Below, piece after piece: positions 1-64,000 of a DNA stretch of 64,000 bases. The stretch's first letter is position 1. Every line of letters begins with the position of its first letter. Position numbers and translations under genes: made by a program. The DNA lies in contig JADLCY010000001.1 of the NCBI GenBank assembly GCA_020846935.1, positions 310,001-374,000 of the forward strand. The letters run 5' to 3'. Below the pieces are notes generated by a model, which did not search any database, had not been told where the DNA came from, and worked only from the letters and a program-made list of their open reading frames with translations. Source of the stretch: Gemmatimonadaceae bacterium. GTDB lineage: Bacteria; Gemmatimonadota; Gemmatimonadetes; Gemmatimonadales; Gemmatimonadaceae.

Positions 1-50
1 TCCGGGCCGCTAGGTCAGGGTGACGGAGATCAGACGACTATCTTCTTCTC

Positions 51-1331
51 GTGCCGAACCGCCCCAGACCCAGATCGTCGATCCTCCCGCGCCTGGCAGC
101 TGTGGGGTTTGTGGTCGTCATCGCGGCCGCCACGCTGTGGCCCATGCCCGGCGCCCCTCAGCCCGCCGAAGGGCTGTGCGTCATCTGTGGCTCGCTCGGC
201 GGCATCGACTTTCTGTCCAACATCGCCCTGTTCGTTCCGCTCGGCGTCTCGTTGGTGGCGGCCGGTACAAGACCGACCACCACCGTCATCCTCGGTGCCG
301 CGTTTTCGCTGGGGATCGAGGCCCTGCAATGGCAGACGATTGCGGGCCGCGATGCATCCCTCGGCGACCTGTTCTCCAACACACTGGGGACGGCGCTCGG
401 CGCAGCGCTGATGTCGTATCGGCGGCTACTGCTGCTGCCGTCGCCGCGGGTGGCGAGGCGGCTGGCCCGAGGAATGACGGTGCTGGTGATTGTGGTGGGC
501 AGCGCGAGCGCGTGGGCCATGCGCCCCGCCCCCGTCGTGTACAAGTACTGGAGCCAGTGGGCACCGGTGCGGCACAACTATCATCCCTTTCAGGGCCGAC
601 TACTCACCCTGGTGCTCGACAACCATCCGATTCCCCTCGGTGCCGAAATCGACCCGACACGAGAGGATTCGAGCTTCGCGCAGGGGCTGTTCGAGGTGAA
701 GGCAGTCATCCTGCCCGATTCGATGCCGGTTGGCACGGGCCTCATCGCGCGCGCGGGCAACCCGATCGACGAGGAGTTCGAACTGGCGCAGCGAGGCCAC
801 GACCTGCTGTTTCGCGCACGTCGCAATGCGTCGCGTCTGGCGATTCGCACACCGGTCATCGTGCTCCGGAATGCCTTCGTTGGCCCACCGGGCGTCGTCT
901 ACCACGTGTCGGCTCGCACGCGTCGCGCGCACATCGACCTGTCGTCAACCGTGGATGGCGGCGCGACCGTTGCGGATTCCGTACCGCTCACGATTGGGCG
1001 CATCTGGCAATCGCTCGCGCCGATCGAGGTGCGCGACGTGCGGTGGCATGGCCCGGGAGCGACGGCCGCGATGGCTCTGCTGCTTCTCCCGCTGGCCTAC
1101 TGGGCGGCGAGTGGCGTAATGCTTTCGGCGGCGACGGTGTGGCTTGGCACGGTGGCCCTGGTGCTGATTGGCGGCATTCCGGTTGTTGCCGGGATTGCGC
1201 CAGGCGGCGCGTGGGAGTCTCTTGGGCTCGTGCTCGGCGCGACGGTGGGCATCGCGCTCGCGCGGTTCACCGTTGCCAGAACCAGCGCGTCCGGCGGGCG
1301 TCCAATGCGGTCAGCGAACCCGCTGCATTGA
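51..1331 (+). CDS. VanZ-domain membrane protein with C-terminal sensor-like region
   Basis: A 426-residue membrane protein. The first ~150 residues look like a VanZ domain: a hydrophobic N-terminal helix, then IDFLSNIALFVPLG, then IEALQW and RDASLGDLFSNTLGTALG, the usual conserved blocks of the family. Residues ~175-330 are polar and beta-rich, reminiscent of a concanavalin-like ligand domain, and the last ~80 residues hold two or three further membrane segments. VanZ proteins are named after a teicoplanin-resistance protein, but most have no known function, so no activity is assigned. The GTG start is the first possible one after an in-frame TGA at position 21. The 3' end overlaps the convergent neighbour by 65 bases. 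Confidence 0.75.
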   Translation: MPNRPRPRSSILPRLAAVGFVVVIAAATLWPMPGAPQPAEGLCVICGSLGGIDFLSNIALFVPLGVSLVAAGTRPTTTVILGAAFSLGIEALQWQTIAGRDASLGDLFSNTLGTALGAALMSYRRLLLLPSPRVARRLARGMTVLVIVVGSASAWAMRPAPVVYKYWSQWAPVRHNYHPFQGRLLTLVLDNHPIPLGAEIDPTREDSSFAQGLFEVKAVILPDSMPVGTGLIARAGNPIDEEFELAQRGHDLLFRARRNASRLAIRTPVIVLRNAFVGPPGVVYHVSARTRRAHIDLSSTVDGGATVADSVPLTIGRIWQSLAPIEVRDVRWHGPGATAAMALLLLPLAYWAASGVMLSAATVWLGTVALVLIGGIPVVAGIAPGGAWESLGLVLGATVGIALARFTVARTSASGGRPMRSANPLH

Positions 1332-2970
1332 TGGTGTGTGTCGCGACCAGGTCGCGGCGCCAGTGTGGTTCGAGTCGCGACACTGCCGTCTCGCGATAGC
1401 CCTCGTCGTCGAGCTGGTCGATGCGCTGGATCGTCATCGCGCCACCGTAGCGACGCGAGCCATCCTGTGCGGGGCGATACCACGCGCCTCCGTGACAGAA
1501 CAATCGACCGGCGGGACGCGCCGAGCGCACGTCGCTGATCACGGGGTTCCGTGCGTGCGGTCGCCAGGGACCGAGCGGCGAATCGGCATGGTACAGATAG
1601 AGTTCGTCCCAGGCGTCGCCACCGCTTTCGGTGCCGGCGGCGAACATCCACCATCGACCGTCGACCTGCGTGATGGTGGCATCGACGAGCGGCCGATCGT
1701 CGAGCAGCACGCTGACGCGGCTCCACTGGTCGGGGAAGCGGGTGGCGCGCCACAACTCCACGCGCCCCATTGCCGCGGTCTCGGGCACCATGTAGTGCTG
1801 CCCCTGCCACTCGAACACGTACGGGTACGAGAGGTGGTAGTCGGTAGCGAGGGCTTCGCGCATGGGGCCCGCGTTGCCCCTGGCGTCGACCTCGAACACG
1901 GCGATGTGCGCGCGACCTCTCGCGGTCACGAAGTCCTCGAAGAACACGTAGTGTCGCCCATCAACGACCACGGGGAACGGGTCGGCCCAGAACCGATCGT
2001 CCGGGGGAATCATCATGCGGAAGCGGTGCGGCGCGAGGTCGGGGCCGTCCTGCCCGGGCGCGCCGAGTCGGTAGCCGATGATCCACTGCTCCTCGCTGAG
2101 CGCGGTGCGCAGGTGGCTCACCGTCCAGCTCGCAGCAAGGGAACCGATACGCTTGACCAACTCGACGTTGCCGGGCGCCGTGTACAGCCGCTCGCTGTAC
2201 GCGACCGGCGCCTCCGGCTCCGGTGGCGCCCCGGCGCGGCCGGGGTCTCCGTCCAGGGCCAGGTCGCGAATCGCGCGCGCAAGAAAGGGAACCGCCTGCC
2301 AGTAGTACACGGCCCGATTGCGGCGTACCGAGTAGCGATCAGTGCGTGACCATCCACGGCACAACACCCGGCCGTCATCGAGCGATTCGCCCAGGACCTG
2401 CAACACGGCTCCAGTGACGTGCTGCCGCTCCATCACCTCCCAGAAACCCGGGGGGCCGCCGCGGTTCACACGGCTGTCGCCGTGGTGATAGCTCCAGACC
2501 CCGTGCCGCGCGATCGTGAGCGCGCGACCACGCAGGATCCGGAACCCGAAGCGCACCACCACGTCGAGGTCATGCGCGAGGATGCGCTCGATGTCAGCAT
2601 CTTCGATGTAGTCGGAGTGCTTCGTCTGCCGCGGCGTCACGTCGATCACCGGCGCCCCGGCCACGAGCGGCGCCAGGCTGGTCATCACGAATGGGTCGCG
2701 CTCGACAGAGAACTTCCAGGTGTCGATGCGATGGTAGAGCGCGTGGGCGAGCACCCGGCGATTGGCGATCCAGGAGGCGACGCGTCCACGCCGCGCCGCG
2801 TGGCCGTGCGGCGTGGCATTGCGCACCACGAGGCTGACCTGTGCATGGCCCTCCTGGAGCATGCGCGCGACGGCGTCGTGCACCCACTGGGGCTGCTCCA
2901 GTCCATCGAGCAGCAGGCCCACGCGCAACGGCTGGCGTGCGCGCACGGCAGAAGCGCCGGGCGCTGCCAC
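1267..2970 (-). CDS. formyltransferase-like / beta-propeller fusion protein (GIPC glucosaminyltransferase N-terminal-like)
   Basis: A 567-residue protein with two parts. Residues ~15-245 resemble a formyltransferase fold: a Rossmann-like start (LRVGLLLDGLEQPQW), a central VVRFGFRILRG strand, then a SYHHGDSRVNRGGPPGFWEV segment where formyltransferases carry their HPS-RGxxPxxW motif. The canonical Asn-His-Asp triad is not clear. Residues ~275-560 repeat WADPF, YVFFEDF and YMVPETA blocks, as in five-bladed GH43-like propellers. Bacterial proteins of this shape are annotated from similarity to the N-terminal region of plant glucosamine inositolphosphorylceramide transferase. The substrate is unknown; surface polysaccharide or glycolipid modification is a guess. 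The start is GTG. Confidence 0.65.
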   Translation of the reverse strand: MAAPGASAVRARQPLRVGLLLDGLEQPQWVHDAVARMLQEGHAQVSLVVRNATPHGHAARRGRVASWIANRRVLAHALYHRIDTWKFSVERDPFVMTSLAPLVAGAPVIDVTPRQTKHSDYIEDADIERILAHDLDVVVRFGFRILRGRALTIARHGVWSYHHGDSRVNRGGPPGFWEVMERQHVTGAVLQVLGESLDDGRVLCRGWSRTDRYSVRRNRAVYYWQAVPFLARAIRDLALDGDPGRAGAPPEPEAPVAYSERLYTAPGNVELVKRIGSLAASWTVSHLRTALSEEQWIIGYRLGAPGQDGPDLAPHRFRMMIPPDDRFWADPFPVVVDGRHYVFFEDFVTARGRAHIAVFEVDARGNAGPMREALATDYHLSYPYVFEWQGQHYMVPETAAMGRVELWRATRFPDQWSRVSVLLDDRPLVDATITQVDGRWWMFAAGTESGGDAWDELYLYHADSPLGPWRPHARNPVISDVRSARPAGRLFCHGGAWYRPAQDGSRRYGGAMTIQRIDQLDDEGYRETAVSRLEPHWRRDLVATHTINAAGSLTALDARRTRWFWQR

Positions 2971-3041
2971 CTGCGATTCGGGTGGGCGTTCGGGAACGTG
3001 GGACAGTCGAGCACCAGCAGGTCAGGGGTGCCGACAACGCA

Positions 3042-4650
3042 ATGCCGATTGATGTGGATTCGCAAGACACCGGGCATATTGAGATTCGCCCCGGCGCCCG
3101 AACCCCGGACCAGCCCACGGTGCATAACGCGGACGACGCAGCGCCGACGAACCTCATCGATCGCCCTGACGATCCCGCGCCTCAGCGGGTGGCGCGTGCC
3201 ACCGCGCGTGCCCGCGCGGCGCAGCGCGACTGGCTCGCGTCGGGTGTCGACGCCCGGATCCGCGTCATCGCACGGGCACGACGGCGCCTGTTCGAGCGAC
3301 GCGTGGACGTCGCGGAGGCGATCAGTCGTGAAACCGGCAAACCGGTCGCCGAGGCGCTGGTCGCCGAGGTGGTGACGGTGCTCGACATGCTCCGCTTCGT
3401 GGAGCGCGTCGCACCGGAGTTCATGCGGACTTCATGGTTCAGCTCGGCGTCACTGGCGCTGTGGCGAAAGCGGTTCTCCGTAGCCCGGGAGCCACATGGC
3501 GTGGTGGGGGTGATCTCGCCCTGGAACTACCCGTTCATGTTGCCCGCGGGCCAGGCAGTGAGTGCCCTCGCGACAGGGAATGCGGTGGTGCTCAAGCCAT
3601 CGGAACTGACACCAGCGTGTGGCGACCTCTTGGCGAACCTGTTCCGTGAGGCGGGGGCGCCGGCGGGCGTGCTCGAGGTGGTCCATGGCGACGGCGCCGT
3701 GGGCAGCGCGTTGGTCGATGGGGGCGTCGACAAGGTGTTCTTCACCGGATCGGTGGCGACCGGGTCGCCGGGTGGCGAGCCGATGCGCCGAGCGCCTCGT
3801 GCCCTGCGCGCTGGAACTGGGCGGCAGCGACCCGGCGATCGTGCTCGACGACGCAGACGTGGCGCACGCTGCCCGGGGCATCGCGTGGGGTCGCTTTGCG
3901 AACGCGGGCCAGACGTGCGTGGCGCCAAAGCGGGTTTATGTGCTGAGCGCGGTGCATGACCAACTGGTCCGCGCCCTGGAGTCACAAGTGCGGCGGCTGC
4001 AGCTCCGCGGACCTAACGACGCGCACTGGGAGATGGGTGGATTGATCACCGCCGCGAGTGTCGCACCGCTCGCGCGTCTGCGCGATGCCGCGGTGTCGTC
4101 CGGAGCGCGCGCCGTCGTCGCAACCCACGCGCCGGACTCGGGCCTGTTCCCACCGACGCTCCTGCTCGAGGTGCCGCCTGATGCTGCCGTCCTTCGCGAG
4201 GAAACCTTCGGGCCACTGCTGCCGGTTGTCCCGGTACCCGACGTCGAGACGGCCATTGCGCTCGCGAACGCGTCGCCTTTCGGGTTGAGTGCGAGTGTCT
4301 GGAGCCGATCGCGCCAGCGGGCGCGCGAGATCGCGCGACAGCTCAATGCGGGAACCGTGGTGATCAATGACGTCGCCCTGGCGGCGGGACTGGCGGAGGT
4401 TCCGCACGGAGGGGTGCGCCAGAGCGGGTATGGCCGGTCCCACGCACTCGCCGGGCTGGAGGAGTGCGTGCGGACGCGGGCCATCGTGGACGACATCCTC
4501 CCGGGCGCGCGGCAACCCTGGTGGTTCCCCTATGAGGAGACGATGACGCAGGACGTGGATGCGTACACGCGGTTGGCGCACGCGCCGACGCTCCTGCAGC
4601 GGCTGATGGGCCTTGGAGGCGCCCTGCGGCTGCTCCTTGGCCGGCGCTGA
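3042..4650 (+). pseudogene. NAD(P)-dependent aldehyde dehydrogenase, frameshifted
   Basis: The two halves of one aldehyde dehydrogenase lie in different frames. The first, up to about 3764, has ISPWNYPF, the cofactor-binding lysine region NAVVLKPSE and VFFTGSVATG. The second continues from about 3766 with RLVPCALELGGSDPAIV (catalytic-base Glu) and FANAGQTCVAPKR (catalytic Cys), and ends at 4650. Frame passes from 3 to 1 around the GGGT at 3762-3765, equal to one extra base in the middle of the conserved FTGSxxTG-RxV stretch. All active-site residues are present, so a recent mutation or a base-call error is likely. The start could be ATG 3042 or GTG 3120. A hydrophobic tail after FPYEE recalls membrane-associated family members. 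Confidence 0.8.
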
Positions 4651-4692
4651 GTTGCGCTTGAATGCGGCGCCGCCTGCGGCGAGACTTGAGGG

Positions 4693-5280
4693 GTGACGAT
4701 CGTCTCCCTCCTCGACCGCGTCCTGCTGCTGCTGCGCCCGGCCCTGTTCTGGGCCGCGCTCGTCCTGGGCGTGCTCGCGCTCGTGGACTGGCTGGTTCGC
4801 ACCCGGCGCATCAACGCGTTCAGCCCGGTGGCCCGGGTCGCGCGAGACTATGTCGACCCGCTGTTCAAGCCGGTGGAGCGCACGATCACGCGCGCCGGTG
4901 GCAACCCGCAAACGGCGCCCTTCTGGGCGCTGGCGCTCGCGATACTGGGCGGGATCGTCCTGATTTCGCTGCTGGAGTTTGCCCGGGATCAGGTGCTGAT
5001 GGGCTTTGCCGCCGCGGGCAACGGGCCGCGCGGCCTCGTCATGCAACTGCTGCGATGGACGTTCCAGATTCTGCGGCTGGCGCTGATCGTGCGCGTCATT
5101 TCGTCGTGGATCCGCGTCTCGCCCTATTCGCCCTGGGTGCGGTGGTCATTCGCGCTCTCCGAGCCGATCATCGGGCCGCTACGCCGCGTCATTCCTCCGC
5201 TTGGCATGATCGACATCACGCCCATCGTCGCGTTCCTGCTCCTCGGTCTCCTCGAAGGTGTGGTGCTCGGCGCGCTCTGA
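4693..5280 (+). CDS. YggT-family integral membrane protein
   Basis: A 195-residue protein with four or five hydrophobic segments. The C-terminal half carries the YggT signature: a membrane helix, then VRVISSWIRVSPYSPWVRW, LSEPIIGPLRRVIPPLGMIDITPIVAFLLL. YggT proteins sit in the inner membrane and are linked to osmotic balance or septum/thylakoid organisation in different bacteria, without an agreed biochemical role. The N-terminal ~100 residues (two helices and a DPLFKPVERTITRAGG segment) look like a diverged duplicate of the same unit. The start is GTG, directly preceded by a GAGGG Shine-Dalgarno-like stretch. It lies 15 bases before the DUF167 gene, the usual YggT-YggU neighbour. Confidence 0.85.
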   Translation: MTIVSLLDRVLLLLRPALFWAALVLGVLALVDWLVRTRRINAFSPVARVARDYVDPLFKPVERTITRAGGNPQTAPFWALALAILGGIVLISLLEFARDQVLMGFAAAGNGPRGLVMQLLRWTFQILRLALIVRVISSWIRVSPYSPWVRWSFALSEPIIGPLRRVIPPLGMIDITPIVAFLLLGLLEGVVLGAL

Positions 5281-5295
5281 GGCGACAGCCTTGGG

Positions 5296-5661
5296 GTGGC
5301 CAGGCTCGAACGTTCGACCTTCGCGCCGCCTTCACCCCTTCCCTCGATCGACGGCGCAGTGACGTTTGTCATCACAGAGGTCGCGTGGGGCCTGAGGTTC
5401 ACGGTACTGGTGCAGCCCCGGGCGTCGCGCACGGAGCTATCCGGGGCCCATGGCGGCGCGCTCCGCCTGCGAGTGCAGGCGCCCCCGGTCGACGGCGCGG
5501 CCAACGACGCGGTGATTGCGTTCCTCGCGGAGACGCTGGGGATTCGCCGGCGCGACGTGCGCATCGTGGCCGGTGAGACCTCGCGCTCAAAGATCGTTGA
5601 TGTGGCTGGCGTGACACGCGCGGAGGTCGAGCAACTCGGTATGATCATCGGGCGCCGGTGA
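5296..5661 (+). CDS. DUF167 / YggU-family protein
   Basis: Up to 121 residues, with the whole small DUF167 fold visible: FTVLVQPRASRTELSG, LRLRVQAPPVDGAAND, IAFLAETLGI and IVAGETSRSKIVDV. This family is conserved and structurally known but has no defined function. Family members are usually ~95-100 residues, so the true start may be a downstream GTG such as the one at 5359 rather than GTG 5296. The first ~20 residues (Pro/Ser-rich) are not conserved. It follows yggT closely and is probably co-transcribed with it. Confidence 0.85.
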   Translation: MARLERSTFAPPSPLPSIDGAVTFVITEVAWGLRFTVLVQPRASRTELSGAHGGALRLRVQAPPVDGAANDAVIAFLAETLGIRRRDVRIVAGETSRSKIVDVAGVTRAEVEQLGMIIGRR

Positions 5662-5804
5662 TCACTGGCCGGATCGGTCGAATCGTCGCGACCGGGGCGC
5701 GCTGGCGGCGCCGGAGGTCGGGGCCGGGCGCGCGTCGGTTCTCACGGAGCGTTCCCGGTACTACCTTATGAGCCGAGCCTCCCGATGGGGGCTCGACAAC
5801 CTGA

Positions 5805-5856
5805 TACGTGGCGATTTAACGGCAACTTGCGGCCACGCTAAACAAACGCTAAAGCG
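5805..5856 (+). promoter_or_regulatory. SAM-II riboswitch (S-adenosylmethionine aptamer)
   Basis: The 5' leader of metH matches the SAM-II pattern known from alphaproteobacterial methionine genes. P1 is CGTGGC (5807-5812) pairing perfectly with GCCACG (5832-5837). The loop begins GATTTAAC (5813-5820) and ends in CTTGC (5826-5830). After P1 comes CTAAACAAACGCTAAAG (5838-5854), matching the conserved TAAACAA-GCTAAAG tail that folds back into the pseudoknot. SAM-II binds S-adenosylmethionine and lowers expression of biosynthetic genes. Both the position just before metH and the terminator that follows support the call. I have not drawn the P2 pairings base by base. Confidence 0.85.
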
Positions 5857-5859
5857 CCG

Positions 5860-5887
5860 GCCCGGCGCCTGAGCACCGGGCTTTTTT
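5860..5887 (+). terminator. intrinsic terminator of the SAM-II switch
   Basis: GCCCGG (5860-5865) pairs with CCGGGC (5876-5881) around a ten-base loop, and six T residues follow at 5882-5887. It starts a few bases after the aptamer tail and ends three bases before the metH ATG at 5891, so it can only act as a conditional terminator in the leader. The overlapping palindrome GCGCC/GGCGC (5854-5858 with 5864-5868) would compete with it and could be the read-through structure. Confidence 0.75.
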
Positions 5888-5890
5888 CAT

Positions 5891-8800
5891 ATGAGCCCGA
5901 TGAGTCCGACCGACATGTCGACGTTTCCTCGTCTCGATTCCCTGCCCCTGCGCTCCGCCTACCTCGACGCGCTCGCTCGAGGCGTGCTCGTCTACGACGG
6001 CGCCATGGGAACGAGCATTCAGCGCTTCCACCTCACGCCCGAGGACTTTGGAGGGGCGGCGCTGGAAGGTTGCAACGACCACCTCGTCCTGACGCGACCG
6101 GACGTGATCCAGCAGATCCACGAGTCGTTTCTCGCGGTCGGGTGCGACGTGGTCGAGACCTGCACCTTCCAGAGCACGCCGAGGCGGCTCGAGGAGTGGG
6201 GCATCGGCGAGAAGACCGAGGCGGTGAACGTGGCGGCGGCGCGCGTGGCCCGCGCGGCGTGCGATCGCTTTGCCACGCCGGAGCGCCCCCGCTTTGTTGC
6301 CGGCTCCATCGGTCCGACGGGTATGCTGCCATCGAGCAGCGACCCGGTGCTCTCCAGGGTCACGTTCGAGGAACTGGCCTGGAACTACGAGCAGCAGGCA
6401 CGGTCCCTGATTGCCGGCGGCGTGGACGTGCTGCTCGTGGAGACGTCGCAGGACATCCTCGAGGTGAAGGCGGCGATCGCGGGCTTTCGCCGGCTGTTCC
6501 ACGAGCTGGGGTTCCGCGTGCCCGTGCAGGCGCAGGTGACGCTGGACATCAGCGGCCGAATGCTGTTGGGCACCGACATCGCCAGTGCGATGACGACCCT
6601 CGAGGCGCTTCCGGTGGACGTGATCGGGCTCAACTGCTCGACGGGGCCGGAGCACATGCGCGAGCCGGTGCGGTACCTGTCGCAGCACGCGACTCGGTGG
6701 CTGTCGGTGATCCCGAACGCGGGGCTGCCGCTCAACACGGGGACGGGGGACGCGGTGTACCCGCTCGAACCGGCGCCGATGGCGGCGATGCTTGGCGAGT
6801 TCGTGCGCGACCTGGGCGTGCGCATCGTGGGTGGGTGTTGCGGCACGCAGCCCGAGCACCTGCGCGCGATCAATGAGGTGGTGGATGCGGCGGGCGTGCG
6901 GGCGTTCCCGTCTGGGCCGTCGCGGGAGGCCGGCGCATCGAACGCGGCGTCGCCGCGCGAGCGGGGGGCCCCCCCCGAAAGACACGATCGCGCCGCGGAA
7001 CCCGACGGACAAGCGCATCCTGTCCCCACCGCAACCGGAAAACCGCATACCATCGCCCGCGCGTCGTCCGCCATGCGGGCCATCACCCTCCACCAGGATC
7101 CGCCGCCCCTGCTCGTCGGCGAGCGCGTCAACTCGCAGGGCTCGCGCAAGGTCAAGCGCCTCCTGCTCGCGAACGACTACGAAGGCATCCTCGACGTCGC
7201 GCGCGAACAGGGAGAGTCCGGCGCCCACGTGCTCGACGTCTGCGTCGCCCTCACCGAGCGTGCGGACGAAGCCGAGCAGATGTCCGAAGTGGTGAAGCTG
7301 CTCTCCATGAGCGTGGAGCAGCCGCTCATGATCGACTCCACCGAAGCGCCCGTCATCAAGGCCGCGCTGGAACACGTGCCTGGGCGTGCGATCATCAACT
7401 CCATCAACATGGAGAATGGGCGCGCGCGCATCGACTCGGTCGTGCCGCTCGCCATCGAACACGGAGCCGCCCTCGTGGCCCTCACCATCGACCCGGTGGG
7501 CATGGCCCGCACCCGGGAGCGCAAGCTCGAGGTGGCGCGCGCGATCCACGAGATCGTCGTGAACGAATACGGCATGCAGCCGCACGACCTGATCTTCGAC
7601 GCGCTCACCTTCACGCTCGCCACCGGCGACGCCGAGTGGATCGACTCGGCCCGGGAGACCATCGAGGGGATCCGGCTCATCAAGCGCGAACTGCCGGGCG
7701 TCCTCACGATCCTCGGCGTGTCGAACGTCAGCTTTGGCCTCGCGCCGGAAACGCGGGCGGTGCTCAACTCGGTGTTCCTGCACCATTGCGTCCAGGCGGG
7801 ACTGGACGCGGCCATCGTGAACCCGGCGCACGTGACGCCGTACGCCGAGATCAGTACGGCCAACCGCGAGCTCGCAGACGATCTCGTGTTCAACCGGCGC
7901 CCCGACGCGCTCCAGCGCTTCATTGCCGCGTTCGAGTCCTCGGGGGCCACGCAGGCCTCCGCCGAGAGTGAGCGCGCCGACCCGACCGAGGGCATGACGC
8001 CCGACGCGCGCGTGCACTGGATGATCGTGCACCGCAAGAAGGAGGGCATCGAGGCCGCCCTCGACGCGGCCGGCGTGCGCGAACACCCCGTGCGCGTGCT
8101 CAACGACGTGCTGCTGCCGGCCATGAAGGAGGTGGGCGACAAGTTCGGTTCGGGCGAGCTCATTCTCCCGTTCGTGCTGCAGAGCGCCGAGGCGATGAAG
8201 AAGGCGGTGAAGCACCTGGAGCAGTTCCTGGAGAAGGCCGAGGGGTACACCAAGGGTCGCGTGGTGCTGGCCACCGTGTACGGCGACGTGCACGACATCG
8301 GCAAGTCGCTGGTGAACACCATCCTCTCCAACAACGGCTACACGGTGTTCGACCTGGGCAAGCAGGTGCCGGTGAACACGATCATCGAGAAGGCACTCGA
8401 GGTGAACGCCGACGCCATCGGCCTCTCGGCGCTCCTCGTGAGCACGTCGAAGCAGATGCCGCTGTGCGTGCAGGAGCTCGACCGCCGGAACATCGGGATC
8501 CCGGTGCTCATCGGCGGCGCGGCAATCAATCGGCGCTTCGGGCGGCGCGCGCTGTTCGTCGAGGGCGAGCGCGCGTACGACTCGGGCGTGTTCTACTGCA
8601 AGGATGCCTTCGAGGGGCTGGAGACGATGGATCGCCTCCAGGACGCCGAGCAGCGACCGGGCTTCGTGGCCAGGGCGCTCGAAGCCGCGCGCACCGATGT
8701 CTTTCTCCATCACAACGTCGGCAAGGACATGCGTGCCGGGGTCGAAGGCGGCCAGCGGAGCGACGTCTCGCGCACGCACGACGTTCCGCGCGCGCCGTTC

Positions 8801-9574
8801 TACGGGACCCGCGTGCTGCACGACATTCCGGTGGAGGAAGTGCTCGACCTGCTCGACCTCGATGAGCTGTTCCGCCTGCAGTGGGGCGCGCGCGGCTCGG
8901 GTGAGGCCTACGAGCGCACGGTGCGCGAGGAGTTCCGTCCGACGCTGGCCCGGCTGCGCGCCGAAGTGCTGGAGCAGCGCTGGCTGCAGCCGCGTGCCGT
9001 CTACGGGTTCTTCCCGGCCCGGAGCGACGGGAACGCCCTGGTGATCTACGATCCGGCGGCCTTCGAGGCCGACGGCGGTGCGCTCCGCGAGATCGGGCGC
9101 TTCACGTTCCCGCGCCAGGAAGGGCGTGAGCGGCTGTGCATCGCCGACTACTTCCGCGATCAGGAAGCGGACGAGCCGGATGTGGTCGCGCTGCAGGTGG
9201 TCACGGTTGGCTCCGCGGCCACCGAACACTTCGAGCGGCTGCAGGCCCAGGCCGAATACAGCGAAGCGTTCTACGCGCACGGCCTGTCGGTGGAAGCGGC
9301 CGAGGCGACGGCCGAATGGCTGCACCGTCGGATCCGGAAGGAGCTGTCGATCGAACCGACACGCGGCAAGCGGTACTCGTGGGGGTACGGCGCGTGCCCC
9401 GACCTCGACGACCACGCGCTGGTCTTTCGCCTGCTGCCGGTCGCCGAGTCGTTAGGCATGACGCTGACCGAGGCGTTCCAGCTGGTCCCGGAGCAGTCCA
9501 CGGCGGCCATCATCGTGCATCATCCGCAGTCGAAGTACTACGCGGTGCGTGGCGAGGGGGCGCGTGTCGAGTGA
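5891..9574 (+). CDS. metH: cobalamin-dependent methionine synthase MetH
   Basis: Transfers the methyl group of 5-methyltetrahydrofolate via cobalamin to homocysteine, making methionine in the cytoplasm. All four modules are present in 1227 residues. The homocysteine domain (~1-345) has DGAMGTSIQ and the zinc cysteines in GLNCSTG (~249) and GGCCGT (~314). The folate (pterin-binding) domain spans ~390-650. The B12 cap and Rossmann domains span ~690-930, with the cobalt-ligating His ~800 in GDVHDIG. The SAM-dependent activation domain spans ~960-1215 and includes RGKRYSWGYGACPDL. A low-complexity linker (~340-390, with a G6C8 run in the DNA) joins the first two modules without breaking frame. 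ATG 5891 has no clear ribosome site; ATG 5900 or 5915 could also be the start. Confidence 0.96.
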   Translation: MSPMSPTDMSTFPRLDSLPLRSAYLDALARGVLVYDGAMGTSIQRFHLTPEDFGGAALEGCNDHLVLTRPDVIQQIHESFLAVGCDVVETCTFQSTPRRLEEWGIGEKTEAVNVAAARVARAACDRFATPERPRFVAGSIGPTGMLPSSSDPVLSRVTFEELAWNYEQQARSLIAGGVDVLLVETSQDILEVKAAIAGFRRLFHELGFRVPVQAQVTLDISGRMLLGTDIASAMTTLEALPVDVIGLNCSTGPEHMREPVRYLSQHATRWLSVIPNAGLPLNTGTGDAVYPLEPAPMAAMLGEFVRDLGVRIVGGCCGTQPEHLRAINEVVDAAGVRAFPSGPSREAGASNAASPRERGAPPERHDRAAEPDGQAHPVPTATGKPHTIARASSAMRAITLHQDPPPLLVGERVNSQGSRKVKRLLLANDYEGILDVAREQGESGAHVLDVCVALTERADEAEQMSEVVKLLSMSVEQPLMIDSTEAPVIKAALEHVPGRAIINSINMENGRARIDSVVPLAIEHGAALVALTIDPVGMARTRERKLEVARAIHEIVVNEYGMQPHDLIFDALTFTLATGDAEWIDSARETIEGIRLIKRELPGVLTILGVSNVSFGLAPETRAVLNSVFLHHCVQAGLDAAIVNPAHVTPYAEISTANRELADDLVFNRRPDALQRFIAAFESSGATQASAESERADPTEGMTPDARVHWMIVHRKKEGIEAALDAAGVREHPVRVLNDVLLPAMKEVGDKFGSGELILPFVLQSAEAMKKAVKHLEQFLEKAEGYTKGRVVLATVYGDVHDIGKSLVNTILSNNGYTVFDLGKQVPVNTIIEKALEVNADAIGLSALLVSTSKQMPLCVQELDRRNIGIPVLIGGAAINRRFGRRALFVEGERAYDSGVFYCKDAFEGLETMDRLQDAEQRPGFVARALEAARTDVFLHHNVGKDMRAGVEGGQRSDVSRTHDVPRAPFYGTRVLHDIPVEEVLDLLDLDELFRLQWGARGSGEAYERTVREEFRPTLARLRAEVLEQRWLQPRAVYGFFPARSDGNALVIYDPAAFEADGGALREIGRFTFPRQEGRERLCIADYFRDQEADEPDVVALQVVTVGSAATEHFERLQAQAEYSEAFYAHGLSVEAAEATAEWLHRRIRKELSIEPTRGKRYSWGYGACPDLDDHALVFRLLPVAESLGMTLTEAFQLVPEQSTAAIIVHHPQSKYYAVRGEGARVE

Positions 9575-9619
9575 CCGCCCCCATTCTCCGGTGCACCGCT
9601 CCAGCGAGGTGAGGCCCTG

Positions 9620-11497
9620 ATGGCCAAGGACGACCTGCTCCGCCGTCTGCGCGATCCCGATGCCGTCGTGGTTTTTGACGGCGCGATGGGGACCATGCTG
9701 TACGCGCGCGGCGTGTTCATCAATCAGTGCTACGACGAACTCAACCTCCGCGCGCCGGACCTGGTGCGCGAGGTGCATGCGGCGTACGTGGCCGCGGGCG
9801 CCGAGGCGGTGGAGACGAACTCCTTTGGCGCCAATCGCGTGAAGCTCACGCCCTTTGGGCTGCAGGACGACATCGCCGCGATCAACCGGGCCGCGGCGCG
9901 CGTGGCCAGGGAGGCGGCCGGGCCTGACCGCCTGGTCGCGGGCGCGGTAGGCCCGCTCGGTCTTCGCGTCGAGCCCTACGGCTCGACGTCGCTCGCCGAG
10001 GCGCAGACCCATTTTGCCGAGCAGATGGAGGCGCTGCTCGACGGGGGCGTGGACTGCTTCATCCTGGAGACCTTCGGGGACCTCGACGAGATCGCGCAGG
10101 CGATCGTGGCGGCGCGCCGCGTGAGCCCGACCACGCCGGTGATCGCGCAGGTCACGATCGGCATGGACGGGGTCACGCCGTATGGCGCCACGCCCGAGGA
10201 CGCGGCAAGGCGGCTGGACGCACTGGGCGCGGACGTGGTCGGGCTCAACTGCTCGGTCGGGCCGCAGATCATCCTCGAAGCCATCGAAAAGATGGCGACG
10301 GCGACGACGAAGAAGCTGAGTGCGATGCCTAACGCGGGCATGCCCCGTGAAGTCGGCGGCCGGCACATGTACATGGCGAGCCCCGAATACATGGCCACGT
10401 ACGCCCGACACCTGGTGCAGGCCGGTGCCAAGGTGATCGGCGGGTGCTGCGGCACCACCCCCGATCACGTGAAGGCGATGATCGAAGGCATCCGCCCGCT
10501 GGTCCCGCGGCTCGGTCCGGCGGTGCGCGGCCCGCAGAGCGGGATGTCGGTGCGTGTCACGGCATCGGTGGCGCCGAGGCCCACCGGGACCGAGCCCGTG
10601 CCGCTGGCGCAGCGGTCGCGGTTTGGCGCCAAACTCGCCAGCCAGACGTTCGTGACGTCGGTGGAGATCGTGCCACCGCGCGGCGTCGACGCGAGCCGCA
10701 TGCTCACCGATGTCGCGAAGCTCAAGGTGGCCGGCGTGGACGCCGTCAACGTGCCGGACGGACCGCGCGCGCAGAGCCGCATGGGGGCCATGCTCTGCTC
10801 CGTGCTGATCGAGCAGCAGGTCGGCATCGAGACGGTGTGTCACTATGCCTGCCGGGACCGCAACCTGCTCGGCATGCTGAGCGACCTGCTTGGCGGCGCG
10901 GCCATCGGCCTGCGCAACATCCTGCTGATCACGGGAGACCCGCCCAAGATGGGGCCCTATCCCGACGCGACCGCCGTGTTCGACATCGACGCCATCGGGC
11001 TGACGAACCTGGTGCGGAACCTCAACCACGGCCTCGACCCCGGTGACAACCCGATCGGGCCGCCAACGCGATACGTGATCGGCGTGGGCGCGAATCCGGC
11101 CGCCGTCGACCCCGCCCTCGAACAGCGGCGTTTTGCCTACAAGGTCGATGCAGGGGCGGAGTACGCCATCACGCAGCCCGTGTTCGACGTACGGCAGCTC
11201 GAGCGCTTTCTGGGTGAGGTGGAGTCGCACCGGATTCCGATCGTGGCCGGGATCTGGCCATTGGTCTCGGTGCGCAACGCCGAGTTCCTTGCCAACGAGG
11301 TACCCGGCGTTGTCGTGCCGAAGGAGATCATCGACCGGATGCGGCGCGCCAACGAGCGCTCGAAGGAGCATGCCGTGGAAGAAGGCATCGCGATTGCCCG
11401 CGAGATGTTCGCCCAGGTTCGGCCCTCGATGCAGGGGGTCCAGGTTTCGGCGCCCCTCGGGAAGGTGGAACTCGCGCTTCGCGTCTTCGAAACGTGA
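9620..11497 (+). CDS. homocysteine S-methyltransferase / methylenetetrahydrofolate reductase fusion
   Basis: A 625-residue bifunctional protein of the YitJ type. Residues ~1-300 are a Zn-dependent homocysteine methyltransferase domain, with VVFDGAMGTMLYARG and zinc cysteines in GLNCSVG (~210) and GGCCGT (~273). Residues ~335-625 are an FAD-containing methylenetetrahydrofolate reductase, with SVEIVPPRG, VNVPDGPRAQSRMG and LLITGDPPKMG. The reductase half would supply the 5-methyltetrahydrofolate used by MetH. The gene begins 45 bases after metH with GAGGTGAGG in front of the ATG, so it is most likely the second gene of the SAM-II-controlled transcript. Confidence 0.93.
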   Translation: MAKDDLLRRLRDPDAVVVFDGAMGTMLYARGVFINQCYDELNLRAPDLVREVHAAYVAAGAEAVETNSFGANRVKLTPFGLQDDIAAINRAAARVAREAAGPDRLVAGAVGPLGLRVEPYGSTSLAEAQTHFAEQMEALLDGGVDCFILETFGDLDEIAQAIVAARRVSPTTPVIAQVTIGMDGVTPYGATPEDAARRLDALGADVVGLNCSVGPQIILEAIEKMATATTKKLSAMPNAGMPREVGGRHMYMASPEYMATYARHLVQAGAKVIGGCCGTTPDHVKAMIEGIRPLVPRLGPAVRGPQSGMSVRVTASVAPRPTGTEPVPLAQRSRFGAKLASQTFVTSVEIVPPRGVDASRMLTDVAKLKVAGVDAVNVPDGPRAQSRMGAMLCSVLIEQQVGIETVCHYACRDRNLLGMLSDLLGGAAIGLRNILLITGDPPKMGPYPDATAVFDIDAIGLTNLVRNLNHGLDPGDNPIGPPTRYVIGVGANPAAVDPALEQRRFAYKVDAGAEYAITQPVFDVRQLERFLGEVESHRIPIVAGIWPLVSVRNAEFLANEVPGVVVPKEIIDRMRRANERSKEHAVEEGIAIAREMFAQVRPSMQGVQVSAPLGKVELALRVFET

Positions 11498-11621
11498 ACC
11501 CGGGTTCATCGAGCCGTTCGGGGCCCCTGATTCGCTTTCCGACTTCCCGGTTGCCGCGAAAGTTGCTAATTAGGACGCCGACCACCTGCCCTCGGTCGCG
11601 CTGACACCCAGCCGCCTCACC

Positions 11622-12308
11622 GTGCGACTCCTCTTCGTCGAAGACGACCCGACCATTTCGCGCACCGCGTCCCAGTACCTCAGGGGCGCCGGATTTGCCG
11701 TCGATGCGGCGGAGACCGGCGAGAGCGCCCTCCGGCTCTCCGCCGCGAACAACTACGACGCCGTGGTGCTCGACCTCCGACTCCCCGGCATCGACGGCCA
11801 CGAAGTGTGCCGACGCATGCGACGCGACGGGTCGCGCACCCGCATCCTGATGGCGACGGCCCGCGACAGTCTCGACGATCGCATCGCCGGCCTCGACCTC
11901 GGCGCCGATGATTACCTGGTGAAGCCCTACGCGCTCGCCGAACTCGCCGCGAGGCTGCGCGCGCTGCTGCGGCGTCCTGCCGACGCGCTTCCGGTCAGGC
12001 TCACCGTCGAGGATCTGGTGCTCGATACGGGGACGCGCGTGGCGATGCGCGGCAGCCGGCCCATGGAACTCACGAACAAGGAGTTCTCGGTCCTGGAGTA
12101 CCTGATGCGCCACGGCGGGGAAGTCATCACGCGCGAGCGCATCGCCGCGCACGCGTGGGACAACAACTACGACCCGACGAGCAACGTGATCGACGTGTAC
12201 ATCGGCCGGCTGCGACGCAAGATCGACGGGCCCAACGATCCCCCGCTGCTCGCGACGATCCGGGGCGCCGGGTACCGACTGGGTCCTCCGGAGGCTCGCA
12301 GCCGGTGA
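11622..12308 (+). CDS. OmpR/PhoB-family response regulator
   Basis: 228 residues. The receiver domain has the acidic pair in VEDD, the phospho-acceptor Asp51 in VVLDLRLPG and the conserved Lys in LVKPYA (~101). A C-terminal winged-helix DNA-binding domain carries NKEFSVLEYLMRHGGEVITR and IDVYIGRLRRKI. The GTG start gives a canonical MRLLFVEDD beginning. It overlaps the sensor-kinase start by four bases (GTGA), and a metal efflux operon follows on the same strand. A CusR/CzcR-like role, activating the efflux genes, is therefore likely but inferred from position. Confidence 0.93.
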   Translation: MRLLFVEDDPTISRTASQYLRGAGFAVDAAETGESALRLSAANNYDAVVLDLRLPGIDGHEVCRRMRRDGSRTRILMATARDSLDDRIAGLDLGADDYLVKPYALAELAARLRALLRRPADALPVRLTVEDLVLDTGTRVAMRGSRPMELTNKEFSVLEYLMRHGGEVITRERIAAHAWDNNYDPTSNVIDVYIGRLRRKIDGPNDPPLLATIRGAGYRLGPPEARSR

Positions 12309-13630
12309 GTCGCGCCGGCGTGCGTCGGCGTCTGACGACGTGGTACGCCGTGAGCACGCTGACCCTTCTTGTCGTGGCGCTGCTCGGCATGCGCACCTAC
12401 GCGCGCCACGCGCTGGAGCGAGAGCACGAGATCGCGACGGCCCGGGCGATGGAACTCGTTCGCTCGTTCGTCCGCGCCGAGATGGCCGAATTCCGGAACG
12501 TGAGCTTCACCATCTCGCACGTGGCGTCGGAACTCGTCTTTGCCGGGATGCGGATCGACTTCCTGCGTCCCGGCGGGACCGTGTTCGCGAGCGCGCGGCG
12601 CCCGCTTCGCTTTGGGGATCCGGCGCCCCCGGTGATCGAACGCAGCGCGCCGCTCGAAAGCGCGCTCGCGCCCGGATGGACGCTGCGCGTGCGCATCTCC
12701 ACCGCCGACCTCGAAGCGGCACGTCGCCGAATCGATCGGTTGACGCTCGCCGCCCTGGCCTTGGCCGCGCTGCTGGCGACCATGGTGGCCTGGTTCATGA
12801 CCGGGCGCGCCCTGGCGCCGGTGGGCGCCATGGCCGCCGCGGCCTCGCAGCTCGGCAGCGATCCCTCATCGCGACTGCCGATCGCGAACCCGCGCGACGA
12901 GTTCGGTCGCCTCGGCCGCGCGTTCAACGACCTGCTCGAACGTCTGGAAGGCGCCGTCGCACAGCAGCGTCGATTTCTCGCCGATGCCGCGCATGAACTT
13001 CGGACACCGCTCGCCCGCATGCGGGTGGAGTCCGACTTGCGGCTCGCCGCACCGCCATCGAACGAAGATCGCGACACCCTGGTGCGCATCGGCGAGGAAC
13101 TGCAGGGGATCTCGCGTCTCGTCGATGAACTGCTGCACATCGCACAGTCCGATTCGGGTGCGATGCAGATGGAGACGCGTACCCTCTTCCTCGACGACGT
13201 GGTCGCCGATGCCATCGCCCCGTGGGAGGCGGAGATGACACGTCGACAGCTGCGGCTCGACGTCTCGCGCCTTCAGGAAGCGCGCGTGGTTGGCGATCCG
13301 ATGCTGCTGCAGCGGCTCATTGTCGTGCTGCTGGACAACGCGGTGCGCTACACACCCGACGGCGGCCGCGTGTCGGTGTCGGTGCATCGGGAAGACGAAC
13401 GGGTGCGCTTGACCGTCGAGGACTCAGGGATCGGGATCCCCCACTCCGAGCGTGCAAAGGTCTTTGAGCGCTTCGGCCGCGGCGCGGAGGCCCGGCAACG
13501 CGTGCCTCACGGCAGCGGGCTCGGCCTCGCGATCGCCGCGAACATCGTCAGGCGACACGACGCCTCGATCGCGATCAGTGACTCGGGCCTTGGCGGTGCC
13601 CGGTTCGACGTGTTGTTTCCCGCCGTGTGA
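12305..13630 (+). CDS. sensor histidine kinase, metal-responsive type by context
   Basis: 441 residues from a GTG that overlaps the regulator's stop. Topology is classic: membrane helix (~12-31), a short ~110-residue periplasmic sensor region, a second helix (~145-165), then HAMP. The HisKA phospho-site His (~230) is in FLADAAHELRTPLARM. The ATPase domain has DNAVRYTPDGG, a GIGIP box, FERFGRG and GSGLGLAIA. The compact periplasmic part and the downstream HME-RND genes fit a CusS/CzcS-type metal sensor, but the ligand cannot be read from sequence. Confidence 0.92.
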   Translation: MSRAGVRRRLTTWYAVSTLTLLVVALLGMRTYARHALEREHEIATARAMELVRSFVRAEMAEFRNVSFTISHVASELVFAGMRIDFLRPGGTVFASARRPLRFGDPAPPVIERSAPLESALAPGWTLRVRISTADLEAARRRIDRLTLAALALAALLATMVAWFMTGRALAPVGAMAAAASQLGSDPSSRLPIANPRDEFGRLGRAFNDLLERLEGAVAQQRRFLADAAHELRTPLARMRVESDLRLAAPPSNEDRDTLVRIGEELQGISRLVDELLHIAQSDSGAMQMETRTLFLDDVVADAIAPWEAEMTRRQLRLDVSRLQEARVVGDPMLLQRLIVVLLDNAVRYTPDGGRVSVSVHREDERVRLTVEDSGIGIPHSERAKVFERFGRGAEARQRVPHGSGLGLAIAANIVRRHDASIAISDSGLGGARFDVLFPAV

Positions 13631-13814
13631 GACACGCCACGCGGGGAGCCGCTCGCCCGGGAAGCCGTGAACACGAAGCGTACGTACTCACGCAAGGGGT
13701 GATTCCCTCACACAGCGGTCGGGTAAGGTGCGGTGCCGGCGAAGCGATCGACCGGATCTTTCTCAACCGCGCGTGGTTCATCGGTGCTTCATGTCCAGAG
13801 ATTAAGCTGCCCTC

Positions 13815-15035
13815 GTGCATCGCCTCATCACACTCCTCGTCCTGCTCGCGGCCCCGCGGGCGACGCTTCCGGCGCAGGCGGCGGACCGACTGACGCCTGA
13901 GCGTGCGGTGGCGCTTGGGCGCGCTCACGGGCCGCTGGCCGCGCATGCCGCCGCCCGCCGGCTGGTGCACGACGGGCGCGCCCGGACCGATGGCGCGTGG
14001 CCAAACCCGATCGCCGAGTGGCGCGTGGAGAACCTCGACGCGCCGATCGCGCGCGACCGCTTTGCCACGATTCAGCTGCCGGTTGACGTCACGGGCCGAC
14101 GCGTTGCACTCCGCCAGGCCGCCGGCCTGGCGCGGGATCGTGGACGCGCCGACTCGGCCGCGACGCTGCGAGCCTTTGACGCCGAGGTGCTGCGCGCCTA
14201 TTGGCGCGTCATGCTCGCCGTCGAGCTGGCGCAGATCGCCATGACCGAACGGGACGCACGTGTGGAGACGGCGACCTTCGAAACCGGGCGGTTCCGCGAG
14301 GGGGCCGTTGCCGAGGTCTCCGCGATGCGCACACAGCTGGAGGCGGATCGCGCGCGCGTGGTCGGCGCGTCCGCCGAGGCCGAGGCGACACGAGCACGCG
14401 CGGATCTGGCTCGACTGATCGGGGTCGCGACCCCCGAACTGCCGGCGCTGCCCGCGCTCGAGGACGTGCCGATCGATTCGAGCGCGAGCGACACGTCCTG
14501 GTCTCTCGTACGCGAGCGTCGCCCCGAGCTCCACACCACACGCCTCGCAGCCGCGGAGTCCGAGCGCCGCTGGCGCGCCGAAACCCGGGGCCTCGTCGGG
14601 GATCTTGGGTTTGTGGGCGGCTACAAGGGTACGGGCGGATTCGCCACGGGCATCCTCGGCGTGCAGGTGCCGTTGCCGCTCTTCAACCGCAACGACGGGC
14701 CGCGTCTGCGCTCACAGGGTGAGTTTCTCGCGGCCCGGGCTGATCTGCTCGATGCCGAGTTGCGCGCGCGCGCCGAAGTCCATGCCGCGGCCCTGGCGTG
14801 GGCCGGCGTGCGCGACGCCGGGCGCGCAGGCGCGGCGACACTCGACGATCGTGCGTCCGAGATAGCACGCATCGCCGAGGCGTCGTACCGGGAGGGCGCC
14901 ATCTCCCTCGTTGATCTGCTCGAGGCCCAGCGCGCACGGGCCGACGCGCGTGCCGCCGCCGCGCGCTGGCTCGTGGACGTCCACCTCGCCCGTCTCGAAC
15001 TCGACCGCGCCACCGGCGCGCCTCTCCTCCGCTGA
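13815..15035 (+). CDS. TolC-family outer-membrane efflux protein (CusC/CzcC-like)
   Basis: 406 residues with an N-terminal signal peptide (LITLLVLLAAPRATLPAQA) and two copies of the outer-membrane efflux repeat. The body is long, Ala/Arg-rich helices typical of the periplasmic tunnel. The C-terminal repeat includes YREGAISLVDLLEAQRARADA, close to the family consensus. It would form the outer-membrane exit duct of the pump encoded just downstream; the adaptor gene begins five bases after its stop. The 184-base gap before it probably carries the promoter recognised by the upstream regulator, but I could not identify an operator there. Confidence 0.88.
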   Translation: MHRLITLLVLLAAPRATLPAQAADRLTPERAVALGRAHGPLAAHAAARRLVHDGRARTDGAWPNPIAEWRVENLDAPIARDRFATIQLPVDVTGRRVALRQAAGLARDRGRADSAATLRAFDAEVLRAYWRVMLAVELAQIAMTERDARVETATFETGRFREGAVAEVSAMRTQLEADRARVVGASAEAEATRARADLARLIGVATPELPALPALEDVPIDSSASDTSWSLVRERRPELHTTRLAAAESERRWRAETRGLVGDLGFVGGYKGTGGFATGILGVQVPLPLFNRNDGPRLRSQGEFLAARADLLDAELRARAEVHAAALAWAGVRDAGRAGAATLDDRASEIARIAEASYREGAISLVDLLEAQRARADARAAAARWLVDVHLARLELDRATGAPLLR

Positions 15036-15040
15036 CACTC

Positions 15041-16225
15041 ATGCGCCGATTGATACTCCTCGTCGCCACGGGCATGGCGGCCGCGTGCGGCAAAGCCCCG
15101 CCGGACGCGGCACCGCCTAACGGCGCACCGGCCGCCGATACCGTGGTGCTCTCGGCCGAATCCGTGCGGATCGCCGGCTTCACGTTCGACACCGCGAGGC
15201 AGGAGCGCTGGACGAACGTCGTCACCGCACCCGGACGCGTCGCGCTCGATCCCACCAACACGGAACCCATCGGTTCGATCGTCGAGGGGCGCGTCGCCAA
15301 GGTCTACGTGATGCCGGGTGATCGCGTGCGGCGAGGGCAAGTGCTCCTCGCGATTCACTCGCACGAACTGATGGACGCCCGGGCCACCCTCGCGAAGGCG
15401 CGCGCAGCCACCGCGTCGGCCGGGTCGTTGCAACGGGTGGCGACGAGCGCGGCCGATCGTGCCGAGCGCCTCCACGGCATCAAGGCGCTGTCGCTCGCGG
15501 AGCTCGAGCGAGCCCGCGGTGCGAAGGAGGAGGCCGACGCCAGCGTCGCCACCGCCGAGGCCGAGCTGCACCGCGCCGAGGCGCTGATCGAACACCTGGT
15601 CGGGCACGACGCGCTCCCGACGGACTACGATGAACACTGGGTGCTCATCCGGTCGCCGATCGACGGCCAGGTGGTCGCTCGCCACGTGGACCCCGGCAAC
15701 GTGGTGCTCATCGGAGCCCCGCTCGTGACGGTGAGTCGAACGTCGACCCTCGTCCTCGTCGTGCATCTCCCGGACGCGTCGGCGAGCGACGTGCGACCCG
15801 GATCGCTGGTGCGATTCACCACCGGCGCGACGGGAGCCATCGTCCATTCGGCGCGGGTCTCCCGGATCTTTCCCGGCATCGACACGCTCACTCGGACGGT
15901 GGAGGTGCATGCAGCGATCGCCGCCGCGGGTGCCCTGCGGCCGGAGCTGTTCGCCACCGCCGAGGTGGAGACCGGCGCCGCGACATCCGGGCTGGTGGTG
16001 CCGGCAGCCGCCGTGCAGTCGTTCGATGGTGATACCGCGGTGATCACCGCGGAGCCGCGCGACGACGGCCTCCGACTCACCGTTCGCCGCGTGCGGGTGG
16101 GACGGCGGTCGCGCGATCGGGTCGAGATCCTCGCGGGGCTCGACGCCAACAGCCTTGTGGTCTCCGGGGGCGCGGCCGTGGCGCGCGCGGAGATCATCAA
16201 ACGGCGTAACGGCGGCAACGGGTGA
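15041..16225 (+). CDS. RND efflux periplasmic adaptor (CusB/CzcB-like lipoprotein)
   Basis: 394 residues. The N-terminus MRRLILLVATGMAAAC ends in a plausible lipobox, so it is probably an inner-membrane-anchored lipoprotein. A split lipoyl/barrel-sandwich domain is visible (GSIVEGRVAKVYVMPGDRVRRGQ and IRSPIDGQVVARHVDPGNVV) around an Ala-rich alpha-hairpin (~110-190), followed by beta-barrel and membrane-proximal domains. It bridges the CzcA-like pump to TolC. It overlaps the start of the pump gene, consistent with one transcript. Confidence 0.9.
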   Translation: MRRLILLVATGMAAACGKAPPDAAPPNGAPAADTVVLSAESVRIAGFTFDTARQERWTNVVTAPGRVALDPTNTEPIGSIVEGRVAKVYVMPGDRVRRGQVLLAIHSHELMDARATLAKARAATASAGSLQRVATSAADRAERLHGIKALSLAELERARGAKEEADASVATAEAELHRAEALIEHLVGHDALPTDYDEHWVLIRSPIDGQVVARHVDPGNVVLIGAPLVTVSRTSTLVLVVHLPDASASDVRPGSLVRFTTGATGAIVHSARVSRIFPGIDTLTRTVEVHAAIAAAGALRPELFATAEVETGAATSGLVVPAAAVQSFDGDTAVITAEPRDDGLRLTVRRVRVGRRSRDRVEILAGLDANSLVVSGGAAVARAEIIKRRNGGNG

Positions 16226-19200
16226 TGCATCGCCTGTTTGGGTTTTCCGTCCGCCATCGCGGGTTCGTCATCGGCGCCTGCCTGGCGATCGTCGCCGCCG
16301 GACTCTGGTCCGTCATGCATGTGCCATTCGACGCGTTTCCGGACCTCACCGGGGTGCGCGTCGAGGTGATCACCCCCGCACCCGGCATGGCGCCCGAAGA
16401 CGTCGAGCGGCTCGTGACGTTCCCCATCGAGTCGTCGCTGATGGGCATCCCAGGCGCACACCAGGTCCGCTCGGTCTCCAAGTTCGGGCTGTCGCTGATC
16501 ACGATTCCCTTCCCCGACGACGTCGACATCTACTTCGCGCGCACGTTGGTGCAGCAGCGACTCGGTGACGCAAAGTCCGCACTCCCCGAGGGGATCGAGC
16601 CCGGCCTCGGGCCCGTGTCCACGCCGATGGGTGAGCTGTACCAGTACGTGCTCACGTCGGACTCGCTCACGCTTACCGAACTCAAGACCCTGCACGACTA
16701 CACCGTGCGCCCTCGGCTTCGCACGGTTCCCGGCGTGTCCGAGGTGAACTCGTGGGGCGGATTCACCGAGCAGGTGCACGTCGTCGTGGATCCGGTGCGA
16801 CTCGCGGCCTACCGCCTGACACTGGCCGACGTGGATCGCGCGCTGGCCGAGAACAACCGCACCTTTGGCGGCTCCTACCTCGAATCCGGTGGCGAGCGCT
16901 TTACCGTGCGCGGGCTTGGCCGTGTGGAGCAGGGGCGCGAGCTCGGTGAGATCGTGATCTCCGCGCACGCCGGGACCTCCGTGCGCATTCGCGATGTGGC
17001 CGAGGTGCGCCCGGGTACGTTGCCGCGATCCGGTGCAGTCACGCGCGACGGCGAAGGCGAAGTGGTGAGCGGGATGGTGCTCAAGCTGCGAGGCGCCGAC
17101 TCACGGCGGGTGATCGCCGCGGTGAAGGAGCGCATGGACGAGATCCGCGCCGGCCTCCCCGCGCACGTGGAGATCACGCCGTTCTACGACCAGACGGACC
17201 TCGTTCGCCGCACGACCACCACGATCGTCAAGAACCTGGTCGAGGGTGGCCTCCTGGTCATCGCGGTGCTGTTTCTGTTCCTGCGCAACGTGCGCGCGTC
17301 GCTCATCGTGGCATCGGTCATCCCGTTGTCGATGCTGTTCGCGTTCATCGCGATGCGCATCTTTGGCTACTCCGCAAACCTCATGAGCCTCGGCGCCCTC
17401 GACTTCGGATTGATCGTCGATGCGTCAGTGGTGATGGTCGAGAACCTGGTGCGACGGCTGGAGCACTCACGACCGACCGAAAGCGAGCGCCCGTCACTCG
17501 TCGTGACCGCGGCCACCGAAGTCGGGCGGCCGATCCTCTTCGGCATCGCCATCATCGTGGCGGTCTACCTGCCCATCTTCGCGCTCGACGGCATGGAAGG
17601 GCGCATGTTCAAGCCGATGGCGTTCACGGTGGTCACCGCCGTCGTCGGTTCGCTGCTGCTCGCGTTCACCTATGTACCGGCCATCAGCGCGCGGCTGCTC
17701 ACCCACGCCAGCGAGAAGCCGGCTCCGCTGTTCGAGGCGATCCGTGCACGGTACGCCAACGGGTTGGAGTGGGCTCTCGCCCACGGTCGGCGGGTCGTCG
17801 CCGTGGCGGTGGTTCTCGTGATCGCGGCAGTCGGGTCGCTCGCGTCGATCGGCACCGAGTTCATGCCGAAGCTCGATGAAGGCTCCATCCTCATCACGTC
17901 GCGTCGACTCCCGTCCATCTCGCTCGATGAAGCCACGCGCATCTCCCTGCAGATCGAGCGTATCGTCAAGCGCTTTCCCGAGGTGCTCACCGTCGTCACC
18001 AAGGAGGGGCGCCCCGATCTCGCCACCGAGGCGATGGGCCTGTTCGAGGGCGACCTGTACGTGATTCTGCGGGACAAGAGCGAGTGGACTACCGCGCGCA
18101 ACGCCGAGGGGCTCGTGGCCGCCCTCGACTCCGCCCTGGCCGTCGTGCCCGGCGTCGAGATCGCCTTCACGCAACCGCTCGCGATGCGACTGGACGAAGC
18201 GGAGAGCGGAATCCGCACGGACCTGGGCGTGAAGGTCGTGAGTCCGGACATCGACCAGAACAACCGCGTCGCCGAGCAGATCCTGCGGGTGATTCGAACC
18301 GTGCGGGGCAACGCCGATGCCTCGGTGGAGGTGTCGGATGGCTCCGGTCAGGTCGCGATTCAGCTGGACCGTGATGCCCTCGCCGCCAACGGCCTCTCGG
18401 TAGCTGAACTGCAGCAGCACCTCGAGCTGGCCATGGGGACGCGCGTCGCGACCGAACTCGTGGAAGGTCCGCGTCGCATTGGCGTTGCCGTGCGCTACCC
18501 CGACGTGATCCGCGACGACATCAACGCGCTCGAACGCCTGACGATCCGCAGCGCCGGCGGTGCCCTCCTGCCTCTGAACGCGGTGGCGCGGCTCGTCCCC
18601 ACGACCGGGCCCGAACTCATCGGCCATGAAGACGGCCAAAGGCGCGCACTGGTCCTGAGCAACGTGCGTGGTCGAGACCTCGGGAGTTTTGCCGAGGAAG
18701 TGCGCGAGCGGGTCGCGCGCGAGGTGACCCTTCCGCCCGGCACTTTCCTGGAGTGGGGTGGGCAGTACGAAAACCAGCAACGCGCGATGAGTCGCCTCGC
18801 CGTGGTCGTCCCCGCGTCGCTCGTGCTGATCTTTCTGCTGCTCTTTGCGACGTTTCGCTCGGTCTCGCAGTCGGTGCTGGTGCTCTCGAACGTGCCGTTC
18901 GCCCTCGTCGGCGGCATCGCGGTGCTGTGGCTCCGAGGGCTGAACCTCAATCTGTCGGCCAGCATCGGCTTCATCGCCCTGTTCGGGATCGCCGTCCTCA
19001 ATGGCGTGGTGATGGTCTCGCACATGAACGCCTTGCGGGTCAGCGGCCTGTCGCTCGGTGACGCGGTGCGGCATGGTGCGATCGATCGACTTCGGCCCGT
19101 GCTCATGACCGCGCTCGTGGCGTCGCTGGGCTTTGTGCCGATGGCGCTGTCGACCAGCGCCGGCGGCGAGGTGCAGCGGCCGCTGGCGACCGTGGTGATC

Positions 19201-19359
19201 GGTGGCCTGGTCACCTCGACGCTGCTGACGCTGTTCGTGCTCCCGACGCTGTACCTGGCGCTCGCCCACTGGCTCGCCGGTCGCAGCGACGAAGCGCGGG
19301 GCGAGGGGCAGCGCGGCGCGCCGGAGCTGGAGCTGTCTCCTGAGCTGTCGGGAGACTGA
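16225..19359 (+). CDS. heavy-metal efflux RND pump, CzcA/CusA family
   Basis: 1044 residues, the usual HME-RND length, with 12 predicted membrane helices and two large periplasmic loops. The N-terminus matches the family (PFDAFPDLTGVRVEVITPAPGM). The proton-relay helix reads LDFGLIVDASVVMVEN (~390-407), which resembles the Zn/Co/Cd or Ni/Co groups more than the Cu/Ag group; this assignment is tentative. It exports divalent cations from periplasm or cytosol using the proton gradient. ATG 16225 overlaps the adaptor stop; an in-frame GTG at 16222 is a weaker alternative. Confidence 0.93.
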   Translation: MHRLFGFSVRHRGFVIGACLAIVAAGLWSVMHVPFDAFPDLTGVRVEVITPAPGMAPEDVERLVTFPIESSLMGIPGAHQVRSVSKFGLSLITIPFPDDVDIYFARTLVQQRLGDAKSALPEGIEPGLGPVSTPMGELYQYVLTSDSLTLTELKTLHDYTVRPRLRTVPGVSEVNSWGGFTEQVHVVVDPVRLAAYRLTLADVDRALAENNRTFGGSYLESGGERFTVRGLGRVEQGRELGEIVISAHAGTSVRIRDVAEVRPGTLPRSGAVTRDGEGEVVSGMVLKLRGADSRRVIAAVKERMDEIRAGLPAHVEITPFYDQTDLVRRTTTTIVKNLVEGGLLVIAVLFLFLRNVRASLIVASVIPLSMLFAFIAMRIFGYSANLMSLGALDFGLIVDASVVMVENLVRRLEHSRPTESERPSLVVTAATEVGRPILFGIAIIVAVYLPIFALDGMEGRMFKPMAFTVVTAVVGSLLLAFTYVPAISARLLTHASEKPAPLFEAIRARYANGLEWALAHGRRVVAVAVVLVIAAVGSLASIGTEFMPKLDEGSILITSRRLPSISLDEATRISLQIERIVKRFPEVLTVVTKEGRPDLATEAMGLFEGDLYVILRDKSEWTTARNAEGLVAALDSALAVVPGVEIAFTQPLAMRLDEAESGIRTDLGVKVVSPDIDQNNRVAEQILRVIRTVRGNADASVEVSDGSGQVAIQLDRDALAANGLSVAELQQHLELAMGTRVATELVEGPRRIGVAVRYPDVIRDDINALERLTIRSAGGALLPLNAVARLVPTTGPELIGHEDGQRRALVLSNVRGRDLGSFAEEVRERVAREVTLPPGTFLEWGGQYENQQRAMSRLAVVVPASLVLIFLLLFATFRSVSQSVLVLSNVPFALVGGIAVLWLRGLNLNLSASIGFIALFGIAVLNGVVMVSHMNALRVSGLSLGDAVRHGAIDRLRPVLMTALVASLGFVPMALSTSAGGEVQRPLATVVIGGLVTSTLLTLFVLPTLYLALAHWLAGRSDEARGEGQRGAPELELSPELSGD

Positions 19360-19460
19360 TCGCCTCAGGGGGACCCTCCTCGGCGCGGTAGGCTCGTACC
19401 CTTCGATCGTGTAGTTTCCGGCTCCCCCGCCACCACTGCGCCCTGCATCCGTCCGTTGCC

Positions 19461-20606
19461 ATGACCGGTCCGCTGACCCGACTCACCGAAGAGGAAGAGC
19501 TGTTTCGCGATGCGGTTGCCGGCTTCGCGGAATCCGAAGTCCGCCCTCGTGTGCAGGCCATGGAGCAGGCGGCCCAGATGGACCGCACGCTGATCGACAA
19601 GGCGTTCGAACTGGGCCTGATGGGCATCGAGGCCGACGAGCGCTTTGGCGGCGCCGGTGGGTCGCTCACCATGGTGGCGCTGGCGGTCGAGGAGATCAGC
19701 AAGGTCGATGCGTCGTCCGCGATCCTCGTTGACGTGCAGAACACGCTGGTGAACTACCCCATCAACACCTACGCATCCGATGCGCAAAAAGAGCGGTACC
19801 TCACGTCGCTCACATCCGGCACGGTGGGCGCGTACGCGCTGAGCGAATCGGGCTCGGGCTCCGACGCGTTCGGTCTTGCCACGCGGGCCGAGCTGCGCGG
19901 CGACACCTGGGTGCTCAACGGCCGGAAGATGTGGATCACCAACGGCTACGAGGCGGGCGTCTACGTGGTCTTTGCGAATGCCAGACCCGACGCAGGCTAC
20001 CGCGGGATCACGGCGTTTCTCGTCGAGCGTGACTTCCCGGGGTTCTCGGTGGGCAAGAAGGAGGACAAGCTCGGGATCCGCGCTTCGAGCACGGTGGAGC
20101 TGATTCTCGACGGTTGCGAGGTTCCTGCCGCGAACGTGCTCGGCCCTGTGGGACAGGGCTACAAGATCGCGATCGACACCCTCAACGGCGGCCGCATCGG
20201 CATTGGCGCGCAGATGATCGGTGTGGCGGGCGGCGCGTTGCGCGCGGCCGTGCAGTACATCCAGGAGCGCCGACAGTTCGGCAAGGCGCTGGGTGAGTTC
20301 CAGGCCATACAGTTCCAGGTCGCGCAGGCCGCGACAGAGCTGGAAGCCGCGCGACTCATGGTGTACAACGCCGCCCGCCTGCGCGACGCGGGTCAGGACA
20401 TCGTGAAGGAGGGCGCCATGGCCAAGCTCTTCTCCTCACAGGTCTGCGAGCGCGTGACCTCGCTCTGCGTGGAGCTGTTCGGTGGCTACGGCTACACGCG
20501 CGACTTCCCGGTCGAGAAGTTCTATCGCGACGCCAAGATCGGCACGATCTACGAGGGCACGAGCAACATGCAGCTGCAGACGATCGCGAAGCAGGTGATT
20601 CGATAG
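19461..20606 (+). CDS. acyl-CoA dehydrogenase
   Basis: 381 residues, the standard size for short/medium-chain acyl-CoA dehydrogenases. FAD and substrate signatures are present: YALSESGSGSDAFG, TWVLNGRKMWITNG and the C-terminal ELFGGYGYTRDFPVEKFYRDAKIGTIYEG. The Glu of the IYEGTSNMQ motif is the expected catalytic base. It catalyses the first alpha,beta-dehydrogenation of beta-oxidation or branched-chain amino-acid breakdown, passing electrons to ETF. No other fatty-acid genes are adjacent, so the chain-length class is open. It stands alone, 101 bases after the metal pump. Confidence 0.93.
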   Translation: MTGPLTRLTEEEELFRDAVAGFAESEVRPRVQAMEQAAQMDRTLIDKAFELGLMGIEADERFGGAGGSLTMVALAVEEISKVDASSAILVDVQNTLVNYPINTYASDAQKERYLTSLTSGTVGAYALSESGSGSDAFGLATRAELRGDTWVLNGRKMWITNGYEAGVYVVFANARPDAGYRGITAFLVERDFPGFSVGKKEDKLGIRASSTVELILDGCEVPAANVLGPVGQGYKIAIDTLNGGRIGIGAQMIGVAGGALRAAVQYIQERRQFGKALGEFQAIQFQVAQAATELEAARLMVYNAARLRDAGQDIVKEGAMAKLFSSQVCERVTSLCVELFGGYGYTRDFPVEKFYRDAKIGTIYEGTSNMQLQTIAKQVIR

Positions 20607-20906
20607 CGCACCGACCTTCGCGGAGGGCCCGCGTGCCCAGCGCCTGATCGGGCCCACCTGACGCGCCGAACACGCCCGTCGACCGACGCGGACGGGTACT
20701 ACGCTATCACACGGGCGGCTCGAGGATCCTCAGCGACCGAAGATGGCGCCGAAGGCCCGCACGAATCCCGCGACCGCCGGATAGGAACGGGCTCGGAACG
20801 CATCCGTCGCTCTCAGCGCACTCGGGTTGGCGGCATCGGCGCCGCAGTGGTATCGATGTGCGACGGCCACGCGCCGGAGCTGGGCTCGCGATGGGCCGAC
20901 GCGCCG
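20607..20906. other. intergenic stretch between convergent genes
   Basis: Three hundred bases between the acyl-CoA dehydrogenase stop and the TolC stop on the other strand. It holds a possible small minus-strand frame from GTG 20870 to 20730 (46 codons, ending in VRAFGAIFGR) immediately downstream of tolC; its codon use is weaker than that of the neighbours and I do not call it. Short inverted repeats such as CCCGTC/GACGGG near 20680 exist but lack a T-run. Nothing else is recognised. Confidence 0.3.
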
Positions 20907-22373
20907 CTACCGGATCTCCCGGCCCGCCACGAAGTCGTACAGCGTCGACCGGCGCAGGCGGTAGAACGCCTGCCAGTACCCGCGCAACGACTGCAGGTAC
21001 TGCTGTACCGCCTGATCCTTCTCGTTCTGGGCGATGTAGAGGTTGTCGATCTGGATGCGACCGATCACGTAGCGGTTCTTCGCCACCTCGAATCGCTTGT
21101 TCGCGACGGTGTCGGCCTTGGCGGAAAGGGCGAGCTGATTGCGCGACTGATCGAGCTGCAACACGGCGAAGTGGGCTTCCTGCATGAGTTGTTCGCGCGC
21201 GAGTCGCCGATTGGCTTCCACACGACCTTCATCCGCGCGCGCTGCCTGGATGCTGGCGCTCCGGGCGCCCCACTGCACGAGGGGCATCGTCACCGCAACG
21301 GAGAGGCGCTGCGCGTTGCGCAGGTCGCGGTACGCAAGGTCGAAGTCGGAGGCCGACTGGTTGTAGCCCACGCTGGCCTGCAGGGTGGCACCGAGCCCCT
21401 CGTTGAGGCGCGCTTCCGTCACCCGGCGCCGGGCCTGCACGGCCTGCAGCTCCTGGGTGGTCATCTGCGCGCGATTGCGCAGCGCCTGCTCCACGGCGAC
21501 GGCGGTATCGGCCTTCACGTCGGGGACTTCACCGCCCACGACGAGCTCGAGCGGCGCGTCGGGTGGCAGATTCAGCTGCAGGCGCAGCGCCGCGCGCGTC
21601 CGGTCGAACTCGAGCTGCGCCGCGCTCTGCGCATTGCGTGAGCGCAGGAGCGCCAGCTCGCTCTGCAACAGGTCGTTTTCGCCGATCTTGCCGACTTCGT
21701 ATCGTCCTTTGTTGAGCGTGTACAGCGTGTCGTTCACCGCCGCGTTCATCGTGGCGTTCAGCAGCTGGATGCGCGCCGAGTAGTGGTCGAAGAAGGCGCC
21801 GGCGGTCTGGATCGCGAGGTCCTCGCGCGCCTCCAGGAACGTTCGCTCCGCCGCGTCGCCCTGCAACGCCTGCTCCTTCGAGTCCCACGCCAGGGTGTTC
21901 GGCCGCAGAAGGTTCTGGCGAATGCCGACGAGGAACGGCGTCGAGTTCCAGTTGCGCACCTCCTGGGTTCCGGCGAGCTGGATGCGCGCGAGCGACGACT
22001 GCACGAACAGGTCACCGCCGGTGAATGGCAGCTTCTGCGCCACCTGAAGGTTCACACCCGTCTGGTTCTGCTGCTGCGCGCGGAACAGCGTACTGCCGTC
22101 GGGCTGGAGCACCGGAATGATCGAGCGGTTGTAGATCGGCAGGTCACTCTGCAGCGAGACCTGCGGCAGCAGCCGGGCATTGAAGCTGCGCTCCCGCTGT
22201 CGCGCCGACTCGCGAGTGCTTTCGGCAGCGCGGGCGCCATACGACTCTCGCTGCGACCGCTCGATGGCTTGCTGCAGGGTAAACGAGGTCTGCGCCCCGG
22301 CGGCGGGCAGGGGGAGCGCGAACCACGCGAGCGCGAGCGCAAGGCGGGCGGATCCGGAACGACCAGGCATCAT
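20907..22373 (-). CDS. TolC-family outer-membrane efflux protein
   Basis: 488 residues with a signal peptide (LALALAWFALPLPAAGAQ) and two outer-membrane efflux repeats separated by long helices. VAQKLPFTGGDL and the DIELAARP-free, helix-rich body fit MacA/MacB-linked TolC proteins. The C-terminal repeat ends with the IGRIQIDNLYIAQNEKDQAV segment. It is the last gene of a three-gene minus-strand operon: its ATG overlaps the permease stop by four bases. It would provide the outer-membrane channel for the adaptor and permease encoded upstream. Confidence 0.9.
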   Translation of the reverse strand: MMPGRSGSARLALALAWFALPLPAAGAQTSFTLQQAIERSQRESYGARAAESTRESARQRERSFNARLLPQVSLQSDLPIYNRSIIPVLQPDGSTLFRAQQQNQTGVNLQVAQKLPFTGGDLFVQSSLARIQLAGTQEVRNWNSTPFLVGIRQNLLRPNTLAWDSKEQALQGDAAERTFLEAREDLAIQTAGAFFDHYSARIQLLNATMNAAVNDTLYTLNKGRYEVGKIGENDLLQSELALLRSRNAQSAAQLEFDRTRAALRLQLNLPPDAPLELVVGGEVPDVKADTAVAVEQALRNRAQMTTQELQAVQARRRVTEARLNEGLGATLQASVGYNQSASDFDLAYRDLRNAQRLSVAVTMPLVQWGARSASIQAARADEGRVEANRRLAREQLMQEAHFAVLQLDQSRNQLALSAKADTVANKRFEVAKNRYVIGRIQIDNLYIAQNEKDQAVQQYLQSLRGYWQAFYRLRRSTLYDFVAGREIR

Positions 22374-23770
22374 TCGTACCTCAGGCAGACCACGGGATCC
22401 TGTCGTGCCGCGCGATAGGCGGGCACGATCCCGAACACGAGACCGACTGTGATCGATACGCCAAAGGCGACGACCACGGAGATGAGCGAGACCACCGTCG
22501 CGATTCCGGCGAGGCGCTCGATGCCGAAGCTCAGCGCGACACCGGTGATGATGCCGGCGACGCCACCGGCGACGGAGATGAGCATCGCCTCGGTGAGGAA
22601 CTGCGCGAGAATGTCCTTCTGCGTGGCGCCCATCGCCCGGCGCACGCCGATCTCGCGGATGCGCTCCAGCACCGAGGCGAGCATGATGTTCATGATGCCG
22701 ATCCCGCCAACGACGAGCGAAATCGACGCGATCGCGCCGAGCACGACGTTGAAGATCGTCTTGGTACGCTGCTCCTGACGGAGGAGCAGCTCGGGGACCG
22801 TGATTTCGAAGTCGATGACTTCGTTGTGACGCCGCGTGAGCATGCGCTGGAGGATCTCGGCGACCGGGGGCACGAACCTCGCCTCGGTCACGCGCACCAC
22901 GATGCGATCGAGCTGGTGATAGTTGCGCTGCTCGGCGACGGCTTCGGGGTCAGCCGTTGCGGCGTTGGGATCGATCTCCTGTTCGGGACGCGCCGCCAGC
23001 TCGATGTCGCGCTGCGTGAGCTGAGCACGATTCCGGAAGCGCAGGAGCATGGTGTGCACGGGCACGTACACGTCCATGTTGGGATCGCGCACGCCGAGTC
23101 GCTCGGACGTTTCCTTGCTCACCGTGCGATCGTCCAGCACGCCGACCACCGTGAGCCAGATGTCGCCGGCCTTGATCCGACGGCCGATCGGGTCTTCGGT
23201 CGTGAAGAAGCGCGTGCGGATTCCGTGACCGATGATGGCCACCGGGCGGCCCTGCGACACCTGGGCTGCGTTGAACCACTGCCCCTGGGCGAGCGTGAGG
23301 TTCAGCAGGGGGAAATGCGAGGTGTCGACCCCGACCACCTTGCCCGTGCGCCGACGTCCCTCACGCGTGATGAGCGAGTTGAGCACGATCTCCGCACTGG
23401 CCCGGTCCACGTGCGGCACCACGCGGGCGATCGACTCGGCATCCCTGAATGTGAGGCCCGGCGAGTACTTCTTTGGTTCCTGCTTGCCGTCGTCGCGCGC
23501 CACCGGTCCCTCGCGCTGCTCCTCGAGAGGCGTGATGAGGATGTTGTTGGACCCGAGCAGGCGCATCTGCTCGAGGATCTCCTGCTCGGCGCCCTTGCCG
23601 ATGGCGAGCATGGCGATGACGGACGCCACGCCGAACAGGATGCCGAGCGAGGTGAGTGCCGCGCGCAGCGTGTTGTGCCCCACCGCCACGAGTGCGGTGC
23701 GGAGCGCGAACGCCACCCGCGTGCCCAGGGTGTCCCGTGCGCGGACGGGCGCCTCCGTCGACGGTTGCAC
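22370..23770 (-). CDS. MacB-like ABC transporter permease without ATPase domain
   Basis: 466 residues. The N-terminal helix with ALTSLGILFGVASVIAMLAIG opens a MacB periplasmic (MacB_PCD) domain (~60-320). Three C-terminal FtsX-type helices follow, with VVGGIGIMNIMLASVLERIREIGVRRAMGAT and the terminal RAARQDPVVCLRYE. There is no Walker A or signature motif, so this is the permease half only. Full MacB has an N-terminal ATPase fused to this unit. The partner ATPase is not in this operon. The start is GTG, six bases after the adaptor gene. Confidence 0.92.
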   Translation of the reverse strand: MQPSTEAPVRARDTLGTRVAFALRTALVAVGHNTLRAALTSLGILFGVASVIAMLAIGKGAEQEILEQMRLLGSNNILITPLEEQREGPVARDDGKQEPKKYSPGLTFRDAESIARVVPHVDRASAEIVLNSLITREGRRRTGKVVGVDTSHFPLLNLTLAQGQWFNAAQVSQGRPVAIIGHGIRTRFFTTEDPIGRRIKAGDIWLTVVGVLDDRTVSKETSERLGVRDPNMDVYVPVHTMLLRFRNRAQLTQRDIELAARPEQEIDPNAATADPEAVAEQRNYHQLDRIVVRVTEARFVPPVAEILQRMLTRRHNEVIDFEITVPELLLRQEQRTKTIFNVVLGAIASISLVVGGIGIMNIMLASVLERIREIGVRRAMGATQKDILAQFLTEAMLISVAGGVAGIITGVALSFGIERLAGIATVVSLISVVVAFGVSITVGLVFGIVPAYRAARQDPVVCLRYE

Positions 23771-23776
23771 GGGGGC

Positions 23777-25159
23777 CTAACGACTCGTGCGGGTCGCCGT
23801 TGCCTTCTCCTTTGCCGCTGGGACCGGCGAGGCCGGCGGGACCGGGAGTGGACGCTGACCGCGGGCCGTGTCCCCGGCCCCCTCGCGGGGGCGATCGCCC
23901 GACCCCGGAAGCCGCACGGTTTCGACTCCCTCCGTCACGGCCGGTGGCGACAGGAGGATCTCGTCACCTTCGCTCAGGCCACGGCGAATGATCACTGCGT
24001 CGTCGTTCATCGCGCCGGTCTCGACCTCGAGCCGCTGCACACCGGCGCCGCGCTTCCGGTAGACGTAGGGAATGTCTCCGTCGGCCATCACCGCCTCGAG
24101 CGGCACGTACAGCGCCTCCTTGATCGCGTAGGTCTCGATCGCGGCCGCGGACGTCATTCCCGGTCGAAGCGTGGTGTCGGCCTGCTCGAGCAGCACACGG
24201 ACCTCGAAGACCTTGGCGTCCGCGTTGGGCCGCTGCTCGCCGACGTTGGCCACACTCGTCACCTTGCCCGTCAGGCGCTTGGAGGGATCGGCATCCAGCG
24301 TGATCACGGCCGGATGACCCACGGAAATCTTCCGGACGTCGATCTCATTGACGTAGGTGATCGTCTCCATCTGCGAGAGATCAGGGAGTGTCGCCACGGT
24401 GGGATCCCACGGACTCACCTGCGATCCCGCCGTCTTCTTCCGGCCGTTCCACTCCTTCACGTAGATGACCATCCCGTCGGCCGGCGCACGGATGGTGAAC
24501 GCGGCCATCACCTCGTCGACCACGGTGAGCTTGTTGCGCTGCCGCTGTACGTCGGCGCCCACCTCACGCATCTTGGCCTGCGCCTGCTCGGTTTTCGTCT
24601 TGTAGTCGACCTTGGCCTGGGCGAGGGCACGCTCGGCTTTTTCGTAGGCGATTTCCTCCTGTCGGCGCACGGAGGGCGCCTCGAACTGCGCCTGCTCACG
24701 CGCGATGCGCCGTTCCTCGAGTGCGAGTTCCATGGACTTCATGTCCTCGCGCGCCTTCGACAGGTTCAGCGTCGAGTCGAGCTGCGCCTGCTCCAGTTGG
24801 GCTTCGGCCTTGGTGAGCGCCAGCTGCACTTCGCCACGCTTGGCCGCGATCGACGACCGGTCGAGTTCCGCCACCAGGTCGCCCGCCTTGACCACCGTCC
24901 CCTCCGGGACGATCGAGGCGATCTTCATCTGGAACGACTCCGCCTGCTGTGCGTTGGGTGGTCCCTGGACCTGGACGAACCGCACGGCGCGCAACTCACC
25001 GGCGTTGGTCACCACCACGCGAAAATCGCCCTTCTTCACCGCGGTCGTGATTTCGGCCGCCTCCGCGTCGCCGTCTCGCGTGACATACCACAACGCCGGA
25101 ACGGCGAGGACGACGAGGAGGGCAAGGAATGCCGTCCTCCGTGGCTGCGGGAGCTTCAT
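23777..25159 (-). CDS. MacA/HlyD-type periplasmic adaptor
   Basis: 460 residues from ATG 25159. An N-terminal signal anchor (FLALLVVLAVPALWYV) is followed by a lipoyl half-motif with KIASIVPEGTVVKAGDLVAELD, a very long charged alpha-hairpin (~95-235) and the second half-motif FTIRAPADGMVIYVKEW. Barrel and membrane-proximal domains then lead to a Pro/Arg/Lys-rich tail with no clear structure. It links the permease to TolC in a tripartite export machine for peptides, macrolide-like molecules or lipids; the cargo is unknown. First gene of the operon, with its promoter in the gap to the right. Confidence 0.9.
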   Translation of the reverse strand: MKLPQPRRTAFLALLVVLAVPALWYVTRDGDAEAAEITTAVKKGDFRVVVTNAGELRAVRFVQVQGPPNAQQAESFQMKIASIVPEGTVVKAGDLVAELDRSSIAAKRGEVQLALTKAEAQLEQAQLDSTLNLSKAREDMKSMELALEERRIAREQAQFEAPSVRRQEEIAYEKAERALAQAKVDYKTKTEQAQAKMREVGADVQRQRNKLTVVDEVMAAFTIRAPADGMVIYVKEWNGRKKTAGSQVSPWDPTVATLPDLSQMETITYVNEIDVRKISVGHPAVITLDADPSKRLTGKVTSVANVGEQRPNADAKVFEVRVLLEQADTTLRPGMTSAAAIETYAIKEALYVPLEAVMADGDIPYVYRKRGAGVQRLEVETGAMNDDAVIIRRGLSEGDEILLSPPAVTEGVETVRLPGSGDRPREGAGDTARGQRPLPVPPASPVPAAKEKATATRTSR

Positions 25160-25551
25160 CAACGGACCCTCGTGGTTGGGGGGCGTTCCGAGCGAAACGC
25201 GATGAGCCTGCTACCCTGCATTGGTGTCACGGGACCCGGGCGCGATACCCCGGCATCCAGTGCCAGCCGGAAGCGGCCGCGAGATCCGCGGTCATGAGAC
25301 ACCCGAGGGGGGCCAAACGTTAGCTGGCGTCGTGCCTCGGGTCCGATCCCGCGCCAATGGCCCCATCGGCGCGCCGGTGGCCGACTTGCGCGAGCCCTCG
25401 GGCCACTGCCAATCTGCGACCACCGGCCGACCTGCCGGCGCACGCGCCGGCGTTGGCCGACGAGCCCGCCTACTCTCTCTCCGGCTCCCATGCGTACACC
25501 TCCCCGGGCCAGCCCCTGCGGCCAGTCGTCTGTCCCGATCTTGTTCGGCGA
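25160..25551. other. divergent intergenic region
   Basis: 392 bases between the divergent adaptor operon (minus) and nitrilase (plus). The right part stays open in the nitrilase frame back to 25357, but the encoded Arg/Pro/Ala-rich sequence has no family resemblance and nitrilases normally begin where ATG 25552 puts them. Both promoters must lie here; I could not pick convincing -10/-35 boxes or an operator. Confidence 0.3.
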
Positions 25552-26502
25552 ATGACCACGTTGCCAGTCGCCGTGGTCCAGGGTGAGTCCCTGGGTGACT
25601 TCGGTGCCGTACTCGACCAGACCCGGTCCCTCGCGACCGACGCCGCCCGAGACGGCGCGCGACTCGTGGTGTTTCCCGAGACGTGGGTGCCGGGCTACCC
25701 CGTGTGGTTCGACGTCTGCCGCGACTCGGGCCTCTGGGATCATGCGCCAATCAAGGAGCTGCACGGCCGCTACGCAGCGGCCTCGGTCGACGTAGCCGGC
25801 GATTCGGGAGCCGCGCTCGCCGCCGTTGCGCGCGATCTCGACATCACGCTCGTGGTCGGCGTGAGCGAGCGCATCGCGCAGGGCGTTGGTCGCGGAACGC
25901 TCTACAATACGCTCCTCACGTGGGGCCCGAACGGGGCACTGCTCAATCATCATCGAAAACTCATCCCGACCTTCACTGAACGGATGGTCTGGGGCGTCGG
26001 CGACGCCGACGGGCTGCGCGCCGTCGACACGCCGAGCGGGCGCATCGGTGGGCTGGTCTGCTGGGAGCACTGGATGCCGCTGGCTCGCCAGGCACTCCAC
26101 GACAGCGGCGAAGACATCCACATCGCCGCCTGGCCCACGGCGCACGAACGCAACCAGCTCGCCTCTCGCCAGTTTGCCTTCGAGGGGCGGTGCTTCGTCC
26201 TCGTCGCGGCTTCGGTAATGCGGGCGTCCGCGTTGCCGGCGCACCTCGAACCCCACCCGGATCGCGTGTCGTCCCCCGATCATTGGGTGATTCGCGGTGG
26301 CAGTGCGATCATCGGGCCCGACGGCGAATACATCGTTCCACCGGTGTTCGAGCGGGCGGCCATCCTCCACGCGGAACTCCCCATGCACCGCATCCGCGAA
26401 GAACAGATGACCCTCGACGTCTCAGGGCACTACAGCCGGCCGGACGTGTTACAACTCACCGTGCGGCGGGGCGGGCGCGTTGCCGGACAGGGTGGACATT
26501 GA
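25552..26502 (+). CDS. nitrilase-family carbon-nitrogen hydrolase
   Basis: 316 residues carrying the complete Glu-Lys-Cys triad of the family: Glu in VVFPETWVPGYP, Lys in NHHRKLIPTF, and the nucleophile Cys in GLVCWEHWMPL. The PETWVPGYPVWFD and CWEH motifs favour the true nitrilase branch (R-CN to acid plus ammonia) over amidases. It is a cytosolic enzyme, expected to form oligomeric spirals. ATG 25552 gives the conventional LPVAVVQ first strand. It stands alone between an export operon and a secreted peptidase; the physiological nitrile is unknown. Confidence 0.9.
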   Translation: MTTLPVAVVQGESLGDFGAVLDQTRSLATDAARDGARLVVFPETWVPGYPVWFDVCRDSGLWDHAPIKELHGRYAAASVDVAGDSGAALAAVARDLDITLVVGVSERIAQGVGRGTLYNTLLTWGPNGALLNHHRKLIPTFTERMVWGVGDADGLRAVDTPSGRIGGLVCWEHWMPLARQALHDSGEDIHIAAWPTAHERNQLASRQFAFEGRCFVLVAASVMRASALPAHLEPHPDRVSSPDHWVIRGGSAIIGPDGEYIVPPVFERAAILHAELPMHRIREEQMTLDVSGHYSRPDVLQLTVRRGGRVAGQGGH

Positions 26503-26673
26503 CCGGATGAACCTCCACCCGGACCCACTCCCGCCGCGTGGGAGGAAGGCACCGCGTATGACCACGGCGCGCCTCCTGGTGTCTGAACACACGCCGAAGT
26601 TTGCCTCCGACGAATGATCCGCGAACGCCGCTGCTGCTGCGTCACCGAACTCCTTTCCCTGCCCTTCCCCGCG

Positions 26674-28209
26674 ATGCGCCTGACTCCACTCGTTCTCCTC
26701 GCCACCGCCGTTGTCGCCCCGCACCTCGCCACCGCGCAGATCCCGGCCACCGAGTACGCTGCCCGGCGCGCCCGGCTCGCCGAGCGACTGGGGGACGGGG
26801 TCTTTGTGGCGCGCGGCGCCGAAGAACCCGTGCAGGACTACAATGCCTTCTATCAGTCCGCCGGCTTTGCCTACCTCACGGGATATCGCGAACCCGGAGC
26901 CTCGCTCATCATGACGCGCCGCGGCAACCGCGTGGACTGGACGCTGTTCGTGCTCCGCAAGGAGCCATCGGCGGAGGTGTGGAGCGGCGTGCGCAACGGG
27001 CGCGCGCGGGCCACGGAACTGACGGGCATCCCCGCCAGGGACGATCGCGACTTCGCGCCGACGCTCGACTCGCTGATCAAGACGCAGGCGAAAGTCTGGT
27101 TCCTCGCCGACCTCGCCGAAGGCGGCGACACGCTCAATCGCGACGACGCGTTCGTCCGCGACCTCCGAGGTCGGCACGCGGGCCTCCAGCTGACGAGCGC
27201 CAACGGAGCGCTGCAGCAGATGCGTGGCACCAAGAGCGCCGCCGAGCTCGAGCTGTTGCGCAAGGCCATCGCCATTTCCGCCGACGCCCACCGCGAGGCC
27301 ATGCGCGCGGTACGGCCCGGCATGAACGAGTTCGAGATCCAGGCGCTGGTGGAGTACGTCTTCCGTCGCAACGGCGCCGATCGCCCGGGCTACGCGTCCA
27401 TCGTCGGTTCGGGGCCCAACGCGACCACGCTGCACTACAATCGCGACGATCGGTTCATGCAGGCTGGCGACATGATGGTGATGGACGTCGGCGCCCTGTA
27501 CCAGGGCTACTCGGCGGACCTCACGCGATCATTCCCGATCAGCGGAACGTTCACGCCCGAACAGCGCGAGGTCTACGCAATCGTACGAGAGGCCCAGGCG
27601 GCGGCCGAGCGCAACGCGAAGCCCGGCCAGCGGTGGGCCGCCACGAGCGACAGTGCCTCCAGGGTCATTGCACGCGGATTGGCGCGTCTCGGACTCATCG
27701 AAGCCGCGGACGCCACGTACGACTGCGGCACCAGCGAACGGCCGCGCACCTGTCCCCAGTCGAGCCTCTACTACATGCACGGACTCGGGCACGGCATCGG
27801 GCTCGAGGTGCACGACCCCGACCAGTACTATTTCTCGGGCATCATCGCCACGGGCAGCGCCTTCAGCCTCGAACCGGGGATCTACGTGCGCGCCAACCTG
27901 GTCGACATCATCCCCGACACGCCGGCCAACGCCGCGCTGCGGCGCAAGCTGACGCCCGTGGTGCAGAAGTATGCCAACATCGGCGTGCGCATCGAAGACA
28001 ACTACCTCGTCACCGAGCAGGGCCTCGAGTGGGCCTCGTGTGGACTCCCGCGCGAGATCGACGAGATCGAGACCCTCATGAAGGAACGCACCACCGGCCC
28101 CTCCGCACGCGATGCGACCAAGGTCGAGTGGTACCGGACCGCGGGAAGCCCTCGTGCCGGCAGCACGCCAGGCGTCGTGCCGGCAGCCGGCTGCGGGCCC
28201 CGGATGTAG
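26674..28209 (+). CDS. secreted M24-family Xaa-Pro aminopeptidase
   Basis: 511 residues from the ATG that begins a clear signal peptide (LTPLVLLATAVVAPHLATA). An N-terminal creatinase-like domain (~25-190) is followed by the pita-bread M24 domain. All five metal ligands are visible: Asp in VMDVGALYQGYSADLTRSF (two), His in HGLGHGIGLEVHD, Glu in SLEPGIYV and Glu in VRIEDNYLV. It removes N-terminal residues that precede proline, here probably in the periplasm. An in-frame ATG at 26614 would bury the signal peptide and is not preferred. Confidence 0.92.
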   Translation: MRLTPLVLLATAVVAPHLATAQIPATEYAARRARLAERLGDGVFVARGAEEPVQDYNAFYQSAGFAYLTGYREPGASLIMTRRGNRVDWTLFVLRKEPSAEVWSGVRNGRARATELTGIPARDDRDFAPTLDSLIKTQAKVWFLADLAEGGDTLNRDDAFVRDLRGRHAGLQLTSANGALQQMRGTKSAAELELLRKAIAISADAHREAMRAVRPGMNEFEIQALVEYVFRRNGADRPGYASIVGSGPNATTLHYNRDDRFMQAGDMMVMDVGALYQGYSADLTRSFPISGTFTPEQREVYAIVREAQAAAERNAKPGQRWAATSDSASRVIARGLARLGLIEAADATYDCGTSERPRTCPQSSLYYMHGLGHGIGLEVHDPDQYYFSGIIATGSAFSLEPGIYVRANLVDIIPDTPANAALRRKLTPVVQKYANIGVRIEDNYLVTEQGLEWASCGLPREIDEIETLMKERTTGPSARDATKVEWYRTAGSPRAGSTPGVVPAAGCGPRM

Positions 28210-28262
28210 CCCAGGCTTTGTCCCACATCACCAACCGCCCTCCAGGAACCGCATCCAGCGCA

Positions 28263-28751
28263 ATGACTGACCCGCGACGATTCATCGCCGACCAGCTGCA
28301 CCGCCTTCACGTGGGCGACGCGTGGCACGGCCCTTCGATGCACGAGGCCCTCGACGGGGTCACCGCGGCGATGGCGGTCAGTCGACCCGTGCCGAACGCG
28401 CACAACATCGCGGAATACGTCCACCACATCGCCGCGTGGGCGGGCGAAGTCACGATGCGGCTCGGCGGTCGCGAACCGCAGATGCCCGAGGCGGGCGACT
28501 TTCCCGAACCCCTCTGGCACCTCACCGACGACGAATGGGCCGCGCTCCGGGACAAACTCGACCGTGCGCACGAAGGCCTCGCGGCCGCGATTCTCGCGTT
28601 CGACGTCTCGCGCCTCGATGAGCCGGTCGGCACCGCGCGCGATGCGCCGACCGGCACCGGCGTCACGTACGCGGCGATGCTCCACGGGCTCGTCCAGCAC
28701 GACGCCTACCACGCCGGCCAGCTCGTGATGCTTCGGCGCGCGCTTGGCTGA
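28263..28751 (+). CDS. DinB-superfamily protein
   Basis: 162 residues of the four-helix DinB/YfiT-like fold. Metal-ligand histidines are placed as in the family: NIAEYVHHIAAWAGE early and the C-terminal VQHDAYHAGQLVMLRRAL. DinB-fold proteins include thiol transferases and damage-inducible proteins of unknown function, so no substrate is given. It starts 53 bases after the M24 peptidase and may share its transcript. Confidence 0.85.
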   Translation: MTDPRRFIADQLHRLHVGDAWHGPSMHEALDGVTAAMAVSRPVPNAHNIAEYVHHIAAWAGEVTMRLGGREPQMPEAGDFPEPLWHLTDDEWAALRDKLDRAHEGLAAAILAFDVSRLDEPVGTARDAPTGTGVTYAAMLHGLVQHDAYHAGQLVMLRRALG

Positions 28752-28753
28752 GC

Positions 28754-28773
28754 AGCCCGCGCGAGTGCGGGCT
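28754..28773. terminator. possible bidirectional terminator hairpin
   Basis: AGCCCGC (28754-28760) and GCGGGCT (28767-28773) form a seven-base stem with a GCGAGT loop in the 37-base gap between the convergent DinB and M61 genes. There is no T-run on either side, so termination is a positional inference. Confidence 0.4.
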
Positions 28774-28788
28774 CTCGCCGCGAGACCG

Positions 28789-30600
28789 CTAGCCGTGACG
28801 CCCGGTCAGGAGGCCGTGCCGCACCTTCGCGGCGCGTGGGGACGCGGTGCGATCGAACGCCAGGCGTGACTCGGTGCGAACGGCCAGTTGCACCCTGAGC
28901 GGAAGGCTCGTTTCCTGGCCCGCACGCCGCACGCGGACCGTCACCGTCTGCCCGTCGCTTCGCCCATAGCGCGCACGGAATCGCTCACCAAACCCTTCGG
29001 TGACGGTGACGTCGCCCACCGCAAGGAGGTAGTCTCCCACGCGCACACCGGCGAGTTGCGCCGCGCTGCCCGAATCCGTCGCCGTGACACGCACGCCAAG
29101 GGAATCCTGCTCCGTGTATACGCCAAGCCGCGGCTCGCGGATGCTGTCGACCATCACGCGCATGCCGGCGAGGGCGAGCACCTGCGACCACGGGAAGGGC
29201 TCGCGTCCGTCGATGTAGCGCGCGCTGAAGTCGGCGAATGACTTGCCCCTGGCCGCGCGCGCGACCGCCGCCCACCACTCTTCCGTGGTGAACCCCCGTC
29301 CCTGCTTGTAGCTGCGCTGGTACACGTCACGCATCACGGCGTCGAGCGACGACGCGTTGTCGCTCGCGTCACGGATCATCACGTCGAGCGCGAAGCCGGC
29401 CAGCGAGCCCTTGGGGTAGTAGATGTATCCCGTGCCGTCGGTCGGATGGATCCACGTGGAGAGCGAGGCATCCTCCAGGGCGACCTGCGGCAGCGCGTCC
29501 ACTTCCTCCATCTTGGCGTGGGTCAGCGCGAGAAAGCCTGACGAGTCGACCACGCCTGCGCGGAGCAGCGTGAGGTCGGCGTAGTAGTCGGTGATGCCTT
29601 CACTCACCCAGAGCAGGGTGGTGGGCTGCGCGCGGTCGTAGCGATAGGGCCACATCTCCGCCGGCCGCATGCGCTTCACGTTCCAGAGGTGAAAGATCTC
29701 GTGCGCCGTGATCGAGGCGAGCAGGTCGTTCCCGATGATGAACGGCGTGTAGATGCCCACGTGCGAATTGGCGTGTTCGAGCGCGCTCCCGCCCTGCGTC
29801 TCCTCGGTGAAGACCAGCAGGTTGGTGTACGCGTCGTACGGCGCCTCGCCAAAGACGTCGATCATCGGCCGATACAACCGGTCGAGTTGGCCCCAGAACG
29901 CCTTGCGTTCATCGCCGCCGAGCTTGCCCGCCGGATACGTCGCGAGCCGCACCCACTTCCCGTCCACCTGCGAGGAGTCGAGGTCGAACGCGCCGACAAA
30001 GAAGGGCATGTCGACGAGGTCGTGGTAGTTGCTCGCCGTCCAGGTCCGCGGGGTGGTGGCAGCGCTCATGCCGGTGGCAACCTGCCACGCGTCGTCGGTC
30101 TTCACGGTCACGGTTGCCGGGAAGGCGGTGTCGCGGCCCTCGGGATACAGAAAGAGGTTCGTGCCGTTGAAGAACGCAAAGTCGGCGCGCGACCAGGCCA
30201 TCGCGTTATCGAGCGAGTCGGCGCGATAGTCGAACGCCACCGTGACCCGCTGAGCCCCGGACGGCTGCACCCGCCAGGTATCTGCGTCGAGTTTGTCCCA
30301 GGTGAGCGGCTTCCCGTCGCCCGTCACCTCGAACCCGGAGACGTTGCGCGCAAACCAGCTCAGCTCGTACGCGCCCGGCGTCCATGCGGGCAGCGAGAGC
30401 AGCAACGGCTCGCGGCCGGTCGTGGTGAGCGTCGTCGTAACGCGGAGCGAACGCCGCGCACCGTGTGCCCTGGTGAACTCCACCGTGTACGCGACGTTGC
30501 TGACGCCGGCGGACATGGCGATCCCCGGCGGCGTCGCCGGACGCTGGGCCGGCAGGCACGGGGCAAGGACGACGAGAGCGGTCGAGAGTGCGAGGCGCAT
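28789..30600 (-). CDS. M61-family glycyl aminopeptidase with PDZ domain
   Basis: 603 residues with a signal peptide (LALSTALVVLAPCLPAQ). An N-terminal beta-rich domain (~25-215) is followed by the zinc-peptidase core with HEIFHLWNVKR (~299-309), the His-Glu-x-x-His motif of family M61, and a C-terminal PDZ domain (~490-580) with QLAGVRVGDYLLAVGD. M61 enzymes cleave N-terminal glycine or alanine from peptides, here in the periplasm. ATG 30600 is chosen because it starts the signal peptide; the frame stays open 24 codons further upstream. Convergent with the DinB gene, divergent from the DUF4349 gene. Confidence 0.93.
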   Translation of the reverse strand: MRLALSTALVVLAPCLPAQRPATPPGIAMSAGVSNVAYTVEFTRAHGARRSLRVTTTLTTTGREPLLLSLPAWTPGAYELSWFARNVSGFEVTGDGKPLTWDKLDADTWRVQPSGAQRVTVAFDYRADSLDNAMAWSRADFAFFNGTNLFLYPEGRDTAFPATVTVKTDDAWQVATGMSAATTPRTWTASNYHDLVDMPFFVGAFDLDSSQVDGKWVRLATYPAGKLGGDERKAFWGQLDRLYRPMIDVFGEAPYDAYTNLLVFTEETQGGSALEHANSHVGIYTPFIIGNDLLASITAHEIFHLWNVKRMRPAEMWPYRYDRAQPTTLLWVSEGITDYYADLTLLRAGVVDSSGFLALTHAKMEEVDALPQVALEDASLSTWIHPTDGTGYIYYPKGSLAGFALDVMIRDASDNASSLDAVMRDVYQRSYKQGRGFTTEEWWAAVARAARGKSFADFSARYIDGREPFPWSQVLALAGMRVMVDSIREPRLGVYTEQDSLGVRVTATDSGSAAQLAGVRVGDYLLAVGDVTVTEGFGERFRARYGRSDGQTVTVRVRRAGQETSLPLRVQLAVRTESRLAFDRTASPRAAKVRHGLLTGRHG

Positions 30601-30797
30601 GGAGGGGAGTGGCGGTGGTTCAACGTAATACACCCGAGCGCAGCGAAGGTGTTGCCAGTGACCGACTTGCACGAACCTGCGACCAGCCGTCCGCCGGTGG
30701 CGTCAGGCGGCTGCCCCTCGCGCGTGTGCAAGTCGGGCGTTAACCAACGTCTCCATGTCGTGCCGCTGACCTGCGGCCCTCGACCCTGGAGATCGTC

Positions 30798-31745
30798 ATG
30801 AACCGCGCCGTCCCGACAACCCGCGCCCGTCACGTGGCCGTGCTCGCCACACTCACGCTCACCCTCGTCATCGGCGCGGCCTGCGGACGGGCCGAATCCG
30901 ACTCCGCTCCCGGCAGCCAGGCCGTCGAGGGTGGAATACCCGGTGGTGGGGTCGCGGCCGCTCCCATGTCCATGGAACGGCAGCGCGCGGACGCCACGGC
31001 GCCGTCCGAAGCCGTGACCAAGACCTCGATGCCCCAAGGCCCCGTCATCCGCGGCGACTCGGTCGCCACGAACATGATCATCCGCAACGGGTTCGTGTCC
31101 ATCCAGGTCGACTCACTCGAAATCGCGATGGCCGCGGTCCGCGCGATGGCCACTCGACTCGGCGGCTATATCGGCAATGTGTCCACCAGCACCGGGGAAT
31201 ACGCCATCCGTAGCGCCACGCTCGAGGTCAAGGTGCCATCGGCGCGCTTTGAAGAGGCGATGACCACGCTTGGCCCCATCGGAAAGGTCGAGCAGAGCAA
31301 CGCCACCGCCGAAGATGTTGGCGAAGAGTTCGTTGACCTGACGGCGCGCATGACCAACGCCCGTCGTCTGGAGGATCGCCTGGTCGCTCTTCTTGCCACG
31401 CGCACGGGCAAGCTCGAGGACGTCCTGGCCGTGGAGCGAGAGCTCGCGCGCGTTCGCGAGGAGATCGAACGCCACGAGGGTCGGCTGCGCTTTCTGCGCT
31501 CGCGGGTCGCGCTCAGCACCCTGTCGGTAACCGTGCACGAAGCGGCGCCTCTCGTGAACCCCAACCCAGGCACCAGCGTGCTCGGTGAGGCGGTGAAGGC
31601 GATGTGGCGGAACTTCGTCACGCTCATCGCCGCCACGATCGCGTCGCTCGGGGTCGTCGTGCCGGTTGGCGCCGTGATCCTGCTCGGCGTGTGGGGATGG
31701 AAGCGCCGGCGTCGCGCCGCCATCAGCGGAGCGCCTTCGCGCTAG
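30798..31745 (+). CDS. DUF4349 domain lipoprotein/membrane protein
   Basis: 315 residues. The N-terminal hydrophobic stretch ends in GAACGRAE, a plausible lipobox. After a ~50-residue linker comes the DUF4349 core: MIIRNGFVSIQVDSLE, LGGYIGNVS, LEVKVPSARFEEAM, EDVGEEFVDLTARMTNARRLEDRL, then a predicted coiled coil with REEIERHEGRLRFL. A final membrane helix (~275-300) and KRRRR complete it. The family is widespread and uncharacterised; topology suggests a periplasmic coiled coil held at both ends. GGAG at 30788-30791 is a good ribosome site. Confidence 0.88.
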   Translation: MNRAVPTTRARHVAVLATLTLTLVIGAACGRAESDSAPGSQAVEGGIPGGGVAAAPMSMERQRADATAPSEAVTKTSMPQGPVIRGDSVATNMIIRNGFVSIQVDSLEIAMAAVRAMATRLGGYIGNVSTSTGEYAIRSATLEVKVPSARFEEAMTTLGPIGKVEQSNATAEDVGEEFVDLTARMTNARRLEDRLVALLATRTGKLEDVLAVERELARVREEIERHEGRLRFLRSRVALSTLSVTVHEAAPLVNPNPGTSVLGEAVKAMWRNFVTLIAATIASLGVVVPVGAVILLGVWGWKRRRRAAISGAPSR

Positions 31746-31812
31746 CCCCGATCGGCGGGCGTGCGCAGGGTCGCGGTATGGCGACCCTGCCGCGCTCACG
31801 CAACGACTGGAC

Positions 31813-31856
31813 GCGTGATGGGCAGCGAGGGCAGTTTTGCATTCTGCCCATCACGC
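31813..31856. repeat. 13-bp perfect inverted repeat before the NfeD-flotillin genes
   Basis: GCGTGATGGGCAG (31813-31825) and CTGCCCATCACGC (31844-31856) are exact reverse complements separated by 18 bases. A nested shorter pairing, GGGCAG (31829-31834) with CTGCCC (31844-31849), is also possible. No T-run follows, so it looks more like an operator or a leader hairpin for the downstream genes than a terminator for the upstream gene. It ends seven bases before the chosen GTG of the NfeD-like gene. Confidence 0.6.
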
Positions 31857-31863
31857 CACGGCC

Positions 31864-32418
31864 GTGATCGCGTTCTACCTGACCTGCTTTGTTCTCGGAG
31901 GCCTCGCCCTCATCGCCCAGCTCATCCTGAGCGCGGTGGGGGCCGACGCCGACCATCACGTGTCGCTGGACCACGGGCACGGTGGGCTGGACCTGCTGAG
32001 CGTCCGGACGATCTCCGCCGCCGCCGGCTTCTTTGGGCTCGTCGGCTTTGGCATGTCGCGCGCGGGGTTCGGTTTCGTGATCGCCCTGACGGCGGCCGTG
32101 GCGGCGGGATTCGGCGCCGCGCTCGGCATGGCGACGCTCCTGCGCGCGGTACGCCGCCTCGAAGTCGACAAGAGCTTCGACATCGCCAGCGCGCTGGGCC
32201 TGCAGGGCCGCGTCTATCTCGGCATCCCCGCCAACAAGTCCGGTGTCGGCAAGGTTCACCTCACCGTCCACGACCGACTCCTCGAACTCGCGGCCGTCTC
32301 GCCGGACGTCGCGATCCCCAGCGGCACCGAGATCCTTGTCGTGGACACACAGTCGTCCGACACGCTCATCGTGACCCCATCACAACCCCTGCTCCGGGAG
32401 ATCGACAATGTCGAGTAG
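31864..32418 (+). CDS. NfeD-like (YuaF-type) membrane protein
   Basis: 184 residues from GTG 31864, which begins directly with a membrane helix (IAFYLTCFVLGGLALIAQL). A pair of helices around residues ~50-85 follows, then a C-terminal soluble beta-barrel region (LGLQGRVYLGIPANKSGVGKVHLTV ... IPSGTEILVVDTQSSDTLIV) that fits the OB fold of NfeD proteins. NfeD-like proteins pair with flotillins in membrane microdomains, and the flotillin gene overlaps its 3' end by 11 bases. A TTG at 31837 is possible but lies inside the inverted repeat. Confidence 0.78.
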   Translation: MIAFYLTCFVLGGLALIAQLILSAVGADADHHVSLDHGHGGLDLLSVRTISAAAGFFGLVGFGMSRAGFGFVIALTAAVAAGFGAALGMATLLRAVRRLEVDKSFDIASALGLQGRVYLGIPANKSGVGKVHLTVHDRLLELAAVSPDVAIPSGTEILVVDTQSSDTLIVTPSQPLLREIDNVE

Positions 32419-34159
32419 TGTGTTCGCCCTCATCCAGGCTCTCCCCGACCTCGGCAACTGGGTCGTCGGGATCGGGGCGCCCCTGCTCGGCGCGATCGCG
32501 TTAGGCGGTGTGGTGCTCCTGTTCGTGTCGCGCTACAAACGCTGTCCCGCGAACCGCGTGCTGGTCATCAGCGGTCGGGTGGGTGGCGACGGCGCCGCGC
32601 GGTGCATCTCGGGCGGCGGCGCGTTCGTCTGGCCGGTGATCCAGGAGTCCGCCTACCTCAGCCTCGAACCGATCCAGATCGACATTCCGCTCAAGGACGC
32701 GCTCTCACTCGAAAACATTCGCGTCGCGGTGCCCAGCGTCTTCACCGTGGCGATCGGCACCGAAGCCGAGGTCCGCGGCAACGCCGCCGTACGACTCCTC
32801 GGCCTCACCCACGACCAGATCAAGCGCCAGGCCCAGGACATCATCTTCGGCCAGTTGCGCCAGGTGATCGCGTCGATGCGGATCGAGGAGATCAATCGCG
32901 ACCGCGAGGCGTTCCTGCACCGCATCCAGACGTCGCTCGAACCGGAACTCAAGAAGATCGGCCTCGTGCTGATCAACGTGAACATCACCGACCTCAAGGA
33001 CGACTCGGGCTACATCGAGGCGATCGGAAAGAAGGCCGCCGCCATGGCCGTGCAGCAGGCGCGCGGCGACGTGGCCGAGCAGGAAAAGCTGGGCGAAGTG
33101 CGCGTGGCCGAGGCCGAGCGCGAACGGTCGGTGCAGGTGGCCAGCGCCCAGAAGTTCCGCGAGATCGGCATGCGCGAGGCCGATCGCGAAAAGCTCGTGC
33201 GACTGGCCGAACTCGAGAAGGAACAGCGGGTCGGCGAGCAGACGGCGGCACTCGCCCGCGAGGCGCAGATCAAGCAGGCGCAACGCGAACAGGCGGTGCG
33301 CATGGCCGAATTGGACAAGGAACAGCGCGTAGGCGAACAGACGGCCGCGTTCGAGCGCGATGCGATGGTGAAGGACGCGGAACGCGCGCGCCGTATCGCG
33401 ATCGCCGAGGCCGAACAGAAGGCCATCGAAGGCGAAGCGACGTCACAGGCGCTGATCGCGACCACACGCGCGCAGCTGCAGGTGCGCGAGGCCGAAGCGT
33501 TCCAGGTCGCCGAGACCCGCAAGCGTGAAGCGGAGGCCGCGGTGCAGGAGGCGCAGAACCGCGCCCTGGCCCGCGCCGCCATCGCCGATGCTGAACGCGT
33601 CGAAGCGGAGCAGCGTGCCGAACTCGAGGCGTCGGCCAAGGCACAGAAGGCCCGGACGATCGTCGAGGCGGAGGCGTCGGCCGAACGCCGGCGGATCGAA
33701 GCCGAGGCCGAGGCGCGCGCCATCTTCGTCAAGCTCGAAGCCGAGGCCCGCGGCCAATACGAGATCATGTCCCGCAAGGCCGAAGCCATGAAGGAACTGG
33801 TGCAGGCCGCGGGCGGTGCCAAGGAGGCCTTTCAGCTGCTCATGGTGGAACACCTCGACACGCTCGCCGAGACCTCGGCCAAGGCCATCTCGAACATCAA
33901 GTTCGACAAGGTCGTCGTGTGGGACAGCGGCAGTGGTCAGGCCGGCAGTGGCGCCAGCGGGTTCCTGCAGAGCATGGCCAAGACGCTGCCGCCGATGATG
34001 CACGTCCTCCGTGACATCGCCGACGTGGAACTGCCCGGATTCGTGGGCAAGGTCGCGCCAGCCGATGGTCCTGCGCCCCAGGCGCCACCGGCCCCAGCGG
34101 CGATCCCCGCGCCGCCCGACCCGACAGGCAAGGTGAGCATGAAGGCAAACCGTGTTTGA
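32408..34159 (+). CDS. flotillin family protein (FloT/YuaG-like)
   Basis: 583 residues. An N-terminal membrane hairpin (~18-43) is followed by an SPFH/PHB domain (~50-240: NRVLVISGR, IQIDIPLKDALSLEN, GLVLINVNITDLKDD). A long charged coiled coil (~240-480) rich in Glu-Ala repeats includes two near-identical ~33-residue units around EKEQRVGEQTAAL and DKEQRVGEQTAAF. A flotillin C-terminus and a Pro/Ala tail complete it. Flotillins scaffold ordered membrane domains. GGGAG at 32396-32400 precedes the ATG. The overlap with the NfeD-like gene repeats the classic nfeD-floT arrangement. Confidence 0.95.
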   Translation: MSSSVFALIQALPDLGNWVVGIGAPLLGAIALGGVVLLFVSRYKRCPANRVLVISGRVGGDGAARCISGGGAFVWPVIQESAYLSLEPIQIDIPLKDALSLENIRVAVPSVFTVAIGTEAEVRGNAAVRLLGLTHDQIKRQAQDIIFGQLRQVIASMRIEEINRDREAFLHRIQTSLEPELKKIGLVLINVNITDLKDDSGYIEAIGKKAAAMAVQQARGDVAEQEKLGEVRVAEAERERSVQVASAQKFREIGMREADREKLVRLAELEKEQRVGEQTAALAREAQIKQAQREQAVRMAELDKEQRVGEQTAAFERDAMVKDAERARRIAIAEAEQKAIEGEATSQALIATTRAQLQVREAEAFQVAETRKREAEAAVQEAQNRALARAAIADAERVEAEQRAELEASAKAQKARTIVEAEASAERRRIEAEAEARAIFVKLEAEARGQYEIMSRKAEAMKELVQAAGGAKEAFQLLMVEHLDTLAETSAKAISNIKFDKVVVWDSGSGQAGSGASGFLQSMAKTLPPMMHVLRDIADVELPGFVGKVAPADGPAPQAPPAPAAIPAPPDPTGKVSMKANRV

Positions 34160-34177
34160 ACGAACGCGGGGGACCAC

Positions 34178-34564
34178 GTGACGTCGAGCGTGCGCGCCAC
34201 CCAGCTCATTCGCGTGGCCATGCTGTCGGGCGTCGTGATGTTCGGCGCCGTCATCTACTTCATGCGACGATCCCCCGATGCCATCCCCGGCACGTCGCCC
34301 GAGCAGGCTCGGTCCCTGCTGTGGATCGGCCGCGCCATCTGGGGGACCGCCATCCTCGGGTCGATGATTCTCTGGTACGTCATCGGCCGCACACGTGACG
34401 CCGCCAGGCGCCTCACCTACTGCGTTTCGGCCTGGGCGCTCGCCGAAATGGTGGGCCTGTACGGAGGTGTGATCGCCTTCCTCACCGGCAGCTGGTCGTG
34501 GTACGCACCGGGCCTGGTCTTCCTCGCGCTGTCGCTCCTCGCCTTCCCCCTTCAGCGCGAGTGA
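34178..34564 (+). CDS. small four-helix membrane protein
   Basis: 128 residues, not recognised. Four predicted membrane helices: ~10-28, ~47-67, ~77-97 and ~102-122, with a short polar loop RRSPDAIPGTSPEQAR after the first. The start is GTG 34178, 18 bases after the flotillin stop on the same strand, so it is probably the third gene of the flotillin unit and might be a partner or client of that microdomain. Function unknown. Confidence 0.65.
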   Translation: MTSSVRATQLIRVAMLSGVVMFGAVIYFMRRSPDAIPGTSPEQARSLLWIGRAIWGTAILGSMILWYVIGRTRDAARRLTYCVSAWALAEMVGLYGGVIAFLTGSWSWYAPGLVFLALSLLAFPLQRE

Positions 34565-34636
34565 CGCGGCGCGCGCGCCGGGCCGGTTCCCGACGCTGAA
34601 TATGCACGGGCCTCACCGTGCGGCCGCGGTGGAACC

Positions 34637-35908
34637 CTACTGCTTCACAATCTCGACTCGGCGGTTCTGCGCCCGTCCCGTCGCGGTCGTGTTCGGCACC
34701 GAGGGTTTCGTGTCGCCGAGCCCCTGCGTGGTGACTCTCGCACCGTCGATGCCGTACTGCGCCACCAGCGCCGTTTTCACGGCGGCCGCTCGCGCGTCGC
34801 TCAGCGTGAGGTTGCTCGCCGCCGAGCCCACGTTGTCGGTGTGCCCTTCGATGAGAATCTTCAGGTCGCCGTACTTCCGGAGCGTGGCCGCGATCTCCTT
34901 GAGGACGGCGTGCGACTCCGGCTGAAGGTCGGATTTGCCCGTGGCGAACAGAATGCCGTGCGTGGCCCAACGACCCCTTGCCGCCAGGGCGTCGTACAGC
35001 ACATCGGTCTCGCTCTCGGCGACGCGTATGCTCGCGAGATACACTGCGACGTCAGGCTCCTCGGTGCCGTTCACGAAGAGCCGGATGACGGAGTCGCGCC
35101 TGAACGGGAACTCCGGGATGTTGTACATCCGGCGCTCATTCGTGTACATCTTGAGGTACGGCCCGTCCATGAGCACGCGCAGGTGCGCCACGTTCCCCCT
35201 GAGCTGGCCCTGCATCGACTCGGGGATGTTCGACGCCATGTTCCGGTTGGCGAAGGCGCTGCCGATGATCAGGCTGCCCGACGGCGTCCAGGCGATCTCC
35301 GACGACTCGTTGCCGCGATTCCGCACGGCGCCACCCTCGAACGCGACCATCTCGTACCCGCAGCAGGCAGCTCGCGGAGCGATGACGTCGATCTCCAGGG
35401 TGAAGCGTTCGGGCAACTGCTTGCCCACCGGAATCAGGATTTCGGATCGGCCCGTGCTCCGAAGCACCTTCACCCCATCGCGTTCGACGATCTCGATGGG
35501 ACCCGAGCTGTACTTCAGGCCACGGGCGAAGTTGCCGACCTTGTCTTCGGAAAAGTCGGTAAAGAAGATCACCTTGTTGCCCGGGACGAAGTCGTAGTTC
35601 TCCCAGACCTTGGCCGCTGTCGGCGTGGGCGCGCTGGCTGCCGCCGGCGTGCCGGGCCGCGCGACCGCGGCCGAGTCTCCCTTGGTCGCCTTGGAGCTGT
35701 CCGCACTCCCGGCTGCGCCTGACCCTTTGCGAGCATCCTCTTCCGCCTTCTTCGCCGCCTCGGCGGCCTTCCTGGCGGCCTCCTGCTCGGCGCGGCGCTT
35801 GGCGGCTTCCTTGAGTCGCGTGCCGACCTGGGCGTCGACAGCAACGGGCGCCGAGGTGACCGCGATCAGGAGCGCGGTCAGGAGAGCAGGCCATCGGAAT
35901 CGGGACAT
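34637..35908 (-). CDS. OmpA-family outer-membrane/peptidoglycan-binding protein
   Basis: 423 residues. Signal peptide (PALLTALLIAVTSAPVAVDA), then an Ala/Lys/Glu helix (~30-65) and a Ser/Ala/Thr linker. A beta-rich middle domain (~105-300) has FFTDFSEDKVGNFARGL and resembles a laminin/concanavalin fold. A C-terminal OmpA domain (~310-423) has ATGKSDLQPES, ILIEGHTDN and GRAQNRRVEI, including the Asp/Arg pair that grips peptidoglycan. A GGAGG ribosome site sits six bases before ATG 35908, which decides the start over upstream in-frame codons. Likely anchors the envelope and senses or binds a carbohydrate-like ligand. Confidence 0.88.
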   Translation of the reverse strand: MSRFRWPALLTALLIAVTSAPVAVDAQVGTRLKEAAKRRAEQEAARKAAEAAKKAEEDARKGSGAAGSADSSKATKGDSAAVARPGTPAAASAPTPTAAKVWENYDFVPGNKVIFFTDFSEDKVGNFARGLKYSSGPIEIVERDGVKVLRSTGRSEILIPVGKQLPERFTLEIDVIAPRAACCGYEMVAFEGGAVRNRGNESSEIAWTPSGSLIIGSAFANRNMASNIPESMQGQLRGNVAHLRVLMDGPYLKMYTNERRMYNIPEFPFRRDSVIRLFVNGTEEPDVAVYLASIRVAESETDVLYDALAARGRWATHGILFATGKSDLQPESHAVLKEIAATLRKYGDLKILIEGHTDNVGSAASNLTLSDARAAAVKTALVAQYGIDGARVTTQGLGDTKPSVPNTTATGRAQNRRVEIVKQ

Positions 35909-36172
35909 CGTATCCTCCGGAGGCGTGAGTTGATCGCCAGCCTCACACGGTGAAGAACGCACGTGCATGCCGCTGTTTCTCAGCGAATCGCACGCTCGCC
36001 GACACGACTTGCCGACGGTGCGCGAGCGCGGCAAACTCCGGCCGGCCTGGGCCCGACCCTCCAGGTACGGCAACTCGGGCCCGCACGATGCACCAGACGA
36101 GCTTCGAGGCAGACTCCACTCCGGTGCGAGCTCGATGCTCCGCCCACACACTTCCCCGCACCTGACCCCGTC

Positions 36173-37258
36173 GTGTCACACTCGGCGCCAAGCCTCCCGC
36201 CCCAATCCCTCGCATTTCTGGAACGCCTGCTCGATACGCCCGGTCCCTCGGGCTTCGAGGCCGCCGCGGCTCGCGTGTGGCGCGAGGGGGTGAGCGGATT
36301 TGCACAAGTCGCCGCGGACGTATCCGGCAACAGCGTGGCGGTCGTCGAAGGAGGCGGCGGTCCCACGATCATGCTGGCCGGCCACATCGACGAGATCGGC
36401 GTCATCGTGACCTGGATCGACGATACGGGACTGGTCTACATCGGTCCCATCGGCGGATGGGACGTGCAGGTGCTGGTCGGGCAGCGCATCCGCTTCGCCG
36501 GCCGGAGCGGCGACGTGATCGGCGTCGTTGGCAAGAAACCGATCCACCTGATCAAGCCGGACGAACGGGAAAAGGCGTCAAAGTTCGCCGACCTGTGGGT
36601 CGACATCGGCGCCACGTCGCGCGCCGAGGCCGCCGAGCGGGTCGAGATCGGGGACCCCGGGGTCATCGACGCACGCATGGTGCGACTGCCGAACGATCGG
36701 CTCGTCTCGCGCGCCATCGACGACCGCATCGGCGCGTTTGTCATCGCCGAAGCACTGCGCCGATACGCGGCCCAGCCCGGGGCGGCACGCGTCGTCGCCG
36801 TCGCGACCACGCAGGAAGAGATCGGGTTTCACGGCGGCGGTGCGGTCGTCGCCGCCACGCGCGTCAATCCCGTGATGGCCATCGCGGTGGACGTGACCTT
36901 CGCCTCCGATCACCCCGGCATCGAAAAGAAGGAGGTCGGAGAGCACTCGATCGGTGGCGGCCCGGTGCTCGCCCGCGGCTCGGTCATCTCACCGGTCGTG
37001 TTCCGGCTCCTGAAGGACACGGCCGCCGAGCTTGCGATTCCCTGCTCGGTGCACGCGGCGGGTCGCGACACCGCCACCGACGCCGATTTCATTCACCTCG
37101 CGCGCGAAGGCGTGGCCACCGGACTGCTCTCGATTCCGAACCGCTACATGCACTCGCCCAACGAAATGGTGAGTCTGCTCGACGTCGATCGCGCGGCGAC
37201 CCTCATTGCCGAAGCCTGCCGACGCGTCACGACGGCGACCGACTTCACCGCGCGCTGA
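36173..37258 (+). CDS. M42-family metallo-aminopeptidase
   Basis: 361 residues from GTG 36173, matching the ~350-residue family length. Dinuclear metal ligands and catalytic residues of M42 are visible: AGHIDEIGVIV (His), SRAIDDRIGAF (Asp), TTQEEIGFHGG (catalytic and metal Glu), AVDVTFASDHPG (Asp) and the final SIPNRYMHSPNE (His). M42 enzymes are large tetrahedral cytosolic aminopeptidases that finish peptide degradation. The gap to the divergent OmpA gene is 264 bases and nothing else is recognised in it. Its 3' end nearly touches the convergent HEAT-repeat gene (16 bases). Confidence 0.9.
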   Translation: MSHSAPSLPPQSLAFLERLLDTPGPSGFEAAAARVWREGVSGFAQVAADVSGNSVAVVEGGGGPTIMLAGHIDEIGVIVTWIDDTGLVYIGPIGGWDVQVLVGQRIRFAGRSGDVIGVVGKKPIHLIKPDEREKASKFADLWVDIGATSRAEAAERVEIGDPGVIDARMVRLPNDRLVSRAIDDRIGAFVIAEALRRYAAQPGAARVVAVATTQEEIGFHGGGAVVAATRVNPVMAIAVDVTFASDHPGIEKKEVGEHSIGGGPVLARGSVISPVVFRLLKDTAAELAIPCSVHAAGRDTATDADFIHLAREGVATGLLSIPNRYMHSPNEMVSLLDVDRAATLIAEACRRVTTATDFTAR

Positions 37259-37274
37259 ATCGACGGCGTCGCGC

Positions 37275-38891
37275 CTAACGCGGACCGTCCGCGAGCAGCC
37301 GCGCGGCCAGGTCGCGCACGGCCCCGTCGCGGTCCCTGGCCAGGGGTGCGAGCACGAGGCGCGACGCCTCGCTCTGCATCTCCCCCAGGGCCTGAACCGC
37401 CACCAGGCGACGCGCCTGCGGTCGCCGCCTGAAGAACGAACCCGGCGACGCCTCCAGCGACAGGCGTTGAACCGCGGCATCCACCGGGTGTCTCGCCAGG
37501 GCGAGTACCAGCGTGTTCCGGATCTCCTCGTCCGACTCGGCGTCCAGCGCCGCCAGCAACGCCGGCACCGCACGCGCGTGGTTCACCCGTGCGATTCCGT
37601 GCACCGCCTTGAGACGCACACTCGCGTCGGGGTCGCCCAGCGCCCGAAGGATCGTGTGCCCGGCCCGTGGCGTGCCGAGCCGGATCAGCGCCAGCGTCGC
37701 GGCATGGCGTACACGCGCATCGCGATGCCGCAGCGTCTCCACGAGATCTTCATCGGCAGCCACCGCGTTCATCTCGCCAAGCAGTTCGGCCGCGTTGCGC
37801 ACCACGAACCAGCGATGGTCGCGTAGCAGCTGCCGCAGCGGGTCCACCGCCGCCGGCAAGCCACGGAGGGCATCGCGATAGGCGCGCCGATCCCCCGCCG
37901 GCTCGGCCGTGATCAGCAGGTCGACGATGATGTCGGCCGCCGGCTCACCCTGCCTGACGAGGAACTGCTGCACCGCGTCGCGCAGGTCGCGATGGCTGGG
38001 CAGCAGCTGTGCCACGCCTCGCAGGATCCCCGGCTTCGCCAACCGCTTGAAGACGATGCCGAACGCCCGCTTTACGTCGGGCTGCGTGACGCTCTCCTCG
38101 CGAGCCAGCACGCGCGACACGAGATCGACCACCGCGGTCCACGATCCCTCGCGCGCCGCGTCTTCCAGCACTCGCGTCACCTCGTCGAGCAGGGCCGGCG
38201 CCACCACGGGCGTGATCTCGCCGCGCAACCGGATCACGAGATCGTCCACGTGCCGCGCCGGCATCAACTCCTCGGTCGCAATCGCCGGTTTCCCCGGCGG
38301 CGCCACCCGCACCGGCTCGAGCGCCGACGGGGTCACGCGCGCGGCGAGGTGCTCCCGCATCGCCTCCTCGACCGGCGTGGTCCCGTTCGCCGGCGTCCGC
38401 GTACTCGCGCCGTACGCGAGGCGCGGCATCGGCGGGGTCGGGGTGCGCTGAAACCCGTGGCGGCCCAGTTGCACCGCCAGGTGCTGCGCCTGCAGCGCGA
38501 CGAACTGCTCGTCGAACGAATGCCCTGGATCTTCGGAGTCGCCCGCGCTCGCCAGGGCCCGCGCGAGACCCAGCAGCTCTGCCGCCGTTGCCCCCGAATG
38601 CGACTCGATCACGCGCACCGTGTGCACGGCCATGCGCGTACTCAGCTCCGCCAACCACGGGTGACTCTCCGCGAGCGGACGCCGGCCTGCGCTGTCGGCG
38701 ACCGCCGCTGCCAGTTCGGACTGTTCGATCCGGGCCGCGCTCTCCATCCCCGAGGTCCGCAGCGATCGGAGCACCGACTTCTGGACGTCGAGGTGCCCCG
38801 GACGGTACACGAGCAGCCAGACGAGATGGGCAAGCTCCCGGACGAAAGGGTCCGAGGTCACCGGTTCCGAACGATCGACGCGCGTGGGCAC
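37275..38891 (-). CDS. HEAT-repeat protein
   Basis: 538 residues, GTG start. The N-terminal ~300 residues have no recognised domain; an Arg/Pro-rich segment (~165-200) separates a helical front part from a middle helical region. From ~310 onward, HEAT-like helical pairs are evident, for example VRHAATLALIRLGTPRAGHTIL, VRLKAVHGIARVNHARAVPALLAAL and DGAVRDLAARLLADG. Such solenoids are protein-binding scaffolds; no enzymatic motif is visible. It is divergent from the histone-deacetylase-family gene with a 192-base shared upstream region. Confidence 0.75.
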   Translation of the reverse strand: MPTRVDRSEPVTSDPFVRELAHLVWLLVYRPGHLDVQKSVLRSLRTSGMESAARIEQSELAAAVADSAGRRPLAESHPWLAELSTRMAVHTVRVIESHSGATAAELLGLARALASAGDSEDPGHSFDEQFVALQAQHLAVQLGRHGFQRTPTPPMPRLAYGASTRTPANGTTPVEEAMREHLAARVTPSALEPVRVAPPGKPAIATEELMPARHVDDLVIRLRGEITPVVAPALLDEVTRVLEDAAREGSWTAVVDLVSRVLAREESVTQPDVKRAFGIVFKRLAKPGILRGVAQLLPSHRDLRDAVQQFLVRQGEPAADIIVDLLITAEPAGDRRAYRDALRGLPAAVDPLRQLLRDHRWFVVRNAAELLGEMNAVAADEDLVETLRHRDARVRHAATLALIRLGTPRAGHTILRALGDPDASVRLKAVHGIARVNHARAVPALLAALDAESDEEIRNTLVLALARHPVDAAVQRLSLEASPGSFFRRRPQARRLVAVQALGEMQSEASRLVLAPLARDRDGAVRDLAARLLADGPR

Positions 38892-39083
38892 GTCCTAGGA
38901 CGCACAGGGGGACCACGACGAAACGGCACTGGCGCCGACAGAGGCCGCGCGCAGGTTCCCCGAGCGTGAACCTTCGCGTACCGCCGCACCACCCTCCTGC
39001 ACGACTGGTCCTCGCCGCACTGCCCTGCCGCAGGGATCGGGCGGACTCCGAGCACGTTCGCACCCCGTGGCGACGGTAGGGGC

Positions 39084-39986
39084 GTGTCGCTCCATGTGTG
39101 GTCCCCGGCGCGGTTTGCGGTGCCCCTCCCGGACGGGCATCGATTCCCGATCGCCAAATACGCCCTCCTCCGCGACCGTGCCCGAGCGGAAGGACTCGTG
39201 GACGACCTGCGACTCCACGAACCGTCTCGCGTGCCAACCTCGGCGCTGCTTCGCGTGCACGACGCGGGGTACGTCGAGCACCTCAGCAACGGTACGCTCG
39301 ACGCGTCGTCGATCCGCCGCCTGGGATTCCCCTGGTCCGAAGGGCTGGTCGAGCGATCGTACCGCGCCGCCGGCGGCACCTTCGAGGCGGCCGACGCCGC
39401 GCTCACCCACGGTCTCGCGATGAACCTCGCCGGTGGCACACATCACGCGTTTCCCGCGCACGGCGAAGGTTTCTGCGTCTTCAACGATGTGGCGATCGCC
39501 ACGCGCGCGCTGCTGGCCCGCGGGCGCATCACGCGTGCGGCCATCGTGGACCTCGACGTGCATCAGGGGAACGGCACGCACGCCATCTTTGCCGGCGACC
39601 CTCGCGTCTACACGTTCAGCATGCACGGCGCGCGGAACTATCCATTCCGCAAGGTGCCCGGTGACCACGACGTGGAGCTCGATGACGGCACCGACGATGC
39701 GCGGTACTGTGAGCTGCTCGCGGACGCCTTGCCGCGCGTGCTCAGCGAGTCAAACCCCGACATCGTGTTCTACCTCGCCGGCGCCGACCCGCACGAAGAC
39801 GACCGGCTCGGCCGACTCGCGCTCACGCACGACGGACTCGCCCGTCGGGACCACATGGTGCTTCGCGCCTGTAGGGAAGTGGGGATTCCCGTCGCGATCA
39901 CGATTGCCGGTGGCTACGGCCGCGACATCGCCACGACGGTGGAAGCGCACGTCCGCACACTCCGGGCAGCGCGCGAATACACCTGA
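39084..39986 (+). CDS. histone deacetylase / AcuC-family amidohydrolase
   Basis: 300 residues, the size of bacterial class-II-like members. The zinc site and active site are intact: [20 protein letters not shown] (paired His), [11 protein letters not shown] (Asp and His ligands), [11 protein letters not shown] (Asp ligand) and ITIAGGYG. Bacterial relatives deacetylate acetyl-lysine on acetyl-CoA synthetase, acetylpolyamines or other small amides. The target here is unknown. The GTG start gives a normal N-terminus ([14 protein letters not shown]), and its stop lies only five bases from the convergent neighbour. Confidence 0.9.
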
Positions 39987-39991
39987 GCCCC

Positions 39992-40687
39992 TCAGGGCCT
40001 CTTGATCGCGAACCCGGTGACGTGCACGTCGAGGTTGTGGTTCACGCGAAGGCCGACGATGCCGTTCAGGCTTTCGAGCTTCCCCTCGCCAACCAGCGAC
40101 GCGCTGCCGTAGCCCCACACCTCCGTTCCGTTCACCAGGCACGACGTCCGCGCACCCGTCACGCGCCACGCGACCTCGTTTGACGCCTTCCCGCTGGGGC
40201 CCACTTTGCGGATCGCCGAGTGTGCCGTGCGGCCCGCCAGCTCGTGGACCTCGTCGCCCAATCGGTGCTTTACGGTGAACGTGCCGTTGCCGGCAATCGC
40301 GCAGTAGAGATAGTTCTGCCTGGGCCGATCGAGCTGTGAACCGCCGATGAAGAGGCCGTAGTACTCCGCGTGTTCGGTCGGCGTTTCCTGGTTGAACCGC
40401 GCGCTCGCCGTGTAGTCGCCCGCGGCCGCATTTGCCGGGTTCCAGTAGATCGCGGGAGGGCCGGCGACCACGAGCCACCCCCCAGCCAGGTCGCTGAAGC
40501 GCGCGTCGGTCAGGCGCGCTCCACCCTTCTCCGCCTGCGGATCGACACGCCCCGTCCACCCCTTCACGAGCACCCCACCGTTCTTCACCAGACGGTCAGG
40601 GTCGCTGGCCTGCCCCTGCGACACGCGCGCAGGGACCGCCGCCATCGCAAGCGTCGCGACGAGTGTCCAGGCGTCACGGGTTCTCAT
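39992..40687 (-). CDS. secreted protein with concanavalin-like fold, function unknown
   Basis: 231 residues with a signal peptide (WTLVATLAMAAVPARVSQG). The mature part is beta-rich with GWLVVAGPPAIYWNPANAA, YYGLFIGGSQLD, NYLYCAIAGNGTFTVKHR, GEGKLESLNGIVGLRVNHNLDVHV. This arrangement resembles the jelly-roll domains that follow the pattern of DUF1080/LamG-like proteins, but I see no catalytic acid pair and do not assign a hydrolase. GAGGTGAG before ATG 40687 is a strong ribosome site and excludes the long upstream open frame. Confidence 0.7.
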   Translation of the reverse strand: MRTRDAWTLVATLAMAAVPARVSQGQASDPDRLVKNGGVLVKGWTGRVDPQAEKGGARLTDARFSDLAGGWLVVAGPPAIYWNPANAAAGDYTASARFNQETPTEHAEYYGLFIGGSQLDRPRQNYLYCAIAGNGTFTVKHRLGDEVHELAGRTAHSAIRKVGPSGKASNEVAWRVTGARTSCLVNGTEVWGYGSASLVGEGKLESLNGIVGLRVNHNLDVHVTGFAIKRP

Positions 40688-40876
40688 GTGCTCACCTCGC
40701 GGAAATCCATGCTGATGGAGAACGATACCACGCGGCACGCGTGCGAACCGGGCACCCGAGCGAACCCGGGGGCTCTGCACCCGGATGGACGAGCCGGCTC
40801 GCTCGCCCAATGACGGGCGCGACCGCGAGTCGGTGAACGTGGCGTGTTCTCCCGATCCCGGTGTTAGCGTTGCCGC

Positions 40877-41761
40877 ATGCCGATGCCGATCCCCGCCCCG
40901 CGCGCCAATGGGATGACCACCACCACGCCGATGCCGTTGTACTGGGCACGCCACGGACGCGAGGGAGGTCCGCCGCTGCTCGTTCTGCACGGCGGCCCTG
41001 GAGCGAGCCACGAGTATCTCCTCCCGCAGATGCTCCGGCTCGGTGCGACGAACGACCTGCTGTTCTACGACCAGCGCGGCGGCGGGCGCTCCCGGACCGA
41101 TGATCCGACTCCCGTGACCTGGCAGGTGCAGGTCGGTGACCTTGCCGCGGTGATCGAGGAGCTGTCGCGCGACCGGCCACTCACCATCGTCGGCTACTCG
41201 TGGGGAGCGCTGCTGGCGCTGCTGTACACCCTCGAGGTCGCGGCCGGACGCGTGCCGGTACCGCCGGCGCGCCTCGTGCTGATCGACCCCGCGCCGGTGA
41301 ACCGGACGTGGCGTGCCGCCTTCGAGGAGGAGTTCCAGCGGCGTCAGGCCGGAGATGCGGTCCGTGCCTTGCGAGAGGAACTGGCGGCGTCGGGCCTGCG
41401 CGAGGCGGACGCCGTCGCGTACCGGCAGCGGCAGTTCGAGTTGTCGGTCGCCGGCTACTTCGCCGACCCGCGCCGCGCACGTGACCTGACGCCGTTTCGC
41501 ATCACCGGTCGCGTGCAGCAGTCCGTGTGGGAGAGCCTGGGCGACTTCGATCTCGTACCCGGGCTGCACCGGGTCCCACCTGTGCCGACACTTCTCGTGC
41601 ATGGGTGGCACGACCCGATCCCGGTGGAATCGTCGTTCGCGGTCGCCCGTGCCTTGCACGCGCGGTGCGTCGTCCTTGAGGCAAGCGGGCACGTACCCTA
41701 CGTGGAGCAACCCGACACCCTGTTCGCCACGATCGAGCAGTTCCTGAACGAGACCTCCTGA
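40877..41761 (+). CDS. proline iminopeptidase-like alpha/beta hydrolase (S33)
   Basis: 294 residues. Oxyanion-hole HGGPGASHEY and DQRGGGRS are hallmarks of the S33 family. The nucleophile is Ser in GYSWGALLAL, the acid Asp in HGWHDPIP and the base His in ASGHVPYVE. A helical cap lies at ~125-210. It likely releases N-terminal proline or other residues from small peptides in the cytosol. The first 20 residues contain several Met codons; ATG 40913 is a possible later start. It lies 15 bases before the next gene. Confidence 0.88.
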   Translation: MPMPIPAPRANGMTTTTPMPLYWARHGREGGPPLLVLHGGPGASHEYLLPQMLRLGATNDLLFYDQRGGGRSRTDDPTPVTWQVQVGDLAAVIEELSRDRPLTIVGYSWGALLALLYTLEVAAGRVPVPPARLVLIDPAPVNRTWRAAFEEEFQRRQAGDAVRALREELAASGLREADAVAYRQRQFELSVAGYFADPRRARDLTPFRITGRVQQSVWESLGDFDLVPGLHRVPPVPTLLVHGWHDPIPVESSFAVARALHARCVVLEASGHVPYVEQPDTLFATIEQFLNETS

Positions 41762-41776
41762 GGACGAGGTAGCCCC

Positions 41777-42244
41777 ATGACAAGCGTTGGCCAGAAGGAG
41801 GAGATGCACGTCACGACCATCGAAGTGGAAGGGCGTCCGTACAGCGTCTCCATCGAGGTCGAGAACGACGGCATCGAGCACGTGGGATATCTCTGGTTCA
41901 CCGACGACGAATGGGACGACGACGGCCTCCGGGATCACGGCGCGATCCCAGGTCACTCGTCGGAGGAGGTCCTGCACGCCGCGCGCGCGATCTCGCCGAC
42001 CGACCTGCAGCTGCGCTTCGCCCGGGCGCGCCAGGACCAGCGCCGCTACCACGGGCTGCGCCGCCTCACCGAGCAGGTGCTGGAAGACATCCGCCACCTG
42101 AACAAGGTCGCCACCTCGATGCGCGTCGGCCTGCTCGAGGTCACGGACGCCGCCGAGGAAATCGATCGGACGGAGCAGCGGCTGCACGAACTGATCGATC
42201 AGCTGCGCGTGGTGGCCGGAGTGGTCTCGCAACCCGGAAACTGA
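41777..42244 (+). CDS. hypothetical protein with C-terminal coiled coil
   Basis: 155 residues, not recognised. The N-terminal ~55 residues are a beta-rich unit with VTTIEVEGRPYSVSIEVENDGIEHVG, followed by an acidic turn (FTDDEWDDDG). The rest is helical and probably coiled (RRLTEQVLEDIRHLNKVATSM ... EEIDRTEQRLHELIDQLRVV). GAGG upstream of ATG 41777 and the 15-base distance suggest translation with the hydrolase gene. The 249 bases that follow hold no feature I can support. Confidence 0.6.
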   Translation: MTSVGQKEEMHVTTIEVEGRPYSVSIEVENDGIEHVGYLWFTDDEWDDDGLRDHGAIPGHSSEEVLHAARAISPTDLQLRFARARQDQRRYHGLRRLTEQVLEDIRHLNKVATSMRVGLLEVTDAAEEIDRTEQRLHELIDQLRVVAGVVSQPGN

Positions 42245-42493
42245 TCGGCCCTCCCCCGACCGCCGAGCCAACGAGCACGCTGGCACGGCCCGCCTCAGAA
42301 GGCGAGGGTCACGCGAGAGTGAGGTCCACGAGCGGCCGTTGCCCACGTCGCGGTTCCGGGCGGACATCGAGACCTATAGGGAGCCCACCGCGCCGCGCGT
42401 CACCGCTTCGCTTCTTGGGACCTCCGGAGTCGGCGATATTCCGCGCGGAGGCGCGCTCACACGCCTCGAACACCGTGCAGACCGGGAGCGCAG

Positions 42494-43342
42494 ATGGCGA
42501 AGCGAGGAGGGGGAAAACCGCGGCAGCCGCTGTCCCAGCGCCGGCCTGGCAAGGCCGCGGCCCGCGGAACCCCAAAAGGCCCCAGTGCCACATCACGTCC
42601 GCGAACGAAAGCCTCCGCGGCGCGAAAGACGGCCACGGCCGCCCGACCTTCACCCTCCCAGTCCCGCAGGCTCGCCCACCCCGGTCGCGTACCAGCGCGC
42701 GGTGATGACGCTGCGCGGCGACGCCACGCGGAAGCGGTCTGGAACCATCTGGCCGCGCTCTACCCTGACGCACACTGCGAGCTGGATTTTCGCTCCCCCT
42801 GGGAACTGCTGGTCGCCACGATCCTCTCGGCGCAGTGCACGGACAAGCGCGTGAACATGGTGACGCCCGTGCTGTTCGAGCGGTGGCCCTCGCCGGCGGC
42901 GCTGGCGGCGGCCGAAGCCAGCGCACTCGAGGGTGTCATCAAGAGTACCGGCTTCTTCCGCGCCAAGACCAGGGCGCTGCTCGGCGTCGCTGCGGCCGTG
43001 ACCGATGTGCACGGCGGCGCGGTCCCGTCGCGCATGGAGGATCTCGTGGTGCTTCCGGGCGTGGGCCGCAAGACCGCGAACGTGGTGCTCGGCAATGCCT
43101 TCGGCGTGAACGAAGGCGTGGTCGTCGACACCCACGTCGGGCGCCTCGCGGTCCGCCTGGGCCTAACGAGCGAGACGGACCCGGTGAAGGTGGAGGCGGC
43201 CCTGATGGCGCTCTTCGACCGCGAGCGCTGGACGTTGCTCTCGCACCTGCTGATCTGGCACGGGCGCCGTGTGTGCGAGGCGCGCAAGCCCCGGTGCGGA
43301 GACTGCCGGCTCAACGCCATTTGCCCGGCGTCGCTGGCGTAG
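42494..43342 (+). CDS. nth: endonuclease III (DNA glycosylase/AP lyase)
   Basis: 282 residues. It removes oxidised pyrimidines and nicks the abasic site. The helix-hairpin-helix with catalytic Lys reads LPGVGRKTANVVLG, the catalytic Asp is in VVDTHVGR, and the [4Fe-4S] cluster cysteines appear as C-x6-C-x2-C-x5-C in VCEARKPRCGDCRLNAIC. The first ~75 residues are an extra basic, Ala/Arg/Lys/Pro-rich tail absent from the ~210-residue E. coli enzyme. GGGAG five bases before ATG 42494 argues that this tail is translated. Confidence 0.95.
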   Translation: MAKRGGGKPRQPLSQRRPGKAAARGTPKGPSATSRPRTKASAARKTATAARPSPSQSRRLAHPGRVPARGDDAARRRHAEAVWNHLAALYPDAHCELDFRSPWELLVATILSAQCTDKRVNMVTPVLFERWPSPAALAAAEASALEGVIKSTGFFRAKTRALLGVAAAVTDVHGGAVPSRMEDLVVLPGVGRKTANVVLGNAFGVNEGVVVDTHVGRLAVRLGLTSETDPVKVEAALMALFDRERWTLLSHLLIWHGRRVCEARKPRCGDCRLNAICPASLA

Positions 43343-43378
43343 TGGTGCCCCCCGCAGCGTCGGCTTACCTTCCGGCGC

Positions 43379-43837
43379 ATGAAGACTGCCACGATTGAGA
43401 CCTCCCGCGGCACGGTCGTCGCCGAGCTGTACGACGCCGAGGCCCCCATCACCGTCGCCAACTTCGAGAAGCTCGCCAACGACGGCTTCTACAACGGCAC
43501 CAAGTTCCACCGCGTCATCCCCGATTTCGTCGTCCAGGGCGGCGATCCCTACTCCAGGGGCGGCGCCAGCGCCAAGGGCCCCGTCGGCACCGGCGGCCCC
43601 GGCTGGACCATCAAGTGCGAGACCAAGGGGAACCCGCACAAGCACGCCGTCGGCGCCCTGTCCATGGCCCACGCCGGCAAGGATACCGGCGGTTCCCAGT
43701 TCTTCATGGTGCTCAGCGAGCAGAACACGCGGCACCTCGATGGCGTTCACACCGTCTTCGGCCGCATCGTCAAGGGACTCGACGTCATGGCGCAGATCCG
43801 CCAGAACGACGAACTCGTGAGCGCCAAGGTCGAGTAA
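43379..43837 (+). CDS. cyclophilin-type peptidyl-prolyl cis-trans isomerase
   Basis: 152 residues without a signal peptide, so cytosolic. The active-site Arg is in [32 protein letters not shown] and [12 protein letters not shown] are the other family blocks. It accelerates proline isomerisation during folding. It lies 36 bases after nth and just ahead of a 51-residue membrane protein gene. Confidence 0.95.
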
Positions 43838-43860
43838 CCTCCGCCCCGAACCGACCCACC

Positions 43861-44016
43861 ATGTCCTCCCTCCAGCCCAGCGACAAGCCGGCCGCGTTCC
43901 GCGGACTCATCCTCACCGCGCTCGCGCTCTTCGTGATGTGCTTCACCATCGTGAAGCTCACGAACAAGAAGTTCGCCAGCCACACCGCGAGCGCTGCCCC
44001 GGCTGCAAAGCACTAG
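43861..44016 (+). CDS. small single-helix membrane protein
   Basis: 51 residues: a polar start (SSLQPSDKPAAF), one membrane helix (RGLILTALALFVMCFTIVKL) and a short basic, Ala-rich tail. It starts 23 bases after the cyclophilin stop and is closed by a hairpin terminator. Not recognised as a family. The codon use and position make it a credible small gene. Confidence 0.55.
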   Translation: MSSLQPSDKPAAFRGLILTALALFVMCFTIVKLTNKKFASHTASAAPAAKH

Positions 44017-44038
44017 CTGCCAGCACACTCGACCGCGC

Positions 44039-44063
44039 GGGCCGCATTCCCTGAATGCGGCCC
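44039..44063 (+). terminator. intrinsic terminator-like hairpin
   Basis: GGGCCGCATT (44039-44048) pairs perfectly with AATGCGGCCC (44054-44063) around CCCTG, followed by GTCGTCCTTT. It lies 23 bases after the small membrane protein gene and would end the nth-cyclophilin unit; the T-run is weak. Confidence 0.6.
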
Positions 44064-44175
44064 GTCGTCCTTTCGGGCCGCACGCCTGCGTTGCCCTCTG
44101 GATTGACGCCCATTGAGCGAGGCAGATTCCCCTTCCCCGCCGGCAGCCGTCGGCCACACCGCCCGACCCGACCCG

Positions 44176-44775
44176 ATGACCGTTCCCTCCCGCGACGCCG
44201 CACACGCCCTGATGTGCGAGTTCACTGCCAGCGAGTCGCTGCGCAAGCACATGTACGCGGTCGAAGCCGCCATGCGCGCCTACGCCCGACAGTTCGGCGA
44301 AGACGAGGAACGTTGGGGACTGGCCGGCCTGATGCACGATTTCGACTACGAGCGCTGGCCAAACGCGGGCCACGAGCCGGATCGCGAGCACCCCGCCGAG
44401 GGCGTGCGTCATCTGCGGGCACTTGGGTATCCGGACGACGTGCTGCAAGCGATTCTTGGGCATGCCAACTACTCGGGCGTGCCCCGGTCGAGTCGCATGG
44501 CGAAGGCGCTCTTCGCGGTGGACGAACTGACCGGCCTGGTGACGGCGACGGCGCTGGTCCGCCCGAGTCGAAGCGTCCACGAGGTGGATGCGCGGAGCGT
44601 CCGAAAGAAAATGAAGGACAAGGCGTTCGCGCGGGGCGTCAGTCGTGACGATGTCATTAACGGCGCCGCGGACCTGGGCGTCGAACTGGACACGCACATT
44701 GCGTTCGTCATCGGTGCCATGCAGGCCGATGCCGAACGCCTTGGCTTGCAAGGAACTCCGACAGCCCCCGCATGA
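44176..44775 (+). CDS. HD-domain phosphohydrolase-like protein
   Basis: 199 residues from ATG 44176. HD-domain ligands are placed as expected: LRKHMYAVEAAM (first His), GLMHDFDYE (HD pair), then LGHANYSGVPR and AVDELTGLVTATAL. Close relatives are predicted nucleotide/phosphate hydrolases without proven substrates. A TTG start at 44113 would add 21 residues that are Pro/Ala-rich and unlike the family, so the ATG is preferred. Confidence 0.85.
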   Translation: MTVPSRDAAHALMCEFTASESLRKHMYAVEAAMRAYARQFGEDEERWGLAGLMHDFDYERWPNAGHEPDREHPAEGVRHLRALGYPDDVLQAILGHANYSGVPRSSRMAKALFAVDELTGLVTATALVRPSRSVHEVDARSVRKKMKDKAFARGVSRDDVINGAADLGVELDTHIAFVIGAMQADAERLGLQGTPTAPA

Positions 44776-44840
44776 GGCCTGGGTTGCCCAACACAACGCA
44801 CGGCGGGTGCGTTCTAGAGGTGACGTTACGCTGAGCCCCT

Positions 44841-45455
44841 GTGACGACTTCCATCGCGCCGATTCTCGTACGACCGCTCGCGCCTCCCGCGCGCCAGTGG
44901 CCGATGCGTGACGCGCAGGAGCGGCTGCAGGAGCAGGCAGTCATCGTCGCCGCGCAGCGCGGTGACACCGAGGCGTTCGCGACGCTCGTGCGAACGCACC
45001 AGCGTCGGGCGTACGCGGTGGCGCGGTCGATCGTGCTCACGCACGAAGATGCGGAGGACGCGGTGCAGGAGGGCTTCCTCCATGCCTTTCGCGCGCTGGA
45101 TCGGTTCCTGCCTGATCAGGCGTTCGGGGCGTGGTTGCATCGGATCGTAGCCAACGCGGCGCTCGACATCACGCGGCGCAAAAAGGTGCGCGATGCCGAA
45201 CCGCTTGCCGACACGATCGCGTCGCCATTCCGGGACCCGGCTGAGTCGGATGAGTTGCGTCGTCGGCTGCAGGACGCGCTGGCGGAGTTGGGCGAGCGGC
45301 AACGCTCGGTGATCGTGCTGCACGATGTCGAAGGCTTCAAACATTCGGAAATCGGCCGTATGCTCGGGATTCCCGAGGGCACGGCCCGGTCGGACTTGCA
45401 CCATGCCCGCGCGCGCCTGCGACAGGCCCTGAGCGGGATACGGAGTCACCTATGA
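44841..45455 (+). CDS. ECF-family RNA polymerase sigma factor
   Basis: 204 residues. Region 2 (~35-105) has VRTHQRRAYAVARSIVLTHEDAEDAVQEGF and FGAWLHRIVANAALD. Region 4 (~140-200) has ERQRSVIVLHDVEGFKHSEIGRMLGIPEGT, the helix-turn-helix that reads the -35 element. The GTG start leaves a ~25-residue non-conserved front. It overlaps the next gene by four bases (ATGA), the standard sigma/anti-sigma arrangement, and heads a six-gene run ending in efflux genes, which it probably controls. Confidence 0.93.
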   Translation: MTTSIAPILVRPLAPPARQWPMRDAQERLQEQAVIVAAQRGDTEAFATLVRTHQRRAYAVARSIVLTHEDAEDAVQEGFLHAFRALDRFLPDQAFGAWLHRIVANAALDITRRKKVRDAEPLADTIASPFRDPAESDELRRRLQDALAELGERQRSVIVLHDVEGFKHSEIGRMLGIPEGTARSDLHHARARLRQALSGIRSHL

Positions 45456-45826
45456 AGATCATCCAGGGTTCAGCCCACGAATGGAGCGACGAGGAGCTGC
45501 AGCGTACGCTGCAATCGCATCTCGCGCCCCCCACCGACACCGACTACTGGTCCTCGCTCGAGGAGCGCATCATGGGGCGGGTGCGTCAGGAGGCGGCACG
45601 CGAATGGTGGTCGCACTTCCCGGGCTGGGTTCGTCTGGGAGTGGCGGCGGCGGCCGCGGCCATCCTGGTGGCCGGTGTTGCCTCATGGCAAACGCGCGTC
45701 GCGCAGGAACGCATGGCCTACCGCGAGCTGTTCGACGCGTCGACCGATGTGCCGGTACTGTCCGAGCGCGATGTCCCCGTGCATCGTGAGCGCGAGCAGA
45801 CGCTGCGATACCTGCTCACTCACTGA
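45452..45826 (+). CDS. probable anti-sigma factor (membrane)
   Basis: 124 residues. A cytosolic N-terminal part (~1-65) with EEIMGRVRQEAAREWW-like helices is followed by a membrane helix (~68-88, VAAAAAAILVAGVASW) and a short periplasmic tail. No zinc-finger motif is present. The four-base overlap with the ECF sigma gene and the topology support an anti-sigma role; this is inference from position. Confidence 0.65.
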   Translation: MKIIQGSAHEWSDEELQRTLQSHLAPPTDTDYWSSLEERIMGRVRQEAAREWWSHFPGWVRLGVAAAAAAILVAGVASWQTRVAQERMAYRELFDASTDVPVLSERDVPVHREREQTLRYLLTH

Positions 45827-45835
45827 GGGATTCCC

Positions 45836-46213
45836 GTGCGCCAATCCAAGAACGTGGCGATGGCCTTCCTGCTCGGCACCTTCCTCACCGGAGGCGTGCT
45901 GGGGTTCAGCGCCAATCGCTACATGAAGCGCGACCTGATCTGCACGCCGCGCGGAGCGAATCCCCTGGCGGAAACCATGGCCGAGCGTCTCGGCCTCGAC
46001 GAGGCGCAGAAGGCGAGCATCAACACGATCATCGACAACCGGTCGGCGCAGTACAAGAAGGCGATGGAGCCCATCCGGCTGCAGATGGACTCCATTCGCA
46101 TGAACGCGCGCGAGCAGATGCGTCGCGTCCTCACGCAGGAGCAGAAGCAGGAGTTCGAGCTCTGGCTGCGTGACCTGGCCGACACCACACGCAAGGGTTC
46201 AAACTCGGAATGA
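45836..46213 (+). CDS. Spy/CpxP-like periplasmic protein
   Basis: 125 residues. An N-terminal signal anchor (AMAFLLGTFLTGGVLGFSA) leads to an all-helical periplasmic part with LGLDEAQKASINTIIDN and VLTQEQKQEFELW, the LTxxQ-type repeat of the Spy/CpxP/heavy-metal-resistance family. Such proteins act as envelope chaperones or stress-sensor regulators. GTG start, nine bases after the anti-sigma gene; its stop overlaps the TolC start. It suggests the operon answers envelope or metal stress. Confidence 0.7.
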   Translation: MRQSKNVAMAFLLGTFLTGGVLGFSANRYMKRDLICTPRGANPLAETMAERLGLDEAQKASINTIIDNRSAQYKKAMEPIRLQMDSIRMNAREQMRRVLTQEQKQEFELWLRDLADTTRKGSNSE

Positions 46214-47511
46214 AACGTTTCGTCATTGCGCTGCTGATCCCGATGGCACTTCATGGTCAGGGCGTCGCCGGTGGCGACGCCCGACCTCTTTCACTGGAAG
46301 ACGCCATTCGACTCGCGCATCAGAACTCCCCGCTCGCCATCGCCGCGCGCGGCCAGCTGCGGACAACCGACGCGGCGGTGCGCACGGCCTTCAGTCAGTT
46401 CCTCCCCACCCTGAGCCTCTCGGCGGGCGCGAGCCGGTCGGCCGGCGAGGCGCTGGGACCCAATGGAAAGCTGGTACAGATCTCGAGTCCCTGGAACTTC
46501 AACCGCGGCCTGAGCAGCAACCTTGAGCTGTTCGATGGCTTCCGCCGGCAGAACACCCTGCGCAGCGCCAGGGCGCAGCAGACCGCCGCCGAGTCCAACG
46601 AGCGACTGCAGCGCTACCGGGTCGCGCTCGAGGTCAAGCAGCAGTACTTCAACGTGCAGGCATCACGGGAGTCGCGCGGCGCGGCACTCGCGCAGCTGGC
46701 CCAGGCCGAGGAACAGCTCAAGGCCGCCAGCGCGCGCGTCACCGCCGGCGCGGCGACGAAGTCCGATTCGTTGCGCTCGGTGATCGCCGTCGGCAACGCA
46801 CGGCTCGCCGTGCTCACCGCCGAGAACAGCATTCGCCTCGCCAACGCCACCCTCACACGACTGGTGGCCTCGCCCTACACCGTGACAGCCGCCGGCAGCG
46901 ACTCCGACGCCGTCGCCGTCGTGGCCCTCGACAGCGTCGAGGTCGTGAAATGGCTCGAGGACGCGCCGTCCATCAGCCAGGCGCGCTCCGACCTGGCGGC
47001 CTCCGTGGCGGCGGCGAAGTCCTCGCGGGCCTCCTACTGGCCAACGTTCAGCGTCGGCGCCAGTCTGAGCGGCAACCGCTCCGACCAGGCCTTTGCACCG
47101 AGCGGCGGGGCATACAGCAGCAACAAGTCGCTCCGTCTCAACTTCAGCTATCCGCTGTTCAACGGGCTGCAGCGCGAGGAGAACGTGGCGCGGACGGCCG
47201 TGGCCGAAGACAACGCCCGCGCTCAGCTCCGCGAGGCGCGCATGGTCGCCGATCAGCAGCTCACGCAGTTGCTGGGCTCGTTGCGACTCGCCGAGGTCCG
47301 CCTGGCCATCCAGGAGGCATCGGTGGTGGCCGGCGAAGAAGACCTCCGCGTGCAGAACCAGCGGTACACGTTAGGCGCCTCGACGCTGCTCGACCTCCTC
47401 ACCTCGCAGAGCACGCTCAACCAGGCACGCTACGGCCGCATCCAGGCCCGATACGACGCCCGCGTCGCCAAGGCGCAGATCGAGGCCCTCGTCGGCCGCG
47501 ACATCCCCTGA
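46210..47511 (+). CDS. TolC-family outer-membrane efflux protein
   Basis: 433 residues with a signal peptide (FVIALLIPMALHGQGVAG) and the start motif LSLEDAIRLAHQNSPL typical of the family. Two efflux repeats contain long helices, and the second ends with YTLGASTLLDLLTSQSTLNQARY. Outer-membrane duct for the adaptor and permease that follow. It overlaps the Spy-like gene by four bases (ATGA). Confidence 0.9.
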   Translation: MKRFVIALLIPMALHGQGVAGGDARPLSLEDAIRLAHQNSPLAIAARGQLRTTDAAVRTAFSQFLPTLSLSAGASRSAGEALGPNGKLVQISSPWNFNRGLSSNLELFDGFRRQNTLRSARAQQTAAESNERLQRYRVALEVKQQYFNVQASRESRGAALAQLAQAEEQLKAASARVTAGAATKSDSLRSVIAVGNARLAVLTAENSIRLANATLTRLVASPYTVTAAGSDSDAVAVVALDSVEVVKWLEDAPSISQARSDLAASVAAAKSSRASYWPTFSVGASLSGNRSDQAFAPSGGAYSSNKSLRLNFSYPLFNGLQREENVARTAVAEDNARAQLREARMVADQQLTQLLGSLRLAEVRLAIQEASVVAGEEDLRVQNQRYTLGASTLLDLLTSQSTLNQARYGRIQARYDARVAKAQIEALVGRDIP

Positions 47512-47519
47512 GCCTTCCC

Positions 47520-49277
47520 ATGTCCATCCTCAAGGTCCCCGTGAACCGTACGCTACTCCTCGCGCTCGCCATCGGCAGCGCGGTCGCCGCCTGCAAGAAG
47601 GAGGAAGTGCAGGTCGTGACCATCCGCACCGCCCCCGTGGAGCGGCGCACCATCGTCCTCGACGCCACGGCGTCGGGCGCGGTGGAGCCTATCAACGTCG
47701 TCGAGGTCAAGTCGAAATCGTCGGGCCAGATCGTGCAGATGACCGTCGAGACCGGGAGCATGGTCAATCGCGGTGATCTGCTCGTGCAGCTCGAGACACG
47801 CGACGTGCAGAACCAGTTCGACCAGGCCAAGGCGGACCTCAATGCCGCCGAAGCGCGGCTCCAGGTCTCCGAAGCGCAAAAGAAGCGCGCCGACGATCTA
47901 TTTTCCCAGCGCATCACCACGGCGCAGGAGCACGAAACGGCGCAGCTCGACTTTGCCAATGCGCAGGCGGCGGTCATTCGCGCCCGCACGTCGCTCGACC
48001 TCGCCCAACAGCGGCTCGACGACGCCACGGTGCGCGCCCCAAACAGCGGCACCATCATCGAAAAGACCGTGTCGCTCGGTCAGGTCATCACCTCGGCCAC
48101 GAGTGGCGTCGGCGGCGGCACCACCCTGCTCAAGATGGCGGACCTCACCAAGGTGCGCATGCGCGCGTTGTTCAACGAGACCGACATCGGCAGCGTGTCG
48201 CCGCGCCAGCAGGCAACGGTCACCGTGGACGCGTATCCGGATCGCCCGTTCCACGGCGTGGTGGAGAAGATCGAGCCCCAGGCGGTGATCCAGCAGAGCG
48301 TCACGATGTTCCCGGTGCTCATCAACCTCGAGAATCGCGAAGGGCTGCTCCGCCCCGGTATGAACGGCGAGGCCTCCGTGCTCGTCGATCGGCGCGAGAA
48401 CGTCCTCTCTGTTCCCAACGACGCGATCCGCACCTCGCGCGAGGCGCCCATGCTCGCCGGCGCACTCGGGCTCACGGCGGATTCGGTCGAAGCATCGATC
48501 CAGGCGCAGATGGCGCAGTTTGGCGGCATGCGGCAGGGACAGCGAAACCAGGAGGCCGGGTTGCCGTCGATGGGCGGGCCACCCCGGGGCATGCGGATGG
48601 GACACGGAGACGTGGCACTCGACCAGCAGGGTGAACGCCGTCAGGCCGCGCCGGTAAGCGAAGCCGAGTGCGCAAAGGTTCGTGAGGCCATGGCAAAGAA
48701 GCCTGATGTTGCAAAGAAGCTGGCCGACCTGAGGCAGAAGATGATGGCCGGTGAGATCGACTTTGCGGCGATGCGCGATCAGTCGCAGGCTCTGTATCGC
48801 GAAGCCGGCGTGGACCCGATGGCGGCTCGCGGCTGCATGGGTGGCACACGTCAGGGCGGCACGCCGGCAAACGGCGCCGGCGCCGCCGCGGGGAACGGAG
48901 GCGCACCTCAGAGTGGTCGTGCCGACTCCGCGCGCGGAACGGGCACCTCCGGCACTCGCGGCGACCGTTCGGCGACGCCGGAGCGCGCCGGCGAGACATC
49001 GCAGCGGGGGCGTTCGCGCACCGCCGTCGTGTTCATCGCCGTAAACGGCGTGTATTCGCCCAAGGTGGTCCAGCTTGGCATCGCGAACTTCGACTACACC
49101 GAAGTGCTGACCGGACTCAAGGACGGCGACCAGGTCGCGCTGTTGGCCACCGCCGCGCTTCAGGTGGCGCGTGACTCCAGCAACGCCCGGTTCCGCCAGA
49201 TGACCGGCGGTGGAGCGATGCCTGGCATGCAGCGTCAGCAGGGTGGCGGAACGGCCGCTCCCCCGCCGCGCCCGTAA
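47520..49277 (+). CDS. MacA-like periplasmic adaptor with large insert
   Basis: 585 residues, far longer than the ~370-400 typical of MacA. LLLALAIGSAVAAC is a lipoprotein signal. Residues ~30-310 follow the MacA order: lipoyl half (VEVKSKSSGQIVQMTVETG), alpha-hairpin (~85-150), second half (VRAPNSGTIIEKTVSLGQVI), beta-barrel. An insert (~315-498) rich in Gly, Met, Gln and Arg, with two Cys and a helical middle, precedes the membrane-proximal end (AVNGVYSPKVVQLGI). ATG 47520 lies eight bases after the TolC stop. The insert has no counterpart in the other adaptor of this window. Confidence 0.88.
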   Translation: MSILKVPVNRTLLLALAIGSAVAACKKEEVQVVTIRTAPVERRTIVLDATASGAVEPINVVEVKSKSSGQIVQMTVETGSMVNRGDLLVQLETRDVQNQFDQAKADLNAAEARLQVSEAQKKRADDLFSQRITTAQEHETAQLDFANAQAAVIRARTSLDLAQQRLDDATVRAPNSGTIIEKTVSLGQVITSATSGVGGGTTLLKMADLTKVRMRALFNETDIGSVSPRQQATVTVDAYPDRPFHGVVEKIEPQAVIQQSVTMFPVLINLENREGLLRPGMNGEASVLVDRRENVLSVPNDAIRTSREAPMLAGALGLTADSVEASIQAQMAQFGGMRQGQRNQEAGLPSMGGPPRGMRMGHGDVALDQQGERRQAAPVSEAECAKVREAMAKKPDVAKKLADLRQKMMAGEIDFAAMRDQSQALYREAGVDPMAARGCMGGTRQGGTPANGAGAAAGNGGAPQSGRADSARGTGTSGTRGDRSATPERAGETSQRGRSRTAVVFIAVNGVYSPKVVQLGIANFDYTEVLTGLKDGDQVALLATAALQVARDSSNARFRQMTGGGAMPGMQRQQGGGTAAPPPRP

Positions 49278-49289
49278 CCGGAGCATTCC

Positions 49290-50513
49290 ATGGTCTTCGG
49301 CGAAATCTTCGTCGTGGCACTCGGCGCCTTGCGCGCCAACAAGCTGCGGTCCCTGCTCACCATGCTCGGCATCGTGATCGGTGTGGCGGCGGTCATCGCG
49401 ATGATCGCCCTCGGCCGGGGAGCTCAGATCGCGGTGAAGGAGCGCATCGCCGCGTTAGGCACCACGCTCCTCACCGTGACGCCCGGCCAGCAGCGCCAGT
49501 CCGGTGGCGTCTTCTCCTTCAGCGACCGCGCCCGCATGACCATGAAGGACGCCGTCGCGCTGGAAGCGAATGCCAGCGCGATCGGTGAGGTGCAGCCGGA
49601 GATGACCAGCCAGCTGCAGATCCAGTACCTGAACAAGAACACCGGCACCAGCGTGACCGGCACCACGGCGAACTACCTCGCGGTGCGCAACTACAAGCTC
49701 GCAGCCGGTCGCTTCTTCACGACCGCCGAGGATGCGCAGAAAGCCCGCGTGGCCGTCATCGGTCCGGAGGTGATCAAGAACCTCGGACTGACGAGCCCCT
49801 ACGCGATCCTCGACGAACCGATCCGCGTGCGCGGAATCCAGTTCACCGTCGTCGGGGTGCTCGAATCGAAGGGGCAGGCCTCGCCGTTCATGAACCCGGA
49901 CGACCAGCTGCTCATTCCGCTGCAGACCGCGCGCTACCGCGTGCTCGGCACCGAGCGCGTACGGTCCATCTCGATCCTTGCACCGAGCGAAGACAAGATC
50001 GCGGAGTCCATGGCGGAGATCCAGCGCGTGCTGCGGCGCGAGCACCGCATCCGCCAGGGGCGACCCGACGACTTCACGATCCGCAACCAGTCCGACTTTC
50101 TCTCCACGTTCGCCGAGACGACGCAGGTGTTCACGTACCTGCTGTCGGGCATTGCTGCCGTGTCGCTGCTGGTCGGCGGCATTGGCATCATGAACATCAT
50201 GCTCGTGTCCGTGACGGAGCGGACGCGCGAGATCGGTGTGCGCAAGGCGTTGGGCGCGACGCGGTGGAACATCCTGTTCCAGTTCCTGATCGAAGCGGTC
50301 GTGCTCTGTCTCCTCGGTGGCCTGATCGGCATCCTGCTCGGTGGCGGCGTGGCAACCTGGATGAGTACGACGTTCCAGTGGAACACCAGCATCTCGCCCG
50401 AGTCCATCGGCCTGGCCTTCGGCTTCTCGGCGGTGGTAGGCGTGTTGTTCGGCGTGTGGCCGGCACGCCGCGCGGCGCGGCTGGATCCGATCCTGGCGCT
50501 GAGATACGAATAG
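49290..50513 (+). CDS. MacB-like ABC transporter permease without ATPase domain
   Basis: 407 residues. The first helix with RSLLTMLGIVIGVAAVIAMIALG is followed by a periplasmic MacB domain (~50-270) and three FtsX helices with LVGGIGIMNIMLVSVTERTREIGVRKALGAT and the terminal RAARLDPILALRYE. No nucleotide-binding motifs are present, so the ATPase must be supplied by another locus. Twelve bases after the adaptor. Last gene of the sigma-factor-led operon; a strong terminator follows 140 bases later. Confidence 0.93.
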   Translation: MVFGEIFVVALGALRANKLRSLLTMLGIVIGVAAVIAMIALGRGAQIAVKERIAALGTTLLTVTPGQQRQSGGVFSFSDRARMTMKDAVALEANASAIGEVQPEMTSQLQIQYLNKNTGTSVTGTTANYLAVRNYKLAAGRFFTTAEDAQKARVAVIGPEVIKNLGLTSPYAILDEPIRVRGIQFTVVGVLESKGQASPFMNPDDQLLIPLQTARYRVLGTERVRSISILAPSEDKIAESMAEIQRVLRREHRIRQGRPDDFTIRNQSDFLSTFAETTQVFTYLLSGIAAVSLLVGGIGIMNIMLVSVTERTREIGVRKALGATRWNILFQFLIEAVVLCLLGGLIGILLGGGVATWMSTTFQWNTSISPESIGLAFGFSAVVGVLFGVWPARRAARLDPILALRYE

Positions 50514-50654
50514 CGTGGAATGGCCGATGGCCGGGTAAACGAACCAGCGGCATCGACCAGGTTGAGAGGCCAGCGCGAGAGACGGACGGGTGGGCGGCCG
50601 GACGAATAGTCGCGTGGGCTTGCGGGGTCGGATTGAACTTGGAGCAGGACTCCT

Positions 50655-50690
50655 CGAGGGGCCGCGTCAGGGCGCGGCCCCTCGGCTTTT
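50655..50690 (+). terminator. intrinsic terminator of the sigma/efflux operon
   Basis: CGAGGGGCCGCG (50655-50666) pairs perfectly over 12 bases with CGCGGCCCCTCG (50673-50684) around TCAGGG, followed by GCTTTT. It is the first strong terminator after the MacB-like permease gene and so ends the six-gene run. Confidence 0.85.
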
Positions 50691-50756
50691 CGCAGGTGTC
50701 GAACTGAGTTCGCAGCCCAGTTGACCGGTCTGTCTCAGACCCGCCCACCCCCTGCG

Positions 50757-50901
50757 TCTCCCTCTCTCGCTCTCTCTCTCTCTCGCTCTCTCTCTCTCGC
50801 GCGCGCGCGCGTTAGCCCTCTCATTCCTTCTCTTCCCTCTCTTCCACCCTTGCCTCGTCACCTTCTTCCCTCTCCCTACTCTCTCGCTCGCACTCTCGCG
50901 C
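50757..50901. repeat. long C/T-rich tract with (CG)n patch
   Basis: About 145 bases made almost entirely of C and T on the plus strand, including (CT)n runs at 50761-50798, interrupted by an alternating CG stretch (50798-50811). It ends ~70 bases before the PadR operator-like site. Low-complexity DNA with potential for non-B structure. Confidence 0.8.
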
Positions 50902-50972
50902 CGTCGCCGGTGGTCGGCGGTTCGGCTGACCTCCATCTCGCTGGTATCCCCCGCCTTGCCAACACCGACATC

Positions 50973-50994
50973 CGATATATCTTACGATCTATCG
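50973..50994. promoter_or_regulatory. PadR-type operator candidate
   Basis: CGATATATC (50973-50981), TTAC spacer, GATCTATCG (50986-50994): a nine-base inverted repeat with one mismatch, AT-rich in an otherwise GC-rich region, 18 bases before the PadR-family ATG at 51013. PadR proteins bind palindromes of this ATAT-rich kind at their own promoters, so autoregulation is likely. Confidence 0.6.
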
Positions 50995-51012
50995 CGAGCC
51001 AAGAGGCTAGGT

Positions 51013-51654
51013 ATGTGGAACCGTGATTTCTGTTATGGCCCTGGGAGGGATAGGCGGGGTCGTCGTGAGGGGATGTTTGCGGAGTTCGTGTGGGGCGGCA
51101 GGCGGCGCCGGGGCGGCTGGGGCGGACGGATGTTCGAGCAGGGTGACCTCAAGTACGTGATCCTGCAGCTTCTCGCCGAGAAGCCCCGTCATGGCTACGA
51201 GATCATCAAGGCCCTCGAGGAGAAGTCGGGGGGAGCGTACGCGCCCTCTGCCGGAGCGATCTACCCGACCCTGACCTTGCTGGAAGACATGGGTTTTGCC
51301 GTCTCCAGCCAGGAGTCGGGAGGCAAGAAGGTCTACACGATCACGGAGGCGGGACGCGCCTACCTCGATGAGAACAGGTCGACCGTCGAGGACGTGTTTG
51401 AACGCATTGGGGAGATCGGCTCTGCGTTCTTCAGCGACGGCGTGCGGGACGTGGGGCGAGCGTTTGGCCAGATGGCCAAGGCCACTTTCGGAGCATCACC
51501 AGAGCAGCTCCGAGACAGTGCGACGTCTCGGCGGGTGATCGAAGCGATTCAACGCGCCTCACGGGAAATAGATGAGATACTCCATGAGGCGCGAGCGCGC
51601 CGAGACCGGCCGGCGGGAGCTGCACCGAACGAGGGAGCTGGGGGGCCGGCTTAG
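51013..51654 (+). CDS. PadR-family transcriptional regulator
   Basis: 213 residues. A Gly/Arg/Trp-rich front (~1-38: FVWGGRRRRGGWGGRMF) precedes the PadR winged helix (~40-115): FEQGDLKYVILQLLAEKPRHGYEIIKALE, then AGAIYPTLTLLEDMGFAVSS and GKKVYTITEAGRAYL. A C-terminal helical domain (~130-200) would dimerise. ATG 51013 is preceded by AAGAGG at good spacing and by a palindromic operator candidate; an in-frame ATG at 50956 would lie upstream of that site. Targets may include the efflux genes upstream or kup downstream, but only autoregulation is suggested by sequence. Confidence 0.9.
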   Translation: MWNRDFCYGPGRDRRGRREGMFAEFVWGGRRRRGGWGGRMFEQGDLKYVILQLLAEKPRHGYEIIKALEEKSGGAYAPSAGAIYPTLTLLEDMGFAVSSQESGGKKVYTITEAGRAYLDENRSTVEDVFERIGEIGSAFFSDGVRDVGRAFGQMAKATFGASPEQLRDSATSRRVIEAIQRASREIDEILHEARARRDRPAGAAPNEGAGGPA

Positions 51655-51764
51655 CGAATCGCGCGGCGGGCCTCCGTCACCGCGGCTCAAACATGCCAGG
51701 AGGCGGGGACCGAACGCGGGACAAGCGCTGGCTGGACGCTTGGCAGGCGCCACATAGATTGACG

Positions 51765-51797
51765 AACGGGTCGCGGCTTTCGCCGTGACCCGTTTTT
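51765..51797 (+). terminator. intrinsic terminator after the PadR gene
   Basis: AACGGGTCGCGGC (51765-51777) pairs with GCCGTGACCCGTT (51782-51794), one G-T wobble, around a TTTC loop. The T-run is 51793-51797. It separates the PadR gene from kup. Confidence 0.85.
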
Positions 51798-51873
51798 CGT
51801 GGATCGCGCTGACCTGGCGCGTACCGTCGACCTTATCGTCCGACCCGGGCCAGACCGGGGAAGGCGTCGCCCA

Positions 51874-53871
51874 ATGAACGAACCTCCCGCCCCTTCGCCT
51901 GAACCTGGGGGCGCTCCACATACCGGAATGCGTCCGTCGAACCACACAACGACGGAGAATCCCGTTCCGCTCCATCGCCATCACGCCGAGGCGGATCCCA
52001 GGGGGCGTCGACTCGCCATCCTGACGATCACCGCGCTCGGCGTCGTCTATGGCGACATCGGGACCAGTCCCCTCTACGCGCTGCAGGAGTGCTTCAAGCC
52101 GGAGTACGGCCTGACGCCAACGCCGGAGAACGTCTACGGCGTGCTCTCTCTCATCCTGTGGTCGCTGATCGTCATCGTCAGCATCAAGTACATCGTCTTC
52201 ATCCTGCGGGCGGACAACCGCGGCGAAGGCGGGATCCTCGCGCTGCTGGCGCTGATCTTCCAGGAAGAGAAGGAAGACGGCATGGGACGCACGAAGCTCG
52301 TGCTGTACATCGCGCTCGGGCTGTTCGGCGCTGCGCTGCTCTACGGCGACGGCATCATCACGCCCGCGATTTCGGTGCTCGGCGCCATGGAGGGCCTGCA
52401 GGTCGGCGCGCCCGGCTTTTCGCGCTTTGTCGTCCCGGCGACGCTGCTGATCCTGTTCACGCTCTTCCTGTTCCAGAAGTACGGTACGGCGCGGGTGGGA
52501 GGCGTCTTTGGTCCGATCATGGCCACCTGGTTCGTCACGCTGGCCGCGCTTGGCATCGCCGAAGTGGTTCGCGAGCCGGGGATCCTGCTGGCGGTGAATC
52601 CCTGGTATGCGATCCGGTTCTTCATGGCCAACGGACTGCACGGCATCGTGCTGCTGGGGGCGGTGGTGCTGTCGGTGACGGGCGCTGAGGCCCTGTACGC
52701 GGACATGGGGCACTTCGGCCGCAAACCGATCCGCACGGCGTGGTTCGGTCTCGTGTTTCCGGCCCTGCTGCTCAACTACCTCGGCCAGGGCGCCCTGATC
52801 CTCCGCGATCCGTCGGCGTCGTCGAATCCATTCTACAATCTCGCGCCAGGCTGGTTCTTCATCCCGCTGCTCATTCTCGCGACGCTCGCCGCGATCGTGG
52901 CTTCGCAGGCGTTGATCTCGGGCGCGTTCTCGATCACACAGCAGTGTGTGCAGCTCGGGTATTCGCCACGCGTGACGATCATCCATACCTCCAAGCAGGA
53001 GGCCGGGCAGATCTACATTCCCGAGGTGAACTGGCTGCTGATGATCGGGTGCCTGGCCGTCGTCGCCGGGTTCGGCTCGGTCAGCCGCCTCGGGGCGGCC
53101 TACGGCATCGCCGTGACCGGAACCATGGCCATCACGACGATCCTGTTCCACGAGATCGCCCGGTCGCGCTGGAACTGGTCGCCGTGGCGAGCCGGATTGC
53201 TGAGCGGGTTCTTCCTCGCGATCGACCTCGCCTTCTTCGGCGCCAACGCCATCAAGATCGAACACGGCGGCTGGGTGCCGCTGGCGCTCGGACTGTGCAT
53301 CTTCACGCTGCTCACGACATGGAAGGCGGGCCGCGTCCTGCTGCGGCGCATCCTGGAGGAACGCTCACTCCCCGTCGCGGAGTTCGTCGACAGCCTGGCC
53401 AAGGGCTCGGTGGTGCGTGTGCCGGGTACCGCGGTGTTCATGACGTCCGAGTCGGAGGGGACGCCGGTCGTGCTGCTGCACCACCTGAAGCACAACAAGG
53501 TGCTGCACGAGAAGACGATCCTGCTCTCAGTCATCGCCACGCAGGTGCCCGAGGTCCCGAGCAGCGAACGCATCACCGTGGAATCGCTCAGCAGCGGCAT
53601 CTACCGGGTGAAGGCGCGCTATGGCTTCATGGAGACGCCTAACGTCGAGGACATCCGTTCGCGCCTCGCCGAAGCCGGCATCAGGACCCGTCGTATGGAC
53701 ACGACGTACTACCTGGGCCGCGAGCAGCTGATTCCAACAAGCGGCGTTGGCATGGCCAAGTGGCGGAAGCGGCTGTTTGCCGTGATGTCCCGCAACGCGC
53801 GCTCGGCAACGCAGTACTTCGGCATCCCTCCCAATCGCGTCGTCGAACTGGGAGCGCAGATCGAGTTCTAG
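51874..53871 (+). CDS. kup: Kup-family potassium uptake protein
   Basis: 665 residues. Low-affinity K+/H+ symporter of the inner membrane. The N-terminal family block ITALGVVYGDIGTSPLYAL and LSLILWSLIVIVSIKYIVFI are clear, followed by the remaining helices to ~12 (for example DGIITPAISVLGAMEGL, GAEALYADMGHFG, NYLGQGALI), then a soluble C-terminal domain (~500-665) ending in RVVELGAQIEF. A ~48-residue polar N-terminal tail precedes the first helix; ATG 51874 is chosen, though the frame is open further upstream. An insertion-sequence end abuts the stop codon. Confidence 0.95.
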   Translation: MNEPPAPSPEPGGAPHTGMRPSNHTTTENPVPLHRHHAEADPRGRRLAILTITALGVVYGDIGTSPLYALQECFKPEYGLTPTPENVYGVLSLILWSLIVIVSIKYIVFILRADNRGEGGILALLALIFQEEKEDGMGRTKLVLYIALGLFGAALLYGDGIITPAISVLGAMEGLQVGAPGFSRFVVPATLLILFTLFLFQKYGTARVGGVFGPIMATWFVTLAALGIAEVVREPGILLAVNPWYAIRFFMANGLHGIVLLGAVVLSVTGAEALYADMGHFGRKPIRTAWFGLVFPALLLNYLGQGALILRDPSASSNPFYNLAPGWFFIPLLILATLAAIVASQALISGAFSITQQCVQLGYSPRVTIIHTSKQEAGQIYIPEVNWLLMIGCLAVVAGFGSVSRLGAAYGIAVTGTMAITTILFHEIARSRWNWSPWRAGLLSGFFLAIDLAFFGANAIKIEHGGWVPLALGLCIFTLLTTWKAGRVLLRRILEERSLPVAEFVDSLAKGSVVRVPGTAVFMTSESEGTPVVLLHHLKHNKVLHEKTILLSVIATQVPEVPSSERITVESLSSGIYRVKARYGFMETPNVEDIRSRLAEAGIRTRRMDTTYYLGREQLIPTSGVGMAKWRKRLFAVMSRNARSATQYFGIPPNRVVELGAQIEF

Positions 53872-54219
53872 GGAAGCTCTGAATAAGTGACTCTTGCATC
53901 TGGGGCGACGGCGCGCGGTATTGGCGCCCGACGGATTTCTTCACGAGGCCCAGATGAGTGAGCAGCGGACGTTGGCGAGCCAGGCGTGGATGGGCAAGAA
54001 GAAGGTGACCCGCCGGGAGCGCTTCCTGGCCGAGATGGACGCCGTCATTCCCTGGTCCACGCTGACGGGCCTGATCGCGCCGCACTATCCCACCGCCGGG
54101 CGAGGCCGGCGGCCGCTGCCGCTGGAGACCATGCTGCGCGTGTACTTCCTGCAGCAGTGGTTCGATCTCTCGGACCCGGCTGCCGAGGATGCCCTCTATG
54201 ATAGTGAGGCGATGCGCCA
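53872..54219 (+). mobile_element. truncated IS5-family insertion sequence (left end only)
   Basis: The left terminal repeat reads GGAAGCTCTGAATAAGTG (53872-53889), the usual IS5-type end. It is preceded by CTAG (53868-53871), a YTAR target of the kind IS5 elements choose; the TAG of it is the kup stop. A transposase N-terminus follows, then the element stops abruptly at the 3' end of the flavoprotein gene. No right end or target duplication is left, so it cannot move by itself. Confidence 0.8.
53954..54218 (+). pseudogene. IS5-family transposase, N-terminal fragment
   Basis: About 88 residues remain of a ~320-330-residue transposase: TLASQAWMGKKKVTRRERFL, EMDAVIPWSTLTGLIAPHYP, MLRVYFLQQWFDLSDPAAED, ALYDSEAMR. 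The DDE catalytic domain is missing. After SEAMR the frame runs on into DNA antisense to the neighbouring flavoprotein gene. The breakpoint is therefore near 54215. Confidence 0.85.
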
Positions 54220-55797
54220 TCATGCCGACTCCCGGAGGATCTCCCGCGCCGCGAACCACCCGGACACGCCCGCCGTTCCCGCACCGGGGTGCGTAGAGCT
54301 GCCGCACAGCCAGAGTCCGTTGAGCGGCGCGGCGTGGCGCGCACACGCAGGCACGGGGCGCATGAAAAGGAACTGATCGAGCGCCAGTTCGCCGTGCAGC
54401 ACGCTGCCTTCGGTGACGAGGTACTCCCGGGCAAGATCAGCCGGGGTGCGCACGTCCATGTGCAGGGTGCGACGCCCGAGGTCCGGTGCGTGCGGCGCGA
54501 GTGCCCGCATCACCGCCGCGCCTAACGCCACGCGCCGCTCCGGCGTCCATCCAGCGCGCAGGTCGTGCGCCGCGTACTGCGCGTGTATGGTCACCACGTG
54601 TTTGCCCGCCGGCGCCAGTCCGGGATCGAGTACGGTCGGCACGGTCACCTGCAGACCCGGCGACTCGGCCATCCCGCCGTGCTTGGCCGCGTCGTAGGCC
54701 CGCTCGAGCCAGGCCATCGTGGGCGCGATGGTGATGCTGCCTGCCAGCGCCTCTCGTGGCCATGGCGAGGCGCCGCCAAAACCGGGATCGCCATCGACCG
54801 CGAGGTGCACACGCGCCGAGGGGCCGCGCATGCGCACGTGGTCGACGGCGTGAAGGAACCCGGGATCGAACAACCCGGGTTCGACCAGCATGAATGTGCG
54901 ACGCACATCAGCGCTGCACGCCACCGTGCGTGCCACCAGGCGTTCGCCATTGACGAGTACCACGCCCGCCACACGATCATCGCGCGTGACCACCTGAATG
55001 ACTTCGGCGCCACAACGTATCTCGACCCCGGCGGCCCGCGCCGCAGCCTCGATCGCCAACGGTAGCGCCGCAACACCACCCGTGACGACCCGGCGCCCGT
55101 TCACGAGCCCCAGCGGCATGCCCACGTGATGATGCAGCAGCACCAGCGTCGTCCCACCAGACATGGGGCCGTGCTGCACGTCGCGTATGCCGCCGAACGA
55201 CAGGGCGCCCTTGAGTGCCGGGTGCTCGAACCACTCGTCGAGGTAGTCGGCAACTTCCATCGGCACGGCGCGGAGAAAGTCGATCATGCCGCGGCGGCCG
55301 AGTTTGCGTAGCCGTCGCCCTGATGAGAGCAGATCCCACAGGTCGCGCGGCGCGGTGCTTCCAACGAGGGGCGCTCGCCGTGAGTATATCTCGGCGAGCA
55401 TGCCCGAGAGGGCGGCGAGCTGGGTGCAGAACTCGGTCCAGCGCGCCGCGTCGCGAGGGGCGATGCGTTGCAGGGCAGCGGCCCCGCGCGAGGGGTCGGC
55501 ATCGAGCACGACGGGCGCGGCGTCGTGGACCGGAATCACCGTACCTGCCGGGGCGAACGTCGGCGCGTAGCCATGCCTCGCGAGCCCGAGCAACTCGGCC
55601 AGCGGCGCCGGCATCCATCCCGGGTCGTCGACACAGATGTTGGCGCGGAATCCCGGGTGGAACTCTTCGGTGGCGCACACGCCGCCGACGACGTCTCGCT
55701 GCTCGACCACCAGGACCTTGCGGCCGGCGCGTGCGAGCAGCGTCGCCGTGGTGAGCCCGTTCACGCCGGCACCGATCACGATGACGTCATAGCTCAT
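54220..55797 (-). CDS. CrtI/PYROXD2-like FAD-dependent oxidoreductase (second copy)
   Basis: 525 residues. The dinucleotide-binding fold starts at once: SYDVIVIGAGVNGLTTATLL, VLVVEQRDVVGG. The C-terminal FAD motif is LWLCGSSTHPGAGTAGVSG. The overall plan is that of phytoene desaturase and human PYROXD2. It is a paralogue of the next protein upstream. Start overlaps that gene's stop by four bases (ATGA). No carotenoid gene is nearby, so desaturation of phytoene is unlikely. Its substrate is unknown; see the operon finding. Its 3' end adjoins the broken insertion sequence. Confidence 0.88.
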   Translation of the reverse strand: MSYDVIVIGAGVNGLTTATLLARAGRKVLVVEQRDVVGGVCATEEFHPGFRANICVDDPGWMPAPLAELLGLARHGYAPTFAPAGTVIPVHDAAPVVLDADPSRGAAALQRIAPRDAARWTEFCTQLAALSGMLAEIYSRRAPLVGSTAPRDLWDLLSSGRRLRKLGRRGMIDFLRAVPMEVADYLDEWFEHPALKGALSFGGIRDVQHGPMSGGTTLVLLHHHVGMPLGLVNGRRVVTGGVAALPLAIEAAARAAGVEIRCGAEVIQVVTRDDRVAGVVLVNGERLVARTVACSADVRRTFMLVEPGLFDPGFLHAVDHVRMRGPSARVHLAVDGDPGFGGASPWPREALAGSITIAPTMAWLERAYDAAKHGGMAESPGLQVTVPTVLDPGLAPAGKHVVTIHAQYAAHDLRAGWTPERRVALGAAVMRALAPHAPDLGRRTLHMDVRTPADLAREYLVTEGSVLHGELALDQFLFMRPVPACARHAAPLNGLWLCGSSTHPGAGTAGVSGWFAAREILRESA

Positions 55798-57386
55798 CGA
55801 CGGCCCCCGGTATCGCGCAGGATTTCGAGCGCTGCCAGCCGCCCTCCCGCGCCCATGATGCCTCCGCCGGGATGCGTCGCCGAACCGCACTGGTACAGGC
55901 CATCGATCGGGGTGCGGAAGTGCGCCCAATGCGGCGCCGGCCGCAGGAAGAACAACTGGTGCAGCGCCAGTTCGCCCTGAAAGATGTTGCCCTCGGTGAG
56001 ACCCGTGATGTCTTCGATGTCCTGCGGCGTGAGCACCTGCCGGTGGAGGATCAGGTCGCGGATGCCGGGCGCGAAACGCGAGATCGCGGCGATGACCGCG
56101 TCACCGAAGGCCTCGCGTCTGGCGGCATCCCAGCCGCCGGTGATGTTTGAGGGCGCATACTGCACGAACACCGACATCACATGGCGACCGGGGGGCGCCA
56201 TCCGGGGGTCGATGGCCGACGGGAAGATGATGTCCATGTACGGCGCACGCGAAAACTCACCGTACTTCGCGTCGTCGTACGCCCGCTCGACGTACTCCAT
56301 CGTCGGCGAAATCGAGATCGCGCCGCGGTGGTGCGGGCCCACACCGGGAATGCAGGTGAAATCCGGCAAGGCACTGAGCGCGAGGTTGACCTTGCCTGAC
56401 GAGCCCCGGATCTTGTAGCGCCGGATGTCCTCGACGAACTCGCTGGGCAGCTGGCCGGGCTCGACGAGGCCGAGGAAGCTGCGCCTGGGGTCGAGCGATG
56501 TCACGACGACGTCGGCGTGGTACTCATCGCCCGCCTCGGTCACGACACCGGAGGCGCGACCGCCGCGGGTGAGCACCTTCGTCACACCGGCGTTGAGCAC
56601 GATGTCGGCGCCAAGGCTGCGCGCTGCGCTCGCGATCGACTCGGAGATCGCACCGGTCCCTCCCCTGGCAAAGCCCCACGCGCGGAACGCGCCGTCGATC
56701 TCCCCCATGTAGTGATGCAGCAGGACGTACGCCGACCCCGGCGTGCGCGGGCCCATGAACGTGCCGATGATTCCGCTCGCCGAACGTGTCGCCTTGATCA
56801 CGTCGGTCTCGAACCACTCGTCGAGGAAGTCCCCGGCGCTCATCGTCATCAGCTTGTAGAGCGCGTGGAAGTGTCGGGCGTCGAGCGTGCTGAAGTGCCG
56901 CCCCATCCTGAGCAACCCGCGCAGATCGCTCGGCGCGAGCGAGGTGGGGTCGGGCGGCACCATGGACAGGATCGGCTTGACCGCCATGGCCATGTGGTGC
57001 ATCAGCTTGCCGTATTCGTCGTACGCCTCCGCGTCGCGGAGCGAGTGGCGCACGTATTCGCGGCGCGTCGCATCGTGATCGGCCCAGCCCGCCAGGTAGT
57101 CGCCGTTGAACATCGGCGTGACCGTGCTCTCCAGAGGCAGGATGTGGAGCCCGTGGCGAGGCAGATCCAGGTCGCGGATCACCTCGGGGCGCAGCAGCGA
57201 CACGACGTACGAGAACACGGAGAACCGGAACCCCGGAACGACCTCCTCGGTGACCGCGGCGCCGCCGACCAGGTGCCGCCGCTCGAGGACCACGACCTTC
57301 CGGCCTGCACGCGCGAGGTAGGCCGCGTTCACCAGCCCGTTGTGGCCCCCGCCGATCACGATGGCGTCGTAGCGATGCAGGTTCAT
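55794..57386 (-). CDS. CrtI/PYROXD2-like FAD-dependent oxidoreductase (first copy)
   Basis: 530 residues. It begins with HRYDAIVIGGGHNGLVNAAYL and VVVLERRHLVGGAAVTEE, the FAD-binding start of the phytoene-dehydrogenase superfamily, and ends in LYQCGSATHPGGGIMGAGGRLAALEIL. The pattern is shared with the following gene, pointing to an old duplication. ATG 57386 overlaps the stop of the GcvT-like gene by four bases. The two flavoproteins may form a heterodimer; that is inference from coupling. Confidence 0.9.
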   Translation of the reverse strand: MNLHRYDAIVIGGGHNGLVNAAYLARAGRKVVVLERRHLVGGAAVTEEVVPGFRFSVFSYVVSLLRPEVIRDLDLPRHGLHILPLESTVTPMFNGDYLAGWADHDATRREYVRHSLRDAEAYDEYGKLMHHMAMAVKPILSMVPPDPTSLAPSDLRGLLRMGRHFSTLDARHFHALYKLMTMSAGDFLDEWFETDVIKATRSASGIIGTFMGPRTPGSAYVLLHHYMGEIDGAFRAWGFARGGTGAISESIASAARSLGADIVLNAGVTKVLTRGGRASGVVTEAGDEYHADVVVTSLDPRRSFLGLVEPGQLPSEFVEDIRRYKIRGSSGKVNLALSALPDFTCIPGVGPHHRGAISISPTMEYVERAYDDAKYGEFSRAPYMDIIFPSAIDPRMAPPGRHVMSVFVQYAPSNITGGWDAARREAFGDAVIAAISRFAPGIRDLILHRQVLTPQDIEDITGLTEGNIFQGELALHQLFFLRPAPHWAHFRTPIDGLYQCGSATHPGGGIMGAGGRLAALEILRDTGGRR

Positions 57387-58576
57387 GCGCGCTTGCGCTC
57401 CGGATCGAAGAACGGGAGCCGATGGACGCGCGCCTTCACCCGTCGACGCTGGTGTTCCACGGTGACTTCGAGCTGCAGTGGGGTGTCCGTCGTCGCGTAC
57501 CGGGTCTCCAGATGCGCGAGGGCGAGGTAGCGCTTGAGCAAGGGCGACCAGCAACTGCTCGACGCGTAACCGACCTGCCGGTGCGTGTTCGCGTCGTAGA
57601 TGGGGATACTCGCGCGGACGGCGACGCCCGGGAGGCGCGGCGCGAGGCCGGACTCGGCGAAGGTGCGTTCGAGCGAGGGCCAGTCCACCTCGAGCCCCGT
57701 GAACGTCCACGCCGGCCCGCGTGCAACTTCGTCGCGAATCGCGCGATGGCCGTTGAAGAACTCCTTGCCCAGCGCCACGCTCCATCCCAGCGACAGCTCG
57801 TGCGGCGTCGACGTCTGCCCTTCGATCATCGCGCGGCGCGCCGAGGTGTAGTCGACGTCGAGCAAGAGGAGCCCGGCCTCGATGCGCGCGATGTCGAGCG
57901 CGAGCAGCCCCGCGGGGACGATTCCGTAGGGCATGCCTTCCTCGATGAGCGCGTCCCAGACCTCCAGCGCGCGCTCCGGCGGGATCCAGAGTTCGTAGCC
58001 CAGATCACCGGTGTACCCGGTGCGCGTGATCTCCAGCGGCACGCCGCGAATGGTGGCCGTCGTTTGGCGGAAGAACCGAAGCGAGGTCAGTGACTGCTGC
58101 GTGGCCTGCTCCAGGATCACGCGCGCGCTGGGCCCCTGCAGGGCGAGGGCAGCGATGCGGTCGCTCACATCGTCGATCGTCACCGAGAGTCCGCGCGTGC
58201 TGAGCCCCAGCCAGCGATAGTTGGGGTCCGCGGACGTCATGCGCCAGCGCTCCTCGTCGAGTCGCGTCACCGTGCCGTCGTCGAGGACCTTTCCTTCGCC
58301 GTCACACCACGTCGTGTACAACACCTGGCCGATGGCGACCTTCTCCACGTCCCGGGTGATCACGCGATCGAGCAGACGGGCCGCGTCCGCTCCGCCGAGG
58401 TGGTACTTGAACAGCGGAGTGACATCGAGGAGCGCCGCGGAATTGCGAATCGCATGGTACTCGCGCTCGTGCGTGAGTTCGTACGAGCTCGCGACGACGT
58501 AGCCGGCCCAGCGTCGCCAGTTCTGCCCCTCGCAGAGCGCCGACGTTCTCGGATGGAACGCGGTGGTGCGGAGCAT
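57383..58576 (-). CDS. GcvT-like folate-dependent aminomethyltransferase
   Basis: 397 residues. GcvT/YgfZ fold: GYVVASSYELTHEREYHAIRNSAALLDVTPL, then ALQGPSAR, ITRTGYTGDLGYELW (the folate-binding region, with the family's GYTGE variant as GYTGD) and a C-terminal barrel with LPGVAVRASIPIYDAN. GcvT enzymes move a one-carbon unit from an amine to tetrahydrofolate. There are no glycine-cleavage H or P genes here; the partners are two FAD oxidoreductases, as in sarcosine or dimethylglycine oxidation. It begins directly after the beta-lactamase-family stop, with no gap. Confidence 0.9.
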   Translation of the reverse strand: MLRTTAFHPRTSALCEGQNWRRWAGYVVASSYELTHEREYHAIRNSAALLDVTPLFKYHLGGADAARLLDRVITRDVEKVAIGQVLYTTWCDGEGKVLDDGTVTRLDEERWRMTSADPNYRWLGLSTRGLSVTIDDVSDRIAALALQGPSARVILEQATQQSLTSLRFFRQTTATIRGVPLEITRTGYTGDLGYELWIPPERALEVWDALIEEGMPYGIVPAGLLALDIARIEAGLLLLDVDYTSARRAMIEGQTSTPHELSLGWSVALGKEFFNGHRAIRDEVARGPAWTFTGLEVDWPSLERTFAESGLAPRLPGVAVRASIPIYDANTHRQVGYASSSCWSPLLKRYLALAHLETRYATTDTPLQLEVTVEHQRRRVKARVHRLPFFDPERKRA

Positions 58577-59593
58577 CTACTTCGACGTGAACAGGAAGTA
58601 GTCGTAGGCCGCCCGTGCCACCTGCGCGATCACCCGCTCCTGGGCCACGGCGTCCACCAGCGACTCCTTGACGAAGATCGTCATCACCACATGTCCCGCG
58701 CCATCGGGAAGCGTCACGATACCGACGTCATTGGCGACCCCGATGCCTAACGAACCCGTTTTGTGCCGCACGTCGGTCCCGGGCGGGAGCAGGCCCTTGA
58801 TGCGCATCGCGCCGGTCTCGCACCGGAGCATGATGTCCAGCAACAGGTCCGTGTTCGGCCTGGACAGGGCCTCGCCCTTCCACAGCTTCTGCAGCAGCCG
58901 CGCCATCCCCAGGGGAGTGGCCGTATCGCGCGGATCGCGATAGAACGCGGTGGCGGCGGCTTTTGACGCTTCGGGGCTGACCTGGCGCGCTTTCGCTGCA
59001 AACCCACTCAACGTCCAGGCAGACTCGGGGCCGAGGTCCGTCACACCGATGGCGTCCGCAATCAACTGGATGGTGGATCGGTTGGCCGAGATTCCCGTAA
59101 CGCCGAGGGCGGCCAGTCGCTCGTTGACCGCGGAGCCACCGCCGGCGCTTCGCAACACGATGTCGGTCGCGCTGTTGTCGCTGATCAGCAGCATCAGCTC
59201 GGTGAGGTTGCGCAGCGAGAGGACGACGCCCGGATCGTCGAACAGGTTCGAAAGCGTTCCGCTGCCCGGGTGCAGGTCGCTCGCCTGCACCGTGATCATG
59301 GAATCGAGCCGCACCTGACGGCGATCGACGCGAGTGAGCAACTGGACGGCGATGGGCACCTTGACGGTGGACGCCATCGGAAAACCTTCGTCGCCGTTCA
59401 CGAAGAGTTCGCGGCCGGACTCGAGGTGGATCAGTCCCACACCGACCTTGCCGCGCGCAGCGGTCGAGAGTCGCTGGATCTCGGTCCTGAGGCGCTCGAG
59501 CCCGACGTCGTTCGACTGGGACTGAGCCGACGGGGGACTGAGGAGCAATCCGACGAGCACGAGCAAACGGGCCAACACGCGGGGAAGTCGCAT
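58577..59593 (-). CDS. class A beta-lactamase-family serine hydrolase
   Basis: 338 residues with a signal peptide (LARLLVLVGLLLSPPSAQS). The active-site Ser is in MASTVKVPIA (SxxK), the SDN loop in LISDNSATD and the KTG triad in HKTGSLG. DPRDTATPLGMARLL matches the segment just after the omega loop. The expected Glu166-x-x-x-Asn170 is not in its usual place, so hydrolytic turnover is uncertain; it could be a penicillin-binding or other acyl-serine enzyme. ATG 59593 begins the signal peptide. The stop codon abuts the ATG of the GcvT-like gene, so it probably heads that operon. Confidence 0.85.
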   Translation of the reverse strand: MRLPRVLARLLVLVGLLLSPPSAQSQSNDVGLERLRTEIQRLSTAARGKVGVGLIHLESGRELFVNGDEGFPMASTVKVPIAVQLLTRVDRRQVRLDSMITVQASDLHPGSGTLSNLFDDPGVVLSLRNLTELMLLISDNSATDIVLRSAGGGSAVNERLAALGVTGISANRSTIQLIADAIGVTDLGPESAWTLSGFAAKARQVSPEASKAAATAFYRDPRDTATPLGMARLLQKLWKGEALSRPNTDLLLDIMLRCETGAMRIKGLLPPGTDVRHKTGSLGIGVANDVGIVTLPDGAGHVVMTIFVKESLVDAVAQERVIAQVARAAYDYFLFTSK

Positions 59594-60156
59594 CCGGGTT
59601 CGGAGTGAGAGTGCGGGGAAAGCTCGGGGCGGGCCTGCCGACGCGCCACCCGCCCAGCGTCTGCCACTCCCTGGCAACGAGGCAGAGCCGAGCATTCGCC
59701 CCGCACGCCAAGACCAGCAGTCTGGCCTGGTCTTCGAGCGTGCGCTCTGGGCACGCCTCGGGCTCAGTGCTCCCTGCGGGTACGGCTCGTACGCGCATCA
59801 CGGGTCCGTCATTCTCCCCCGGAGACTTCACGGCGCGGGTCCGCACGGCGTCCGTGTCCAGGCATGGCTGGGCAAGTCCCGGACGAGGCATTGCCCGTCG
59901 CGCCCCTCACTGGCCTGATGCGCTCATTCGTTCCTTCGTGCGCCCGGACCCGGCGATCCGATCTGCTCGGCGCTCGCCCGTTCACCGACCTCGTCTCTCG
60001 ATCCTGGGTCACCGTCGCGGCGGGCGTAGCGAGCCAGCGCTCGGGCGCCGACGACGCCGCGTGGCGCACGGGACGACGGAGACGACCAGCCTCCGATTTG
60101 GAGGGCTTTCTTGACTTAGACGGCAGTAACTGACAATTTCGTAATGACTAAATCTT
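59594..60156. other. 563-base divergent intergenic region
   Basis: Lies between the divergent beta-lactamase/GcvT operon and the di-heme operon. Open frames exist on both strands but give Arg/Ser-rich sequence without family resemblance. The last ~60 bases are AT-richer and hold a promoter candidate for the rightward operon. The minus-strand operon must also start here. No RNA gene or insertion-sequence remnant is recognised. Confidence 0.4.
60111..60139 (+). promoter_or_regulatory. candidate promoter of the di-heme operon
   Basis: TTGACT (60111-60116) matches five of six bases of a sigma-70 -35 box and lies 17 bases before CAATTT (60134-60139), a weak -10. The local dip in GC and the position 18 bases before ATG 60157 support it. 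The poor -10 match keeps confidence low. ACTGACA/TGTCAGT arms (60129-60135, 60158-60164) flank the start. Confidence 0.35.
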
Positions 60157-61389
60157 ATGTCAGTCCAGCCTCTCTCCCGATGGGCGCCACGGGTGTTGCG
60201 TGGCGTCGCCCTCCTTTGCCTGGTGGCCGGGGCCGCGTGTCGCGACCTCCTGACCGTCGCACCCAACGACGCCGACCTGTTCGACGCGCCGCTCGAGGGA
60301 CTCACTCCGCCCGAGCTGGCTGCCTTCGCGCGTGGCGACGCTGAGTTCGGGCGACGATTCTCCCCGACCACCGGACTTGGTCCGATCTTCAACGACGTGT
60401 CGTGCGCTTCGTGCCACAGCGGCGACGGTCGCGGACGGCTCGACAACGCGCTCGTGCGCATCGGGTCGCCCGCTGATGGCTTCCTTCGCCCGATCGGCGG
60501 CCCGCAGATCCAGGGCAAGGCCATTCCCGGCGCGCACGCCGAGTCGGTACCGCCGGGCGTGGCCACTTCCCTGCGGCTCCCACCGCCGGTGTTCGGTACC
60601 GGGCTCATCGAGGCCATCCCGCTCGCGACCATCCTTGCCCTCGCCGACTCGGCGGACCGGGACGGCGACGGCATCTCCGGTCGACCCAACTGGGTGCTGC
60701 CTCCGTCGTACGTGACCGCTGCGGAACCGGGCGGCGGCAACGGGCCCCAGCTCGGTCGCTTCGGGCGCAAGGCGTCCGTCAGCTCCATCCTGCAGCAGAC
60801 GGTTGGGGCCTACCACGAAGACATGGGTATCACGACGGCGCAGCTGCCTGACGAGAACGTGAACCCGCTCGCCCCGACGACGATCACCGTCGATGCCGTC
60901 GCGGATCCCGAGGTCTCCCCGTCCACGGTGCAGGCCGTGGTGCACTACCTGCGCGCGCTGGCGCCGCCGGCGCCGGCAGACGACAACGCGACGCGCACGG
61001 AAGGCCGCACGCTCTTCGCCCAGGCGCGCTGCACCGCGTGCCACACTCCGCGCTTCACCGCGGGCGCCAGCCCGCTCGCAACGATCCAGGGACGGTCCGT
61101 CGACCTCTACTCCGACTTGTTGCTCCACGACATGGGGCCCGAACTCGCCGATGACCGCCCGGACGAGGGGGCCACGGGCAGGGAGTGGCGGACGGCGCCA
61201 CTGTGGGGCCTCCGACTCATGCGTCGCTTCCTCAACGGCGACGCGTTCCTGATGCACGACGGTCGCGCTCACACCGTGGACACGGCGATCCGGCTCCACG
61301 GTGGCGAAGCCGCGGCCTCACGCGCGGCGTACGTCGCCCTCACGCCCGCGCAGCGGAGTGCCCTCCTCGCCTTCGTGGAATCCCGATGA
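60157..61389 (+). CDS. di-heme oxidoreductase (DUF1111-type) lipoprotein
   Basis: 410 residues. An N-terminal signal ends in VAGAAC, probably a lipobox. Two c-type heme sites are present: CASCH (~88) and CTACH (~291), with GLGPIFNDVSCASCHSGDGRGR at the first. Family blocks GRFGRKASVSSILQQTVGAYHEDMG and LHDMGPELAD, REWRTAPLWGL and HDGRAHT fit the di-heme thiol-oxidoreductase/peroxidase-like DUF1111 group. Periplasmic electron transfer is likely; substrate unknown. Its stop overlaps the Rieske gene start (ATGA). Confidence 0.9.
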   Translation: MSVQPLSRWAPRVLRGVALLCLVAGAACRDLLTVAPNDADLFDAPLEGLTPPELAAFARGDAEFGRRFSPTTGLGPIFNDVSCASCHSGDGRGRLDNALVRIGSPADGFLRPIGGPQIQGKAIPGAHAESVPPGVATSLRLPPPVFGTGLIEAIPLATILALADSADRDGDGISGRPNWVLPPSYVTAAEPGGGNGPQLGRFGRKASVSSILQQTVGAYHEDMGITTAQLPDENVNPLAPTTITVDAVADPEVSPSTVQAVVHYLRALAPPAPADDNATRTEGRTLFAQARCTACHTPRFTAGASPLATIQGRSVDLYSDLLLHDMGPELADDRPDEGATGREWRTAPLWGLRLMRRFLNGDAFLMHDGRAHTVDTAIRLHGGEAAASRAAYVALTPAQRSALLAFVESR

Positions 61390-61859
61390 GCACCGGAGCG
61401 CCTGAGGGTCCCCGCGCACTCTCCCGCCGACGCTTCCTGACCACCGGCACCGGCGCGCTCGCGGCCTGTGCCATCCCGTTAGGCGCCTGCGCCACCGTGC
61501 CGATGCGACGCGTGGCCCCGACCGAGGGACGACTCGAACTCCCGCTCGACCGGTTCCCCGAACTCACGCAGCGCGACGGCGCCCTGCGGTTCCAGGTCGC
61601 CGGCCGCGACGAACCGATCGACGTGCTCGCGATGGGAGCGGGTGCGTACGTCGCACTCTCCCCGATCTGCACGCACCTGGGCTGCACGGTCGAGGTCCAG
61701 GGCAGCGTCCTGGTGTGTCCGTGTCACGGGTCGACCTTCGAGCGCAGCGGGCGCGTGGTTCGAGGACCGGCCGAGCAGCCGCTGGCTCGTTACGAGGTGT
61801 CGCTGCGTGCAGATGGTACCCTCATCATCGTCCTCGATCGGCCTTCGCGCGATGCGTAA
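61386..61859 (+). CDS. Tat-exported Rieske [2Fe-2S] protein
   Basis: 157 residues. The Tat signal is SRRRFLTTGTGALAACAIPLGAC, which may also end in a lipobox. The Rieske cluster motifs are complete: CTHLGC and CPCHGS (two Cys and two His), followed by the PAEQPLARYEV turn found in bc-complex-like Rieske proteins. It carries one electron at the outer face of the membrane. No cytochrome b gene is present, so the partner is presumably the di-heme protein encoded upstream. It overlaps both neighbours. Confidence 0.93.
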   Translation: MSTGAPEGPRALSRRRFLTTGTGALAACAIPLGACATVPMRRVAPTEGRLELPLDRFPELTQRDGALRFQVAGRDEPIDVLAMGAGAYVALSPICTHLGCTVEVQGSVLVCPCHGSTFERSGRVVRGPAEQPLARYEVSLRADGTLIIVLDRPSRDA

Positions 61860-63045
61860 CCTCCTCGGAGCCCTCGGCATCGCCGCCACCGCCGGCACGG
61901 CATCGGTGGCCGAGTCGCAGCAGCGCGACACGGTCGCGCGCCGCGATTCCGCCGCAGCGGACACGACACGACCGTTCGTGCGCGGCGGGGTGTACGACAA
62001 GCCGTTCCAGACGCGACTCCTCGGGCGCACCGCGATCGGGGGATACGCCGAGGTGCACGCGCGCTACCAGCGCGTCAATGGTGTGAGCGAGGCATCGGGG
62101 TTCGACGCCCGACGGTTCAATCTTTTCACGAACACCCGGGTGAGTGATGTCGTCACGATGGCGGCGGAGCTCGAGATCGAAGACGGCGGCCGCGAAATCA
62201 CGCTCGAGTATGCCGCCATTGATCTCCGCGTACACCCGGCGCTCGCGATTCGCGGAGGTATGCTCCTCTCGCCGATCGGGCGATTCAACCTGACGCACGA
62301 CAGTCCACTCAACGAGTTCACGGACCGACCGCTCGTCTCCACCGAAGTCCTCGGCGTGGCACTGTCGGAACCGGGGATCGGGGTGTATGGCCGTGCTCGC
62401 ACGGGTCGAAGGGGGCGTGTCACCTGGGAGCTCTACGCCACCAACGGATTCCACGAAGGCCTGCTCGCCGACGCGGGCACGCGGATTCCGCTCGGCAAGG
62501 CCAATACCGAAGACAACAACGGATCGCCCGCTGTGGTCGGACGCATCGCCTGGAGCCCCGGCGTCGCGCACGAAGTCGGCGTCTCGACGCACCGCGGGGC
62601 GTGGAACGGCTTTCTCGCCGACGGGGCACGCATCGACGAGCAGCGAGATGTTCAGCTGACGGTGCTCGACGCCGAGACGGCGCTGTGGGGCGTCGAGCTG
62701 CGTGGCGAGCTGGCGATGGCGCGCGTGGACGTGCCCAATGACCTGCGTGGCATCTACGCCGAACGCCAGCGCGGAGTGTATGCGGAGGCGACGCGGGCCT
62801 TTGGTCGAGGATGGATCCGGACGTTGCCCACCTCGACCTTCCTGCTCAAGGCCCGCGCCGACCACGTCGACTTCGACCGCCAGCGCCCGGGCGACTCGGT
62901 GGCGCAGTGGACCGTTGGGGTGAACTTTCGCCCCACCACCGACTCGGTCATCAAGTTCGACTACGTGCGCGGACGCTCACGCGACCGTTTCAACAATGCG
63001 AGCGACCACGCCTATCTGCTCGCGTCGCTCGCCACGTACTTCTAG
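61852..63045 (+). CDS. porin-like outer-membrane beta-barrel protein
   Basis: 397 residues. Signal peptide (LLGALGIAATAGTASVAES), a short polar linker, then alternating beta strands with frequent aromatic/charged turns: LLGRTAIGGYAEVHARYQ, AAELEIEDGGREITLEYAAID, RGGMLLSPIGRFNLTHDSPL. The last strand ends in SLATYF with a terminal Phe, the usual BAM signal. It resembles the phosphate-selective/OprP-like porin group. It overlaps the Rieske gene by eight bases. Its job with two redox proteins is unclear; it could bring in their substrate. Confidence 0.8.
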   Translation: MRNLLGALGIAATAGTASVAESQQRDTVARRDSAAADTTRPFVRGGVYDKPFQTRLLGRTAIGGYAEVHARYQRVNGVSEASGFDARRFNLFTNTRVSDVVTMAAELEIEDGGREITLEYAAIDLRVHPALAIRGGMLLSPIGRFNLTHDSPLNEFTDRPLVSTEVLGVALSEPGIGVYGRARTGRRGRVTWELYATNGFHEGLLADAGTRIPLGKANTEDNNGSPAVVGRIAWSPGVAHEVGVSTHRGAWNGFLADGARIDEQRDVQLTVLDAETALWGVELRGELAMARVDVPNDLRGIYAERQRGVYAEATRAFGRGWIRTLPTSTFLLKARADHVDFDRQRPGDSVAQWTVGVNFRPTTDSVIKFDYVRGRSRDRFNNASDHAYLLASLATYF

Positions 63046-63057
63046 CCCGTCGCCGCG

Positions 63058-64000
63058 TCATCGAATCTCGACACGCGGACGCACGCGGACCCGGGCATCG
63101 CGCAAGCGCGACATGGCGGAGCTGATCTGCTCCTCCACCATGGCACGGCGTTCCGGCGACAACCTGAGACGCACGTCGCCATCGTCGAGCCGATCGAAGT
63201 ACAGCAGGTCGCTCCCCTGCCCTTCGCGGAGGATGCGCGGAAGCGCCGGCATGCGGCCCTCCAGCGCGCGCCACGCATCACCGTCACCGAACGAAAAGCC
63301 AAAGCCGCCGTCCCCGGTGAAGAACGCACGGGCATCGCGGCCGGGGAGATCCTTCGCGGCGACGGTCTTCACGCGCACGGTTCGCGCCTGACCCCCGCGA
63401 ATGAGACGCAACTCGACCTCATCGCCAGCCTTGAGCTTGTCCAACGCCCTGGTGACCCGACGCATGCGGCTGTTGCTCACCGTCCAGTCGCCGGCATCGG
63501 CCGCCGGCACGCGCGTGTCGACGCCGTTGATGGCCGCGATCCGATCACCTTCCTCGATCCTTGCCTTGTCGGCCGGGCCGTCATCGGTCACGCTGGCGAT
63601 GAGGATCCCCAGGGTATCCCGTCGGCTTCCGGACGCACCGAGGCCGATGCCGATCGTTGCGCGATCTTCCGTGTCACGACGGACCTCCGCGACGGTGCGG
63701 CGCTCGGGCCGGAGTGACTCGGCGCTCACGGTCGTGAGCTTGACGCTGCGCACCTGACCCTCGCGGTACACGCGGAGGTCCACCGTGTCACCGACTTTGG
63801 ACTTGCCAAGCTCACGGACGAGACGCCGCGTTCCGATGCCGAGCATCTCCTCGTCTTCAACGTCTGCCGCGGCAAGCCGCAGCGACACGCCGTTGATGGC
63901 TTGCAGGCGGTCACCCTCCTCGACGCCCGCTTTCGCGGCCGGTCCACCGCTTGTGACGTCGGTGACGAGCAAGCCGAGCGTGTCGCGTGTACCGCCCGGC
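63058..64000 (-). CDS. PDZ-repeat protein (5' end cut by window edge)
   Basis: At least 313 residues, open to the window edge. Two tandem PDZ domains are visible: the first with RDTLGLLVTDVTSGGPAAKAGVEEGDRLQAING, the second with RDTLGILIASVTDDGPADKARIEEGDRIAAING; each is followed by a VDLRVYREGQ or VELRLIRGGQ strand. The C-terminal ~90 residues are not recognised. The signal peptide and any protease domain would lie beyond 64000. PDZ repeats bind exposed C-termini of envelope proteins. It is convergent with the porin-like gene, 12 bases apart. Confidence 0.8.
   Translation of the reverse strand, partial: PGGTRDTLGLLVTDVTSGGPAAKAGVEEGDRLQAINGVSLRLAAADVEDEEMLGIGTRRLVRELGKSKVGDTVDLRVYREGQVRSVKLTTVSAESLRPERRTVAEVRRDTEDRATIGIGLGASGSRRDTLGILIASVTDDGPADKARIEEGDRIAAINGVDTRVPAADAGDWTVSNSRMRRVTRALDKLKAGDEVELRLIRGGQARTVRVKTVAAKDLPGRDARAFFTGDGGFGFSFGDGDAWRALEGRMPALPRILREGQGSDLLYFDRLDDGDVRLRLSPERRAMVEEQISSAMSRLRDARVRVRPRVEIR

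Follow-up and report, generated by a model that had tools for sequence, protein, structure and literature searches.

Introduction

The SAM-II riboswitch (also metA motif or SAM_alpha; RF00521), as described from Agrobacterium tumefaciens and further alphaproteobacteria, combines a P1 helix with a P2 pseudoknot and a conserved core, and a methionine-pathway gene lies downstream. Outside the alphaproteobacteria it turned up occasionally, in other Proteobacteria and in the Bacteroides group; terminators follow many of the copies (PMC1273637), and its distribution has been given as no more than three taxonomic groups (PMC3766115). An intrinsic terminator after the aptamer is the usual arrangement, as noted in 2005 and 2007 (PMC1273637, PMC2258182), and the targets listed in a regulon survey are metY, metA, metX, metC, hom and metW (PMC4239095). 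Expression control by SAM-II has been studied experimentally for metA and metZ of Sinorhizobium meliloti; the metZ element is predicted to form an intrinsic terminator upon SAM binding, and its leader gives a small RNA of about 100 nt (PMC9373788). A variant of the same aptamer with a longer loop, SAM-II long loops (RF01726), comes from Bacteroidetes and marine samples (PMC2864571).

Here we analyze a SAM-II element upstream of metH in a 64-kb stretch of DNA (the window) from a member of the Gemmatimonadota. It is of the ordinary form and not the long-loop one, and it shares with its alphaproteobacterial counterparts P1, the P2 pseudoknot, the conserved core, a methionine-pathway gene downstream and, with many of them, a terminator between P2 and the gene (PMC1273637, PMC2258182). 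It differs from them in host phylum and in having metH as its target. The S. meliloti metZ element is similar in its predicted terminator, but belongs to another gene and another phylum. Surveys of SAM-II in the open literature mention neither a Gemmatimonadota host nor a metH target, and a search of the open literature for SAM-II or any SAM riboswitch in Gemmatimonadetes, Gemmatimonas or Gemmatimonadota found nothing relevant. A preliminary description of this locus had noted a complete expression platform on metH and had claimed that the finding extends both the host range and the targets of SAM-II. Measured against the open literature, where the hosts are Proteobacteria and Bacteroidetes and the targets are the six genes above, host and target are indeed new. 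The arrangement is, however, phylum-wide rather than an isolated case, and the terminator, although present, is not a novelty. With these hosts, SAM-II, so far a mainly proteobacterial riboswitch, becomes a widespread element of methionine feedback in another, little-studied phylum.

A SAM-II aptamer in the metH leader

Scanning the whole window with cmscan gave a match to RF00521 on the plus strand (37.9 bits, E 5.6e-5; genome-wide E 9e-7) that covered the full model (positions 1-79), and no second Rfam match at gathering level. The margin above the gathering score of 36 bits is 1.9 bits. Relatives carry this element before metH as well, with scores of up to 48.9 bits, so the identity of the aptamer stands on more than this narrow score. 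Its parts, read from the sequence, are the following.

5798-5872, plus strand: SAM-II (SAM_alpha, RF00521) aptamer, Rfam model extent from cmscan
5807-5812, plus strand: P1 5' strand CGTGGC, invariant across 18 aligned metH leaders
5813-5820, plus strand: conserved loop GATTTAAC, with GATTT invariant
5821-5830, plus strand: P2 pseudoknot 5' strand, GGC at 5821-5823 and CTTGC at 5826-5830 (also from pair counts)
5832-5837, plus strand: P1 3' strand GCCACG, invariant across the same 18 leaders
5839-5845, plus strand: core motif TAAACAA
5848-5854, plus strand: core motif GCTAAAG
5848-5858, plus strand: P2 pseudoknot 3' strand GCTAAAGCGCC, whose GCGCC end doubles as the 5' arm of a proposed antiterminator

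In the alignment of 18 metH leaders, pairing is held in 100% of cells for P1 and in 96.5% for P2, in which the pair 5821:5858 changes from G-C to A-U. The SAM-II core residues GATTT, TTGC, TAAA and GCTAA are all present. Genes of the methionine/SAM pathway lie downstream, metH in this case and hom and a PAPS-reductase gene for the other copies in the genome. By family membership, 5798-5872 is a SAM-II aptamer; P1 and every motif quoted in the preliminary description were recovered, and the Rfam model that it had named as a check scored the element above the cutoff. Family and invariant core together suggest that the metH-leader aptamer binds SAM. Immediately 5' of the aptamer, the window also carries a strong hairpin, CGAGCCTCCCGATGGGGGCTCG (5775-5796), which is absent from related leaders.

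metH, its operon and the host

Two genes of methionine synthesis follow the aptamer.

5891-9574, plus strand: metH, encoding a cobalamin-dependent methionine synthase of 1227 aa if counted from the first ATG (Pfam domains S-methyl_trans, Pterin_bind, B12-binding_2, B12-binding and Met_synt_B12)
9620-11497, plus strand: homocysteine S-methyltransferase/methylenetetrahydrofolate reductase (MTHFR) fusion (Pfam S-methyl_trans, MTHFR)

The downstream gene had been called metH, and its Pfam domains make up a complete cobalamin-dependent MetH. The host had been taken for a member of the Gemmatimonadota, and the closest named MetH relatives come from Gemmatimonadetes or Gemmatimonadaceae MAGs (82 to 70% identity). 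ATG 5891 is the first possible metH start, with in-frame ATGs also at 5900 and 5915, and the MetH proteins of relatives start nearer to a conserved SAYLDAL motif. The description of a terminator ending three bases before the metH ATG holds for ATG 5891, itself a candidate start. Judging from spacing (about 45 nt) and strand, the fusion gene is the probable second gene of a metH operon. A profile search of the genome gave one Met_synt_B12 match, and genome searches for the MetE C-terminal domain (PF01717) and for the SAM-I riboswitch (RF00162) gave none. As the genome has a single MetH and matches to neither MetE nor SAM-I, metH is a gene on which feedback by SAM would make sense. The element would place the final step of methionine synthesis under SAM-II, with MetH the only full methionine synthase found in the genome.

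This genome carries three SAM-II copies; the genes behind them, metH, hom and one for PAPS reductase, all belong to sulfur or methionine metabolism. The two copies outside the metH leader are these.

G000:C10:28906-28979, minus strand: SAM-II copy L134/L238, before the PAPS-reductase gene, 39 bits
G000:C1:191202-191276: SAM-II copy L135/L239, before homoserine dehydrogenase (hom), 35.2 bits, slightly below the cutoff

The PAPS-reductase copy would tie SAM to sulfate reduction and to the supply of sirohaem. Downstream of that reductase lie GlutR_N, porphobilinogen deaminase with CbiX, and HemD with tetrapyrrole methylase, a set of haem/sirohaem type. The hom copy has a terminator-like hairpin of its own, and after hom come genes for a PALP enzyme and for ThiF/rhodanese.

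A terminator crossed by an alternative hairpin

Between the aptamer and metH we located a terminator and, overlapping it, a proposed antiterminator.

5860-5887, plus strand: intrinsic terminator, stem GCCCGG 5860-5865 with CCGGGC 5876-5881, then TTTTTT 5882-5887 (pattern scan, folding)
5854-5868, plus strand: proposed antiterminator GCGCCG-GCC-CGGCGC, in which 5854-5859 pairs with 5863-5868 and which GCT 5848-5850 and AGC 5872-5874 could extend (folding, comparison)

The GC hairpin with six T residues that had been reported here is borne out, its segment folding at -16.1 kcal/mol (z -3.2 against shuffles). A terminator pattern scan of 5600-6000 found one site, in the same place, against 0.2 expected in shuffles. 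A sigma-70 pattern scan over the same interval found no promoter; a weak promoter-like TTCTCA-17-TACCTT can be seen by eye at 5739-5767, and we do not claim it as one.

The two hairpins have crossing geometry. When the growing chain was folded, the alternative hairpin was the minimum free energy structure for chain ends between 5868 and about 5878; the terminator entered that structure from about 5880. Among 26 unique metH leaders we found a recurrent plan, GCTAAAGCGCY (the P2 3' strand), GCCC, RGCGC, a loop, GGGC and T, and nearly all of them have both a terminator and a crossing hairpin that starts from the P2 3' strand. In the aligned metH leaders, pairing is held in 96% of cells for P1, P2 and terminator and in 92% for the alternative hairpin; with the partner slid by one to three columns as a control, these values are at most 45% and 42%. 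The Y at 5858 could pair either with 5821, forming part of P2, or with 5864, forming part of the alternative hairpin. At positions 5821/5858/5864, the 18 aligned leaders read G/C/G in 10, A/U/A in 3 and A/U/G in 1, and one pair is broken in 4. Because the A/U variants probably belong to a single clade, the independent changes at 5858 are few. One leader, L170, differs in both arms: where the window has GCGCC (5854-5858) and GGCGC (5864-5868), it carries CCGCC and GGCGG.

Stability of the antiterminator was also considered as proof and was dropped for the metH set, in which it shows no excess over dinucleotide shuffles: 7 of 100 GC-rich shuffled sets reach the value observed for the Gemmatimonadaceae metH set, and 14% of shuffles reach the stability of the window leader by itself. 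More distant Gemmatimonadota (L102, L063, L139) have a longer platform, GCTAAAACGC...GCGTTTTAGC or near it, that at most 2% of shuffles reach; the long form of L102 was matched by none of 50. The phylum supplies dozens of natural variants of such strand-exchange platforms, which makes the SAM-II termination mechanism, so far predicted in the open literature, directly testable.

Proposed control of metH

From comparison and folding, we propose that the SAM-II riboswitch very probably shuts off the metH operon by premature transcription termination at high SAM, an off-with-SAM direction of control that we infer. SAM binding would stabilize P1 and the P2 pseudoknot, so that P2 would hold 5848-5858. 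GCCCGG 5860-5865 would then be free for CCGGGC 5876-5881, polymerase would halt at the T run, and metH would be off. When SAM is absent, GCGCCG 5854-5859 would pair with CGGCGC 5863-5868, using half of the terminator 5' arm, so that the terminator would be blocked and transcription would continue into metH. Transcriptional off-switches are usually built in this way, with a ligand-held strand withdrawn from an antiterminator so that a terminator can form.

In folding of the full-length RNA without ligand, the terminator is preferred to the alternative (-24.9 versus -19.5 kcal/mol, with P1 in both). As the terminator is the better equilibrium fold with or without ligand, the switch would have to be kinetic, or termination could be constitutive in part. 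P1/L1 may also pair with the P2 3' strand when SAM is absent, and in that fold the terminator would stay available. The preference for the terminator would also suit a hairpin that is a constitutive or weakly regulated terminator, with control exerted mainly via RNA stability or a leader-derived small RNA. A possible precedent is the S. meliloti metA terminator after SAM-II, which is not predicted to be SAM-responsive and whose leader yields abundant sRNAs (PMC9373788). That terminator, however, sits further down, past the ribosome site, whereas the one before metH begins two bases past P2 and is crossed by an alternative hairpin, itself conserved, that uses the P2 strand. Moreover, position 5858 varies jointly with both of its partners. 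We consider a constitutive or weakly regulated terminator unlikely.

Translational control, in which SAM-bound P2 or the terminator hairpin would mask the metH start region, has a slim chance of applying here. It would accord with the first metH ATG lying 3 nt behind the T run and with Gemmatimonadota of the L043 kind, in which the start codon comes after P2 and there is no terminator. In the metH leader, however, six T residues behind a GC stem suit termination, the T run persists in relatives even though its spacing to the start codon varies, and the P2 strand was read as containing no Shine-Dalgarno sequence.

Distribution and targets in Gemmatimonadota

SAM-II matches were obtained in 202 of 298 sampled Gemmatimonadota genomes (above the cutoff in 174) and in none of 14 well-known control genomes. 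The aptamer lies 29-132 nt upstream of the MetH protein match in all 17 close named Gemmatimonadota loci; among 63 more distant MetH loci, mostly from Chloroflexota and similar, it occurs in two, both of them Gemmatimonadota records. That the window element is a degenerate or chance SAM_alpha match without function, as its score near the gathering cutoff might suggest, is hardly credible given its recurrence before metH in those 17 relatives, most of them with higher scores, its invariant core and the empty control genomes. The metH-leader SAM-II is a phylum-wide arrangement and metH a usual target there.

For a tally of targets, 112 unique loci were collected. A gene matching MetH, nearly always via its homocysteine-methyltransferase domain, lies downstream in 58 of the 112; the group of targets about 35% identical to MetH is an incompletely separated mix of MetH-like proteins and homocysteine-methyltransferase/MTHFR fusions. 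The commonest SAM-II target in the phylum is accordingly metH or related homocysteine-methyltransferase genes. Smaller groups, each named from at least one representative, are MTHFR (12), Cys/Met PLP enzymes (9) and PLP-dependent PALP enzymes (6), with four each for homoserine dehydrogenase, alpha/beta hydrolases (possibly of metX type) and ketopantoate hydroxymethyltransferase. We give even chances to a broader view, that Gemmatimonadota rely on SAM-II as their main SAM feedback device and have a phylum-typical platform whose antiterminator strand is the ligand-gated pseudoknot strand itself. In this view methionine synthase (metH, homocysteine-methyltransferase/MTHFR, metF) would be at the centre of the target set, which would extend to sulfate reduction and, in some, to ketopantoate synthesis (panB).

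The panB-type gene (ketopantoate hydroxymethyltransferase) was an unexpected target, found behind SAM-II in four Gemmatimonadota genomes of different genera (L236, L237, L056, L034); the panB-type enzyme draws on methylene-tetrahydrofolate. At five other loci (L043, L039, L040, L037, L059) a likely start codon comes directly after SAM-II (e.g. GCTAAAACGCCAGGATG) with no terminator, and the gene is a homocysteine methyltransferase, in L043 an MTHFR fusion. With the start codon right after P2 and no terminator, translational control is probable at those loci. In a distant Gemmatimonadota record (L176, 1339-1404), the long-loop variant RF01726 is found upstream of metH. Finally, L235 carries two back-to-back SAM-II aptamers on opposite strands (near 4750-4788 on the minus strand and 5025 on the plus strand), about 240 nt apart and serving divergent genes.
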